Positions 1 through 64,000 of a stretch of 64,000 nt of DNA are shown here, piece after piece. This stretch comes from Actinostola sp. cb2023. Lineage: Eukaryota; Cnidaria; Anthozoa; Actiniaria; Actinostolidae. The translations under genes were made by a program, and so were the position numbers. A model generated the notes under the pieces. It saw nothing but the letters and a program-made list of their open reading frames with translations, was not told the DNA's origin and searched no databases. Each line of letters begins with the position of its first letter. The first letter of the stretch is position 1. The stretch lies in assembly GCA_033675265.1 (NCBI GenBank), contig JAUJYZ010000189.1, positions 62,001-126,000 of the forward strand, written 5' to 3'.

Positions 1-92
1 AGTATCGGCTTGATCGAGACCAGTAAACATGGAAAGAACCTCTGCTCGCATGGTAGGACACCACCGACACCGGTTCCATTGATATTGGTATT

Positions 93-310
93 AATATAAT
101 GTAATACGGACACTTTCTATGGCCCCGATGGTGTCCGTAATAACGAGGTTCCATTGTATTAATATAATGTAATACTGACACTTTCTATGGCCTCGATGGT
201 GTCCATAATAACGAGGTTCCATTGTATTGATATAATGTAATTCGGACACTTTCTATGGCCCCGATGGTGTCCGTAATAACGAGGTTCCATTGTATTGATA
301 TAATGTAATA
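93..310. repeat. 68-bp tandem repeat, about 3 copies
   Basis: A 68-bp unit repeats about 3.2 times. Its landmark aatataatgt (or gatataatgt) recurs at 93, 161, 229 and 297. Each unit contains a short inverted pair (cggacac / gtgtccg), so each can form a small hairpin. The array runs straight into the 16-bp minisatellite and shares its gtgtccgtaa core, so the two are probably related by slippage or unequal exchange. Confidence 0.9.
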
Positions 311-1640
311 CCGGTGTCCAGATCAACCTGTGTCTGTATTAACTTCTGTCTGTATTAACCGGTGTCCCTGTTTACCGGTGTCCAGATTAACCGGTGTCTG
401 TATTAACCGGTGTCCGTATTCACAGGTGTCCAGATTAACTGGTGTCCAGATTAACCGGTGTCTGTATTAACCGGTGTCCGTATTCACAGGTGTCCAGATT
501 AACTGGTGTCCAGATCAACCAGTGTCTGTATTAACCGGTGTCCTTATTAACCGGTGTCCTTATTAACCGACCGGTGTCTGTATTAACTGGTGTCCTTATT
601 AACCGGTGTCCTTGTTAACCGATCGGTGTCTGCATTAACCGGTGTCTGTATTAACAGCCGGTGTCCAGATTAACTGGTGTCTGTATTAATCGGTGTCTGT
701 ATTAACCGGTGTCTGAATTAACCACTGTCCGTATTAACCGGTGTCTCTATTTAACCAGTGTTGGCCGGTGTCCGTATTAAATCGGTGTCCGTATTAACCG
801 GTGCCGTATTAACCAGTGTCAGTATTAACCGGTGTCTGTATTAACTGGTGTCCGTATTAACCAGTGTCCGAATTAACCGGTGTCCGTATTAACCGGTGTC
901 TCTATTTAACCAGTGTTGGCCGGGTGTTCGTATTAAATCGGTGTCCGTATTAACCGGTGTCAGTATTAACCGGTGTCCAGATTAACCGGTGTCCAGATTA
1001 ACCAGTGTCCATATTAACCGGTGTCTGTATTAACCGGTGTCCGTATTAACCGATATCCGTATTAACCGGTGTCCGTATTAACCAGTGTCCGAATTAACCG
1101 GTGTCCGTATTAACCGGTGTCTCTATTTAACCAGTGCTGGCCGGTGTTTGTATTAAATCGGTGTCCGTATTAACCGGTGTCTGTATTAACCGGTGTCCAG
1201 ATTAACCGGTGTCCAGATTAACCAGTGTCCAGATTAACCGGTGTCTGTATTAACCGGTGTCCGTATTAACCGATATCCGTATTAATCGGTGTCTGTATTA
1301 ACCGGTGTCTGTATTAACCACTGTCCGAATTAGCTAGTGTCCGTATTAACCGGTGTCTCTATTTAACCAGTGTTGGCCGGTGTCCGTATTAAATCGGTGT
1401 CCGTATTAACCGGTGTCCAGATTAACTGGTGTCTGTATTAATCGGTGTCTGTATTAACCGGTGTCTGTATTAACCACTGTCCGTACTAACCGGTGTCTCT
1501 ATTTAACCAGTGTTGGCCGGTGTCCGTATTAAATCGGTGTCCGTATTAACCGGTGTCCGTATTAACCGGTGTCAGTATTAACCGGTGTCTGTATTAACCG
1601 GTGTCCGTATTAACCGGTGTCTGTATTAACCAGTGTCTCT
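311..1640. repeat. 16-bp minisatellite (ACCGGTGTCCGTATTA)
   Basis: Roughly 80 diverged copies of a 16-bp unit, accggtgtccgtatta, with C/T, G/A and short indel variants. A higher-order variant containing 'tctatttaaccagtgttggcc' spacing recurs at about 740, 900, 1120, 1360 and 1500, which suggests multi-unit block amplification. No open frame is maintained. The array stops at the left TIR of the transposon at 1647 and resumes after its right TIR at 6141, so it was one array before the insertion. Confidence 0.95.
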
Positions 1641-1906
1641 ATTATACCTTTTGCGAATAAGACATGTGTCCTATGTTCCAGGACGTCCTAGTTATCAGGG
1701 CACGTGGACAAAGATAATGAGCATGCAGATTAACTGAAGCATGCTTATCACCCTAGGAATACAGTGCTATTGTTGATATGCATACATACACTTCATTGAT
1801 ACTAGCTATTGTGTTTTTTTTAATGAATGAATGAATGAATAAATGAATAAATGAATAAGTGATGATTGAGCGATTCATAATTTATTGTTAACTAGTAGCA
1901 ATAAAG

Positions 1907-2952
1907 TTAATTCATCAGAAATCTTCGTCTTCTGTTGCTTAAACAAGCAGTCAGGTGAATTACAATGGAAATAAATGCTCGTTTATGTCTCCAACGACCA
2001 GAAATACAACGATAGGTTTTAAGAAATCCAATGGCATGTTCTACTTTAACTTGACATCTTCGTAGTTCTCTGTTTATCCTTTGTAGCCTTGCATTTCCTC
2101 TGATTTGATTCCTCTTTTTGGGCCTCACAATAACTGGATGGGGAGGATAACCAAGGTCTGCAAGAATATGACATCCAGCAGGCAAAGGAAGGTCGCCCCC
2201 TGGACCAACACTTGGCATCATATTAAAACAATTGGTGTCGTTTAAGTGACCAGGATATCTATGTATAATATGAAATGCACATTTCAGTTTGCTAAAATAT
2301 ATCCTACTAGTTTTGTACAATATATTTCAACTTACGCTGCCGAGCAATGAACTATCATGCCATCTGGTGTAACAATGAGGTGGCTAGCCATAAAATGTTT
2401 GTTCTTGTCGCCACGATAGAAAAGAGATTGTCTCCGTGATGGTCGCCATATCGCATGGGTAGTGCCGTCAATTATTCCAACACAAGTTGGAAACTTTTTC
2501 CAGTGATTTTGCCAGCTTCGCCATTCATTTGCCGTTGGCCATTTAATTTCGTTGACAAAAACCTCCAGCATTAATGGGATAATGTCCTTGACGCTTCTGC
2601 TTACATAAGTAATGTCTACACTGAACATACTTGCGAGGGTTTGTAAACGCGGGTATCGTCTTAGCCATATCATAGTTAGAAGTATCCTGTTTCGTATTGT
2701 TAGTCGTTGAATTCGTAGCCTAGCAGCATTACGACGTTGGAAGGCCAGTATCGGTAGTCTCATCCTTATCACAATCTCTTGAAATGTTTCTATAGTTTCT
2801 CCGGTTAGATACCAAAATTTAATTGGCGAATTTGTAATGACAGAGTAATAATCACGGCCACCGTTCATCTCAGGGCCAAAGACGCCTAAACGATCCAACA
2901 CATTCAGTGGATATTCATCTAAACCTGAACTATTAACATTATTATGAAACAA
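1907..2952 (-). CDS. DDE_Tnp_4-type transposase, two exons
   Basis: Transposase that would cut and join the element ends. Exon 1 is 2336-2952 and exon 2 is 1907-2258. The 77-bp intron has a GTAAGT donor and a TTATACATAG acceptor, and splicing keeps frame across the SAA/YPGH junction. The N-terminal part (about residues 45-125) looks like a helix-turn-helix region. The RNase H-like DDE core shows GIIDGT (first Asp), ILADLGY (second Asp) and VEHAIGF (Glu), the spacing of HARBI1/IS5-like nucleases. Total is about 320 aa, close to the family norm. The start at 2952 is the first Met of the open frame and is not certain. No stop interrupts the core, so this copy could have been active recently. It is divergently oriented to the partner gene starting at 3520. 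Confidence 0.85.
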
Positions 2953-3452
2953 GCCATACTAAAAATTTCAAAAGAAAAACGGGGTAGCGTTTATAATTCT
3001 GAATTTGGTACAATAACACAATAATCATTGATATTTCAGCAAAGAAGAACGGAAAAGGTGGTGGTTGCATACTTGCTTATGTTGTTCGCTTCACGGTATG
3101 CAGGAGTTCACGGAAAAAAAAAACTAGTAGGTAGATATTTCATTGCCCACAAGAATGCATGAGGTCGTGCACACTCGCAAATAGTTGAATACTCGGTTTC
3201 TCAGGTTTGATGTCCTAAACTGCGAGGCGGTTGTGTTTCATGCATTCTAGAACACCATGACACCTCAAAAATAACGAGAACCTGCTATATCAGGCCCCTT
3301 GAGATATCATACCCATAATTGTTAGAATCACCTACATAGATAATCAAACCCTTCCACAAGTTGTGATGAATTCACATCTTTTTTTTGCTTAATAAAATCC
3401 CACGATTGTGAAAACAGCATTCACCGGTTAATCCGAGTAACAACTTTTTTAG

Positions 3453-3460
3453 TATAAATA
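3453..3460 (+). promoter_or_regulatory. TATA box of the element's second gene
   Basis: TATAAATA lies about 60 bp before the ATG at 3520. A TCAGTTCAGAG initiator-like stretch about 20-30 bp downstream fits a transcription start near 3475-3480. The 500 bp between this and the divergent transposase (2953-3452) contains no other coding sequence that I can see. Confidence 0.55.
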
Positions 3461-3519
3461 GAACACCACGCGTTCAGTTCAGAGAGAGAGTACATGCAGT
3501 TCAGCTTTTCTCAGTGATC

Positions 3520-4506
3520 ATGGATTCGAAACGAAACATATTCCTTGAAGCAGCAATGACTGGACGTCCAGTTGTGGTTACACCGGCAGATATAGAAGAG
3601 GAAGCCGCCAACAAGCAGCGAACTGCTCAGAAAATGAAGAAACTGGTTCCTGCATCTCAGACAAGCAAAAAGGTTAAAGAGCACTCAGCGGATAAGGAGA
3701 CACTAATTATAAAACAAGCAATAGGCAATGTTGGTCGCCTTCCCAGCAAAGTTCTCAGATATGTTGAGATGATGGCGAGCCACTTATCAGAAGTCGATAA
3801 GTGTTATTATTCAAAAGTGGGCAAAACGGGCGGCCCGTCGAGACAAGCGGCCATGAAACGCATTTCTAGAAGGATAAAAAACATGTAAGTATATTATTGC
3901 TTTTCATAGTATGTATCCCATAATGTGTACAGATTATCGGCTTTTACCTAAATCAGTGTTATTCTCTGAAAAATTATAAATCGTTTTGCCAATATAGTGA
4001 TAAGAGAGAAAAGACCAGTTCTCATTCTGTGAACCAGTCAAATCCTGGCCCCTCCACGTCGAGTCAGTCTTCAAGTGGTGTAAATTTAGCAGAAGAAGTA
4101 TATCAATCTAGCACTGACGACGATGATGAATCGGACGCCGATAAGCTATATATATATAAACCAGGCAAACAACGAAAAGAGGGTAGCACATCAAAATGGC
4201 TTCAAGACACTGACGCAAGGGGGAGAAACAAAAAAATGACGATGATAAATTGATGGATTCCGATTTAGATGGAAGTGATCAAGGTGGGCAACTGTTCATT
4301 TTGCTTAATGCTCATTCCATTTGTCATACATGTGATAAGATAGTTTTTTGTTATAAACCTCGGCTCATCCCAACCCTATGCTGTCGCTGATGTAAAGCTG
4401 GGCAATATGGGAGACTAGAAAATATGGAAATTCCGTCTTTTAACTTGTAGTGATTTTTATTCTAGACACCGCCCCAAGAAAAAAGAAAAAGAAGACAACG
4501 AAGTGA
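3520..4506 (+). CDS. Second protein of the 1647-6140 transposon (function not recognised)
   Basis: Three exons: 3520-3887, about 4000-4275 and 4466-4506. The donor at 3888 (GTAAGTATA) and the acceptor before 4000 (CCAATATAG) keep the frame. I do not recognise the fold. The N-terminal part is lysine-rich and helical (MDSKRNIFLEAAM, then a K/S-rich linker), followed by a compact segment around residues 70-120 ending in basic residues (RRIKNM). Exon 2 is Ser/Asp-rich and acidic, and exon 3 ends in a polybasic tail (PRKKKKK), a likely nuclear signal. An A7 run near 4231 puts exon 2 out of frame with its natural acidic continuation (DSDLDGSD). This is either a frameshift mutation or a sequence error. 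By position it corresponds to the Myb-like/accessory ORF of Harbinger elements, but I see no clear Myb tryptophans. Confidence 0.5.
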
Positions 4507-4509
4507 AAG

Positions 4510-4620
4510 ATGGACAGTGTCCTGGACATGCTTCCAGGAATGATGGAGAGCGTCAAAGAAGCCGCTATCGCCCATAAGAAAGCTGTCGCCAAGTGGCAGA
4601 ATATATCAGATTCTGATTAA
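4510..4620 (+). CDS. Small ORF, probable C-terminal piece of the preceding gene
   Basis: An open frame of 36 codons plus a stop begins four bases after the stop at 4506. It encodes a Met-rich amphipathic helix (LPGMMESVKEAAIAHKKAV). Length and position suggest it was once the C-terminal helix of the second transposon protein and is now out of frame. It could also be chance. Confidence 0.3.
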   Translation: MDSVLDMLPGMMESVKEAAIAHKKAVAKWQNISDSD

Positions 4621-4624
4621 AGAT

Positions 4625-5030
4625 TATTTTAAAAATATATTCAATATAAACTGAATAGTTGGTGGGTTCAGTATTTTTGAAATCTCAATATGCAAATTAG
4701 ATGGCGTATACTAAGGAATTTGCCATAACGTATTTTGACTTTTTCAAGAAGAACTTATTTTTTGAAATGGGAAAAAAGTTATAAAATCGTTTATAAAATC
4801 ATTTATAAAGACTGTGAAAATATTCTGTAAGCTTTCAAATGTCAATAATCGGCACAAGGGCGTTTTTGTATAATAAATGATTCCTTAGTAGACGTAATCA
4901 AATTTGCATATTGAGATTTCAAACCTCTATAACTCATAAATGCAAGGTTCAAATCACAAAATACTGAACCCTCCAACTATTCAGCTTATATTGAATATAT
5001 TTTTAAAACAATCTCACAGGGGTGATAGGC
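4625..5030. repeat. Palindromic MITE-like element
   Basis: About 405 bp with long imperfect inverted arms. The left arm (ttttaaaaatatattcaat...aactgaatagttgg...gggttcagtat) is repeated in reverse complement at about 4885-5020. Diverged single-arm copies of the same family occur at about 19975-20150 and 31797-31920, where the terminus reads GAGATTGTTTTAAAAATATA. There is no coding capacity. Confidence 0.75.
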
Positions 5031-5319
5031 ACTTTAGGTATCAGTAGACCTAGCTTCTTTCAGATTTTTTCAGTACCAATCGATAGCTCGGCCTGAAATG
5101 AAACGGCTACACTTTTAGACAACATTTACAGCTGACTGTTTGTATTTACGGCACAAATCACAAAAAAAGCACTACTGGTTGCAAAGGCCTATACTGATAC
5201 CTTAAGTTTATACTATGTCAAATTTCATTATGATTTTTTGAAATGGAATAAAACTATATTTTCATACCGGTATGTTGTTATGTTGACTGTTCAGCAATAT
5301 AGTTTAAATCATAGGAAGG

Positions 5320-5925
5320 CGTCAATATTGCTTGGATTTTATTGTGCTTAACACAAATACTAATTCAACTATTCTGTCTTTGGACGGTGTATTCAAAATT
5401 ATCATTGTAAGCCGCGTTTGTGAATGCCAGCTGATATTCAAACGACACTATTTTCACTAAAACTGCTGCCAAGCGTGACTATTTCCTTGTGCGATTTTTT
5501 TTAAGTTCGTGAACGGCCTTTTAAGGTCCCTAGTAATGTTCTAAATCTAAATCTTTAATCTATAAAGGTTGCCCATCGGTACAGGTATATATGTTCTGAC
5601 GAGGTAAGAAGGAAATTAAACCGTCTATTGTTAAGAAGGAAATTGTTCGAGCCGAAAAATCACATAACAACACAGGTTCAAACATTGACAACAAAATATG
5701 TTGTTACGTGACCTTATTTACGTGATTTCGGCTCGATCAATGTCCTTCTTACCTCTTCAGAACATTATTAGGGACCTTTAATGCCGTTCACGAAGTTTAA
5801 AACAAATCATACGAGGGAATAACGTTTGGCAGCAATTTTAGTGAGAATGCTAATGTTGAATACACCGACCGTAAAAGAATAGTTGAATTATTATAAAATC
5901 CAAGGAATACGTACATTGACGCGGA
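5320..5925. repeat. Long imperfect palindrome (foldback MITE)
   Basis: Arms of about 200-280 bp read as reverse complements around a centre near 5620. Matching pairs include gtgaacggcc at 5510 with ggcattaaa...gttcac near 5780, ctgctgccaa with ttggcagcaa, and cggtgtattcaaa with ttgaatacaccg. Both outer ends carry ttggatttta. There is no open frame of note. The ORF at 5850-6104 on the minus strand is a by-product of the arm. Confidence 0.7.
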
Positions 5926-6144
5926 GGGAGCGATTTCAAAATTACGGCAAACCGGTCAGTAATATTATAGTTTTTATATCGTTCTATTTCACATATTAAA
6001 GTTTGTAGCACTAGACACGACTCTATATACTTATATTCTGAATTATATTGTCTATAACCATTCCCACGTTCCTGAATGACAATGCCCTGACATAAGTGGG
6101 ACATTCTGGTACATAGGACACATGTCTTATTCGCAAAAGGTCTA

Positions 6145-6370
6145 TTTAACCAGTGTTGGCCGGTGTTCGTATTAAATCGGTGTCCGTATTAACCGGTGTC
6201 TGTATTAACCGGTGTCCAGATTAACTGGTGTCCAGATTAACCAGTGTCCAGATTAACCAGTGTCCAGATTAACCGGTGTCTGTATTAACCGGTGTCCGTA
6301 TTAACCGATATCCGTATTAATCTCTGTCTGTATTAACCGGTGTCCGTATTATCCGGTGTCCGTATTTATC
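6145..6370. repeat. 16-bp minisatellite, continuation right of the transposon
   Basis: The same 16-bp unit as the left array, about 14 copies, beginning directly after the right TIR. It ends at about 6370, where unrelated sequence with a short ATCAGGACAC hairpin (about 6417-6485) takes over. Confidence 0.9.
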
Positions 6371-6772
6371 ATCCCCAATATTTGTTTCAACCAATCAGAA
6401 TCGAGAATTCTCCCGTATCAAGACACTCTACTGTCCTGATATTCTACGGTATATCATCAGGACACTACTGTCCTGATATTATATATCACGGACAGTTGGT
6501 TAAAATGTGGTTCTAAATAAGAAACCATTGGAATTTTATATTACTTCCGGTCATTTTAAGGGAAAATATGTTTCATTCAAAAGATAAATAAACATTTTGA
6601 ACAAAACTGCGAACGATTGAACTTTTCCCGCCACTTCTCAAACTCACGGACGCATGCCAACAATATGCTAATTAGTTTGTATTTTGAAAAGATCGTCCTC
6701 GATGTTTTTAGTGAAATTCTTTCATTTCGGCGAAAAGAGTGGGATGATAAATAAATCAGTAATCGGTCAATT

Positions 6773-6870
6773 TTGGTTCGATTCCGCGAAATATCAGGAC
6801 TCGTTAGGTCTTGCCATGGCGAACCATGGCTCGACCTAACTCGCCCTGGTATTTCTCCGAATCGAACCAA
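6773..6870. repeat. Perfectly placed inverted repeat, about 40-bp arms
   Basis: The arms ttggttcgatt... (6773) and ...aatcgaaccaa (ending 6870) pair over about 38-40 bp with few mismatches around a short loop containing two gccatgg motifs. It lies immediately before minisatellite sequence resumes at 6871. The 6371-6772 stretch before it shows no gene I can support. Confidence 0.75.
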
Positions 6871-7195
6871 ACGGTGTTTGTATTAACCGGTGTCTGTATT
6901 AACCAGTGTCCGAATTAACCAGTGTTCGTATTAACCGGTGTCTCTATTTAACCGGTGTTGGCCGGTGTTCATATTAAATCGGTGTCCGTATTAACCGGTG
7001 TCCGTATTAACCGGTGTCCGTATTAACCGTTGTCCGTATTAACCGGTGTCCGTATTAACCGGTGTCCGTATTAACCGATGTCCGTATTAACCGATGTCCG
7101 TATTAACCGGTGTCCGTATTAACCGGTGTCCGTATTAACAGTACCGTATTTACCGGTGTCTGTATTCACCGTGCGGTATTAACCGGTCTGTTATG
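6871..7195. repeat. 16-bp minisatellite, third block
   Basis: About 20 copies of the accggtgtccgtatta unit, more homogeneous at 6980-7130 than elsewhere in the window, which fits recent local amplification. It decays at about 7195. Confidence 0.9.
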
Positions 7196-7992
7196 ATTTG
7201 GCAGTCATTTGGGTGGGACAAATCAGTTTCCGGCCTAAAAAACTGGGATATCAGTATAATTTCGGAAATATTATGTTTTGATCTGATCAAGAAAATGAAA
7301 TAAATTTAATCCCTAGAAACAATAAAGAGAATTCAAAGCATATTTACAACTTGGTATATTTTGTTGTGTTTATTTCTAGTGTTTAAACGTTGTGTTGTCA
7401 ATTTCATGTCTCATTATGCACGTGTAACGTATTACCAAATGGTAAAAATATGTTTTGTGTTTACGCTTCCCACCGGAAGAGTTTTAGAGCTGCATCAATA
7501 ATATTTATACACAGTCATCTTCAATGGTAAAGCTTTAAGATACATATATTTTTAAGCTCAAACTCCATGTACCAAGAAGCGTTTGATGGATTTGAAAATA
7601 GGTAATTTTTACGCGTTCGTTCAGATGCTACGATAGCATCTCAATTAGAGATCTAAAGAAATAGTTAGATTCAAAATCCCAAAGAGATTTTTAGTGTTTT
7701 GGAAAGAGGAAATAACACCTTTGTATGTAGCAAAATATTAGTTTCGTACAACCGTCGGTTTTTCTACGCGAACACATCGAAAATGCTTAATTTTCGCTTC
7801 GCGTCATCGTCGGCCGAAGGCTATTTTGAGGGAATTTCGACTTTCTTCAATTTTGAAGAAAATAAAAAGCTCTTGAAGTTTTCGATACTATTTTTGGAAA
7901 TGGTACACCAAAGGGGTTCTATTGGTGAAATAAAACGAAATTCGATTTTTCGCAACTGTCCGCCGATTCTCGATATTTAGAGGCAGTGGCTC
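7196..7992. other. Unannotated sequence between minisatellite and Kolobok element
   Basis: I see no gene, TIR or repeat that I can support. An open frame of 93 codons at 7699-7980 has no recognisable motif and is probably chance, although it ends just before the TTAA insertion site of the next element. Confidence 0.4.
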
Positions 7993-8280
7993 TTAAAGGG
8001 GGACTCTGATCAAAATCGACCAATTTTGTACGGCTTTTTCTTCGACTTTTTCTGAAAGTATGTACTTTAACTAAGAAAAATCCCAAAAATTGTTGTTATT
8101 GAAACAGACAGTGCCGAGATATCGTGATTAAAAATGCCCAATTCACTCGTCCGCCATCTTGCTTTTGAATAAGCGAGCCCGTCAAAAAAACAGTCAGCGG
8201 TTAGTCTAGTGACGTCACCGTGACGTCATCCAATCAACCCAACTCAGACCAGAATCATTTCACGAACATATTCCTGCAAA

Positions 8281-9383
8281 ATGTCCTCAAGTGAAAGCGA
8301 GTTTTTCTCAAGTTGTTCATCGATTTCTTCAGATCTATCATCTGAAGACTCACAAGTAGATAAGCTTTATCACTCTCAGTCAGATTTAAGCGTCGATGGT
8401 TTCGGTTACGACGAAAGTTTGGAGCCTGAAGCTACAGAGGAAGAAGTTGCTTCTTACCAACAACAACTCGATACCGAAGAACAAGAAGAAGTTAAGTTTC
8501 TGAAACGATTTCATGGAGAAGTAGAAGTTCAGTCATGGTAAGATAATCAGAATTCAGTAGCCAAAAGTTAGTGATAAATGTCCGTGTATTGAGCAAATGA
8601 AGAGTGTTTCATTCGCGTGATTCAGCGCAGTGATCGAACGCAAAGTAACTGTAAACAAAAACTTTTTCGACTCGCAAATTGCGAGCTGCTCAAAAAAACT
8701 ATATTCTAAACCAAATACGTTTCACAGTAATCTAAATTTCGGCCCCATTCTTCTTTATACGTTATAGGTGCACATGTTCTCACTGCTCTTTGGAATTGGT
8801 AGTGAAAAGTGAAGAATGCTTTTGCTGTAAGGAGATGGTTCGTTGTATGGAAAAGATGGACGAAGTTGATATGGACGATACATGCATAACACAACACCCA
8901 GGTTTCAGAAATGTGTGTTTAGACAAGTGGGTTCTCGAAACAGCTGCTATTGGGCTAAAGACCAGGAATAGAAAAAGCTATACGACCCTATTTAAAGAAG
9001 GAATCAAAAGTGAGCCAGAGTAAGTACACTATAAGAATCCCACTAAGACTTACTTATGTTACTAGCTTATTTATTTATTGAAAATGGACTGAAGTAGTGT
9101 AAGTTACTGCACCAGCGTATACCTTACCATAAGCACTATCCTGTTTCTGATTTCAAACTACTTTTTATTTAGGTTTCTACGTTCTGTAGCATACAGGCAA
9201 ATCGTAAGATTTATTTGGACCTACATGGGTAACACAATGAGAACTCCTCTGCCATCATGTATCTACACGGCGATACGAACAGAGTTTCCAAGTGAAACGG
9301 GACTATACAAAGGTTTTGAGGAAGAAGAAGAGGAGGAAGAAGAAGAGGAGGAAGAAGAAGAGGAGAAAGATGATGTTGAGTAG
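8281..9383 (+). CDS. P2X7-receptor intracellular (ballast) domain protein carried by the transposon
   Basis: Three exons: 8281-8538, 8768-9019 and 9171-9383. All junctions have GTAAG donors and AG acceptors and keep frame. The N-terminal 80 residues are Ser/Glu-rich and disordered. From about residue 86 the protein shows the Cys-rich core of the P2X7 C-terminal cytoplasmic domain: WCTCSHC, then ECFCCKE, then ITQHPGF and VCLDKWVL, and finally YRQIVRFIW, which are the likely zinc-binding and structural landmarks. There is no P2X channel part: no transmembrane segments and no ATP-binding ectodomain. It ends in a Glu-rich tail coded by an imperfect (GAGGAAGAA)n run at about 9320-9365. The family is expanded in cnidarian genomes. 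Its role in a transposon is unknown; binding DNA, membrane or ubiquitin partners are all only guesses. Confidence 0.82.
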
Positions 9384-9490
9384 TGTTTATAATTATGTTT
9401 TTAAAAGCCTACCTTTTGAACATGCTTATACATACATGTACAGTATATTGTCATAACGTATTTACAATTCTAAGTCTTTTTGTATACATA

Positions 9491-9640
9491 CAGTGGAACC
9501 TCTAATAAGCGACCAATCTCTATTTAGTGGCCAGTGGTCAATGTTCAAAAGAGTGCTTTAGCATTGTTTTACACCTCTATTAAAATATAAGCGGCTACTT
9601 GCCAATTCCCCGATAGTGGCTGCTTATAGAGGTTCAACTC
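9491..9640. mobile_element. TA-flanked MITE (Tc1/mariner type), 150 bp
   Basis: CAGTGGAACCTCTAATAAGC at the left pairs with the reverse complement of gcttatagaggttcaactc at the right, and TA flanks both ends (9489-9490 and 9641-9642). It is non-coding. It lies between the 3' ends of the two Kolobok genes. Confidence 0.75.
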
Positions 9641-9817
9641 TATTCATAGTAAAAATAATTGTTACAATATCATACATGAAGTGCCATTTTTAGCTATTCA
9701 AACTGTTATAATAATGCAGTTCGGTCTTGGATTGACCTATATGTATAAATTTATCCTCAACAAAAAGAACAAAGTCACCTGTCAGTGTAATATGTGACAT
9801 GAAGAATATAATATATT

Positions 9818-12800
9818 TTATATAATTGTAGTTTCACAGTTCCCTCTCTTGTGGCCTTTCATTGGGGCACCACACTTTTTGCATGTCGGTGCCCTTCGTT
9901 CTTGGGGTTGTCTTACATTTATTTCCACAAAATTTGAAGCCTGTTCTAACATGGTCTGTATCTCAGCATCTATAATAACAATAATGATTGCAACTTCAAT
10001 ATTGCTACCTTTTTTCCTTGGTCTAATGTTTTGAATTTTTAGAGTGTGGGAAGGTTTAGGTTTACACGATGACATAGTTACATGTACATATTGGATATTA
10101 TTCTTGTCAATGTCTTGATGTCCTAATAAAATTCATTATGCCATCTACTTACCAGAGCACGTTGGTGGACATTCAACATTTGTTTTTTCTTTTCTTGATT
10201 TATGTTTTTGCACTGCTTCTTCCCTCGACTCAAGTTCAAACATAGTTTGCATTGGTTGAGGGGTGCCTTGTGTTAATTCGTCTTCCAGTTGTTGCAATTC
10301 TCTCCTGGGTGTTTCAATTAAGGTTTGGTATAGTTCTGCTACATATTCTAAAAAAATGAACATGTAATAAAATTGACTCTTACTACATGTACAATATTAC
10401 TAATATTCACACTGCTCACACTAACTTAGTTCAACAAATTTGTATTGGAAATCATATATATAGTTTACCGGTCGATATGGAATGAATTAACTAGACTGAG
10501 TATGTTTTTTTCAGAATATCAGAATTGCATTAGCCTATAGAGCAAATACACACAAGTTCAAATTGAACTAGAAATCATATGATTGCCAATTAATAATATT
10601 TATGATCAATAGCTTTATTTGCTTATCATCTTGACTTGATAGTGGTGTCATTGCACATAATGATATTCATTAGAGTTTCTTGATTCTGATTAGCTAAGTG
10701 CAGTGCAATAATATTAAAAGGTAATAGTGGATATTATAAACCATGTGTACATTTGTTCATGAAATATGACTTCTCATTCAATTTGGGAAATTCCAAAATG
10801 AACTCCAAACAATATGATTACCAGTATACAAATACATGTAATACTTTTGCTGTTGCATGGTTTTAGTAATTTGAATTCTACTTGAATGGGATAATTAGCT
10901 TACCAAAGTTTTGTGGTACTTTTGATTCTTTTACAGTAGCTTCTCCATACTTATATTTTGGGTAAGAAATATTTAGTTTTGGCTGTCCGTTGGCATCTAT
11001 TTTGTTTGCTCTTCTCATATTATAATTAAAATGTAAGGCTGATAGTATTGTCCTGAAGGAAAATTATTGCGTCAGTTACATGTATAAACATTACATTACA
11101 TTTGTATATCTTATACATACCTCCCTAGCATACCAAGATAAGAGTATGATAACATTTTTGGTGCGAAATGGTTAATAACCGAGTGATAAGATTCCAAGCA
11201 GCTAGTCTGTCCTACAGAAGAAGCTTTCTTGATGGCTTTTGTTAGCTGCAAGTTAGTTAGAGCCTCATAAAGTTTACCATATGCTTCAGAACCTACATTT
11301 ATAAGCAGAATGTGACAATAGAAATTAATACAACAAGTAAAATCCTAACTTACATACCACCCAGCCAGAGGTAGTTACATTTACATGTAACTGAAATATT
11401 CAGTCAGTACTTACAAATGTGTAATGTTATTAGAACAAGGATCAGTAGAGTGTATATGACTAATTACTAACAGTTAATTGTGCTTGGATTTAGTGTTTGC
11501 AATCTGTATATAATATTAACATACAGTATACCGGTACATACCTTTAGTGAACCACACCTTGGGCTTAGTGACTGCTCCATGGGCACAAGCATTAAACAAG
11601 CGATTAGGTAGATTGGTGTGTATATTAAGAATATGGGAGAAGAAGGAATGGAACTTTGCCACTTTTACTTCACCAAGAAGACCATGTGTGGATGTTACCG
11701 ACCAATAAAAGTGGCGAACACAAGCTTTGCGCCATCGACCAATAATCTCACATCCCTTTTCTTTACTTAATTTTATTAGGATTTTCTGTATTTCTAGAGG
11801 GCAGATTAAAAATTATGATTAATATAATAATTAGCTTGACAATAAGTAGTCACATTTATTAGCCAATCAGACCTCAACATTATTTCATATTTTATTTTAA
11901 TTCAATATTTTAACAGGAACATCCAGTTTAGCCTTAGTAGATAGTATAAAATATGTGAAATTAATACATAATAGCCAGAAGTTGGCACAGTTCTGCTGTA
12001 CAGTATTATTACTAGTAACTTGTATGAGTGGGAAATGTATGGTACCGTGTCATGCCAAATTCAAGGTTAGATTGGATAAGATGTATCTGTGCGCTTTTGG
12101 ATTGGTTAAAAAGGAAGTCATTTGAGTGTCACGGTACCATACATGTAGGTTTCAAACTCATATGAAAATAACACTTATATGTTAACTTACTTTTACCAAT
12201 ATGCCAAACATCAAAGAAATGGTGTACCATGGGTTTTCCAAGTTCTCGACACTTGTTAGGTAGATCCTCCCGCATCCACTTTGCTATTGACATGTGTCTG
12301 TCAGACACGAAGGCTGTTATTATCATTCCCGTTGCAAGAAGATAATCAAATGCACGTTGGTGCCCAAGAAATTCCATTGCGGAACTACTTCCAGCTTCAT
12401 TAGCCTGTAAGATATATTGATTTAGTCTGTTATATTTTTGATATTGTTTTGATGTAAATTTTTATTTCTGGGTACCAATATGGTGCTAATTTAAATTCAT
12501 TGTGAAATAGTTTACCTGTACAATAACAAGGTGTAAGATCAATCCCACAGTGCAGCAATATATAGTGTAGGTCCCGAATTTTGCTGAATGACCCATACTG
12601 TCATGTCGACCATCCCCTGCTAAGATAACTTCTTTTCCTTGTAGTGATGCCAATAACTTTGCTTGATATGAACGCCAGAACTTTACTATTGATGGGATAA
12701 GGAGATGCTTTTGATGATAGTAATATGTTGATGGTTGATAAACCAGAATATTCATGTGATGGAATACCAAGAATACTTTTTTAACAGATGCACCAGCGCA

Positions 12801-15800
12801 GAGAATAGCAAAACTGAGAAGTAAATTTCCAGCAGGAAATTTGTTAAGTAAGAATGGCTGGCTTTTCCAGTTGAAGGTCTGTTGACATTTCGTACAAGTA
12901 GAATCAATATTCAGTAGAGTTCCATACTGGGACATAGTTATTTTAGGGTTAGGAGCAAAACACAAGTGACAGTACTGGAAGAGAAGTAAGAGTTTGGACA
13001 AGAACACAATCCCCTTGGGCTCTTCCATGATGTTCTTTCCTTCAAAATCCAACCTGAGGGAAGAATAGAATCCTTTTTCAATATTCATAGCTATCATCAT
13101 AGTTTTAGTATTTTCATTCATGTAATAATAATAATGCTAATAATTTATTAATTTATATGATTGCACATATTAGAATGAAAATTATCATATGCGCAATACA
13201 TACATTGACTATAAATAATACAATAATAATAATAATAATTACAAGAGTAAAAAGTTATAAAATATGTATAAAATGTAATAGTAAATATACTAAATTATAA
13301 TGAATAAGCTAGAGTGCATACAATATATCCATGAAAAAGTACTAACTAAATAGTACAAAATAGCACTAATTAAACAATGGAAAACAAAGGATTTTGTACT
13401 ATTTAGTACTAGTTGTTTCATGGTTTTTGTGTTTGCACTCTAATGTATATATAATATATATTGGGAAATTTATTCTGTGCTGTGGGAAAGTCATCGTTGG
13501 ACAATACACCACTCCCTTATTCTACATATAATATATATTGAGTATAGTAGTTGTAGTCAAGGATGCACCAATGTTTTGACCTACATTGTAAATCCTTTCT
13601 CTGTGGTGATGTTTGTATGTACATATGTACTTTTAGTCTTGGTATTTATTACATACTGTATACGCACCTTGGATTTGGATTTCCTTCTACGTCATCATCA
13701 CTTGAGTTTTCATAGTTTTGGTCAGGTGAGTTTTCACTGTCAGAACGATGTGCGGTCGTGTTGTCAGATTGGTCTTCAGGAATCCAAGTGGGGTCTTCAG
13801 GAGTCAGGTCGTTTTCAGGTTCTGTGCTGTCCATAATTAGTGGCTCGGGTTCTTGGAAATATGTTTGAGTGCCTATAATATATCCAAAAAAAAATAACGA
13901 TAACGACTGGATCCGCTTTTTTTAACATAAACACCCCAAATATTTTAGCCCTATATTTATAATATAACTACTGTACCTATTTGTTTAGTTTTTGTAACGA
14001 TTTTAGTTTTTTGTTGACCAGCTATTAACTCTTCATCCTTTTTGCAAAGTCGTTCTTTCAACCTTTTTGTTTTGGTAACAAGAGTGTTCAGTCGTTTCTT
14101 TAGACGTCTTATTTCGTCGGACAACAATGGGCAGTTGTTGCAATCTCTTTGCCCAGGGATTTGCAGACTTTCTTCTACATGCATATCGGCATCATCTAAA
14201 TCTTCAACCTAAATGAAAAATCAACGATCAAGCTCTTGAAGAAGTTTCGTAGCCAATATTTGTAAATTACCTGACACTGTATTGGTTCTGACATCGCGGG
14301 AAATTCCATAACGGCGGGCTGGTCCAATTCCATACCAACACAACCGTCTTGAACACCACCGTCTTGAACACCACCGTCTTGAACACCAGTACCGTCTTGA
14401 ACACCAGTACCGTCTTGAACACCAGTACCGTCTTGAACACCAGTACCGTCTTGAACACCAGTACCGTCTTGAACACCAGTACCGTCTTGAACACCACCGT
14501 CTTGAACACCACCGTCTTGAACACCACCGTCTTGAACACCACCGTCTTGAACACCACCGTCTTGAACACCACCGTCTTGAACACCACCGTCTTGAACACC
14601 ACCGTCTTGAACACCACCGTCTTGAACACCACCGTCTTGAACACCACCGTCTTGAACACCACCGTCTTGAACACCACCGTCTTGAACACCAGTACCGTCT
14701 TGAACACCAGTACCATCTTGAACACCACCGTCTTGAACACCACCGTCTTGAACACCACCGTCTTGAACACCACCGTCTTGAACACCACCGTCTTGAACAC
14801 CACCGTCTTGAACACCAGTACCGTCTTGAACACCAGTACCGTCTTGAACACCAGTAACGTCTTGAACACCACCGTCTTGAATGTGAACAACATCTTGACT
14901 CGTCTGTATAAGAAAAATAGGAAGTATGTATTGCTTGTCAAAAGAAATTCCAACAAAAACTTGAAATTACGTGGTAATGACGATACAAATTGCCGATACA
15001 AATTGGCGACATGTAGATTACCTGTGTGTGTGATAATTCTGTGATGGGTAAAGGTAGCCAGTCAGTTGCTGTTGATTGCTGCCATTGATCACTTGGTTGT
15101 TCCACTGTGTCAGACTTGTCGTGAACAGACAATGCTTCCTTGACCATCTGAAGGAGTACAAAGCGTGCAGCTTGAATGCGAGAATATTACCGCCGCGAAA
15201 ACAACTCCGAAATATATCAGACTCAGTCTTATTGAAATAAAACACGGAGTCATCTAAAATTATATATTTTTTATCGCAAAGTTGAAAGACTATAACTATA
15301 GACTGATCACGATGTGTGAAATTAAAGTTACTGAACATGCACAATAGGGCCATCAGCTGTGATTCATTGAGCATAACGTCGGAGAACGCTATCTATGTCG
15401 GCCGCAAGACTTCAATTAGGCATCGCTGAAATACAAATCATGTCGCAACACTACTACAATCAATCGTACTTTTAGTCGAATTCGATTTTTTCATTCATCG
15501 CAATTTAATATTAGCATTCACGTACGAGGGTCTGAGCATGCCGCGTAAAGCGCACCATGTCAACAATGCGCGCACTCATACTTGCACAAGTCAATGAATA
15601 TTACGGAAGCTATATAAAGTAGATTTTTTTAATGTAACGCTTCTCTTATAATTGTTCAACGAAATGATTCTTATAGGAACGATTAATGTAAGCTGTTTGA
15701 AATATCTCTGTTATACTTTGCAACTCACCTTCCGGCGGGCTCTGGCGCTTGAGTGTAAAGGTACTTGTTCTGCAGATTTCCATATTGTTGGTATGGATCC

Positions 15801-16043
15801 CGAAATAAGTCTTCGTAATGAACTTTCTGAATGCAAGGACCTTGAAAAGCAGCTTTCTTCAAAATGCTTTGAGCATATTACGAACCGATCAGTAGGATCG
15901 AAATTTTTACGATGAAGCCTTACGAACTTCTTCCACTTTGCGCGAACTGATTGCGGGTTTGTGGGCGAATTATGGAGCGAAATACCTTGTCTGGGAGCCG
16001 ATTTGTTAGCACAATCTTGCACAACACAACGGCTTGAAGGCAT
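9818..16043 (-). CDS. Kolobok THAP-domain transposase, 12 exons
   Basis: Exons in gene order: 15729-16043, 15022-15147, 14271-14903, 13977-14208, 13668-13872, 12516-13053, 12191-12404, 11542-11785, 11121-11292, 10904-11052, 10153-10347 and 9818-9969. Every junction I checked has a GT donor and an AG acceptor in consistent phase. Exon 1 is a THAP zinc finger (CVVQDC, later CSKHF, then GSIPTIW). Exon 3 is a QDGGV/QDGTGV repeat tract. Exon 4 is a basic coiled coil. Exons 6-9 are the nuclease region, with GDGRHDS as the likely first acidic site, then SDRHMSI and HFFDVWHIGK. The last exon ends in a zinc-knuckle-like CKKCG...HKRGNC. No stop or frameshift was found, so the gene looks intact. Catalytic residue assignment is inference. 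Confidence 0.85.
13312..13440. mobile_element. TA-flanked MITE in a transposase intron, 129 bp
   Basis: Arms gagtgcatac...gtactaactaaatagtacaaaa (left) and ttttgtactatttagtac...gtttgcactc (right) are near-perfect reverse complements, and TA flanks each end. It lies in the intron between exons 13668-13872 and 12516-13053 and leaves both splice sites untouched. Confidence 0.75.
14340..14890 (-). repeat. In-frame coding minisatellite (QDGGV / QDGTGV)
   Basis: About 35 near-identical copies of a 15-bp unit (caccaccgtcttgaa) mixed with an 18-bp variant that adds 'agt'. Both lengths are multiples of three. The flanking exon frame reads them as QDGGV and QDGTGV, so copy number can change without breaking the transposase. 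The 18-bp type forms two blocks (about 14390-14500 and 14690-14860), with the 15-bp type between, as expected from block duplication. Long open frames in the other phases (VFKTV on minus, NTTVL on plus) are by-products. Confidence 0.9.
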
Positions 16044-16370
16044 GTTCGCCTTTCCTTAGTTAAAACGACGTTTGAATAATATTTTTGTTAGTGATATGTT
16101 GCATCAAAGGACTCGAACCATACTTTTCTCACTTCTTGTGATATTTGGGTTGATTGGATGACGTCACTACCGGTCTCGACCCATTCTCCTCCAGTTTGCT
16201 CGGTTTATTCAGTGGCCTCCAAAATTGAAGCCGAAAAAAGGGTACTTCCCGTCCAAATTTCGAAAAATCGCTTCGCACAGTTAATGTTGGTGGCTTAAAC
16301 ATTATAATGACGGAGTTTGAGCGAATTCAAAAAAAATTCGCATTTGATCAGAGTCCCCCTTTAAGTCCTT

Positions 16371-16511
16371 TTGTAATCAACGCAATTGGGGTTTTATCTC
16401 AAATGATAACATCGAAGACGACTGCCTGAACAATAGTGGCATTCACCTTAATAAGAAAGGATCTGGACTCTTAGTGTCTAATTTTATGTCATATTTAACA
16501 TCATTTGATTG
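16371..16511 (+). pseudogene. ORF1 C-terminal remnant (SGNH-esterase-like) of the LINE
   Basis: An open frame ends at 16511 and carries NNSGIHLNKKGSGLL, the C-terminal Asp/His block typical of the SGNH-esterase-like ORF1 of CR1/L2 elements (the catalytic His would be in GIHLN). Everything upstream is missing, so this is only a tail of some 45 residues. Confidence 0.6.
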
Positions 16512-16611
16512 ATTCGCTAGCCGCACTGCTCCACTGTCAGGTCAGTCTATTTATAAGGTTTTTAATAGTTGTAATGATTTATTTCCTGAAGTTAGTAGGT
16601 TAAAGGGGTTT

Positions 16612-19386
16612 AAAATAGCAGCTATCAATATTACTAGCCTGGTTAAACATATTGATGATTTGAGGGTTGTTATGCTGGACTCTCCCTTTGATATGCTTGC
16701 AATTAATGAAACACGCCTAGATAGTTCAATTCCTGATAATGAAGTTAATATTTCTTTCTATTCCATAGTCCGTAATGATTGTAATCGCTTAGGTGGGGGA
16801 GTGGCCTTCTATGTCAAAGATACAGTTGGATTCACTCTTCGCCTGGATTTAAGATGTGACCATCTTGAATCTATTAGTATTGAAATTTCTAAACTACACG
16901 TTTCATAGTAAGTACCTGGTATCGGCCACCCAGCTCAGGACTGGATACTTTCAGTTTTTTCGAGCAATTGTTGTCCAAACTTGATGATGAAGCCAGAGTC
17001 GATAGTTCTAGGAGATTTTAATTGCGATCTTCTCTGCGATCGGAGAAATTCAAATACCTCTGTTCTAATGTCATTGTATGAGGAGTACCAATATACACAA
17101 ACAATCTCATCTCCCACAAGAATTACAGAAACCACTAGTTCGCTCATTGACCATGTTATTACAAATCCCCCCCAGCACATTATAAAGAGTGGAGTTTCCC
17201 ACTTAGGTATTTGCGATCATAGTTTAATATTTACAGTCCGACGCCTAGCTCAACCATGGGGACTACCTCGTATTGTCGAATCTAGACGTTTTAACAATTT
17301 TAACGAAGAAGATTTCCTGGACGAAATGAGAAAAAATCCATGGGATATGATGGATATAGTTGATGACCCTAACGAGAAACTCTATATCTGGCAAATTATG
17401 TCCTTGAGGTACTTGATAAACATGCACCCTTACGTAAAAAACGAGTTAGAAACTGTGAAGCCCCATGGCTCACCCCCCAATTAAAGCAAGAAATGTTTTG
17501 TCGAAATCACCTCAAGAAACAAGCAATCAATAGTGGATTATCCACTTCTTGGCAGGCTTATCGTATAGCTAAAAATAAGGTCAACTATAAGCTAGACAAA
17601 GCGAAACGTGATTTCTATGTTTCTAATCTTGATCTAAGTAAGGGAAAACCTAAAAGGACTTGGAAACTAATTAACAATCTATTGAATCGTAAGACCAAGA
17701 ATACCGTTGTAACAAATTTGAAAGTAAATGGGGATAATTACACTGATCCAACTGATATATCTGAGCTGTTCAACGAACATTTTGTATCGATTGGACCAAA
17801 ACTAGCTAATCCATACCCCTAATACCATTACATATTCAACCTTGCACTTCTCCTAAATTTAATTTTAAACCAATTGATGAGGAATTTTTGGTGAATTTGA
17901 TTAACAAACTGCCTCTAAACAAGGCCTCAGGAATCGACCAAATTCCTGCAAGAATGATTAAACTTTCAGCTCCTATCATAGCCAGTTCTCTTGCGAACAT
18001 ATTTAATGCCTCGCTTAAACAAGGATTATTTCCTGACGCGTGGAAACTAGCAAAGGTCTTTCCGATTTTTAAAGATGGTGTCAAAGCATCATGTGATAAT
18101 CATAGACCCATTTCAGTCCTCCCTATCATTTTTAAACTCTTTGAAAAGGCGATATTTGAACAGCTTTACAACTATTTAATATATAATTATTTATTATCTG
18201 ACCACCAATCAGGCTTTCGTCCATTTCATTCAACCCTTACTGCGTTGCTCAAAAACACAAGTTATTGGCTTAACAACATGGATTGTGGAAAAACAAATAT
18301 CGCTGTCTTCATTGATCTTAAGAAGGCCTTTGATACCGTCGACCACATAATAATCCTAAGGAAATTATCGTCGTATGGTATTCATGGTATAGAGTTGCAA
18401 TGGTTCAGGTCATATCTTTCAAATAGAAATCAACAATGTTTTGTCAATGGAGTGCTGTCAAGCCCCCAGTGCCTTAAATGTGGAGTTCCTCAGGGCTCTA
18501 TTATTGGTCCACTTCTTTTTCTAATCTATATTAATGATTTGCCTGGATGCTTGACCCACTCCATCCCTAATATGTATGCTGATGACACCAATATCACATC
18601 AGGTGACTTTGATGTAAACACGATTGAAACTCTGATAAATAATGATCTTGATACATTGTGCGGCTGGCTTCAAGCCAATCGTCTTAGTCTAAATGTTATC
18701 AAGTCAGAATATATGATTATTGCATCAAGGCAACGCCTAGCCAATCTCTCGCGGGACCCAATAATTAAAATAGGTGATTGCCATCTTAAAAGAGTTAAAT
18801 CCACAAAAATATTAGGGATGATATTTGACGAAAGCTTAACGTGGAATGATCATATATATATCCCATATTTGTAAAAAAGCAAGTAAAGGGCTTGGAGTAA
18901 TTCGGCGGGTTTGCAACTATGTACCTTTGGAGACTTTGGTGAACATATATTCAACTACGGTGCTACCACATCTTGATTATTGTGCACCTGTTTGGGATAC
19001 TTGTGGTAAAGGCCTGCGCGATCGACTCCAGAAAGTTCAAAACCGCGCTGGGCGCATAATTACTCGTTCTAATTATGATATCTAGCGATATTCTCCAAAG
19101 CCTCCATTGGGATAACCTAGAAACCAGACGGGTCAATCAGAAAGTGACAACCATGTACACAATTTTGAACTGTGAAATGCCGAATTATTTATCTGATATG
19201 TTCCAAAATGTTTCCGGCAGTCACGAATATAATCTTCGTGGATGTCACTCCAACCTGATACTCCCCCAACCGAAAACATTTTTTTTTAAACAAAGTTTCT
19301 GTTACAGTGGAGCAGTTGCCTGGAATTCTCTGCCACTAAATAAGCGAGACTCCCCTAGCCTTGCTAGTTTTAAAAGTTGTTTATAG
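16612..19386 (+). pseudogene. LINE endonuclease-reverse transcriptase, multiply frameshifted
   Basis: The endonuclease region appears as LAINETRLD (catalytic Glu) and LGGGVAFYVK near 16680-16830, then LGDFNCDL (16999-17035) and a terminal ICDHSLIF (about 17210). The RT follows in the 17888-18874 frame: NKASGIDQIP, HRPISVLP, HQSGFRPFHST, VFIDLKKAFDTVD, VPQGSIIGPLLF and the catalytic YADDT. The C-terminal thumb region continues at 18846-19085 and 19075-19386. At least five frame changes (about 16910, 17485, 17825, 18865, 19080) break it, so it cannot make an active protein. Confidence 0.88.
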
Positions 19387-19482
19387 AATAATTACTATTC
19401 ATTATATATTTATTATTACAATGTAACACGGCTCTCAGGAAGAGCATTTATTTTAATGATGTGACACCGTGTAGAAATAAAG

Positions 19483-19538
<56 letters not shown>
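19483..19538. repeat. (TTA)n microsatellite, LINE 3' tail
   Basis: About 18 perfect TTA/TAT units directly after the aataaagtttatta end of the LINE. It marks the 3' junction and target-primed insertion point. Confidence 0.9.
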
Positions 19539-19544
19539 CTATCA

Positions 19545-19980
19545 CACTGTAATAAAAACCTTGAATCCTTGAACCCTATGAATCCTGAAAGACCAACAGT
19601 CTTACTAGCAGCACCTACTGGAGTAGCAGCCATAAATATTGATGGTACTACAATAAATACTGCTCTAGCAATCCCTAAAAATACAAGCGATATTCTACCT
19701 GCAATGTCAGACCAGAAAATAACACAAATGAGATTATCACTGTCTGAACTGAAACTAATAATAATATATGATATTTCAATGGTTGCAAACACTACTTTGC
19801 TCCATATTCATCAACGGTTGAAGGAGATATTTGGTACTTCAAACTGTTTGCTGGTATAAGTGTAATTGTTGTTTGTGATTTATATCAGCTACCGCCAATC
19901 CGCAGAAAATCTGTGTTTGACAACTATACGAATGAAGCTTTTAAAGTGCTTATGACGCTTATTTTTTTATTTTAAAAATC
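19545..19980 (+). pseudogene. Pif1-family helicase fragment
   Basis: Shows LLAAPTGVAAINIDGTT (after the Walker A region), then LIIIYDISMV where the family normally has an acidic DE pair for Walker B, and after a frame change VIVVCDLYQLPPI (motif III region). The Walker A lysine segment upstream and the 1B-2B domains downstream are missing. The DE-to-YD change in Walker B and a stop at 19857-19859 make it dead. Such helicases come from Helitrons or other large elements as well as hosts, and this fragment does not say which. The LINE tail abuts its left edge, so the LINE probably inserted into it. Confidence 0.7.
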
Positions 19981-20150
19981 GATTACATATGAAGTGAATA
20001 GTGGGATGGTTCAGTATTGTGTGATTTGAGCTTCGCATTTGCGAGTTATAAAGGTTTGAAATCGTGATATGCTAATTTGGTGACGTCAACGTAGGCATTT
20101 GCCGTAACTTATTTATATTTTTTCAAGTAGCACTCTTTTCTGAAATGGAA
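19975..20150. repeat. Single-arm copy of the 4625-5030 MITE family
   Basis: Shares ttttaaaaatcgatta..., gggatggttcagtatt, gagttataaaggtttgaaat, gatatgctaatttg and the following ttgccgtaacttattt with the left arm at 4635-4780. Only one arm is present. Confidence 0.65.
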
Positions 20151-20178
20151 AAAAAAGTTTAACATCATGTATATAAGT

Positions 20179-21100
20179 AACCTGCGTAGCCCAGCGCAAA
20201 GGAAAAAAGGAGGGGAAGAGAGGGGGGGGGAGGGGGAGGGGAGGGGAGGGGAAGGAGGAGGAGGGGACTGGGGAGGAGAGGAGAGAGGGAGCGCCTGCCG
20301 CCATCCTATTGTTTGCGCGTTATCCGCCTCTCGTCAAATGTCAATGGTGCTTGTCAAAAATCATCCAATCTGGCAAACTTCCGTTTGCTGTCAAATAATT
20401 CAAATGGCTATGTTATCAGTTGAAATCGAATAACCTCGAATAGTAAGCTACAATGTAACGTCTTCGAGACGAGACGAAAATTAACAAAGCATCAATCTTA
20501 CATAAATATATTTCAACCTTCCTACAGAAGGAACTTGTACTAGCCGAAGGCCTTAGTGATATCGGGATGACTGTCTTTGAAGTCTCTGAACAGCGCACTG
20601 AGTCTCGTGTGCTTTGTAAACCGTAGCTTCGTCAATTACCACTTTTTGTCCGTGGTACATTCGGCAGAGGCATACAATCGAATACTTTCCAGAAAGTATA
20701 TCATCTATAAACCAGTATCAATACTGTTCCACGAGCCGGAGAGAGAAGAAGCCGTTAGACGTAACGACGCTACTATTACGATAAATTAATAAATCCTTTG
20801 TGATTATGTTGTTGTTGTTACAATAGTACCAGAGCTAAATTTACAACGTCTGTTAAGTACTGCTCGTCGTCACTCGACACCTTCTCCTTCTCAACCAATG
20901 GGAATTCTACGTTCTCTGAGAGCACGTAGAAATACGATCATACAATAGGATGGCGGCAGGCGCTCCCTACCTCCTCTCCTCCCCAATCCCCCCTCCCCGT
21001 CCTTCCCCCTCCTCCCCAGTTCCCCTTCCCCTCCCCCCCTCCCCTCCCCTCCCTTTCTCTTCCCCTCCTTTTCTTCCCAGCGCCGGGCTACGCAGGCTAG
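20179..21100. mobile_element. Foldback element with purine-rich arms and 9-bp target duplication
   Basis: Flanked by TATATAAGT on both sides (20170-20178 and 21101-21109), a 9-bp duplication as made by Mutator-like elements. The arms of about 140 bp are inverted: CCTGCGTAGCCC...(G/A-rich)...agggagcgcctgccgccatcct at left and its reverse complement at right. The left arm has many GGGG runs, so it has strong G-quadruplex potential. The 600-bp interior (20320-20940) has no gene that I can support. There is no transposase, so it is non-autonomous. Confidence 0.8.
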
Positions 21101-21138
21101 TATATAAGTTGTAGAAATATCTTCTATCAAATAATTCC

Positions 21139-21573
21139 ATTGATTGGAGCAAGGCCTATGCCATAGTATATAAAACTACTCTAGATACAAAACTCCGCTG
21201 GTTTCAATACAGATTAATAATGAATTGTTTATATTTAAATAAGGACTTAGTTAAATTCAAACTCAAAGACTCTGCCTTATGTTCTTTATGTGCAAATGAA
21301 ATTGAAAATATTGAGCACCTCTTTGTGAAGTGTAAAAACTCTTCAAGTTCATACTTAGCAATTGTGAACTGGTTAAATAGTTATAATATTAGCTTACCAA
21401 ACCTGAACTTAACTGTGTTAGGGTCTTGCTCCAGTCAAAGATCATCGATAACTATTTTTTTACTACTGCTATACAAATTATACGTGTATAGAAGCAGGGC
21501 AAACCCTAGTTTGATAAACCTGAAGGGGTATATTGCAATCCTCAAATATTATGAAAAAATAGAATATGCATAA
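21139..21573 (+). pseudogene. LINE C-terminal fragment with zf-RVT motif
   Basis: About 145 codons open. They include YKTTLDTKLRWFQYRL and the zinc-finger-like CSLCANEIENIEHLF-KC (C-x2-C-x9-H-x4-C), the C-terminal end of many L1/Tx1-type reverse transcriptase proteins. No RT precedes it: the foldback element and older sequence lie upstream. It is a 5'-truncated remnant of a different LINE from the one at 16.4 kb. Confidence 0.6.
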
Positions 21574-21820
21574 AAAATAAAATAAACTCACATTCCATCT
21601 GGAAAAATATAATAACCTTCTGTTGGCTTTAAATTAATTTTCAAAATCTGGCTGTCAAAATTGTAACTGTAATTATTGTAGGAAGAAAAGGGATATGTTT
21701 TTCAGAATAAGTATTAGTTAGGTATGTTGTTCTGTATTAGTCGTTTTTCTTTCTCTTTCTTTCTCTGTTGTAATTTGTTTAATTTTTAAAAAAACTTCAT
21801 TAAATGACAATATATCTCCA

Positions 21821-22009
21821 GATCCAGTAACAATCTGCCAGACAGGTAATGAAAATCAAGGGGAATTGAGGGGCAAATCCCGTTGCAATTGGTCCAAAGC
21901 CGAAGTGTCACTATTGATTTCCATTTACTCTGATCGCAGAACAATGTTCAAGGATACAAATGTAAAAAGAGTTGTGGGAAAACATAAGCAAATAATTAAT
22001 GAAGAATGA
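21821..22009 (+). pseudogene. Myb/SANT-like domain fragment
   Basis: A short open stretch carries NWSKAEVSLLISIYSDRR, resembling helix 1-2 of trihelix/Myb-SANT proteins of Harbinger elements, and then stops. No start, no third helix. Low support. Confidence 0.35.
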
Positions 22010-22830
22010 AGTGTGCTACAGTGCTAAAATGTGCGAAACAAATAAATATCACTTCATTGCTTAACATGGCTGCCGTCATATGGTCATGCCAAAATAGTGA
22101 TGGTCACAGCTTCTTGCTACTCAAAGGTTTGCTAAAAATGATGATGTTATATGGCTGAGTCGGTGATATTCATCCGATCAGGTTTCATAGATGTCCACAT
22201 AGTTGTATTATTGTTATTTATTGTTGTGGTACTATTAACAATTCAACAGGAAGAGGATTGTGTTGAGGATTTCACACTTTCATGTACCAAAACAGTTTGA
22301 AAACCACATATTAAAATGCACAATCGGGGGGATGACACCATATAATGAAGTGGTAGGGAGTTAGGTTGAGAAATAAAACTATTATGCTTGGGACTGCCAA
22401 AGTTAGCATTAATTCATTGTCCTCTAATTTTTTTATGTTGTGAAATCAATTGCAGAGACCACGGAGTCATTTGGGGACATAATGAAAGTATTGACAGCTA
22501 GCGAAAAAGAAGAAACAAATGAACCGTAATCCACCTAAAAAAAACGGGCTTTCTCTCCAACCAATTGGAGAAATGTACAAAGTGTGGTATGGGCCCACTA
22601 CAAGTAATGCATACAAAAATTAAAAATAGAAGAGAGCATGATTATTCTGCTAAGGAGAGTTTCGCTGCCAAATTTTATAAAGCAAAATCACAAAAAAAAT
22701 CCATAATTAAAGACGTTAATTGTTCTTTATGATGAGGTTGTAGCAGCTATATCAGAAATTAACCTGTTGTTCTTCTACTTCTAATGTTCAAATTGATGGC
22801 CTCCCAGATTGTAGTTAGTGGTAACTTGTA
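22010..22830. other. Unannotated AT-rich sequence
   Basis: Several short stretches (for example 22540-22620) look like weathered coding sequence, but I cannot assign them. No TIR or long repeat is visible. Confidence 0.4.
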
Positions 22831-23112
22831 CTAGACCCTGTTTGCACTACGCGAAAATGTGTTTGTTTTGCAAAAAAATCTGTCAACAATAACGCTTTGT
22901 AAGTGCAAACGACCATTTCAATTTTTGACGAGCACTACCAATCTTCAAAGATGCCGTCGTCTTGCTTTGAAGGCCTCTAAAATTTTGGTAGTGTGAAGAA
23001 TCCTTTGTTGCTTGACATTAATCATTCAACACCCGTCTTGATCTTCGCCAGCATGCGTGCGTATCGGTCACGTACGTGCTATGTTTTGGCGCCATTTAGA
23101 TTTGAAGCCACG

Positions 23113-24172
23113 ATGAATCCGTACGGGTTTTCCGGGCTTCCCGCATATGGTTCTTCTGTCTTCCCATCGAATCAGAGAAGTCAAAGCGCTCCAAACTTCC
23201 CTTTTACAAGCACGAATGCAAGTCCATCGGCACCGACATATCAGATGGGAAGTCAAAGTGCTCCAAACTTCGCATTTCCAAACAGTCAAAATGCTCCAAA
23301 CTTCGCATTTCCAAACAGTCAAAGTGCTCCAAACTTCGCATTTTCAAACAGTCAAAGCGCTCCAAACTTCACATTTACAAGCACAATTGCAAGTCCATCG
23401 GCACCGACATATCAGATGGGAAGTCAAAGCGCTCCAAACTTTACTAGCACAAGTACAAGTCCATCGAGAAATCCCGCCACAAATGGAGATAAGGATTCTT
23501 CAGCTGCGAAGACAAAGCAGCCTTCGACAAAGCGTAAAGCCGCGAGGTATGAAACCTTTCCAAAAGAAGAACAAGAGTTCTTAATTAATTTGTGGGCTGA
23601 AAACCACGATCAGCTTGAAAGTAAAAATTCCCGTAAAGTCTGGTCAAGAATTGTAGACACTCTAAATGAACAGTTTAAAGCCGATCGTACAGTCGATAAA
23701 TGCCAGAGGAAGATAAAATATCTTATAGATAAATACAAGGAACGAAAAGATTGGAACAGGAAACAAACGGGTGGCAACTTATGGAAGAGTCCTTTATATG
23801 ATGAAATCGATGCGGTATTGGGCTGTCGAGATCTTGTAACGCTACAAAACATCAAGGAGAGCGCGCCTAGCAGTTCAGGTTCGTCTAGTCCTTCTAACAA
23901 CCAAGTTGAAAGCACTGATGACTCCTCGCCTGAGGCAGTAATAAAGTCAAGAAAGGAGCGGAAGAAAAGAAGAATAAATACAGAGTACAGAGGCTGAAGC
24001 AGAAGACAATGCCGTGGCCAATGCCCTTAGTGCTGTCAATGAACAAGGGAACAGACTAACATCAGTGCTCGAAGATATGCAAAAATCAGTCAGAACAGAT
24101 GAAGATGATGACACAGTTTATGGGTTGTATGATGGAAGCAATGAAAAATCAGCAACCCAAAAGTTAGTCTAG
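23113..24172 (+). CDS. Myb/SANT-like DNA-binding partner of the Harbinger transposase
   Basis: In Harbinger elements this partner binds DNA and helps import the transposase. I choose the ATG at 23113 (MNPYGFSG); the open frame extends upstream to 22993 without landmarks. Residues about 20-125 are repeats of SQSAPNF with FAFPN or FTSTSAS variants, coded by an imperfect tandem repeat at 23170-23460. Residues about 145-240 form the Myb/SANT-like trihelix: PKEEQEFLINLWAEN, then KVWSRIVDTLNEQF and CQRKIKYLIDKYKERKDW, followed by GGNLWKSPLYDEID. A basic patch (RKERKKRR) is a likely nuclear signal. The frame stops at 23997, but a second frame from about 23980 to 24172 carries a plausible acidic C-terminus, so a one-base shift near 23980 is likely. 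Confidence 0.8.
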
Positions 24173-24451
24173 GTGCTATATGAGTGACAATATACACTGT
24201 AAACGGTAAATAATATTTTATTATAATTATCTTGCTTTTGTACAGACATTGTACTTTGTTGATGTTATTGCACGCAGGAGATCATAGTATCACTTTCGAT
24301 ATTCAATTTATAAAGATAGATCCACAATGTATTTTATATTCACTGTATACCGGTATGTGTATCATCCATACACATTTGTAATATACATGTTATAGATGTA
24401 TGATTTTTTATACGGCAGTCATGAGGTCGTATCGATAACACATTATTTTAT

Positions 24452-25542
24452 CTAGAGATTGTCCTTCAGTAGCTCTCTGATGTCTTCGCCGTCTCGTAAA
24501 ACGTAATTATTATTTTGATTGCCAGCGTCATTGTCACCCTCGAAATCATCTTCGTCCCATTCATCCCCAGCTAGAATACAAAAATTGTGTAGCACACAAC
24601 AAGCAATAATAATCTTCGAAATCATAGCAGTGTTTCCCTCTTCAATATGATCGAGTATTCGCCATCGGCCTTTCAAAATCCCAAATGCGCACTCAACATT
24701 TACTCTGGCTTTGGACAACTGGTTGTTAAAGGCTTTTTCCCCAGGATCTCTTGTACCTTCAGGATAGGGTTTTTGAAGCCAAGGAGAAATTGTGTATGCA
24801 CTGTCGCCAACCAGGTAGGGTTTAATTTCTCGATTTCCAATTTGATACAGTGGCCGTGTTAGAATGTCTCCATTCTCTGCCCTCCGATAAATATTACTGT
24901 TACGACATACTCTGGAATCATGTAAGCTACCTGGAAATCCAGCAGCAACATCTATGAAAATTTTTCGTCCATTGACTACAGCCTGAACGATTACGTCGTG
25001 CTGTTGGTAGCGACTAAAGTAATCCACTGCACTTTCTTTCGGAGCTTTTATTTGGATATGTGATCCGTCGATTGCACCAGCGACATTTGGCAAATCACTG
25101 TATCGTGCAAAAGTTTCAATAGACGCTGCCATTTCTGCAACAGTCTCGGGAAATTTTATATAATTGTTTCTCAGTTCATACAGTCCATTTACCACGTCGT
25201 GGAACGCTTCATACGCAGTACCTTTTCCTACGTTCATAACCAACCCTGTGTTGTCATAAGAGCCACCATGCCCGAGTCGATACAATCCTATAGACAATAC
25301 TTTCTCTGCGGGTATACAATCACGAAATCTGGTATTTTGTCTTTGCACGTAGGGCATTGAAACGATCAACAGGTTTTCCAAAGTATCTCGTCCCATCCTC
25401 ATGTGGCGTCGAAAGAAATCTTCAGGAAAATTGCATTCGTACATATGTACCTCAAACCACGATTCTTCTGGGCGCGGGAAAGTCCAATATGGATGAAATC
25501 GTCTACGGCGCCTACGCCGTTGTTGTTGATGAAGAAGCTGTA
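24452..25542 (-). pseudogene. HARBI1-type transposase, exon split by BEL/Pao insertion
   Basis: DDE_Tnp_4 nuclease with all catalytic residues: GAIDGSH (first Asp), LVGDSAY (second Asp) and NVECAFGIL (Glu). The N-terminal helix-turn-helix region precedes them (SIGLYRLGHGGSYDNTG...GKGTAYEAF) and an acidic tail ends in ELLKDNL. The frame is open upstream from the Met at 25444 through a basic stretch (RRRRRRR) to 25542, where the retrotransposon LTR begins. The missing first 24 or so codons lie on the other side of the insertion, with a start codon at 31460-31462. Apart from the insertion I see no stop, so the gene was probably intact when the retrotransposon landed. Confidence 0.88.
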
Positions 25543-25623
25543 TGTAACGGACTTGCCCACCCCCCCTCGGTCGTTGTAGTTAGATTACATACCAGTTCAG
25601 TGTGAGAGATCGTGTGAGAGAGA
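25543..25623 (+). repeat. 5' LTR (short)
   Basis: Begins TGTAACGG and ends at about GTGTGAGAGA, some 80 bp. It is unusually short for BEL/Pao, so the promoter and poly(A) functions must be very compact or part of the LTR is missing. It carries an interrupted C tract (CCCACCCCCCC) where the 3' LTR has 27 C. Confidence 0.7.
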
Positions 25624-25882
25624 GTGGTCAGATTGTACGTGTACGAAGCTGTCAAACTTCAAAAGAAATTATTCAACCTCAACCAACGAGTCAATTCTTT
25701 ACATGGTCCTTCGAGCCGGATGTTGAGGTCCTGAGTAGAAATTCAAGTACAAGAGACAGTACAAGTCGAAGATCAAGGCGAATTCTTTGGAAAACACGAG
25801 GCACGCGGTATTACGCAAGAAGTCTAAATTCTCATCCTAGTCGAGATTTACCGCGAGAAATTACATCAAATAATTCACAAAC

Positions 25883-27931
25883 ATGACAGAAGAGTTAAAC
25901 ACAAAGAAAAGGGTAAGAGGTGGCCATAGAAGTTCTGTAAAACGTCTCGAATCAAAGGCCAAAGAAATCTTCAATAAGATCGACACAAACGCATCAACCA
26001 TACAAGAAAACGTGGCGACACTCACTCAGGTAAAAATGAGCTTACAAGCTAAACTTACGACACTACATAACTTAGATCAAGAAATTCTGACATTCACGGA
26101 AGACGAAGAGTTGGACAACGAGATAGAACAAGCAGATTTATGTACTGAAAGAGTACATCAAATCATCGTGGAAATAGACCTCGCACTGTCTGAACACACA
26201 ACGAAGACCCCACTTGTCTCGACGAGCAATTCTACAAACGACGGAAGTAGTACTTCAAAACCTGGAAAACAAGTGGAAATAACTGCGAAGCTGCCAAAAC
26301 TTCAAATGAAACTATTCAACGGAAAACCTACGGATTGGCAGCCATTCATCGATTGTTTTGACAGTGCAATTCACTCCAACACGTCTCTTAGTGATATCGA
26401 CAAGATGAATTACTTGAAATCATTACTGGAAGGCCCCGCTTTAGCGGCTATCAATGGATTATCGTTATCATCGGCGAATTACAAGTCAGCGAGGGATATT
26501 CTTCAACAAAGATACGGAAATAAACAGCTATTGATAAGTTCTCACATGGATGAACTGATTACATTACCACAAGTCAACTCAGTCGGAGACATCAAAGGAA
26601 TAAGACAGCTCTATGATAAAACAGAAATCAATCTCAGAGGATTACAGAATCTTGGAATAGAGTCTAAGCAGTATGGAACATTACTCATCCCTATTTTACT
26701 CAACAAATTGCCACAAGAGCTTCGTCTTATAATCAGCAGAAAATTTGAGAGCAGTGACGGCTGGGAATTGGATGAACTATTAAAGGTATTTAAAGCAGAA
26801 GTAGAGGCGAGAGAAAGATGTAGTTTGTTGTCATGTAGCAGTAACACAAAGGTAGAGAAGAGGCATCAATATTCCAAACCACCAATTTCAGCAGCAGCCC
26901 TCCTGTCTCCAGGCCCAGAAGTACAAAAAATCACATGCACATTTTGTAATGGAAGTCACAAAACTGTGGATTGTAGTGTTGTTACCAGTGTGGACGAAAG
27001 AAAGACTATAGTGAGAAGACAAGGACGTTGTTTTAACTGTCTAAGACGTAACCATGTAGTTAGTGCTTGTAACAACAAGAGAAATTGTACAAAGTGTTCA
27101 CGACGACATCATACAAGTCTGTGCCCACAACTACAAGAACAAGGAGAGGCAAGTACCTGCAAAGATAAGGATCCTGTTGGTTCCGCCAAGCCATCAGTGA
27201 GTATGTATGTTGATACCAAGACATCAATATTGCTTCAAACATGTATAGCCCAAGCTTCAAACCCTGGTCAACAACCTCCACAAAATCAACTTGTGAGAAT
27301 ACTTCTCGATAGTGGAAGCCAGAGAACATACATAACTCAACAACTAAAGGAAAGGTTGAACCTCAAGACCATTACAAGAGAGAAATTGTGCATCAAAACA
27401 TTTGGAGAACAATGTGATAAGGTACAGACTGTTGAAGTAGTTAACTTGTGTTTAAAGAATGCTAACAGCAAAGAGAACTTGGTCATCACTGCTCACGTTG
27501 TGCCAATGATCTGCTCCCCACTTTGTAATCAAGAAGTGAAGATTGCTAAAAATAATTATCACCACTTAGCTGATCTTACCCTATCAGAAAGTGCATGTGT
27601 TGCTGGACAATCTCTTGAAGTACATGTACTTATTGGCTCAGATAATTATTGGAACGTCGTCAATGGGGAGGTGAGAAGAGGTGATGGGGGCCCAGTCGCT
27701 ATGAACACTAAGTTTGGATGGACAATCTCTGGCCCTGTACGTAATATACCTCATACTTCTACTCACTCAGTCAACTTGGCATCCACTCATGTTCTTAAAG
27801 TAGGAACCTCTCCGAGCAAGTGTGATTGTGACCAGGAACTTACCAATAAGCTAGATCAGTTTTGGAAACTAGAGTCAATCGGAATAAACACAAATGCAGA
27901 TCCGGTTGTGGAGTTATTCAACGATAAATAA
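25883..27931 (+). CDS. BEL/Pao Gag-protease
   Basis: 682 codons. An N-terminal coiled coil (residues about 10-110) leads into the Gag core of the DUF1759 type (LPKLQMKLFNGKPTDWQPFID...LLEGPALAAINGL). Two zinc knuckle-like clusters follow: CTFCNGSHKTVDC (about residue 353) and CFNCLRRNHVVSAC plus CTKCSRRHHTSLC (about 384-416). Then comes a retropepsin-like aspartic protease (DUF1758), with LLDSGSQRTYI as active site and VLIGSDNYW near the flap end. The frame ends in TAA at 27929. The following polymerase is in the same frame, so the stop is either a mutation or a readthrough point; a few residues of the usual linker also seem to be missing there. Confidence 0.9.
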   Translation: MTEELNTKKRVRGGHRSSVKRLESKAKEIFNKIDTNASTIQENVATLTQVKMSLQAKLTTLHNLDQEILTFTEDEELDNEIEQADLCTERVHQIIVEIDLALSEHTTKTPLVSTSNSTNDGSSTSKPGKQVEITAKLPKLQMKLFNGKPTDWQPFIDCFDSAIHSNTSLSDIDKMNYLKSLLEGPALAAINGLSLSSANYKSARDILQQRYGNKQLLISSHMDELITLPQVNSVGDIKGIRQLYDKTEINLRGLQNLGIESKQYGTLLIPILLNKLPQELRLIISRKFESSDGWELDELLKVFKAEVEARERCSLLSCSSNTKVEKRHQYSKPPISAAALLSPGPEVQKITCTFCNGSHKTVDCSVVTSVDERKTIVRRQGRCFNCLRRNHVVSACNNKRNCTKCSRRHHTSLCPQLQEQGEASTCKDKDPVGSAKPSVSMYVDTKTSILLQTCIAQASNPGQQPPQNQLVRILLDSGSQRTYITQQLKERLNLKTITREKLCIKTFGEQCDKVQTVEVVNLCLKNANSKENLVITAHVVPMICSPLCNQEVKIAKNNYHHLADLTLSESACVAGQSLEVHVLIGSDNYWNVVNGEVRRGDGGPVAMNTKFGWTISGPVRNIPHTSTHSVNLASTHVLKVGTSPSKCDCDQELTNKLDQFWKLESIGINTNADPVVELFNDK

Positions 27932-30900
27932 ATATTCCTTCCATGGAAGGAAGTCCATGATCCATTGCCAGATAACTTTACTGTTAGTTTAAGAAGATTG
28001 AAGTCTTTATTGCAGAGACTCAAACCTAAGGAAGACCAACTTAGGGAGTATGAAAATGTGATCAAGGACCAACTTGACAAGGGAATCATCGAAAGAGTCA
28101 ACTCTGAAGGTGATGAAGACAACACACATTATTTACCTCATCATTGTGTAGTGAGAGAAGATAAACAAACAACAAAGCTCCGCATTGTATATGATGCATC
28201 AGCCAAGCAAGATGGACCGTCCCTTAATGATTGTTTGTACACGGGACCCTCTCTGTCACCTGATATTTTCGACATTCTACTTAGATTCCGAATCAAGCCT
28301 ATTGCTGTGATTGCTGACATAGAGAAGGCATTCTTGATGATTTCAATCAAAGAGAGTGACAGAGATGTTCTGCAATTCTTGTGGGTAGATGATCCATTTA
28401 GCACTGACCCACAGATGGTTACTTACAGATTTACCAGAGTAGTGTTTGGAGTTACATGCAGCCCATTCTTATTGAATGCTACCCTCAAAAAACACATTAC
28501 AGAGTATGAAAGAGAAGATCCCAAGTTCGCAGAGTTGATGCTTTGTTCACTGTATGTAGACGATTTGACTGTGAGTGTTGAAGACGTTGAAACAGCCTAC
28601 CAGCTCTTCTTAAATGCAAGAAACAGAATGACAACTGGTGGATTCAACTTGCGCAAATGGTTGACCAACTCCACTGAGCTTATGAAAAGGATTGCAGAGG
28701 AATCCATCAGTAGTGAGGCCAACTTGTCCTCTAACAATCAAACTCATTGCACCGAAGATGATGAAACATTCAACCGAGTGACATCTGGTGGTCTCGAAGA
28801 AAGAGATGGCAGTACTGAACAGAAAGTGTTAGGTACCAACTGGAACTTTGTCGATGATGAAATCATATTCAAGTTTCAAAAACATGTTGATACTGCAGGA
28901 ACACTTGAACCTACAAGACGCAACGTGCTGCGAGTAGTCGCAGGGTTTTACGACCCTATGGGACTGATATCACCTGTTATTGTACAGATGAAGATTCTGT
29001 TACAAGAGGTATGCAAGCAAGATACTCCTTGGGACGCACCACTCATCCCAGAATTGAAGGCAAAATGGACGAGGCTGATAAAAGAGCTGAACATTGTCAA
29101 TGTCATTCAGATCCCCAGGTGTGTCAACCTTTTACCTCAAAACAAGGAATGTCACTACGAGCTAGAAGGATTTAGTGATGCATCGATGTTAGCATACGCT
29201 GCAGTAGTTTATTTGGTCGTTAAATCGGAAGAAACTGTGCAAGTTAAACTGTTAGCATCCAAGACACGCGTCGCACCCTTAAAGAAACAGACAATTCCTA
29301 GACTGGAACTTCTCGGTGCCTTGATACTAGCGAGATTAGTTACTAGAGTTAAGCAAGCAATCAGTCACTGCATTGTAGTATCCAAGATTAGATGTTGGAC
29401 TGACTCAAAGAATGTTCTGTATTGGATCCACGGCAAGGAAAAGGAGTGGAAGCAGTTTGTCAACACACGAGTCACAGAGATAAGACAACTCTTACCCACA
29501 GAAGTATGGAATCATGTAGCAGGTGTAGAAAACCCAGCAGACTTAGCATCGCGAGGAGCTAGTGCCTCGTCACTACTTAGCAACAGTCTCTGGTGGAGTG
29601 GTCCACCATGGCTTTCAAGTACGAATGAAGAAGGATCAACTGACTCTGCAGAAGTCCCAACCCCTACAGCCGAATGTCTACAAGAAATGAGAGCTCAAGC
29701 GTTACGTGAAACAAGGGACACAACCACGCTATTGGTTGGAAATAACACTGTGAATCTGTCTAATGTGATGAGATGTGAAGAGTACAATGACGTCAACAAG
29801 TTGTACAAGATTACAGCTTACGTTATTCGTGCCATACACAATTTCAAGGTACGAGCTAAGAAGTCTACAGAGAATATGGTATTGATTGGTAACTTATCGT
29901 CTGAGGAGGTGGCCTTCAGTGAACTGCTGTGGATAAGGGAGGCTCAGAGAAGCATGCAGACAAACCTGAAGGCATTTAGTGATCAGTGCATTCAATTGGG
30001 AGTAGTAACAGACGAGATAGGAGTGATGCGATGTAAGGGCAGACTCGGCAACTCAACGCTGCCAGATCAAACGAGGTACCCAATCCTCATTCCTAACGAC
30101 CATCATCTAACCAAACTCTTAATTGAAGATTCACACAAGAGAGTAATGCACAACGGAGTCCGCGAAACGTTAAACGAATTGAGGTCCCGTTTCTGGCTCA
30201 CAAGAGGGCGACAAACCATCAGGTACATTCTCCACAAGTGCAAGACTTGTAAAAGATACGAGGGAAGTCCCTATAAGAGTGAACCAGTCTCGGACATGCC
30301 AGCATTCAGATTCAAGGAAAGACAACCTTTTGCAACAACTGGAGTCGACTTCGCGGGCCCATTATTTGTAAAACTGAAGACAGGAAGCGAAGAAACAAGC
30401 AAGGCTTATATTTGTTTATTTACATGTGGAAGTACACGCGCTACCCACCTGGAACTTGCTCCAGACCTGAGTACTGCCGCTTTTATGAGATGTCTCAGGA
30501 GATTTATAGCTCGCCGTGGGACGCCAGAACTTATGATATCTGATAACGCAAAAACTTTCAAGGCCGCTGCACGGGAACTTGTTAGAATTTACGAAGATCC
30601 AGTCATAACGTCGTTCCTGACGAGACAGAAGATTCAATGGCAATTCAATCTGGAGAAGGCCCCATGGTGGGGGGGATTCTTTGAGCGCATGGTCAAATCT
30701 ACCAAGAGATGTTTGAAGAAGGTACTGGGTAAGGCCCGTCTGACATACGAAGAATTGATGACGGTGTTAGTGGAAGTTGAGTGTATTCTCAACTCACGAC
30801 CCTTAACATACATGTTTCCCGATGAGCTTGAAGAACCACTTACCCCATCGCATCTGATAAGTGGTCAACGGTTACTGTCATTGCCTGAACCTTCTGTGCA

Positions 30901-31264
30901 ACCATCAAACGACCCGCCTAGCAATCGCGAAACAGTTACAAGGAGAGCAAGGTACCTCATACAGTTGATGAATCGTTTTTGGAATCGATGGAAGCGTGAG
31001 TACGTAACATCGTTGAGAGAATTTCACCGATTGAAGACGGCAAAAAAAGGGCAGTCTATTAAAGTTGGAGATCAAGTTTGCATTCATGATGAGAATCACT
31101 CTCGAACCTTGTGGAAAACGGGAATCATCCAAGAAGTGATAAAGGGAGCTGACCACAAGGTTCGAGGAACAGTAGTGCGCACATCCCATAATGGAAGAAT
31201 TTCTACGTTAAGAAGACCACTACAAGGTCTATGTCCATTAGAAGTAAACGAAGAAGATTGTTAA
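27932..31264 (+). CDS. BEL/Pao Pol: reverse transcriptase, RNase H, integrase
   Basis: The first Met is at 27965 but the frame is open from 27932, directly after the stop of the Gag frame and in phase with it. RT: KLRIVYDASA, IADIEKAFLMI and the catalytic LYVDDLTV. RNase H: GFSDASMLAYAAV, a Glu in RLELLGALIL, then CWTDSKNVLYWI and NPADLASRG. Integrase: HHCC-like H-x-HKRVMHNG and CKTCKRY, then GVDFAGPLF (D), MISDNAKTF (D) and APWWGGFFERMV (E). The C-terminal DUF5641 segment holds LWKTGIIQEV and GRISTLRRPLQGLCPLE. All catalytic residues are present and there is no internal stop over 1,110 codons, so the enzyme could still be functional. Confidence 0.92.
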   Translation: MFLPWKEVHDPLPDNFTVSLRRLKSLLQRLKPKEDQLREYENVIKDQLDKGIIERVNSEGDEDNTHYLPHHCVVREDKQTTKLRIVYDASAKQDGPSLNDCLYTGPSLSPDIFDILLRFRIKPIAVIADIEKAFLMISIKESDRDVLQFLWVDDPFSTDPQMVTYRFTRVVFGVTCSPFLLNATLKKHITEYEREDPKFAELMLCSLYVDDLTVSVEDVETAYQLFLNARNRMTTGGFNLRKWLTNSTELMKRIAEESISSEANLSSNNQTHCTEDDETFNRVTSGGLEERDGSTEQKVLGTNWNFVDDEIIFKFQKHVDTAGTLEPTRRNVLRVVAGFYDPMGLISPVIVQMKILLQEVCKQDTPWDAPLIPELKAKWTRLIKELNIVNVIQIPRCVNLLPQNKECHYELEGFSDASMLAYAAVVYLVVKSEETVQVKLLASKTRVAPLKKQTIPRLELLGALILARLVTRVKQAISHCIVVSKIRCWTDSKNVLYWIHGKEKEWKQFVNTRVTEIRQLLPTEVWNHVAGVENPADLASRGASASSLLSNSLWWSGPPWLSSTNEEGSTDSAEVPTPTAECLQEMRAQALRETRDTTTLLVGNNTVNLSNVMRCEEYNDVNKLYKITAYVIRAIHNFKVRAKKSTENMVLIGNLSSEEVAFSELLWIREAQRSMQTNLKAFSDQCIQLGVVTDEIGVMRCKGRLGNSTLPDQTRYPILIPNDHHLTKLLIEDSHKRVMHNGVRETLNELRSRFWLTRGRQTIRYILHKCKTCKRYEGSPYKSEPVSDMPAFRFKERQPFATTGVDFAGPLFVKLKTGSEETSKAYICLFTCGSTRATHLELAPDLSTAAFMRCLRRFIARRGTPELMISDNAKTFKAAARELVRIYEDPVITSFLTRQKIQWQFNLEKAPWWGGFFERMVKSTKRCLKKVLGKARLTYEELMTVLVEVECILNSRPLTYMFPDELEEPLTPSHLISGQRLLSLPEPSVQPSNDPPSNRETVTRRARYLIQLMNRFWNRWKREYVTSLREFHRLKTAKKGQSIKVGDQVCIHDENHSRTLWKTGIIQEVIKGADHKVRGTVVRTSHNGRISTLRRPLQGLCPLEVNEEDC

Positions 31265-31298
31265 CAAACAAACTTGACGTTGTTAGTTAAGATGGGGG

Positions 31299-31394
31299 TG
31301 TAACGGACTTGCCCCCCCCCCCCCCCCCCCCCCCCCCCTCGGTCGTTGTAGTTAGATTACATACCAGTTCAGTGTGAGAGATCGTGTGAGAGAA
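31299..31394 (+). repeat. 3' LTR with 27-base C tract
   Basis: Same sequence as the 5' LTR from TGTAACGGACTTGCC to GTGTGAGAGA, except for the expanded homopolymer C at 31312-31338. It follows the polypurine tract directly. LTRs are identical at insertion, so the tract changed afterwards or is an assembly artefact. Confidence 0.75.
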
Positions 31395-31796
31395 AGTAAA
31401 AATAGCAGTTGTTGCCTTGAAATTAAAAGATTTTGGAGAATGATCAAAAGGTTGAGAAGCATGTTTCGCGGTAACATTTTGACCTCACTGAATCTCTTCA
31501 CCGGGATCCTATTTCATAAACATTGGCATTTGATTGACATTTGGCAAACAAACCACATTTTTGTTATCGCTAGTGCAAACGCATTCACCAATTCGTATTC
31601 CATCAGAAATTACAAAATTTGGTTCGACTACATCTAAACTTTTGGTGTAGTGCAAACAGGCTCCTAGCCACAATGTTAGCCCAGACAGCAATGTAGAAAA
31701 AAATTTGCGTGCCGTCACTCATAACAACTCCACACCGAAGAAGCCAATATGGTGTATAGCGGTGTCTCCAATATTAAAGTGCAACATTGAACTAAC

Positions 31797-31920
31797 CCCT
31801 ATGAGATTGTTTTAAAAATATATTATATGCTCAATACAGTATTTTGTGATTCGAACCTTGCGTATATGAGTTATAGAGGTTTGAAATCTCAATATGCAAA
31901 TTTGATGACGTTCTTTCCCC
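31797..31920. repeat. Single-arm copy of the 4625-5030 MITE family
   Basis: Matches the right arm of the 4625-5030 element in reverse: tgagattgttttaaaaatat, cagtattttgtgattcgaacc, gagttatagaggtttgaaat and ctcaatatgcaaatttgatg. It lies just outside the Harbinger element. The short stretch 31667-31796 before it has no gene I can support. Confidence 0.7.
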
Positions 31921-32039
31921 ATCCACAACTTTTTCGAAAAACAAAATCATTCATCTTCTAATGATCGAAAAATGTGTAAATAGTAAATAGACCTCGGCTT
32001 GAAACTATACCATTTAACGCTAATTTCTACGGTGGCCCA

Positions 32040-32312
32040 CAAGTCGTACGGTAAAACAAACAAACTCACGCCAAAACAAACAAACTCACAGCAAAACAAA
32101 CAAACTCACGGCAAAAGAAACGAAACTCGCGGCAAAACAAACGAAACTCACGGCAAAACAAACGAAACTCACGGCAAAACAACCAAACCCACGGCAAAAC
32201 AAACAAACTCACAGAAAAAGAAACGAAACTCACGGCAAAAGAAAAGAAACTCACAGCAAAAGAAAATAAACCCACGGCAAAAGTAACGAATCTCACGGCA
32301 AACGAAAAGAAA
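32040..32312. repeat. 21-bp minisatellite (acggcaaaacaaacgaaactc)
   Basis: About 13 copies of a 20-21-bp unit, best conserved at 32120-32200. The unit is a multiple of three for most copies, so both strands show spurious open frames (GKTNETH on plus, SFFSFAV on minus). There is no start context or flanking gene to support coding. Confidence 0.9.
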
Positions 32313-33000
32313 TGAAAGCTGTAGTTGTCAGCGATCGTACAATTCGTCACCAATCTTACTCTTGTGTCAGTTCGCCATTGTCCCCATTTTGGTATGCTCA
32401 ACGTGGCGTTGACCATCGTTGAACATGTACTGTTCTCATTGCGGATAATTTATTATGATGCAGACGTACGATTCATACCGGATTGAGTTATGAGTCTACG
32501 AGTAGGAGAGATCCAGCACTTACAGTATAATCTATGAAAATAATTGAAAACAGTTCTGCTTATCTCGTGTCCTATGAGGTTTGCCCATTTAGCTTCTTGC
32601 AATTGCAGAATACTCCACAACTATCCAGCTCTAGTAGCGGCACTCTTTGAGAACCACGAATTATAACAATAGGTTCTGTTATGCAAAATAGGTGTGGGGT
32701 ATTCTGCAGTTTAGCCGCTCCTTCACTGCCAATGGCTTCATGTCTTCATTGTACTCTGTGCCCCGAAATAGCCTCTGTAACCAGGCTCTTATGGGGAAGC
32801 CGAGGAGGGAGGAAGGGGAGGGGTTGGGTTTAGGTTTTTCATCACAGTGCAATTCAAAAACACCACTTCATTCAAAAACAAAATAAGTGACAGAATGACA
32901 AATTATTGCAATAATTATTTACCAATGTACTAGACATTTTATGTTTTAAATGTTGTACCAATTTTGATTTGTATTTCATGTATATCTATTTTCAGTTCTT
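32313..33000. other. Unannotated sequence
   Basis: No gene or repeat boundary that I can support. A possible acceptor site (tattttcag) at about 32988-32996 leads into the decayed gene that follows. Confidence 0.35.
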
Positions 33001-34975
33001 TTGAAGTCTGGAAAACATGCTGGTGCACGTGAAGGTCCATATTTGGAAGCCAACAAGTCTGTGGCAGCAGCAAATGCGACTTCTGTGCCTATTAAATCAT
33101 TTGCTGTGTATAAAAAAGAAAAAGGAATGGAATGGAAGTCAAAAGTTTTAAAGTCGTCCAAGTCTACCAATAAAAACCAGCGAATACGATATATTAATAA
33201 ACATTTCACTCATGGAGTGGAGTGAAAAGCAGCAAGGGTTGAAACCCAAAAGGGGGAAAAGGCTACCCTTAAGGGTTTCACCAACATCAGTCTATAATGC
33301 ATTGCTAAAAGATGCAAGAGAAAAATGGAGAAACTTGCACAGCAATCTCTATGATGAAGGGAAAACATACAATTTGTTATATGAAGATGGTTATTATGTA
33401 CAATAGCACTTTTCCTACCTGGTTATAAGAAATAGTCATTTTCCTTGCGACGATACCAGGAGGAAATAGGCAAAGATTTTAAAAGAATAGCTATGTTCCT
33501 CTGCACTGATCATCACCTAAAGTTAGCAGAGGGTGATTATGATGGAGAACAATATGATGATCTGTCTGAGGATGAAAAGCCTTCAAAACTCGAAAAAATC
33601 AAGATCAAAGTAGATGTTGATGATGATGATTGGCTTGTTAATGACGATCCTCTTAGAAAAATTAACGTGTTAGTTCATCTGATCAATCTACCAAAGACAA
33701 CCTCCCATCAACATCCATGTCAACATCCACCCCAGCCAACAGAATCAACATCAGTGGCCCCTTCAACAGAAGTACCACCTGTAAATATTGATTTGACTGT
33801 GCCTCCTTTGAACAGTTGTTCTAGATACACAATTTGCAATTCACTACAAGCAATGCATGACCAAGATGATTATTTGGATCCCACAGCATGAACCCTATCT
33901 AGCAGTAATGATGTGGCTTCTTCAGAAGTGGTGAAGTTGGATGATGCATGTTCAGTGGTGAAAGATCTGTGAGAGAAAGTTGACAAGTATGGCCAGTTGT
34001 TCATTGTGATACGACGAGGTTGTCCTTTATCAATTGGCAATTGGAGAAGAGTGGTGAAAAGGGACCATTGATGTGTAAATTGACGTGTAATGATAAGCTT
34101 CAGTGGTGAACAGGCTGTAGATTCAGGAGCAATGGCTCTTGAATTATTTACACTAATACTCCCTGATAATGGGTCTGTCTTGTTTCCTAATGGCATTCCT
34201 GTTGACTCAACGTTTCATGTCCAGAATTCAAACTTTGTGACAGATCGTTGTGGACAGATCGTTGCATCAAGTCTGGCCCAAGGTGGACCTTCACCTTGCT
34301 TCCCCGATGAAGGTGTGTTCAAACTAATGGTGGAAACTACTCTCAGACCACAAGAAATTGATGAATTGAAGCACCTAACAGAAAGTGACAGGGTCTTCTT
34401 GAACTCAGTACAGAGTGATTTGTCCATATGGACACCATTATCGATAATGGATACACGGGGCCTATTGATGAAATGCACATAGAACAAATAACCAAATCTA
34501 TGATTATAAACATTGTGTCAAAAAGGTTGCTGTATGTTAGAGATTTCACGAAAGTCCTTTGGTTTGGCAGATATTATCCAAAGCCACCCAGAAGCCTCCA
34601 GGTCCCTTTTTGAAAAAACCTACAAGGCAAGCACAGTTGATGCCAACTATTTGTTTTCAGTACGTTCTGCAGCCCAAATATTCTGAAGAGGGAAGTTCAA
34701 GAAAAATAGTAGAGGAGTCTATAATGGAATTATTCCAAGACTTACTATTTAAGTTGGAAGATGAAGATCACATTCTGGTTACACTGAGGCAATTGCATGG
34801 GATCAAGATGAGGGAAGTACAGCACAAGTGTCTCATGATGATCAGCCAGATGAACATTTCCAGTCACCTGACCTTACAGTTGCAGATATATTAGAATGGC
34901 TCACAATGGGAAAGCACTGAGCATTTCAGTCCATTTCAACCATAACTGTACTGTGAATAATCCAAATCACGGAAT
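33001..34975 (+). pseudogene. Decayed HECT-type E3 ubiquitin ligase-like gene (G2E3-like)
   Basis: Pieces in several frames read in one order. First comes an N-terminal block with KPKRGKRLPL...LLYEDG and RRYQEEIGKDFKRIAMFLC, a fold seen in a cnidarian HECT-protein family. Then an acidic linker (VDVDDDDWLV, 33610-33650) and a Thr/Pro-rich segment. Last is the HECT-type start with ISFSGEQAVDSGAMALELF (34090-34150), LAQGGPSPCFPDEG (about 34275) and YTGPIDEMHIEQI (34450). A final piece near 34890-34975 resembles the C-terminal lobe before the catalytic Cys, with ISVHFNHNCTVNNPNHGICF in the last frame. At least five frame changes and stops kill it. It would be a ubiquitin-transfer enzyme if intact; the family name is a judgement from motifs only. 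Confidence 0.55.
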
Positions 34976-35003
34976 TTGCTTTCTGCATTAGGGTTATTAA
35001 ATA

Positions 35004-35280
35004 TGCCAAAGAAACGAAATAAAAATATCCTGCCTGCAGTTGAGTCGGTAAAGAGGGAATGCCAGTACGTAAAGCGGCGGTAACGTTTAATGGCCGAATT
35101 CACGGACGGTAAGAGCGGACCAGAAAAAAAATGTTAACGAGTGATGAGGAGGACAAGCTTGCCCAGTATCTAATATATGCCAGCAATCAGGGATATGGGA
35201 AAAGCCAAGAGATTATTATGTTCATGGCCACCTCGATTGCAAAAAAAGCGAAACAAAAGTTTTTAAGGTAACCGTGTTGA
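35004..35280 (+). pseudogene. pogo/CENP-B-type DNA-binding fragment
   Basis: Begins MPKKRNKN and, after an in-frame stop (about 35080), continues with LTSDEEDKLAQYLIYASNQG and FMATSIAKKAK. This is the CENPB-type helix-turn-helix that follows the Psq domain in pogo/Jerky transposases. No DDE domain follows. The sequence 35281-35500 beyond it has no gene I can support. Confidence 0.5.
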
Positions 35281-35508
35281 TGCTTGATAGAAGATATCTA
35301 CTCTTCGAGATGGCGTCAGATCTTTTCGCCTTCTTTTCGATTTTAAAGTTTTAGAACGCTTAAGCTGAGGGTCTTGATAAATAATCACTTTAACTTTGGG
35401 TTGCAGTTTTCTTCTTGTACATCTGATCCAACTGATGAACGTCAGATAAATGATTTGATAATTAACCAGGCATTTTGCCCCGCATCCTAGAATCGGACAA
35501 TCGCGACA

Positions 35509-35752
35509 CTCTGTTCACCATGATGTTAACAGCTTGATGTCCAAGTGTAAATTACGTTCACACATGAAAGTTTCAACTTTTATAAACATTTTGGTGAGGA
35601 CAAGAATGCCAAAACCAGGACAACGACAAACTCTGTTCACCATGATGTTAACAATTTGATGTCCAAGTGTAAATGACGTTCACACATGAAAGTTTCAACT
35701 TTTATAAACATTTCGGTGAGGACAAGAATGCCAAAACCAGGACCGTCAGGTC
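35509..35752. repeat. 122-bp tandem duplication
   Basis: ctctgttcaccatgatgtta...ccaaaaccagga occurs twice with a 122-bp period (starts 35509 and 35631) and about 95 percent identity. The duplicated text contains no coding sequence. It lies 250 bp upstream of the TATA box of the polymerase-like gene. Confidence 0.85.
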
Positions 35753-35964
35753 ATAAACGGGACATTCTCAAGGAAGGGACAAGAAAGGCATTTTCGACTC
35801 ATAGTTTAGACCTCACATCTCAGTTTCGCTCCGCTTCATTCAGCGCTACAAGCGTAATTTCAAACTTGCCCATGTATGCCTGCATGATGTCACAATAGGG
35901 CTCTTAGGATAGCCAATGAGAGGGGCGTTTGAGACTTGTTGTTGCACCATCACTTTGAAGATGG

Positions 35965-35971
35965 CTATAAA
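35965..35971 (+). promoter_or_regulatory. TATA box before the polymerase-like pseudogene
   Basis: TATAAAA lies 87 bp before the ATG at 36052. A TCATATACAAGC start-like region falls about 30 bp downstream. Spacing fits an RNA polymerase II promoter. Confidence 0.5.
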
Positions 35972-36051
35972 AACAGTTCATTTTGCTGCTAGTCATATAC
36001 AAGCAAACCTTCGAAGAGTGCGGATCAAAAACTAAAAGAAACAATCAAAAG

Positions 36052-37480
36052 GATGGCATCTGTGTGCAATATCTGCAACATTCACCGAAGAAACCAACTT
36101 AGTGAGGCACAAGAAAGCACTACACAGCGGACAGTCTTTCAGCTGTGAACGATGCGGGAAATCATTCAACCGTCGCGATATTTTGAAGCAACACCAGAAG
36201 ACACATTCCCAAGACAAAACATATGAGTATGAACACTGTGACCGAAAGTTTTACCGAAAAGACAAGTTATTACAACATCAGAACGTCTGTAAATACGAAA
36301 AACTCTATAACGACCAAGACAAGGGAAAGAAGAAAACGAAGGGCCTCCGAAAAAAACGCGAAAAAGTAGATGATGCAAGCGACCAAGCAGAAAATGAACC
36401 ATGCCAAAGAGAAGAACCTTGTGATTTGAAGTCTGCCATGAAAGACTCCTTAAAAACCTGCAAGTTTAAGCCACAAGTTAGTGAAAAACACGATCTCAGA
36501 CTGTGTTTACAAGGGAACAAGAAAGTACTTCTGAACCGTTTGCAACGCGAACTGAAATTGTAAAGCGTCAGCGTCCAAGTGAAATTTATCAAACCCAAAG
36601 CGGATGGGTCCGATGTAGTGTCAGAACCTCATTTTCGAAGTCTTTGTATGACTACCGTTAACCCTGAAGAACTAGAAGAGCAACTCAATGAAGTCAATCA
36701 AAATATTTTAAGTGTTTTTAGCACCTATCATAGAGAAGGGAGCGGTTGGATGCTGTCTGACGTCCTTCACCTGGATCTGAACATCGCAAAGTACACCCCA
36801 ATCAAAGGTTCCAGCTACCTCCCCTTACCCAAACAATTGAAAGATAAGAAAGCTATTGTCAATATCAAGAACAACGACAACAAGTGTTTCCTGTGGAGTA
36901 TTTTGGCAGCTCTACACCCTGTTCCATACAAATCTAACCCCGAACGAATACATCATTATCAACCACACCTCATGTTCATGTCGATTTGATGTTGTATTCC
37001 CATGGAGAGCAACGTCATTACTGCTTGATTAGAGATCTGAATCGTCTTCTCTCCAGTCAGACGAAACATCAGGGAAAGATGTTTCACTGTCCCCACTGTC
37101 TCCATGGGTTTGTGCGTCAAAACCTCCTAGATGATCATCAACCCCTGTGCAGTCAACATGGCGCCCAGAGAATAGAGCTCCCGAGTGAGGACAACATGTT
37201 TCTGCAGTTTAAAGATTTCCACAAGCAACTGAGGGTACCCTTTGTCATCTACGCTGATTTTGAAAGCTTGACAACCAAGATACAGTCAGCCTCCCCAGAC
37301 CCCAGCATATCTTCAACGGAAAAGTTTCAAAGACACGACGCATGTGGGTTCTCGTATATCGTGCTCGCAGAATGGTCAGACTATTGTCAACCACCAGTCC
37401 TCTACCGCAGGGAAAATGCGGTGGACACATTTCTCGAATCGTTACAGAAAGGTTATTGTAGATGGCTTGTACCTAAATGT
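36052..37480 (+). pseudogene. Maverick/Polinton-type protein-primed DNA polymerase, 5' part only, broken
   Basis: N-terminal C2H2 zinc fingers: VCNIC at 36052, then after a frame change CERCGKSF and a further finger (YEHCDRKFYRKDKLLQH). A basic linker follows. The 36579-36989 frame has AIVNIKNNDNKCFLWSILAA, typical of the region before the exonuclease of pPolB proteins in animal Mavericks. The next frame holds another C2H2-like finger (CPHCLHGF) and IYADFESL, the Exo I motif with its catalytic Asp and Glu. Sequence similarity stops near 37480, so Exo II/III and the whole palm are absent. At least three frame changes (about 36090, 36560, 36985) occur. It could not synthesise DNA. It is a remnant of the same broad class of element as the virus-like array at 52-64 kb. 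Confidence 0.75.
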
Positions 37481-37706
37481 CAGTTTAATTTCTCCTATCA
37501 ACTTTGTAATTCTTATAGGCCCCGGTCGCATATGGCCGGTGATACATTTTCTACTTACATTAAAATTTGAAACCGCAACCGGAAATCCAAGAATTCTTCA
37601 GGATCATTTGGAGTCGCATATGCCCAAAAGTATATAACAGATAATTCACATCTGTCACCGAGTACGTTTCGTAGTAGGCTTCCCGCGTAAAAAACGAAAT
37701 GTAAAC

Positions 37707-38940
37707 ATGGCCGATCGAAACCAAGCATTTTGCATTGTTGTTGTAATATTTATACTTCAATTTATCAACATTCAACAGCAACAAATGGCTGCATTGCTGC
37801 TGATGTACTAGGCATGGTTGGCTAATCAGCTAAGGGTTCAAAATATATTGATGAGAAGACGAATAAATAGACGATTACGGCGACAACGCTTGGCCCCATA
37901 TGCATGGACTCTTCCACGTCCAGTAGAATCGTGGTTTGAAATCCATTATCGCGACCCTGCCATACCGCAAGAGTATTTTCGACAGCAGCTAAGGGTCAAT
38001 AAAGAAACTTTTGAAGTGATACGTAATATTCTGGGCGCAAGGATTCAGAGACAAAATTCAAGATATAGAAATTGTATACCACCAGAGGAAGTGTTAGCTT
38101 TGGGCCTATATAGACTCGCACATGGAAATTCGTACTCGAAAATTGCTCCCGTTTTCAACGTTGGCAAATCGACTGTCGTTGAGGCTGTCCAAGACGTAGT
38201 CAACGCTCTCTACGAAATTAGGAACGACCACATCAAGTTCCCTGAAACAGTGGCAGAAGTGAATGCGTCTATGCAAACTTTTGCAGAGTTGACCGACCTA
38301 CCTAACGTTGTGGGGGCTATTGATGGATCCCATGTTAGCATTAAAGCGCCAGTGGACAGTGCACCTGATTATTTTAGTAAATACCAGCAGCACGATTTTA
38401 TTATTCAAGCCGTCGTTGATGGTAGAAAGCTTTTTCTTGATTTTGTATGTGGGTATCCAGGAAGCATGCACGATGGTCGTGTACTAAGACGAAGTCAGTT
38501 ATATACAAGAGCAGAACAAGGACACATATTAACTGTTCCAACAACAAATGTTTCAGGCCGAGAAATAGGTCCGTACCTTGTTGGTGACAGTGCGTATCCA
38601 CTTAGCCCATGGCTAATGAAACCCTTTCCAGAGGGAACACAAGATCCTGATGAAATTCAATTTAACCGAGAATTATCTTCTGGCCGAGTTAAGGTTGAAT
38701 GTGCGTTTGGCATACTCAAAAATCGATGGCGAGTACTGATTAAACGCTTTCATAGCTCCATTGACTTTGCAGTTCGGTGTGCTGTGGCTTGTGCAGTTTT
38801 GCACAACATGTTTACGAAATGGTGATGACTGGGATGAAGAAGACGAAGATGACAATCAGTCCCCTCCACCGAATCATGTAGCAGCAGGTATATTGCGAGA
38901 TGGAGACAGTATTCGAGATCTCCTAAAAGAATCACTCTAA
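37707..38940 (+). pseudogene. HARBI1-type transposase, second copy, with stop and frameshift
   Basis: Related to but clearly distinct from the copy at 24452. The likely original start is ATG 37707. An in-frame TAG at 37809-37811 interrupts the N-terminal hydrophobic/basic leader, so the long open frame begins at Met 37818 in another phase or continues from Ala after the stop. The core shows GAIDGSH, LVGDSAY and KVECAFGIL (D, D, E), with LALGLYRLAHGNSYSKI as the helix-turn-helix region. Near 38815 a frame change removes the acidic tail (DDWDEEDEDD...LLKESL), which ends at 38940. Both lesions are single events, so the element died recently or was trapped. I found no TIR pair. Confidence 0.82.
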
Positions 38941-39316
38941 ACTCTAAGCTGTATCTAACGAGATTTGACTTGTAGAATTTAGACAATCATGTATATATTA
39001 TATATGTATGTAAATTACTGGGTATAGTATCAATATTGTTCATGTTCTAATGCAATCAAAATGACAATAATCATAGCCTGATCTGATCTGTATAGTGTGA
39101 ATTGCTATATCATTCTCAAAATTAAACTATACATTGTCATTTGTAATAATAATTGATTATACAGAAAAAAAAATTAAATTCGACATTGTAGTTGTCTTGA
39201 TCGTCAATCAGTATATCAGTGTATAAATTGATACATGGTTATAGATCAAAACAATCGTAATATTTTAAAAGAACAGAAACAAGAGGTCCTTACATGTCTT
39301 AATTGTGTCCATGTTA

Positions 39317-39568
39317 TTACTTTTGCAAGAAGTTGGTTAGGGCGCCAACCAAAGCATTCATTGTGTTGACTTGCTGTTCTTGCACCCGGTTAAAGTTCTT
39401 CATGAAATCACTCATTTCCGTCCTTTGTTTTTGAAGTCCAGAGAAGGTGTCTTTCAGTAGCTTTCTCTCCTCTTCATCATCTTCCTCAGCCTTGACTCTC
39501 TTTCGTTTCTTTTTTCTGTCTTTCCTGCCTTCAGCGCCACTAGCTACATCCACTTCTTGTCTCAGCAA
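39317..39568 (-). pseudogene. C-terminal part of a Harbinger Myb-partner protein
   Basis: About 83 codons: a basic patch (RKDRKKKRKRVK), acidic residues, then an amphipathic coiled-coil end (FSGLQKQRTEMSDFMKNF...NALVGALTNFLQK). This layout is the C-terminal tail of the DNA-binding partner encoded convergently to HARBI1-type transposases. The Myb/SANT part upstream is lost where a palindromic MITE (39583-39682) begins. Confidence 0.5.
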
Positions 39569-39582
39569 AAGTTTCAGTTATT

Positions 39583-39682
39583 AAGTTTCAGCAAAATCGG
39601 CGGAACCAAAATAAACAGGTTATGTATTTTAGTCATGAATTTGAATGCTGTTATTTTGGTTTCGCCGATTTTGCTGAAACTT
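39583..39682. mobile_element. Palindromic MITE, 32-bp arms
   Basis: aagtttcagcaaaatcggcg and its reverse complement cgccgattttgctgaaactt pair over about 32 bp, with one mismatch, around a 36-bp loop. It interrupts the partner-gene fragment. Confidence 0.75.
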
Positions 39683-39689
39683 AGTTAGT

Positions 39690-40780
39690 ATATTCACCAA
39701 GTCAATTGAACACGATTCACAAACTTTTATGCAAAACTTTCGGACAATTGTTTTTTTGAGCGCGTTTAAGTAGCGAGAACAAGGTCCATTGTAGCTCCGA
39801 TATCACTAAAAATATTTGCGGAAAGGGAAATCGAATTATGTTGTAATATTGCCAAATAATAGCTTCAACTTTCTGCAAGTCTGATAGTCCATCACGCGAA
39901 TATTAAAAAAGTTATGGCCGAAGTTTTATTTCAGACGAATGCGTCTGGAATTTCGACGGAGCCACCTTAAGTTCACTATTCCCCAGAGGGAGAGTGCTGT
40001 TTGTGAACAATGCAATAGCTCCTACCTCCATTGGCCTCTTATTGGTGTACCACAGGAAGTACAATAAGTGGTAAAGTGTTTGTTTGACATAAAATATTCT
40101 TTATTTCAAAATTAAAAGACCTGTTGCCATGCTTTAAGGGTCACAGTGTAAGGACCTAACTGAGGATTAAACTCAGGATGTCCATCTATGTGCACTTCTA
40201 ACCAGCTAAGCAGTACATGTATAATAGTAATAAATATATTAATAAAATGTAATATCTCTAAATAGATTATTGTTCCGGAATTGTAGTTCTAATATTTACG
40301 TGCGATTGCTGGGATCCCTGTGTCATTGGAACCAAGAGCCTTTGCGAGGAGAAAATCAACAAGGCGGTGTCCACGGTAGCAACGCAAGTAATATGTTATT
40401 GAGTTATTGAAGAGACTATGATGTATGTATTGTTTTTTGTGAATTTTGTTAGCTGAAAACTGCATGTGTAAGTTATAATATAATTTATTGTAGGTTTTAA
40501 CGCATATACAAGCATGTAATCAGAGTTTTTCGATTAAACTCTCATGAGTTAAAACACGTGTCTACTTCGACTTCGATTCGAGTACAGTAAAACATCTATA
40601 GTAAACTAATGTAAAGATAACACAGAACAGAGCCGTCGTGGATGACAGTGGAAGAAAGCAACTCTTGTTTGAAGATGTCATGGGCGATATTAGGGACTTT
40701 AAGACTCTCCGACTACCGACTACGACTGGACGTGGCTTAAATTTGGGGTACTGGGTTGAAGTCACAGCGCGAAATTTGCA
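39690..40780. other. Unannotated sequence left of the second ISL2EU element
   Basis: No gene or TIR that I can support. The stretch 40560-40780 has scattered short open frames on the minus strand without motifs. Confidence 0.35.
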
Positions 40781-40896
40781 ACATTCGCCTTTTTCAAATT
40801 GAGTGGGAAACTGGGTTCGAACCATGACCGCAAAGCATGCATGGATTGTTTGAATGGACAGACTCCGCCATCTTGCCAGTCGTTTATGCTAGAAGG

Positions 40897-41535
40897 ATGC
40901 CTCAACATGCGAATTGCTGTGTGCCTGGTTGCACCAATAGTTTTAGGAATGCTCCTAACCTTCAATATCACAGAATACCAAAGGATCCAGGCCTGAGAAA
41001 GATTTATAAAGTTCTACTGAAGAATGAAACGCTAAAGCTCGACTCGGATTTGACACGAATTTGTTCATCACACTTCGAAGGTGGTATGAAGCTCAGTCGA
41101 ATGCATCTTCCTTCCATATTTCCCTGGTCTGTAGAAAAACCCAAGAGGAGGGAAATTATCAGAATAACAGCAGAGGATTTGTCGGAGGTCAAGACAAGAA
41201 AAACAGATGTATCGTCGAACGCGAGTGAAACTACAGGCTTTGACAACGATCAAAATAACATTGAAGCTATCATGACAACCAACTTCAACCCAACCACAGA
41301 CACAGTACAAACTGAGGATAAACCTGATGAGAAAGCGTGTCAAACTGAGCTGAACTCTGAGGCACAAACATTACAAATTGAGATTTTGAAACTAAAAGAA
41401 GAAATTAAATTACTTAAGGATGAGAACATTAATTTAAAGAAGGAAGTCACACGACTAAACAACAGTTTGGATAACCCCAGGTTTGACACTGACAAGTATA
41501 AACATAGGCACCCAATGGTGAACTCGTGGATATAA
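40897..41535 (+). CDS. THAP-domain exon(s) of the ISL2EU transposase
   Basis: Starting at Met 40897 the protein shows a THAP finger: CCVPGC, then FHRIP-type NLQYHRIPKDP, ICSSHF and LPSIFPW as the closing AVPTIF-like block. A coiled coil (LQIEILKLKEEIKLLKDENI...) at about residues 165-200 fits oligomerisation. The frame continues upstream to 40837 inside the TIR, which I reject as coding. It stops at 41526-41535, close to where a GC-rich repeat begins. The DDE half lies downstream in pieces, so this is the 5' part of a dead gene that can still encode a stand-alone THAP/coiled-coil protein. Confidence 0.75.
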   Translation: MPQHANCCVPGCTNSFRNAPNLQYHRIPKDPGLRKIYKVLLKNETLKLDSDLTRICSSHFEGGMKLSRMHLPSIFPWSVEKPKRREIIRITAEDLSEVKTRKTDVSSNASETTGFDNDQNNIEAIMTTNFNPTTDTVQTEDKPDEKACQTELNSEAQTLQIEILKLKEEIKLLKDENINLKKEVTRLNNSLDNPRFDTDKYKHRHPMVNSWI

Positions 41536-41573
41536 GTTAGTTAGATGTAAATTGATTAATGATAATATTTATA

Positions 41574-41955
41574 CTCCGGCCCCCTGATATATGCTGTACG
41601 GATATGTGCCGCGGGATAGGGTATGGTTTTTGAGCTCCCAGGTCTGGGGTAGGGTATCATTTTTTGCCTTTTTAGTCTGGGATAGGGTACGTTTTGGTCT
41701 GGTATAAGGTATGGTTTCCGCAATAACGCCATTATCGTATCAGTTTACATATCCTTCTAGCACACTTTCAATTAAGGAAACGTTTATTCGATATGCTACT
41801 TTGGTAATGCTTCAGTCTGGGATAGGGTATACATTTTTAAGCTTTAGTCTGGAATAGGGGATAGCTAGGGTCAGGGTTATGAGGTGTCCGCGGCACACCC
41901 CTACCCGAAAATACCCTTAAAATACCCCCCCCCCCCCCCTCCCCCCCTCGGGAGT
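41574..41955. repeat. GC-rich insertion with GATAGGGTA-like internal repeats and a C tract
   Basis: Short imperfect repeats of gggatagggtatgg / gggtagggtat occur about six times (41617-41870). It ends in a C-rich tract (about 41924-41948). It separates the THAP exon from the transposase core. I could not define TIRs. The short sequence 41956-42520 after it has no gene I can support. Confidence 0.55.
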
Positions 41956-42519
41956 AAGATTCCAGTACACTTGCATTTTGTACTTGACGTGGTTTTATAG
42001 TATAGATATGGACAGCCGGCTGATTTCGTACAGTTGTAGTGATCTCTACATCTTTGTAGTTAGATCTGAATTGTGTTGATCGACATTGTATATTATTAAT
42101 ACTAGTCATTGGTTCAACCAAGTGAAGTGCCGTTGTATATTTTTGCAAGGAAACGATATGTACACGTACGTGCCTTATACGTTGTCATATGTCACGGCGG
42201 ACTGCGACACTCTTGAGCTTTCTATTCATCGGCTTCTGGGATATACACGTGATAGAGATTCTGATTCTTGAATTTTATTCACTCGATCGTATCTTGTCCA
42301 TTTCAGGCGTGGGAACGGTCCATTCTGATTGGTTGATAGTCCAGACTCGAAGCATGAGACATCTCGCTTTCCCGATCGGCGTCCGATTGTTTACATCGGA
42401 ATACCGAAGTACGTCGGAAAGTTTACAGAACCGAGTATCAGACATGAACTATGAGTCAGTCATTAGCATATCTGAGTCCTCACAATAACTCGTTCCTATT
42501 CTTCGCATATCCACGAGTT

Positions 42520-43480
42520 AAAAACAGTGATGAAGACATTGCCTTTTTCACCTGGTTTCCTGATTACAAGGCAATGCTTTTGTGCTACCAGATTATTCAA
42601 CGGTTATCAAACAATTTAAGCTAAGGTTCCTTTGAAAGAGTCTATGTTGATGTGGGTGAAACTACATGTAGGCCTGGAAGACGTAGAGTACTGAACTCTT
42701 TTCAAGAATTTACACTTGTAATGATGAGGCTAAGATTTGGACTGTTTGAAAGGGATCTTGCACACCGCTTCAGTGTTTCAGTATCAACTGTGTCAAGAAT
42801 CACCACCACATGGCTGAGATTTCTCAGGTTATAGTTTGAACCACTCATCAGTATCCCTCCAGGTGATGTCATACGGCTGTACATGCCTGAAGTTTTCAAG
42901 AAACTGTACCCTAACCTAACAGTCAGCATGCTACTCTTCCTATAAGTCAAAGACAACCATGAAGGCACTATTAGGAATTACACCAAGTGGAGTATTATGT
43001 TTTGTCAGCACATCTGATAAGGAGATAACTGTTCAGAGTGGATTTTTAAACAAGCTTTAGGGTGCGTTCGATTGACCCTATTCCAGAATAGGAATACACG
43101 GAATAAACACTTGGATGCTTTTATTTCAGCACATTTAAAATTCCAAACTGTTCCTTGTAACTTTATTATGATACAATACATACAATTATGATACATACAA
43201 TACAATTATGATATTATGGACAGTAGCTGCGTGACAGCGAATTAGGGATGTTATTCTGTGTATTCCTATTCTGGAATAAGGTCAATCGAACGCATCCTAA
43301 CCATGGTGATCAAATTATGGCAGACAAGGGTTTCAACTGTCAAGACGAATTGGCTTCTGTTGGGGCATCACTTGTTATTCCTGCATTTCTTAAGGGTGTT
43401 AAACAATTTTCTAAAGAACAGACTGAATACAATAAAAAAGTAGCTACAGCGTTCGACAAAAGTCCACGAACACTTAGCTC
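42520..43480 (+). pseudogene. ISL2EU DDE_Tnp_4 transposase core, with internal deletion
   Basis: Pieces in order: SDEDIAFFTWFPDYKAML (42524-42580), the helix-turn-helix block NSFQEFTLVMMRLRFGLFE and VSTVSRITTTWLRFL (42690-42830), then LYMPEVFKKLYPNL (42870-42920). The segment that should carry the first catalytic Asp is absent: the text jumps from VSMLLF to SYKSKTTMKALLGI. GDQIMADKGF (second Asp) follows after a MITE at 43057-43300, with the usual VIPAFLKGVKQFS. The C-terminal Glu block is missing. The first Asp and the Glu are both gone, so the protein is dead. Confidence 0.75.
43057..43300. mobile_element. MITE with 46-bp TIRs (hAT-like)
   Basis: ttagggtgcgttcgattgac at the left pairs with gtcaatcgaacgcatcctaa at the right; homology continues to about 46 bp (tattccagaataggaatac). 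It splits the transposase core between the QSGFLN and GDQIMADK blocks. I found no convincing 8-bp duplication, so the hAT assignment rests on the TIR style only. Confidence 0.7.
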
Positions 43481-43900
43481 TACAGTGACCCCCTTTCCCC
43501 CAATACAAAGTTGGGTTTCAATCTGCTGCGCTATGATCATTTGCTAAGTCTTCAACATTGGAGACGGGGGTAGGGGGTGTTCGCGATACTTTTGTTGACC
43601 GCTGTCTGAGGACAGAAACCATATCTGGTCAATATCACACAGCTAATTTGACGTGTTATCGTGACTCCGATAGGAACTGGAGAAGCGTTACACGTCACTA
43701 CAGGTATAATGTGTTGTCACGTAGAAGCATCAAAATGACGTTGTTTCTAGAAGCGAATAACTCTAAACTAATGACGTCTTTTTGCGAAATATATAATCAA
43801 CCGATTTATGTCGAAATCCGCTAGTATAATGCATATCAAAGAAGAACGTCTGCACAGTAAAAACAAACGATTTTGTCCGGCAGCGTGAGTCATATCCGAT

Positions 43901-44240
43901 ATGGTGGCTACTAAAGTAAATGACGAAGAAAAAGCTTATATGAAACTTCTCGATAGACAAGAAAAACTATCATGCCGAAAAATTGCCAAAATATGCAAGC
44001 GTTCACCATCAACTGTACTGAAAGTGATAAGAAGTTCTTTGAGGCCCACAAAATTATCAAATGAAAAGAAATGTCATTTAGGTCGTCCACAAAAGCTTAT
44101 TGATCGTCAAAAGAGGACAATAATACGTGCACTGTATCTGCTGAGAAAACGTGAAGGGAACTTCACTGTGAAAAGAATAACGAAGGAAGCTGGTATATCT
44201 CCAATGGAAGTATCAGTACGTACAGTCAGCCATTTGTTAA
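43901..44240 (+). pseudogene. Tc1-like transposase, N-terminal half
   Basis: The paired helix-turn-helix DNA-binding region: LSCRKIAKICKRSPSTVLKVI (first HTH), GRPQKLIDRQ (GRPR-like hook between the HTHs), then RIIRAL-type TIIRALYLLRKREG and VSVRTVSHLL (second HTH). The frame runs cleanly into the insertion site at 44237-44240. Confidence 0.8.
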
Positions 44241-45028
44241 GAGGCTGTCTCTGTAAAAGCGGTCCACGCGATTCGCGTCGATAAATAAAATCGCCTGATT
44301 TTCTGTGTGATAAAAGTACTTCATACCAAGGTAACAAAACCACAATATTTTTGTTGTTAGATTTAAATTCGTTCCGTACGGGCAAAAAACGTCATTGGCC
44401 CATAATCGCTCGTTCGCGACCAAAATCCGGCCTGATTTTTTCGTGTATTTAAGCAACCGTCACAAAGCCAAATTGTTTCTTATGGACATAATTTTTACAG
44501 AGCGACCTAGATAAACTGCTAATTTACCCTATGCAGCAGTTTGAAACATTTTAACGAAAATCTCTTTGCACGCCAAGGCGCTATTTAACCCTATCTAAAG
44601 ACTCCCGCGGTCAAACATGAAAAATGATCATTTTTGAATCTACTTTTCTCCATTGGCAGATAAAATAAATTGATGTGAATGACATTGATGTACAATTTGA
44701 ACCTTGCCAAATAAGATTTTAGAAGCAAACTTTGTCTATATTAACATTTCAGAGAACGCTAAGCAAGCATTCATCTGGATATTTTGACTACTCGCTTCCA
44801 AAAAGCGTTCGAATGTCAATAAATTAAAGTCTTAAAATATTACCTGACAAAGGGCAAAATCTAATCACTTACTGGGAATAGAATGATATACAAATCCATG
44901 GCCAAAGAATTCCAAAAAAACTAGAGATAAATTCGTTATAGATGATTTCTCGTCCATACAATGCAATGAGAATCGAACTGAATTAATCAGTAAACAGTGA
45001 AATTGACAAGTCTGCCAATGCACGTGCA
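44241..45028. repeat. Left 788-bp terminal inverted repeat
   Basis: Reverse complement of 49754-50540. It ends at a gcacgtgc palindrome, 30 bp before the TATA box of the transposase gene. Contains no gene; ORFs here on the minus strand and at 50325 on plus are partly made of TIR sequence. Confidence 0.92.
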
Positions 45029-45057
45029 CTTAGTTAATACATCTAATTCTCACACCG

Positions 45058-45065
45058 TATATATA
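45058..45065 (+). promoter_or_regulatory. TATA box of the long-TIR transposon gene
   Basis: TATATATA lies 63 bp before the ATG at 45121, directly inside the end of the left TIR. GTCAGTAGTC about 18-25 bp downstream is a possible initiator. Confidence 0.55.
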
Positions 45066-45120
45066 CTCAACTGAAGTCAGTAGTCATGTTTTTTAGTGTG
45101 TGGTTTTCTTAACTATTGCG

Positions 45121-48100
45121 ATGTCAGATCTGCAGTGTTTTTTGAAGGGGATTCTAAGTGACTCAGACTCATGCAGTGAGTTTCGCGGTGAAACCATTTC
45201 GGTGCCTCTACTTGAATGTCTGGATGACATACTCGTCCATTAATTTGCGATCAATTCATCTTTCTCGCGAAAAACTGAAGGAATGGCAGTTAATAACAGC
45301 AAGAGCAGGGTTATTTAATCTAGGCAAGGACAGACTTGAAGCCATGTATGTGTACCCTAAACATCGACGCATGTTGGGAAAACATTGGAAGCCATCAAAG
45401 ACCGCATGCCAGCATCCGGCTCACAAGCACAGTGAGAACAAGAAACGCGTGTCTGCTAAAAAGGCCATAAAAGGAAGGACAAGAGCCTCACCACAGATGT
45501 CAAGAGAGATCCAGATGATATATGAGATGCTTGTACCACTTGGATCGCGTAAGTAACATTTGTATACTCACTGTATTCGTGAATATACATTTGCATATGA
45601 TTGCTAATTAGCATGTCAGTCCTGAGAAAGATCGATTCAACGTTACTCAATATTATTATGATAAACTCTGTGTCTTGAAAGAAAGACTATTTAACTCCAA
45701 TTTTATATTAACATTCCCGCGTTAAACCAATTTATACAAACAAATCACATTTCAAATGTCGAAATAATACAATGAATGGACTTAGGCACCCTGCACTTCA
45801 AGTCACGTGATCTCGAAAAGGGAGAGGCCGGGATTTATTTTTGAATCACCCTGATATAACGCTGGAATTACCGTAAATAAATAGTTTGAACAATGAATTG
45901 CAGCCACTTTATCAGCATGAGTCCTCATTTTGTTTGTTAATTTCTTTCAGCCATATGCGAAACATGTAGGAGCAATCACAAAACAAAAGTGGACACTGAG
46001 TTACCATGGCTCAAAGATGACTGCAATGGACCACAGAAACAACAACATTCACCGTAAGATTTTTTAACAGGTTGGATTTTGGTTACACTGTATCTAGGTG
46101 GAAGTACAGTCAGAAAAAGTGACTAAAACAAACACACAGAAACGTATAAATGTAACAAAGCATACTAGACAATGAAATATCCAAAGTTTGACATATCTCA
46201 TCGGGTTGTAGTATGCTGGGCGTGGTACAGGACATAGGTGCAGCTTGAACACTGATTTGTTTAAGTCTGACTTTGGTATGTTTTCTTTATCGCAGGACAG
46301 TCGTTGTCTCTCCTGAACCATCAAAGGGGAAAGCAATGGATCCCTTATGGACTCCTGGACATTTTCGTGAACAGTTTAACGATTCCTCAGATAACGAGTC
46401 AGAAGGTGCGGGTGATACTGCTGCTATTACAACCTTTAACAGTGCTATGGAAATGCTATCAAAGGTAGCTCCTGGTCACAATGTAGAACCATTGACCTTT
46501 CAACTTAAAGGGGAGTGGAACAGTGCTTCACTTTTAGACCAAGAACACTGTATCAACCGAGCGAAGGAAGCGTGCAACTTAGTCTGTCATGCCATAGCAC
46601 CCGATGAAGGCGAGAAACTGTTTCAGAATTTACAAAACACGCACGCGAATGCAATTGAAGAAACCGATCTTCCTGGAAATCTTGTTGCAATGATCGCTGC
46701 ATATAAGAACGCTCCCACATCGAATTTAAAAACTCAGATTTTGAGTATTTACGCTTATGAATACACAAGTGAAAAACTGAAGAGGTTTCACGAGCCATTT
46801 GAGAAATTAAGCGATCGGAAGATTAAACGAGCTAGAGAGCATGCTAGAACTGTTGGTCCCGGCTTACCTGTGGAAAAGAAACCATCTCATAGAATAAGAA
46901 TTGATATGACTAAGTTGGATCACTTTCTAACGTTTGTGAACCGTCCGTATTTCTACCAGGACGTAGCATACGGCAACCGCACACTTAAACTAGACAATGG
47001 TGAGCGTCTAAGTATGCCTAACATCATTCGTACAGTCACAAGGTCCACGATGATAACTCAGTATCTACAATACTGCAAAGAAGATGGGTTTGAGCCTCTC
47101 AGTCGTGCTACATTGTATCGAGTTTTAGAAGTGAGGGAAGCATCACAACGAAAGTCATTGCAGGGCTTAGACAACACGGCAGCTGATGGAACTAAGGTTT
47201 CCACCGACTAATAACTATTGTCGATGAGTTGGAGTGTAACTTTGGGGCTGATAAGATTTGGTGTAATGACATGCGTAGACGATTGAAGGCTGGAAGAAGA
47301 TACTTGAAGACTACATACCGTGTGCATTGCCGTGATGAATCGGATTTATGTCCTGACCATTGTAGGAAGTACGCTTTAAGCGACCCTTCTGATTCTGACT
47401 TTCAAGACTTCTGCACACACGACCATTTCACAAGATGTAACGACTGTGAAGACCTAAAAGAAACTATTCAATCTATTGAAAATATGATCTTAATGCTCGC
47501 TAATAACATGTACAATTCTGTGCAATGTGATGATTTTATTTATGATTTCAGTCAAGCAAAGGTCTTCATCTTCACATGGAAAGCTCACGTACTCCGTTCT
47601 GAGAATCAAGAGGAGGCCAAACAAACTGCTGTTGCCTCGTTAAAAGATGATTCCATCATGATTGTCATGGATTGGGCGATGAAATTTGTGCAGATGCGAC
47701 ATAGAGAAAAGCAAAGCGAATGGTTTGCTAAGCGAGGTATAAGTCGGCATGTTAGTAGCGTGTTGTCCAAGAATTCAAATGGTCAAGTTGAAGTGTCTTA
47801 CTACGCGCATCTCGTCAATAGCTGCAGCCAGGATTGGTTCGCAGTCACTTCCATCGTGGAACAGCTACTTACGATGATTCATTCTGAAAAGCCACACATT
47901 TCTACAGTAGTTTTGAGATCTGACGAAGCTGGTTGTTACCATAATAGTCAACTTTTGGCAGCTCTGCGAGACGTGGGAGAACGAGTAGGGATTTCAATCG
48001 CAAGGTACGATTATTCTGAGCCCCAATTTGGCAAAGATATCTGCGATAGGATTCTGTGCCCAATGAAAGGTGCTATTCGCAGATACTGCAATGAAGGGCA

Positions 48101-49244
48101 TGATATACTCTCTGCCCAAGATATGCATACTGCACTGAAAGAAAGAAATGTGAAAGGCAGTACAGCCGCAGTTTGCGAAATTAGACCAACCGAAATGGAT
48201 CTAGAGATAACAAAGTTGCAGGGGATGAGTGCTTTTCACAACTTCGTGTATGAGAAGAACGATCTAAGAGTGTGGAAGGCCTTTGGTGTTGGACCCGGGA
48301 AAGTTGTGCCATGGAAAAGTATCTACCACCGCAACCAAATTAGTGAAACACGTCTCGAAATTTGCGAAAACTACGGATTTTTCCCTCCCTCTCCAAGAAG
48401 AATAAAAACTGATTCGCGTGTTTCAGAAGATCCAATTCCAGAAGCAACAGTTTTTGAGTGCCCTGATATCGCTTGCTCTCAAGCTTTTACTGATCTAGAA
48501 TCTGCTGAACTCCACGCATGCTTAGAACGTCACTCCGAACCAAAGCCAAAATCGACCCAGGAAAAGCAAGAAAGTATTTACGACACGCTGCGTAGGGGAT
48601 GGGTTGAACAATTTGCGTCCCTTTCACTTGCTGACGAGGCTTCCTGTGCAACGCACACAGCTGGAATATCTAGAGAAGATAAACAAGACGATCTACTACC
48701 ATGTGGATGGGCGCTACAAAAACCTAGAACTACTTCCAGATTTACTGAGAAAGTCAAATGTTATATTTTAAGAAAATACGAAGTAGGAGAGAAAACGGGA
48801 AGGAAAGCGGATCCTCAACAAGTCGTACAAGATATACGAACTGCTAGAGATGAACTTGGGAATAGACTGTTTTCAAGAGACGAATGGCTTACCAAGTCAC
48901 AGATACAGGGATATTTTTCAAGACTGACATCAAGCCGTAGAAAACAGCTATCTGCTGATCCTTTGCAAGAAAATGATGAAGAGAATTGGGATGAAAATGA
49001 AAAGATGCATCAAGAAATAGTTCAAACCGTGGTCAATGAACTTTGTGCCAATCATCCAATTATGTATGACATCTATGATCTCTGCGAGTATAGTCATCAA
49101 GATAACCTGAAGAAATTTAATGTGAAAATGCTTCAAAACATTTGTAAACACTTTGATTTACCATTCAAACGAAAGACGCTGAAGGCGGAGCTTATTAACA
49201 CCATCAAGACCATGGTTGGAGAATGCAGTTGTTCCTCGACTTAG
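45121..49244 (+). CDS. Large transposase of the 6.3-kb TTAA element (frameshifted)
   Basis: Pieces: a start at 45121 (MSDLQCFLKG), a frame change near 45245, then EKLKEWQLITARAGLF and basic residues up to the donor at 45551. A small exon at about 45952-46052 carries CETC. The main frames are about 46298-47211 and, after a one-base shift near 47200, 47205-49244 (Met at 47229). The early part has WTPGHFREQF and ends in LYRVLEVREA. The second part starts with a Cys/His cluster (CRDESDLCPDHC...CNDCEDL), then IVMDWAMKF, VLRSDEAGCYHN and FGKDICDRI, three Asp-bearing blocks in the order expected for a DDD/E nuclease. A C2H2 finger (CPDIACSQAF...H-x4-H) and a SAP/HeH-like end (LQNICKHFDLPFKRKTLKAEL) follow. 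I know similar uncharacterised proteins from cnidarian genomes. Transposase identity is inferred from location, size and motifs. Confidence 0.65.
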
Positions 49245-49359
49245 ACCTCATTCAGTTAAGAGTTAAATGTTAGTTAACAAGGTATGATACTATGCATATA
49301 ACTTTGCGAGGGACCATGGGATCTAACGCACCATCTACGCGGGGGAGGGGGGGCATTGG

Positions 49360-49365
49360 TGGGGG

Positions 49366-49397
<32 letters not shown>
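49360..49397. repeat. Poly-G tract
   Basis: A run of more than 25 consecutive G preceded by G-rich sequence from 49340. G-quadruplex or slippage prone, so its length is uncertain. The 49400-49753 stretch after it, up to the TIR, has no gene I can support. Confidence 0.85.
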
Positions 49398-49398
<1 letters not shown>

Positions 49399-49753
49399 AC
49401 TCCCACAGCCGGATAGTGACTGGTGACGTATATCATCGCCAAATCAATTATTTTATCTAGATATAAATTCCTCTCAGTGATTGTTTCTTTCGAATGTTTC
49501 CTGCATGTTTTAAAGTTACTTCGATACAGTATATATATGCCTGTTTTACAAGAAATATGTGTCGTCATGCATGTCATAACCTCGTAAGTGTACGACGGCA
49601 AAAGTAAGTGCATCATTCCACTATATATTTGCCTGAACAAAGGGCATACAAATAATTCAATGTAATGATCTTCATAGCTCTAGACCTAGATCGTAAAGTT
49701 CGGCCACTGTGGTGGCATCGCTTTGCTAAAATTACAACTTAATTATGCACGTG

Positions 49754-50540
49754 GCACGTGCATTGGCAGACTTGTCAATTTCACTGTTTACTGATTAATT
49801 CAGTTCGATTCTCATTGCATTGTATGGACGAGAAATCATCTATAACGAATTTATCTCTAGTTTTTTTGGAATTCTTTGGCCATGGATTTGTATATCATTC
49901 TATTCCCAGTAAGTGATTAGATTTTGCCCTTTGTCAGGTAATATTTTAAGACTTTAATTTATTGACATTCGAACGCTTTTTGGAAGCGAGTAGTCAAAAT
50001 ATCCAGATGAATGCTTGCTTAGCGTTCTCTGAAATGTTAATATAGACAAAGTTTGCTTCTAAAATCTTATTTGGCAAGGTTCAAATTGTACATCAATGTC
50101 ATTCACATCAATTTATTTTATCTGCCAATGGAGAAAAGTAGATTCAAAAATGATCATTTTTCATGTTTGACCGCGGGAGTCTTTAGATAGGGTTAAATAG
50201 CGCCTTGGCGTGCAAAGAGATTTTCGTTAAAATGTTTCAAACTGCTGCATAGGGTAAATTAGCAGTTTATCTAGGTCGCTCTGTAAAAATTATGTCCATA
50301 AGAAACAATTTGGCTTTGTGACGGTTGCTTAAATACAAGAAAAAATCAGGCCGGATTTTGGTCGCGAACCAGCGATTATGGGCCAATGACGTTTTTTGCC
50401 CGTACGGAACGAATTTAAATCTAACAACAAAAATATTGTGGTTTTGTTACCTTGGTATGAAGTACTTTTACCACACAGAAAATCAGGCGATTTTATTTAT
50501 CGACGCGAATCGCGTGGACCGCTTTTACAGAGACAGCCTC
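49754..50540. repeat. Right 787-bp terminal inverted repeat
   Basis: Mirror of 44241-45028. Differences seen include one at the tgtgataaaag/tgtggtaaaag position, one near cgtgtattt/cttgtattt and one in gctcgttcg/gctggttcg. Confidence 0.92.
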
Positions 50541-50860
50541 TTAAATAAGAAAGGGTTTTTCTATTTAGTTGCCCGCAAAAAAGGGCTCGTTACAGATCTT
50601 GATAGAAAGAAGCGACTTGCTTTTGCAAGACGGATGAAAAACGTTTTTCCAGAAAACCTTTGGACTGGTTATATAGCGTTTTACTTGGATGGTGTGTCTT
50701 TTGTACACAAAACGCGTCCGTTAGATCAAGCAACAGCACCAAAAGGAAAGATTTGGCGTCGGAAGGCAGAGGGATTGAGTCCCGGCTGCACTGCCAAAGG
50801 CCAAAAGAGCGGAACCGGAGGAAATCTCGTAAAGCTTATTGTAGGTATTTCACTAGCATA
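50541..50860 (+). pseudogene. Tc1-like transposase, C-terminal half, truncated
   Basis: Starts NKKGFFYLVARKKG directly after the TTAA and carries the DDE_3 core with FYLDGVSFVHK (first Asp is upstream in the family; here the visible Asp is in LDGVSF), WRRKAEGLSPGCTAKG and TGGNLVKLIVGIS. It then diverges, so the later catalytic residues are missing. Confidence 0.78.
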
Positions 50861-50879
50861 AGCATGTTAGCAACTCTAT

Positions 50880-51960
50880 GATCTGACCATTTCCTCTGGT
50901 GCAGTGCCCTCACATCATGGCCAGCGGGCACAGAAGACTCCCTCTCCTTCTTATTCCTCTTTGAATAATCATGCTTTGAGAACTTCATGTTGCAACACTA
51001 CCAGTACGCTTTCTTGGAATATTCCACTTACATGGCTTAGAAGTACAGGAATCAGTGTTGGAAGTATTTGCTCTCATTTTGCAAAACCCTTCAAGGGCAA
51101 ACATGGTTGCAGCAACATGGTTGCAGCGACCATCCACGCCAGCCACACTTTGCTCTTAGTACATTGCCTATGTTTGACATAACCAAATGGCAAGAGTACA
51201 CACTATTCTTCTTCATTGAAGGTAATACTTGGCTCTTTATATAATGTTTATTGTTCTTGTTTAGGTGGCTGATGAAGAGTACTTGTAGAAATTGTACCCT
51301 TTTACTAAGGGTTTGGCGGTAGATAATTGCTTTTTTAATTCTACTCCGTCAATCATGTAGCGCCAAATGGTTCCAAACGATAACTTGGGTATACCTTTGA
51401 GGTCACACTTGAAACCCTCTCTTGGAAATGTGTGAGAGAAGTCTGGTTCTTCATTGTCTAGAACACCAAGCTGGGCTTTCTTTCGCATAATGTTTATACC
51501 TCCGTCTGGATCACGAAGATATTTGGAATCTAGACCGTTCTGTATGTAATCTTTAACTCTGTGTTAAAGGAGAAACAAATTGTACGATGAATAAGTTTAG
51601 ATCACAATGTGTCTCAGAATGTCTATATGTGAACTCGTAAATGGACGCAAGGAAAGACTTAAAGTTAAACTTAGGAATAAGCTTATCGACAATTTCGTAC
51701 CTGGTAATCAAAGTGGCTTTTTTCCCGGACGTTTTCGCTCCTCTGCACAAAAGCCATCTCTTCAACTGAACAACACTGCATTGTTCGATAGATTCACGAG
51801 AAATCTTAGCCCCAGGAATGTCATCCTCGGTATTATCTATCTTATCGCTAACCATCTTCTTCAAATCACTGTTCATAACACCCGCCATTTTGGAAATCTG
51901 TCCATTCAAACAATCCATGCATGCTTTGCGGTCATGATTCGAACCCAGTTTCCCACTCAA
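50880..51960 (-). pseudogene. SAP/SWIM-type second protein of the ISL2EU element, fragmentary
   Basis: The gene reads from the right TIR inwards. A natural start is the Met at about 51888 (MAGVMNSD). A SAP domain follows ([21 protein letters not shown], residues about 35-65), then after a splice donor the 51261-51560 block with DGGINIMRKKAQLG and IPKLSFGTIWRYMI. Around 50930-51180 the minus strand holds only weathered sequence of the SWIM part. The YqaJ nuclease found in the sister element at 61.7 kb is missing. Frame changes and the Tc1 junction near 50860 make it dead. Confidence 0.55.
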
Positions 51961-52188
51961 TTTGAAAAAGGCGAATTAAGATTCGACCGCCACGGTATCG
52001 ACTATGTGATGTTCTACAACATCGAAAATGCCATTTGAAGATGTAAGAAATTATTTGCTTTTTGAATTAGCGGAAGGCGTACTAAATGATGAAGAGTGTT
52101 AATTATATACGAGTATTATCAGTCCGACAATCCTGCTTATCACTACTGGGAATAAGTTGCATTTTGTCTTGATAGCCTTGATTTACAT

Positions 52189-53586
52189 TTACCGAAACAT
52201 ATACCAATCTAGCCCAGCAGCTCCAACTGTTATCATCGCTAAATTAGTATCATGTTTTTTTGATGTCGGTGAAGGTTTTACATCTGGTTTATCTGATTTA
52301 TTTGAAATATCTGGTTTAACATTCTGATGTGGTAATTTAACCTTTGAATGACTCATGTTATTATGTTTTATACCTACCGATTTTGTTTCAGCATTAATAT
52401 CATTCACACCAAATTTCATATCATCGGTTGCTTTTAATAGTTTGTTATTATAACCAATAACAGAATTTGCGTTTATTACAAGATTTGATGGTAACAACCA
52501 ACAACCTACCACAATAGCCATATCTAATTTTTGTTTTGCTTGTTGAATTGCTAGCTGGTATCTTTGTATACTTTTAGAAATGTCTGTCTCAACAATAGAT
52601 GATTCAAATAGTTGTAAGAATACCATTTGTGTTTCTTGTGCAGAACCGGAATTGTCAATAATGCTTGATTGTGTTTGCACTTGAGCTCCCAAAATACAAT
52701 ACACATAAGCCTCAATAGACTGATTCAATCGTGACAGACCAGCTCGAGTCAAACCCCTTGATTCATTTAGCATAAAATAACTATATGGATGCTCTTGTAG
52801 TGGAGAGATATGGTCTAACTTATAACCACCCCAATAACCACTTTCATCTTTGAACTTGAAGGTACCACCAGGCCACTTATTTGTGTACTTACCATCTAAT
52901 TTTTTATCGTACGCTTCTGTAACATCATCTATTTCATCAAATATTTTCTTATAGATACGACCTAAACCACCATTCTCATCACTAGTATATCTAAAATCAC
53001 TATTTGTTGATACATCAAATTCTCGACAGACCTTATTATACCCGTTTTTATCATATTTACTATCAATATTATCGAAGAATTTATCTCCTGGTAGTGGTAC
53101 AGTCATCTGTGATAGTATCCGTCTACATGTAAACAGTATATGGAACTTGAGTAACGACCCAATCATAGGATCATATTTATTTAAAATATCATATCCTATA
53201 CCACAACCAGCGGTCGAACACCACACAGCAAATGATAACTGTTGTGGATAATAAGACATATTAGGACTTCTCAACCATTTATATGCCTCTTTTGAAGTAA
53301 CATGTTTTAATACAAGATCAGTAAATATGTTTCGTGGTTTTATAGTGAATTTTTCGCTTGGCGTGACATAAACATCAAGTGTCACAGGATCATACTCTGG
53401 GGGTGATTTATCAAATTGTGTGCATATAATAGGGTATAATATTTTTATCATTTCTAATTCTTTTGGAAACTGGTGTGTATTATCAATTCGTTTACCCAAT
53501 GCTTTAGTTAATGCATGTTCCACAATGTTATCGTCATAGTGATGTACAGGACCACCAATATCCTTTTTGAAAACATCATATGCCAT
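52189..53586 (-). CDS. Virus-like cluster: 465-aa protein with C-terminal membrane anchor
   Basis: Intact frame. It has a helical N-terminal domain, blocks SYYPQQLSFAVWCSTAGCGIG (about 108-128) and a long, probably beta-rich middle with FKDESGYWGGYKLDHI. A strongly conserved-looking helical block follows (LNQSIEAYVYCILGAQVQTQ at about 275, then QRYQLAIQQAKQKLDMAI at about 335). A Lys/Ser/Pro-rich linker leads to a short hydrophobic tail (LAMITVGAAGLDWYMF). I recall close relatives in several cnidarian genomes, always without a named function. Its place as the last and longest gene of a structural-looking array suggests a virion or particle component, but I see no double jelly-roll signature. 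It lacks the TATATA motif seen at the other starts. Confidence 0.75.
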   Translation of the reverse strand: MAYDVFKKDIGGPVHHYDDNIVEHALTKALGKRIDNTHQFPKELEMIKILYPIICTQFDKSPPEYDPVTLDVYVTPSEKFTIKPRNIFTDLVLKHVTSKEAYKWLRSPNMSYYPQQLSFAVWCSTAGCGIGYDILNKYDPMIGSLLKFHILFTCRRILSQMTVPLPGDKFFDNIDSKYDKNGYNKVCREFDVSTNSDFRYTSDENGGLGRIYKKIFDEIDDVTEAYDKKLDGKYTNKWPGGTFKFKDESGYWGGYKLDHISPLQEHPYSYFMLNESRGLTRAGLSRLNQSIEAYVYCILGAQVQTQSSIIDNSGSAQETQMVFLQLFESSIVETDISKSIQRYQLAIQQAKQKLDMAIVVGCWLLPSNLVINANSVIGYNNKLLKATDDMKFGVNDINAETKSVGIKHNNMSHSKVKLPHQNVKPDISNKSDKPDVKPSPTSKKHDTNLAMITVGAAGLDWYMFR

Positions 53587-53664
53587 ACCACCCCAATCGA
53601 AATATTTTTTTATTCAATATCTTCTTTTGTTACCATATAATATATATATGTGATTATTGTTATA

Positions 53665-53800
53665 TTAAATTGGTGCTCTCATAAATTCCTTAAAAGTATT
53701 AAGTAAAATTTCAGTTAAGCAAATTAATAAAACTATTTTTATGAATCTGTTTTTTAGAATTTTCTAATGCTTTCAACCGTTTTTCAAGATCATCAGACAT
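53665..53800 (-). pseudogene. Virus-like cluster: small coiled-coil protein, frameshifted
   Basis: Starts MSDDLEKRLKALENSKKQIH (ATG 53798-53800), preceded by TATAATATACA. Open for 29 codons to a stop; the next phase continues for 16 codons to a natural stop at 53665. A single-base change near 53712 would join them. Too small to assign. Confidence 0.5.
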
Positions 53801-53904
53801 TGTATATTATAAGTTTTATCCTTTTAAACATCTATCATATCGCAACTTGTATATATACCCTCCATAAGGTGTTGTATCAAAGGATAAAGTTATTTCTTTG
53901 GATT

Positions 53905-54047
53905 TATAAGCTGCTCTACAATCTCCTTTTTCAATTCCTCCCTCAACTTTTGAACATCTGGAACATCGTTTTTTTTTTAATCCTTATTCCGTTTCACCCT
54001 AATACTACTCTTTAGTTTTTCATATTATCAGTCATATTATCAGTCAT
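53905..54047 (-). pseudogene. Virus-like cluster: decayed small ORF
   Basis: A start with a TDNM repeat (ATG near 54046) stops after 11 codons. A downstream frame encodes a charged helix (VQKLREELKKEIVEQLI) ending at about 53905. Probably a small helical protein with at least one indel in an A10 run near 53976. Confidence 0.4.
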
Positions 54048-54059
54048 AATGTGTTCAAA

Positions 54060-54491
54060 TTATTTCTCATCAATCTTGTTATCACTCAAGGCTTTTGATA
54101 CAAGATCACTTATACTATCTTCTTTTGATTTTGCAAGCTGAATAGTATTTTCATGTTTTGTTACCTTTTTAGTAAGTTTTTTCGTGAAAACTGTACAACT
54201 AGCTGATATTAAACCTAACAACCCACCAACAGCAGATAAAGGAACACCAACAATTATACCAGGTCCTGTTAAACTAGTAGTTACACCAGAACCAGTTAAA
54301 ATGACAGACAAGACACCTGTTGCAACTGCAGTTTTATGAAATATTCCTCGTATCTTAGCATATTTTTTCCTAACATTTTCGTAATGTTTTACCTCTGTTC
54401 CTAGTTGAGACAAAACCATATTTACTTTGTGTAATCTGAAGTTTTCACCAGTTTGTGGTATATCTGGATAAATCGCATCATAATCAACCAT
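54060..54491 (-). CDS. Virus-like cluster: 143-aa glycine-rich two-segment membrane protein
   Basis: Intact. An N-terminal amphipathic helical part (LSQLGTEVKHYENVRKKYAK) precedes two hydrophobic, Gly/Ser/Thr-rich segments, about residues 50-75 (TGVLSVILTGSGVTTSLTGP) and 77-98 (IVGVPLSAVGGLLGLISAS), with a Lys-rich coiled-coil end (KKLTKKVTKHE). The layout suits a membrane-active or internal virion protein. The start follows TATATATATA with no spacer. I recall similar proteins in cnidarian genomes, unnamed. Confidence 0.7.
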   Translation of the reverse strand: MVDYDAIYPDIPQTGENFRLHKVNMVLSQLGTEVKHYENVRKKYAKIRGIFHKTAVATGVLSVILTGSGVTTSLTGPGIIVGVPLSAVGGLLGLISASCTVFTKKLTKKVTKHENTIQLAKSKEDSISDLVSKALSDNKIDEK

Positions 54492-54500
54492 ATATATATA
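54492..54500 (-). promoter_or_regulatory. TATATATA motif abutting a start codon
   Basis: On the minus strand TATATATAT directly precedes ATG 54489-54491. It belongs to the recurring start-site motif of this cluster (also 53801, 55606, 56612, 57047, 57296 and 57706). Confidence 0.5.
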
Positions 54501-54518
54501 ATATTATCTTTTATTTTT

Positions 54519-55605
54519 TTATATGATTTCAATTACCATTCGCATAGGGTAAATTCCAGTGTTAATGCTTTGGTTGCTAGAATCTGCGACCCAAATCCTA
54601 ATACTATTAAGAGGAGATTTTTTACGAACGCGCGTATTGAGCGCCAAAAACCAATAGCATGGAGAATACGTTTTGTACAAGGCTAAAACTGCTTTAGCAA
54701 AGAGTTCAAGGTATTTGTGATGGTTTTTGAACGGTAAAAGTGAAATTAGAGTGTTAATCCAAAGTGAAAATTTGATTTGAAAACTGTCCACATGGGCTAG
54801 ATCTGTATATTTGCTAGTATTGCTGATGTTTCCCCCTGAATTACCTCAAATTTGAAACAAATAGCAGGAAAATGGCTTTGTACAACGCTAAAACAGCTTT
54901 AGGCAGACAATTTACTTTGTTTTTAATAGTTTGTGCTTGGTTAAAATAAAATTAGAGTGTTAATCCAAAGCGAAATTCGAAATTCAAACTGTCCAAAAGG
55001 GCTGGTTTTTGGCGCTTTTGGCGGATATTACGCGATGTTGAAATAAATATCCTCTTAATATAATCATCATTTTTAATAGGTGTGCTCAATGGATTATTAC
55101 AGGATATCTTTTCTCCAGCCTTGTTTAATTCAACACATGCTAATATTTGGGAATAATTATTATTTAATATAACTTGTGTAGAATCAATAAGATCACAATA
55201 AATACAGACATCTTGAGTAGGTTGACTAATATTGATGTTATAATTGGTATTTGCTCCAAGACTTATTGTAATGTTTAATAATTTTGATAAACTTACATTT
55301 AATTCAACCTCTACTGTCGGGGTGATATTATATTTTTTATCTACAATTGTGATTGAAACTTTTTTCTCACCAAATGAAACCGCTTTATCAACAACATTTT
55401 TAAAACTAAAATTAGTGTAGTTTCCTTTCGGAATCCGTATCAAAACATTCCCATCTCCATCTGAAATAGTTCCTTCACTTGGAATATTATACAAATGATT
55501 ATGAAAACTACAACTTACAAGTGATATATGTGTACTCTTTTTAATAGGATTTTTAAACCACAAGGTTTCATCTGCTTTTGTTTTTTCAATATACAATATT
55601 ACCAT
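54519..55605 (-). pseudogene. Virus-like cluster: penton-like (single jelly-roll) protein, interrupted by a MITE
   Basis: From ATG 55603-55605 the protein shows ISLVSCSFHNHLYNI (residues about 27-41), a Gly/Asp turn region with VLIRIPKGNYTNF, several beta-strand-like stretches and VCIYCDLID (about 132-140). These blocks resemble the putative penton/minor capsid proteins of Maverick-like elements. The frame enters a TTAA-flanked MITE (54611-55054) after residue about 182. The natural C-terminus (WVADSSNQ...MRMVIEII) continues on the other side and stops at 54519. The open 217-codon frame therefore has a false tail made of MITE sequence. Function by analogy only. Confidence 0.65.
54611..55054. 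mobile_element. 444-bp MITE, TTAA target duplication
   Basis: TTAA at 54607-54610 and 55055-55058 flanks GAGGAGATTT...; the right end reads the inverse (aaataTCCTC). An inner inverted match (gcgccaaaaacca / tggtttttggcgc) lies about 30 bp further in. The body contains a diverged direct repeat of about 130 bp (54672-54800 and 54877-55005). Removing one TTAA copy with it restores the reading frame of the penton-like gene. Confidence 0.8.
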
Positions 55606-55618
55606 TTATACTATATAA
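55606..55618 (-). promoter_or_regulatory. TATATAGTATAA motif before the penton-like gene
   Basis: On the minus strand the sequence between the preceding gene's stop and ATG 55605 is only about 13 bases and contains TATATAGTATAA. Confidence 0.45.
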
Positions 55619-56611
55619 TCATCTTTTCTTTTTATATCTTTCAACAAAATACAAAACAACAGCAACTATCAATAACCAAGCGTTTTTAGCTAGGAATCCA
55701 ATAACCTCACCCGCGGTTCTGAAAATAATTGCTCCTACCATACCTGGCAATATCTCACCTAATTTTTTACCAAGGGTTTTTAATCTGTTTCCTAAACCTT
55801 TTACAACACCGGATAATCCCGATTTTAGACTAGAAATAATAACACCAATAATAATACCAACTGCAGATACAACAGAAAAAACAGTAAAACCATACTTTTT
55901 AAAAACAGCTTTTATACGATCTCTCAGAGACATTCGTTCTTCTATAACCTCATTTTGTTCTTCTAATTGTTCAATCTCATTTCTAGTTTCTTCAATCTGT
56001 TCACGGAGTGATATATTCAATCTTTCTCCTTGAGAATCAGCTTGAGATATATTATCCAACTCTTCTTCTAATGTTTGTAATTTTTCTCGATGTGAAAAAA
56101 TAGTTCTTTCATTATTCTCAACAACTTTTTCAGCAGGATCTCCAAGATAGTTTACAATTGTTTTAGGTAACTTACCATTTAATTCACCCCCAGCATTAAA
56201 CAGAACATGGGGTTTGCTGCCCAGTCTATTAAATCTTACTATCACTCTATCATATTCATCAATTGTAGTGACGAATGGAGAGTTTTTAGGATTTACATTA
56301 GGATACTTGGATTTGATTATATCCCAAGCTTCTTCAACTCTTTCTTCGCGATGTTTAACAAGGTCTACCATTTCTATGTCTTCTCTTGCCCTTCTTTCCC
56401 AATCTTCATTGCTTTCATCGGAGTTCTTAAATAATTTATATCCACGTTCTTTTGATATACCCCTTCTACTAAACCGTTCTTTAGTTCTTTCCCACCAAGT
56501 TTGTCTAGTTTCTTTTTGTTGTGGTAATAATTCCTGTAGATCATCATCTGTGATGGGGTCGTTTATATTTACTGTTTCAAGTGGATTAAAATCTAAACCA
56601 TCAGCTTCCAT
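55619..56611 (-). CDS. Virus-like cluster: 330-aa coiled-coil membrane protein
   Basis: Intact. Residues 1-60 are acidic then basic (TWWERTKERFSRRG). Residues about 85-155 form a compact segment with SPFVTTIDEYDRVIVRF and HVLFNAGGELNGKLP. A long acidic coiled coil follows (about 160-220, EKLQTLEEELDN... REQIEETRNEIEQLEEQ). Two hydrophobic segments, about 240-262 (FTVFSVVSAVGIIIGVIISS) and about 300-320 (AWLLIVAVVLYFVE), end in KKKR. The C-terminal Gly-rich amphipathic stretch between them (LSGVVKGLGNRLKTLGKKL) could be lytic or membrane-bending. Only 13 bases separate its stop from the start of the next gene. I know homologues in cnidarians without assigned function. Confidence 0.75.
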   Translation of the reverse strand: MEADGLDFNPLETVNINDPITDDDLQELLPQQKETRQTWWERTKERFSRRGISKERGYKLFKNSDESNEDWERRAREDIEMVDLVKHREERVEEAWDIIKSKYPNVNPKNSPFVTTIDEYDRVIVRFNRLGSKPHVLFNAGGELNGKLPKTIVNYLGDPAEKVVENNERTIFSHREKLQTLEEELDNISQADSQGERLNISLREQIEETRNEIEQLEEQNEVIEERMSLRDRIKAVFKKYGFTVFSVVSAVGIIIGVIISSLKSGLSGVVKGLGNRLKTLGKKLGEILPGMVGAIIFRTAGEVIGFLAKNAWLLIVAVVLYFVERYKKKR

Positions 56612-56626
56612 TTACTATATATTAAT
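56612..56626 (-). promoter_or_regulatory. TATATAGTAA motif before the 330-aa gene
   Basis: On the minus strand TTAATATATAGTAA ends directly at ATG 56611. Same pattern as the other genes of the cluster. Confidence 0.45.
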
Positions 56627-56644
56627 AGATAATAATTAGTTTTT

Positions 56645-57046
56645 TTATATAAATTTCGATGCTAAATACCCTGCTCCCAACATACCACCACCCACATACA
56701 TCATTTCATACTGTTTTTGCTTTTTGTTAGGTTTATAATAATCGGAAAATTGAGGTTGATGTGTTTTGGAGTATATCCTAAAAGCATAATCAGTATCAGA
56801 TAGATTGCTATCAGCTATTTGTTTATTCTTATATTGCATCTCCAACCATTCTTCATACTCTTGTTTCTTCTTTTGCCATTCACCCATATTCTTCTGATAA
56901 AGTTCTATAGCCTTATCATGTCGAATTTTCTCTTCATCGATGTGTTTACCATCAGAACTTAGATATTTAGCTAAATACATTGAACCGGTGAAGGCACTAG
57001 CGTTCAAAGCAGCACCTGCGATCATCATTATGACAGCGCTGGCCAT
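56645..57046 (-). CDS. Virus-like cluster: 133-aa membrane protein
   Basis: Intact. A hydrophobic N-terminal segment of about 25 residues (SAVIMMIAGAALNASAF) is followed by a highly charged helix (KAIELYQKNMGEWQKKKQEYEEW, about 45-70), a Tyr/Lys-rich stretch and a short Gly-rich hydrophobic end (YVGGGMLGAGYLASKFI). No signal cleavage site is convincing. It could be a small virion membrane protein. The start is preceded by TATATATAA (minus strand). Confidence 0.65.
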   Translation of the reverse strand: MASAVIMMIAGAALNASAFTGSMYLAKYLSSDGKHIDEEKIRHDKAIELYQKNMGEWQKKKQEYEEWLEMQYKNKQIADSNLSDTDYAFRIYSKTHQPQFSDYYKPNKKQKQYEMMYVGGGMLGAGYLASKFI

Positions 57047-57075
57047 TTATATATAATAATATAACATTTTTCTTT

Positions 57076-57295
57076 TTATACCGATTTTGGTAGGATTTTT
57101 TGATCTTCAAGATATTGCTTCACATACATACTCCCAGATAGTACTAGCACCCCTTTTCCATAGTTTGTTAAACTACTACTAGGGTCGTTGATGAATGATT
57201 CTTTCATAGCCTTTTTTTCCGATGTAACCAATTACTGCAGCGATTCCAACAACTACTGCTGCATCCGTTACTGATTTAATCAATTTGTTTTCCAT
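57076..57295 (-). pseudogene. Virus-like cluster: small membrane protein, frameshifted in an A run
   Basis: ATG at 57293-57295 after TATATAAA. An N-terminal hydrophobic segment (DAAVVVGIAAVIGYIG, residues 11-26) is followed by an A7 run at about 57213-57219 where the frame goes wrong and stops after ten more codons. The phase with one base fewer stays open to a stop at 57076. Probably a 72-residue protein in the ancestor; homopolymer sequencing error is possible. Confidence 0.55.
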
Positions 57296-57336
57296 TTTAT
57301 ATATTCTTAATAAAGATTTTATTTTTTATATAGTTT

Positions 57337-57705
57337 TCATTCCATACCTATTCTTGGTATAGGAATTGTATTAGTTTCGGGTGTGATGTCTTCTAAGGTT
57401 TTTACAGGTGTATATACTTTTTTATTCTTTCTCAATCTAAAATATAAGTCAACACCTGTTAAGATGATTCCGGCTAATGAAAGAGCAGTTGTTAGTGATA
57501 TTTCTGGGATCCATTTGGAAGTTTCTTCAACACTATCATCGATTGTTTCACCATTTTCACGATTCTTTTCTATTTCAAGAGCTTTCTTAGCTTTCTTATG
57601 GTATTCGGCCAATCGTTTTCCAGCGGCAACCTTCTTAGGATCTTTTTGTTTTATAATTGGAGTTTCTGGTTCTTTGGTAATTATATCATTTGATTCTTCT
57701 GACAT
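57337..57705 (-). CDS. Virus-like cluster: 122-aa single-pass membrane protein
   Basis: Intact. An acidic start is followed by a Lys-rich helix (KKVAAGKRLAEYHKKAKKAL, about 25-44), a second acidic stretch and one clear transmembrane segment (about 70-92, LTTALSLAGIILTGVDLYF), then a short basic/Pro-rich tail. The basic helix could bind nucleic acid, as in core or scaffold proteins of DNA viruses, but that is only a guess. AATATACT precedes the start by 7-14 bases. Confidence 0.65.
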   Translation of the reverse strand: MSEESNDIITKEPETPIIKQKDPKKVAAGKRLAEYHKKAKKALEIEKNRENGETIDDSVEETSKWIPEISLTTALSLAGIILTGVDLYFRLRKNKKVYTPVKTLEDITPETNTIPIPRIGME

Positions 57706-57781
57706 TTTTAATATACTATTCTATAAGAATAATATTTTAAGTAAAATTCCAAGAGATGCTCAAGAGATTCCAAGAGTCTGC

Positions 57782-58561
57782 TCAAGAGATTCTATGAAAA
57801 TATTTATTGTGTTTTTTTAATGTGTTCCTTGTTATAAATCTTCTACTACAATATTTACATTTCAATCTAATATCAATACAATAATTGTTTAGTTCTTTGA
57901 TAATAAGATCATAATCGTTAGATACTATACATTTGAAACCATTTTCTTCATATTTTTCTAACAAGTTCTTCTGTTCCATAGAAAGAACACCTTTAGAATT
58001 AGGTGTTTTAAATTCAATACAAAGACCACAATATGTTTTATGGTAGTTATTAATAATTAAATCTGGTTGACCCTTCATATAACCTTTTTTATATGATTGA
58101 ATTATTTTAAAACTAAAATCCTGATTTTCACCTAATCCAGCAATCAAAAGTAGATTAGGATAGAACCGCCTAATATATTGAACCACTTTAGTATGTAGAT
58201 CATATTCATTTCCTATCTTGAATGCCAACGTTTTGGGTTTGTTAAACATTCTATAATAACCATATTTTCTTATTGATGGTAATACCGTAGAGAATACCCA
58301 ATCTTGAAAATGTTTAGCCGCTTCCATTTTAGAACTAAAGATTAGAGAGTATAATCCTGGTTCCTTTATGAAAATAGTGTGTGGTTGTACATTTTCAGGG
58401 AGCGGTGTTTTACCGCCCCCTTGGTATTCCATATTCTGGTGCACATTTTCTATACGAGAATTTATCGTGACGTAGTTCCGGTGGCGTGATAGAAGCTGGC
58501 CGTCAAAATTGTTTTGATCGACGCGCAAAATTGCAACAGCGTGGCCTATGAAGTTTATCAT
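57782..58561 (-). CDS. Bro-N / VRR-NUC nuclease / C2H2 fusion protein
   Basis: Residues about 45-105 match the C-terminal half of the BRO N-terminal DNA-binding domain (TIFIKEPGLYSLIFSSKM and WVFSTVLPSIRKYGYY). Residues about 130-230 are a VRR-NUC-type PD-(D/E)XK nuclease: GQPDLIINN carries the catalytic Asp, CIEFKTP the Glu-x-Lys, then SMEQKNLLEKYEENGF. The last 25 residues are a C2H2 finger (CKYCSRRF...HNKYFH). BRO proteins are typical of large DNA viruses and phages. VRR-NUC enzymes process branched DNA. Together they suit replication or recombination. The first 40 residues look unlike Bro-N and no TATATA motif precedes Met 58561, so the original N-terminus is probably lost at the boundary with the ISL2EU element. 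Confidence 0.75.
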   Translation of the reverse strand: MINFIGHAVAILRVDQNNFDGQLLSRHRNYVTINSRIENVHQNMEYQGGGKTPLPENVQPHTIFIKEPGLYSLIFSSKMEAAKHFQDWVFSTVLPSIRKYGYYRMFNKPKTLAFKIGNEYDLHTKVVQYIRRFYPNLLLIAGLGENQDFSFKIIQSYKKGYMKGQPDLIINNYHKTYCGLCIEFKTPNSKGVLSMEQKNLLEKYEENGFKCIVSNDYDLIIKELNNYCIDIRLKCKYCSRRFITRNTLKKHNKYFHRIS

Positions 58562-58621
58562 TTTGAAGACAAATATCTCTTAGTCAAAAAGTTGTTGATC
58601 CTTTAAACTGTGATTTCTAAA

Positions 58622-61558
58622 ATGGGCAAAGTATGCATAGTGTATGGGTGCAAAGCCAGAGAGTCTAGAGAGAAAAAGAGTGAAGAAATCCGATTTCATC
58701 GCCTGCCGATAGATGAGCCAAGACGATCGTTTTGGCTTAACCCTTTGACTCCCACGGCGCCCGAAACCGCCCGTAAAAATCGATACTGCTTTGAAAAATT
58801 CTAACTTTCTGAATTTTCGTAACATCGATCTCATGGCCAGTTATTAGTGACAACTAGATAACTCTTCATATTTTAACCTCAAGTAAACTGACTTACAGGT
58901 CCGATTTCTGGGCATTAGTTCAATTTGTTTGCCATAAAAATCAAAAATGCGTGTTTTTGACGCAATTTTACACCTCGAAAATGAACGACATTTGACTTGG
59001 ATTTTCTTCCAACATACATCCTTGCGAAACAAAACGCCACTTTCTCAGCAAACTTCCATCTCTCTTCTTGATATAGTCGTGAATTTTGCCCTCTCTTTTC
59101 CTTAACTCGCCGAACAATAGCCATTTCCTTAGGACCACTTTCGCTAACACGTGTTTTCCTTCTGCACGCCCGAAAAGGATGCCGGGAAACATCCGGGAAT
59201 TTCGGCATAGATCTCCCCCGAAAATCCCTCTTTTAAGAAATATATAGAGTGTCGAGCCACTCGGTCCTACAGGCAAAATATTGCACCGGTTGCATTCTTT
59301 ACAAGTCCAAAGTCGCCAAAAATGCCTTTGTAGGTCCTGGAATCCACCACAGAAAGACCAGAGAGACGATTTCACAATTGAGTCCGCCATTTTGAATTTC
59401 CAAACGGCAAAGTCGAAATCTGTTCGTGAATTCGTATCTAAACTCCTGAGTTCTTCCAGGAGAACGGTCTCTACCACACCAGTCAAGCTTAATGATGCTG
59501 TCCTGGGGGCTTCTGTGGTGAATAATGGCTATAAACACTCTAAAAATGCAAAATTGACCGCTCCTAGTAGCTACGAGATGCCGTTCCTCGAGGAGATTCA
59601 CCAAAAGAGAAAGATTACGTCAGAACCTGAGCCCGTGGGCTTTCAGAACTGTCAAGATTTCCATGGAAACCCCTTATATGGAATCGAAATTTCCTATGGC
59701 GTGATTAGGTCCAGAAAATCGCTAAAAAACTCAAAAATCTCTGGGTGTCAAAGGGTTAAAGCGATCAACAAAAGGGATGAAAAAACTGAAGAATTGTGGA
59801 CTCCTGTGGACAAAAGTGCAAGGATCTGTAGTAAACACTTTATAAAAGGTATTTACTTATGTTTTTCACAAAATATCTGAAGATTTTAACCTGACAAACA
59901 TTGAAAACTTAGCAGATTTGCGAAAGAAAGTCAGCCATTAATATTTGTTGTTGCGTGACAATCGTCGATGGTTGTCGATCAAACGAATTAGTTTTGAAAG
60001 TTATATCTAGATCGTTCCCATCATCCCATCATATTACACTACCTGAAACATATTTTGTATTGTAGCATTTTTCGTATGATTAAATACTTTTCGATCGATT
60101 TCTTTGAGGTCAGGTCTCCATATATAATTGTGTATGCGTGACAATGTTTACAATGTTTATGCAAAATATGTTTACAATTACAGGCAAAAGTGATGATCCA
60201 TTTAGCCCTGACTTTGTGCCTTCGGTCAACCTTGGTTATTTCACCGTAAAAACACCATCTGCTTCGAGTATTGATCGTTTTGACAGATTTTCGAGACGTA
60301 ATTACGAGAAGACGCTGCGCGAAATGGATCCTATTCCTACCGCAAAGAGGCAGTTGGATTTTGGCACTTATAAAGATACGGATCTGGTTATTGCTGATGC
60401 CCTTTTGGCCCTTTCAACTAACCCTTCTAATCAAGAAAACAAAGAGAATAGAAATGGTAAAATATTGAATCTTTATTCTTACGAAACAAATAAAAGTCAG
60501 TTTTGTTTTCATATGAATTTATGTTAATTTATAATGTATTTTTTTCCTCAACAGATCAACGTAATATCCATGACCTATGTTTAAGAAAAATCAACGATTT
60601 GAATATCGAAAAGAAAAACCTTTTGAGAGAACTGGAGTGTCTTCAAGGCCAAATTGGTGAATTAACTATTCAAAGAAAGCTAATGAGGGCAAACTTTCTA
60701 TCTTCATTCAGCAAATCTGCTGATGAAGTAACTTTATTTTATTGTGGTTTACCCTCGCATAAATGTTTTTTGTGGCTTGTGGATTTTCTGTCCATTCATC
60801 TGCCATCTTCAAGAATCCTTAATCCCGCTGATGTCCTTTTTCTTGTCCTGGTTAAACTCCGCCTCAATGTACCTCACAAAGACTTAGCCTATAGATTTGA
60901 TATATCCCAGAGCCTTGTTTCCTTTCTGTTAGACCATACCATACCAACCGTTGCTAGTCATCTAAAGTTTTTTATTCATTGGCCAAGTAGAGATGCTATT
61001 TTACATTCACTACCACAGTGTTTTAAAGATACATACCCTGGTTGCATATCAATTATTGATTGTACTGAAGTGTTCATCGAATGCCCGTCAAACTTCACAG
61101 CCAGATCATCAACATACAGTAACTACAAACATAACAATACAATAAAGTTTTTGGTCAGCATTGCACCATCAGGTGGTGTATCATTCATATCACGAGCATT
61201 TGGCGGAAGAACATCTGACAAAGTCATTAGTATTGAATCTGGGTATCTGGATTTAATTCAACATGGGGACATTGTATTAGCTGACAGGGGCTTTTTGATT
61301 AATGATGAAATAGCTTCTAGAGGGGCTAAACTAATAATGCCTGCATTTCAAAGGGGGAAACAACAGTTAAGTGCCAGAGAAGTAGAAATGAGTCGAAGAG
61401 TGGCCCATGTTAGAATTCATGTGGAGCGGGCGATGGAAAGACTAAAGAATTTCAGGATCCTTGGTGAGCGTATGTCCATGAATATGGTACCCCATTCAGA
61501 CAGTATAATGACAATTTGTGCAGCAATCATGAACATGCATCCCAATTTAATAAACTAG
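58622..61558 (+). CDS. ISL2EU transposase with N-terminal THAP finger, exon 1 split by a MITE
   Basis: Exon 1 is 58622-59849 (MGKVCIVYGC...FHRLP...FWL, then after the MITE WTPVDKSARICSKHFIK). Exon 2 is about 60184-60453 (DDPFSPDFVPSV). Exon 3 is 60555-61558. Exon 3 has a coiled coil (KINDLNIEKKNLLRELECLQ), the helix-turn-helix VPHKDLAYRFDISQSLVSFL, and the full catalytic set: IIDCTEVFI (Asp), IVLADRGF (Asp) and IHVERAMERLKNF (Glu). Removing the 1,015-bp MITE and one TTAA gives an open THAP exon. There is no other lesion, so the DDE part is intact. The transposase exons end at a TAG at 61556. Confidence 0.85.
58741..59755. mobile_element. 1,015-bp piggyBac-type MITE in the THAP exon
   Basis: TTAA at 58737-58740 and 59756-59759. 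TIR CCCTTTGACTCCCA at the left matches the right-end reverse complement CCCTTTGACACCCA at 13 of 14. TTAA with a CCC terminus is the piggyBac pattern. Open frames of 90-200 codons on both strands inside have no transposase motif, so I call it non-autonomous. Confidence 0.85.
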
Positions 61559-61716
61559 ATTATTATATCATTAGATGTATGATTTCAATGCCATCATTTA
61601 TATAGTTTCAATTTAAATGATGATAATTATTTATTTATAATTCAATGTCATTTAAATGAAATAAAGTATTCTATATATATATATAGTTATATTTTCCTGA
61701 ATTCTATTTATTTAAT

Positions 61717-63445
61717 CTATTTTTTACATTTGGGACAAAACCATTTTCCAGTGGGCTTTCTCTTTACACTCACACAGGCATAATGGAACCATCCAACTTT
61801 ACAATCGTTGTTATCACAAAAAAACATTTTCCCATATTCTGGCTCCTCGCAGAGACACCAATTCATCTGTAAACTTTCTTCCTCATTTGGCTGGCCATGG
61901 GACTTGTCCATTATTTTCTGTGTCAATAACTCTGGAATGATGTGTGTGGGGACAAAGGAAGAGCAACAATCAAATAACTTTTTACAAAATTCATTGTTTT
62001 TTAACACCCTCACTTTTGTGATACATGTGTTTGAACTTGGGTTGGTATATATAACAAAATCACAATAGTTGCAATCATAAACCAACATCTGGAACTGGAT
62101 TTGTGTGTAGTATCTGTGGGATTGTCGCAGCTGCAAATTGTCATCCAAGCAGAAGTCGGGGTTCTTTGCTGCAGTTTCTACTGAGGAGTCCTTGTATTTA
62201 TAAGGGCACTTAATTTCTAACACACCAGATCCACAACAATCACACGAAATTATGCCATCTGCTGTCGCTCCCATAAAAAAATTTGAATGACTGATTAAAA
62301 ATCCAGAAAGCTCACATTGAAAGTTAGTATGCTGAGATGTTTGTATTTTGGTATATTCTGTTCTTGCGATAGATTCATTGTCAATTCCCCATTTCACGGC
62401 AGAATTTTTGTAGAGGTTGTAGGACTTGTAGCCCATGATCTTCGAAATCAGGTTGTCAGTTGGAGTGGAAGTCCTTCTAACCATTACATCATGTGCCTTG
62501 GTACCAGTTATTCTACCTTTTCTGTGCTCATACCAGAGAGGGCTTATGTTTTGCTTTTTTGTCATTTCAAATAGATTACTGATTTGAGTACTGGAGCAGG
62601 AGTAAGATGAGTAGATATTAGCAGCCTTGTTTTGGAGATCAGCATTCTGTAATTTCCTGTTTTCGTCACTGCATAAAGTTGTTAGGGGAATAGGAAAATA
62701 TTGTCTTACAGTTGAGCTTGAGGTAGGAGAGGATGCAGGAGGGTACTGTAGATCATCAGGTGGAGGAATCAATGAAAAGAAAGCAGCTTTAGGACAGATC
62801 TGTTGGAAGGAGTTAAGAATTGTGTGGTCTGGGAGAGGATCTTTGCTAGATGGTATGATGCATACTACTGATTTTTTTCTGTTGTTATTTAGTTGTGTTT
62901 GAATGTCCATGACTGTAGTTGGCTTGATCTAATAAAGACATTAAATTGGAACATGCAATGAATGACTGGTTTATGATCAAATTTATATATTAATTGCGAA
63001 ACTTACTTGCTTTCTAAACACTCTGTTCCATTTGCAAGCTTCAGATGTTATTGACTTCTGATTCAATCCAAATCTAACACCTAACTCAATTTTGAACAAC
63101 ACTGCAGCAATGTGACTGCATGATTCTCCAAGTCTGTATTAACCAACAAAAAAGATATAGTATAAATATTAAAATTTAATTCCCTTACTGTGTGGTTATT
63201 TATGGCTCGATTATGATATGCTATAGATATATTTAATAGTCAATCATGCATACGTACCCTGCAGCACAAGTGCAATGAGCACAATAAATATCTGCTGTCT
63301 CTTTGTTTAGACACACCCATGGCTGGTGAGCTTTGTCATTTGTCCTCATTGAAGGAAGGACACCAGCTTTCAAGAAGCAAAATGGAGATTCCTCTATGTC
63401 AATGTACATTACTTCCTGAACATGGCCACTCTCTACGTACCTTTG
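61717..63445 (-). CDS. SWIM - YqaJ-like nuclease - PHD finger protein (ISL2EU second gene)
   Basis: Exons 63258-63445, 63007-63133 and 61717-62928 with good GT/AG sites and consistent phase; upstream exon(s) not found. The first junction builds a SWIM finger, CAHCTCAAG joined to LGESCSHIA (C-x-C...C-x-H). The YqaJ/lambda-exonuclease fold follows: YEHRKGRITGTK, KWGIDNESIARTEY, FMGATADGIISCDCC (Asp), VLEIKCPYKYKD (Glu-x-Lys) and YYTQIQFQMLVYD. The C-terminal 45 residues are an ING-like PHD finger (CLCEEPEYGKMFFCDN...CKVGWFHYACV...WFCPKC). YqaJ enzymes resect DNA ends, so this may process donor or excision ends. The PHD finger suggests reading histone H3K4 methylation; binding is inferred from family. 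Confidence 0.85.
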
Positions 63446-63714
63446 TATAATAAAAATGAGTAAAATTACAATCCAAATTAAAATCAATCATCTTGTCGCA
63501 CGATCTATCGATCGACCTGATAATTGTAGATTTCATCTACGTACTGTACTTGTTTTAAACCATTTATCTTTATCTTTAAGTGAAAAAATCGCTTACCATT
63601 TCCATCATCGAATAAAACAATTATCAGTATGTATTAATTTTACACACAGACAAAAAAATGGAAATGTTTACTATAATTAATTTATTTCATATATATATAT
63701 TAGTAAATAATACT

Positions 63715-64000
63715 TTAATACAGAATCGATTTCAAATTGCTATCTTGAATTTCCATCAAAGCATCGGCAATGACAAACATATAACAATTGATGGTTCCTG
63801 ATCCACCAATTCTCCTCTTCATCTCCAGTTTAACACCGTCTTTTGTGCTATTCAAAACCAAACCATTACCATGAATATCATTATCTGGGTAAGTTCTCAA
63901 ATCAATCCATAAGGAAGGCAAATTTATCTGAATAAAAATCTTTAGGCGTGATATTATCAGTCTCACCAAATCTTGATCTAATCGATTTCCAAAAATCAGT
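63715..64000 (-). pseudogene. Virus-like cluster: C-terminal part of another gene, frameshifted, runs off the window
   Basis: The last 84 codons of the minus-strand frame end at 63715 (LKSILY). They hold IDLRTYPDNDIHGNGL, STKDGVKLEMKRR and GGSGTINCYMF, a beta-rich C-terminus of a protein I recall from cnidarian virus-like elements. Upstream of about 63908 the plausible coding phase changes; a GATT unit occurs twice in a row at the switch, which suggests a 4-bp tandem duplication. The 5' part lies outside the window. Confidence 0.6.

What the first reader, a model, noticed from the sequence alone, without database searches (positions are those of the whole stretch)
52189..58561. Compact, co-directional virus-like gene array with a penton-like gene and no visible transposition gene
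At least nine minus-strand genes are packed with gaps of mostly 10-110 bases, unlike the intron-rich transposons around them. The set contains several small membrane proteins, a coiled-coil membrane protein, a penton-like candidate, a Bro-N/VRR-NUC/C2H2 enzyme and a 465-aa anchored protein. I can name no integrase, protease, packaging ATPase or double jelly-roll capsid. It may be an endogenous relative of Mavericks/adintoviruses, a Polinton-like virus, or a new group.
Basis: partly seen in the sequence, partly recalled or inferred. Interest (0 to 1): 0.9.

Follow-up and report, generated by a model that had tools for sequence, protein, structure and literature searches.

The report
Decayed copy of mosaic Polinton-type virus
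This stretch is the worn-out structural-gene half of what is most likely an integrated Polinton-type DNA virus; the same genome carries about a hundred relatives of its predicted capsid gene, four examined copies are framed by near-identical inverted ends and 5-base target duplications, and the copies form a gene-by-gene patchwork that likely reflects recombination between lineages.

Summary
They are not a new integrase-less virus group but most likely the late half of a decayed Polinton-type element. The 217-aa gene is a penton (predicted fold of an intact relative), broken by an inserted repeat. The predicted major capsid gene begins at 63.7 kb and runs past the window's end, where a broken integrase and polymerase-like pieces follow. 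Transposon sequence and a deletion separate the halves; the packaging ATPase is missing here.

The same 424-Mb genome gave 101 scored capsid-gene places, 95 without stops. Four copies with both ends in hand are 13.9-15.7 kb, have 97-99.8% identical terminal repeats beginning AGTAG, and show 5-bp (not 6-bp) target duplications. No maturation protease was recognised. A conserved 465-510-aa, mostly helical protein with no fold match (311 database relatives) is a marker of the lineage. Copies are mosaics: genes of one pair range from 99.7% to 63-68% identity. The polymerase assignment rests on motifs alone. New variant of a known kind; the window copy is dead, the lineage looks recently mobile.

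The parts
52189..53586 (-). F0: conserved 465-aa protein (up to 510-520 aa in other copies), mostly helical, C-terminal helix; its start is damaged in this copy
   Evidence: 311 relatives at E<=1e-3, 120 listed; 98 places in the own genome, 10 with stops; model; no fold match. Damaged start read by eye
54060..54491 (-). F2: small protein with a hydrophobic segment, 143 aa here, 170-201 aa in other copies
54519..54791 (-). ORF that contains the separated C-terminal piece of the penton
54593..55072 (.). inserted MITE-like repeat with imperfect inverted arms (57 nt, 72%), breaking the penton gene
   Evidence: relatives lack it
54952..55605 (-). penton: first about 180 residues, then read-through into the insert
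   Evidence: 12 relatives, 11 of them 203-215 aa; fold of intact relative P0121; 150 places in the own genome
55619..56611 (-). F1: coiled-coil protein with two hydrophobic segments near its C-terminus
   Evidence: 1313 relatives at E<=1e-3, 120 listed
56645..57046 (-). F3: small protein, N-terminal hydrophobic segment
57076..57295 (-). F8: gene of 72 aa in other copies, split into two frames here
57337..57705 (-). F7: small protein with one hydrophobic segment in most copies
57782..58561 (-). Bro-N / VRR-NUC / weak C2H2 protein, first residues lost
   Evidence: Bro-N 1.2e-13, VRR_NUC 3e-5; alignment begins at residue 29 of a 277-aa relative
58610..62910 (.). later transposon material between the two halves: HTH_Tnp_4/DDE_Tnp_4 ORF (60503-61558 +), YqaJ/PHD ORF (61717-62910 -); ORF 58610-58804 looks like a THAP start (recalled motif)
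63715..64000 (-). C-terminal part of the predicted major capsid protein, in two frames; the gene continues past the window's end, followed there by a broken rve integrase and PolB-like pieces
   Evidence: tblastn 59-74%; L039 = C1423:126001-131000

Best explanation
The array is most likely the late-gene half of a decayed, integrated Polinton-type DNA virus, cut off from its predicted capsid, integrase and polymerase-like genes by later transposon sequence and a deletion. Shown: gene content, order, termini, copy number, mosaicism and decay. Inferred: intact relatives would copy their DNA with a protein-primed family-B polymerase, insert it with the rve integrase (5-bp target duplication), and package it with the A32-type ATPase into an icosahedral shell of a double jelly-roll protein with penton vertices. 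Several small hydrophobic proteins (F1, F2, F3, F7, F8) and F0 are predicted virion or membrane proteins, which would suggest a lipid membrane under the shell. Seven of eleven gene families often have a TATA-like box about 26-35 bases before the start codon, so they are likely transcribed one by one by the host polymerase. The patchwork among copies likely arose by recombination between diverged lineages present in one cell. The copy in the window can do none of this.
For: Penton fold. Related copies with rve 7.9e-10, Pox_A32 2.6e-12, Capsid_N 4.7e-5 at best in 3 of 6 members. Block polymerase-like/integrase/capsid/ATPase/F5 in this order in 7 of 10 copies read. Penton downstream of the capsid gene on the same strand within 15 kb at 67 of 101 capsid places; reverse order at 1 of 138 penton places. 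Terminal inverted repeats and 5-bp duplications in 4 of 4 copies with both ends in hand. The window copy continues into capsid, integrase and polymerase-like pieces. dN/dS 0.08-0.32 for capsid, ATPase and F0 where dS could be estimated.
Against: No Pfam, NCBIfam or PDB family recognises the polymerase-like protein as a polymerase, and hhalign against phi29 polymerase gave probability 1.2; the assignment rests on motifs recalled from memory. Capsid_N is just under Pfam's cut-off (23.2 against 24) and the capsid fold was not modelled. No protease was recognised. Target duplications are 5 bp, not the 6 bp reported for vertebrate Mavericks. F1 shows dN/dS up to 0.98. The hydropathy scan did not call a C-terminal membrane segment in F0 and called one in 2 of 4 capsid proteins, so the membrane idea is weak.
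Confidence: 0.85

Rival explanations
1. A new virus group that truly lacks integrase, packaging ATPase and double jelly-roll capsid.
For: None of these genes lies within 52189-58561.
Against: Complete relatives have them next to the same late genes, and this copy itself continues into capsid and integrase.
Confidence: 0.03
2. A Polinton-like virus (PLV) or virophage rather than a Polinton.
For: No protease recognised, as in PLVs; a Bro-N/VRR-NUC fusion is reported in the dinoflagellate PLV OmPLV (passages); the MCP of Nematostella P-3_NV hits the PLV-type PgVV (passages).
Against: An rve integrase is present; PLVs lack it with a single exception (passages). PolB-like motifs are present.
Confidence: 0.08
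3. An adintovirus.
For: Penton fold matches the MELD-virus penton best; rve integrase present.
Against: No chromodomain recognised in the integrase and no OTU domain in the polymerase-like protein by Pfam at E<=1.
Confidence: 0.04
4. For the mosaicism only: gene conversion or unequal exchange between integrated copies in the host germline, not recombination of replicating viral DNA.
For: About a hundred copies sit in one genome, and breakpoints do not favour gene boundaries (7 of 55 within 80 bp, 19% expected).
Against: Exchanged genes come from lineages differing by about 25-37% at the nucleotide level, divergent for efficient conversion; this is inference.
Confidence: 0.3

Closest known systems
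Polintons / Mavericks (Polintoviricetes)
   Same: rve integrase, A32-type ATPase, penton, predicted MCP, PolB-like motifs, long terminal inverted repeats; (AGT)2 ends in 2 of 4 copies, as in vertebrate Mavericks
   Different: 5-bp target duplications in 4 of 4 copies instead of 6; no protease recognised; 13.9-15.7 kb, at or below the usual 15-20 kb; Bro-N/VRR-NUC gene in 5 of 10 copies; conserved F0 and F1 of unknown function; all but the integrase and the end gene on one strand
Cnidarian Polintons such as P-3_NV of Nematostella vectensis
   Same: F0 and F1 have named relatives in Nematostella; published: cnidarian MCPs are the only animal ones outside the main Maverick-Polinton cluster (PMC10120064, passages) and P-3_NV MCP hits PgVV at E 0.01 (PMC4028283, passages)
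OmPLV of Oxyrrhis marina (PMC12721341, passages)
   Same: Bro-N fused to VRR-NUC, A32 ATPase, terminal inverted repeats
   Different: OmPLV has a helicase-PolB fusion, a tyrosine recombinase and a Holliday-junction resolvase; here rve integrase and a C2H2 end on the Bro-N/VRR-NUC protein
Adintoviruses (MELD viruses)
   Same: Penton fold and rve integrase
   Different: No chromodomain or OTU domain recognised by Pfam; no protease recognised

Membership tests
Polinton / Maverick | RVE-type integrase | tested here: met
   PF00665 E 7.9e-10, 39.3 bits against cut-off 32.6
[quoted passage not shown]
   Motifs DFEC, HNLSGYDSHLF, DANNLYGWAM, NNSVFGK, TDTDS present (their meaning is recalled); no Pfam, NCBIfam or PDB polymerase match; hhalign with phi29 negative
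Polinton / Maverick | packaging ATPase of the A32/FtsK kind | tested here: met
   PF04665 E 2.6e-12, above cut-off
Polinton / Maverick | penton (single jelly-roll minor capsid protein) | tested here: met
Polinton / Maverick | double jelly-roll major capsid protein | tested here: inconclusive
   Capsid_N in 3 of 6 members, best E 4.7e-5, 23.2 bits against cut-off 24; no PDB sequence match; no structure model made
Polinton / Maverick | adenovirus-type maturation protease (in most Polintons) | tested here: inconclusive
   No protease family in Pfam scans of representatives of the gene families except F8, which was not scanned; genome search with PF00770 empty but its controls were silent
Polinton / Maverick | 6-bp target-site duplication | tested here: not met
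   5 bp in 4 of 4 copies: CCTCG, GGACC, AATGC, TGAGG. I therefore call it Polinton-type (integrase plus polymerase-like), not a canonical Maverick
Adintovirus | integrase with C-terminal chromodomain | tested here: inconclusive
   No chromodomain at E<=1 in Pfam; a diverged one could be missed
Adintovirus | hexon reciprocally recognisable by BLASTp | not tested
   No adintovirus hexon sequence was at hand
Polinton-like virus (PLV) | general absence of RVE integrase | tested here: not met
   rve present; PLVs lack it with one exception (passages)

The most novel reading that the evidence does not exclude
A family-level lineage of integrating DNA viruses, recently mobile in this host, that builds a protease-independent, membrane-lined jelly-roll capsid with a new tail-anchored helical protein (F0), integrates with 5-bp duplications and evolves by constant gene exchange between lineages.
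Probability: 0.3. Interest if true: 0.75.

Novelty: new variant of a known kind. Interest (0 to 1): 0.6.

Why it matters
Whether animal Polintons still make virions is an open question, and published work already sets cnidarian capsid genes apart from all other animal ones (PMC10120064, passages). Here one genome holds about a hundred capsid-gene copies, nearly all with open frames, near-identical terminal repeats in the copies examined, selection on capsid genes and strong mosaicism, so activity, packaging and recombination become testable. F0 (311 relatives) and F1 (1313) are conserved markers that could find this lineage in existing data. The 5-bp duplication is a clean handle on how its integrase differs from that of vertebrate Mavericks.

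Tried and rejected

My first guess that F0 is the double jelly-roll capsid was dropped when its model proved mostly helical. The idea that shared promoter junctions are the recombination points was rejected: 7 of 55 breakpoints lay within 80 bp of a gene boundary, 19% expected. The TATA count has a second peak 6-10 bases before the start codon, which may be plain A+T richness.
Full report
WHAT IS THERE. The window is G000:C1423:62001-126000 of an unnamed 424-Mb genome. On its minus strand, 52189-58561 holds seven ORFs of 122-465 aa. Shuffled versions of the stretch gave a longest ORF of 59 aa on average and 117 at most in 300 trials; GC is 0.317 against 0.390 for the window outside 52.0-58.7 kb.

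RELATED COPIES. The genome search gave 98 places for F0 (10 with stops), 150 for the penton, 101 for the capsid candidate (6 with stops, 374 candidates at first look) and 39 for the polymerase-like protein (13 with stops, 722 candidates); all are lower bounds by the tool's own statement. I read 10-kb stretches of ten copies and clustered their ORFs. Seven of ten (C1541, C886, C1396, C1069, C226, C50, C1415) carry the block polymerase-like (1175 aa when whole), integrase on the other strand, capsid candidate (413), ATPase (209), F5 (about 200), followed by F7, F8, F3, F1, penton, F2, F0 where preserved, and an HNH gene or another gene of about 200 aa on the other strand. C535, C927 and C1260 are decayed or rearranged in what was read; in C1260 the polymerase-like ORF points the other way. 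Bro-N/VRR-NUC is found in 5 of 10 copies, twice in some. Pfam on representatives: rve 7.9e-10; Pox_A32 2.6e-12; Capsid_N 5.7e-5 (just under cut-off); Endonuclease_7 1.4e-5 in the polymerase-like protein; HNH_3 2.1e-9. No polymerase family matched and hhalign with phi29 polymerase was negative; that call rests on motifs I recognise from memory. Over the genome the penton lies downstream of the capsid candidate on the same strand within 15 kb at 67 of 101 capsid places; the reverse order occurs at 1 of 138 penton places; opposite strands within 15 kb at 1 capsid place. F0 lies downstream of the penton at 67 of 138.

TERMINI. Four copies have both ends in hand. Their terminal inverted repeats align over 316 bp (98.7%), 453 bp (99.8%), at least 416 bp (99.8%, cut by the end of the stretch) and 458 bp (97.2%). 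All begin AGTAG, two of them AGTAGT. All four have 5-bp duplications: CCTCG, GGACC, AATGC, TGAGG. Lengths are 13,911, 13,964, 14,633 and 15,715 bp. For C1541 and C50 a second end was sought and not found; C535, C1260, C927 and C1415 were not examined for both ends. Vertebrate Mavericks commonly have (AGT)2 ends and 6-bp duplications (PMC8097293, passages).

THE WINDOW COPY. Past transposon material (DDE_Tnp_4 with HTH; YqaJ with PHD) the C-terminal part of the capsid candidate appears at 63.7 kb. Beyond the window lie the rest of that gene, a broken integrase and broken polymerase-like pieces. ATPase and F5 were not found in the window or the next 5 kb. The penton is broken by a MITE-like repeat, F8 is split, the start of F0 is damaged, and similarity to other copies ends right after F0, so the end gene and terminal repeat on that side are lost. 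It is a fossil.

HOW IT LIKELY WORKS. Capsid, ATPase and F0 show dN/dS of 0.08-0.32 in pairs where it could be computed (dS saturated or zero in 6 of 15 capsid and 3 of 21 ATPase pairs); F1 shows 0.35-0.98. This suggests selection on virion genes, weak for F1. A TATA-like box lies 50-21 bases before the start codon in 44 of 82 genes, against 11.7 on average and 22 at most in 200 shuffles, with the peak at 26-35 bases: capsid 5 of 6, F8 7 of 8, F3 5 of 10, F1 8 of 8, penton 3 of 3, F2 8 of 10, F0 6 of 9; but F7 2 of 9, ATPase 0 of 7, F5 0 of 8, Bro-N 0 of 4. The 82 are copies of 11 families and not independent. Hydrophobic segments recur in F1, F2, F3 and F8 (4 of 4 copies shown each) and F7 (3 of 4), but also in 2 of 4 capsid and, marginally, 2 of 4 F5 proteins; the scan did not call the C-terminal helix of F0. 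A membrane-lined capsid is therefore inference, and so are replication, packaging and integration as described.

MOSAICISM. Nucleotide identity jumps from gene to gene (six copies, eight pairs). C1541/C886: capsid 67.8, F7 62.7, F8 90.3, F3 72.5, F1 93.0, penton 73.9, F2 95.7, F0 99.7. C226/C50: polymerase-like 67.3, F5 98.8, F7 98.8, F8 72.8, F1 99.7, penton 98.1, F0 68.1. Not all pairs jump as much: C886/C1396 stays at 90-100 except F3 (73.7). Breakpoints in the penton-F0 region do not favour gene boundaries (7 of 55). Recombination during replication and gene conversion in the host cannot be told apart here.

WHAT IS KNOWN. Polintons are marked by a protein-primed polymerase and rve integrase, most with a protease; PLVs lack the protease and, with one exception, the rve integrase (PMC4642659, passages). 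Cnidarian MCPs were the only animal ones outside the main Maverick-Polinton cluster (PMC10120064, passages), and P-3_NV is a Nematostella Polinton whose MCP hits PgVV (PMC4028283, passages). [quoted passage not shown] Split or inactivated terminal-protein and vOTU domains in Polinton polymerases, including one from Stylophora, are in PMC11071308 (passages). The adintovirus definition is from PMC11071296 (section 16; also outline, section 14 and passages). A search for Polinton with 5-bp, target site duplication and terminal inverted listed one paper (PMC2836005), whose passages tie 5-bp duplications to TDD-4/5. Most subscription papers are not held, so absence from print is not shown.

VERDICT. 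A decayed copy of a Polinton-type lineage, likely the cnidarian one: real, abundant, apparently recently mobile and under-described. New variant of a known kind.

Noticed in passing
window 36435-37468 (+): Fragments of another, distant polymerase-like protein (32-36% identity to the element's, E down to 2e-27), next to a zinc-finger-like frame and a DDE-transposase-like ORF at 37818-38825.
   Followed up: no
window 58610-62910: A transposon with HTH/DDE_Tnp_4 and a separate YqaJ/PHD ORF sits between the two halves of the element; the pairing with a nuclease recalls ISL2EU elements (recalled, not tested).
   Followed up: partly
L025:1775-2608 and 2684-3496: Two tandem Bro-N/VRR-NUC/C2H2 genes in one copy, while 5 of 10 copies have none.
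   Followed up: no
L020:3064-3687 and L028:3084-3710: The last gene before the terminal repeat is either an HNH endonuclease or an unrelated protein of about 208 aa without any family match.
   Followed up: no
L035/L036 (C927:266000-285999): Two decayed copies lie head to head within 20 kb with equal penton scores, perhaps an inverted duplication.
   Followed up: no
L023:1-2807 (C1260): Polymerase-like ORF in reverse orientation relative to the late genes, so gene order differs in this more diverged copy.
   Followed up: no
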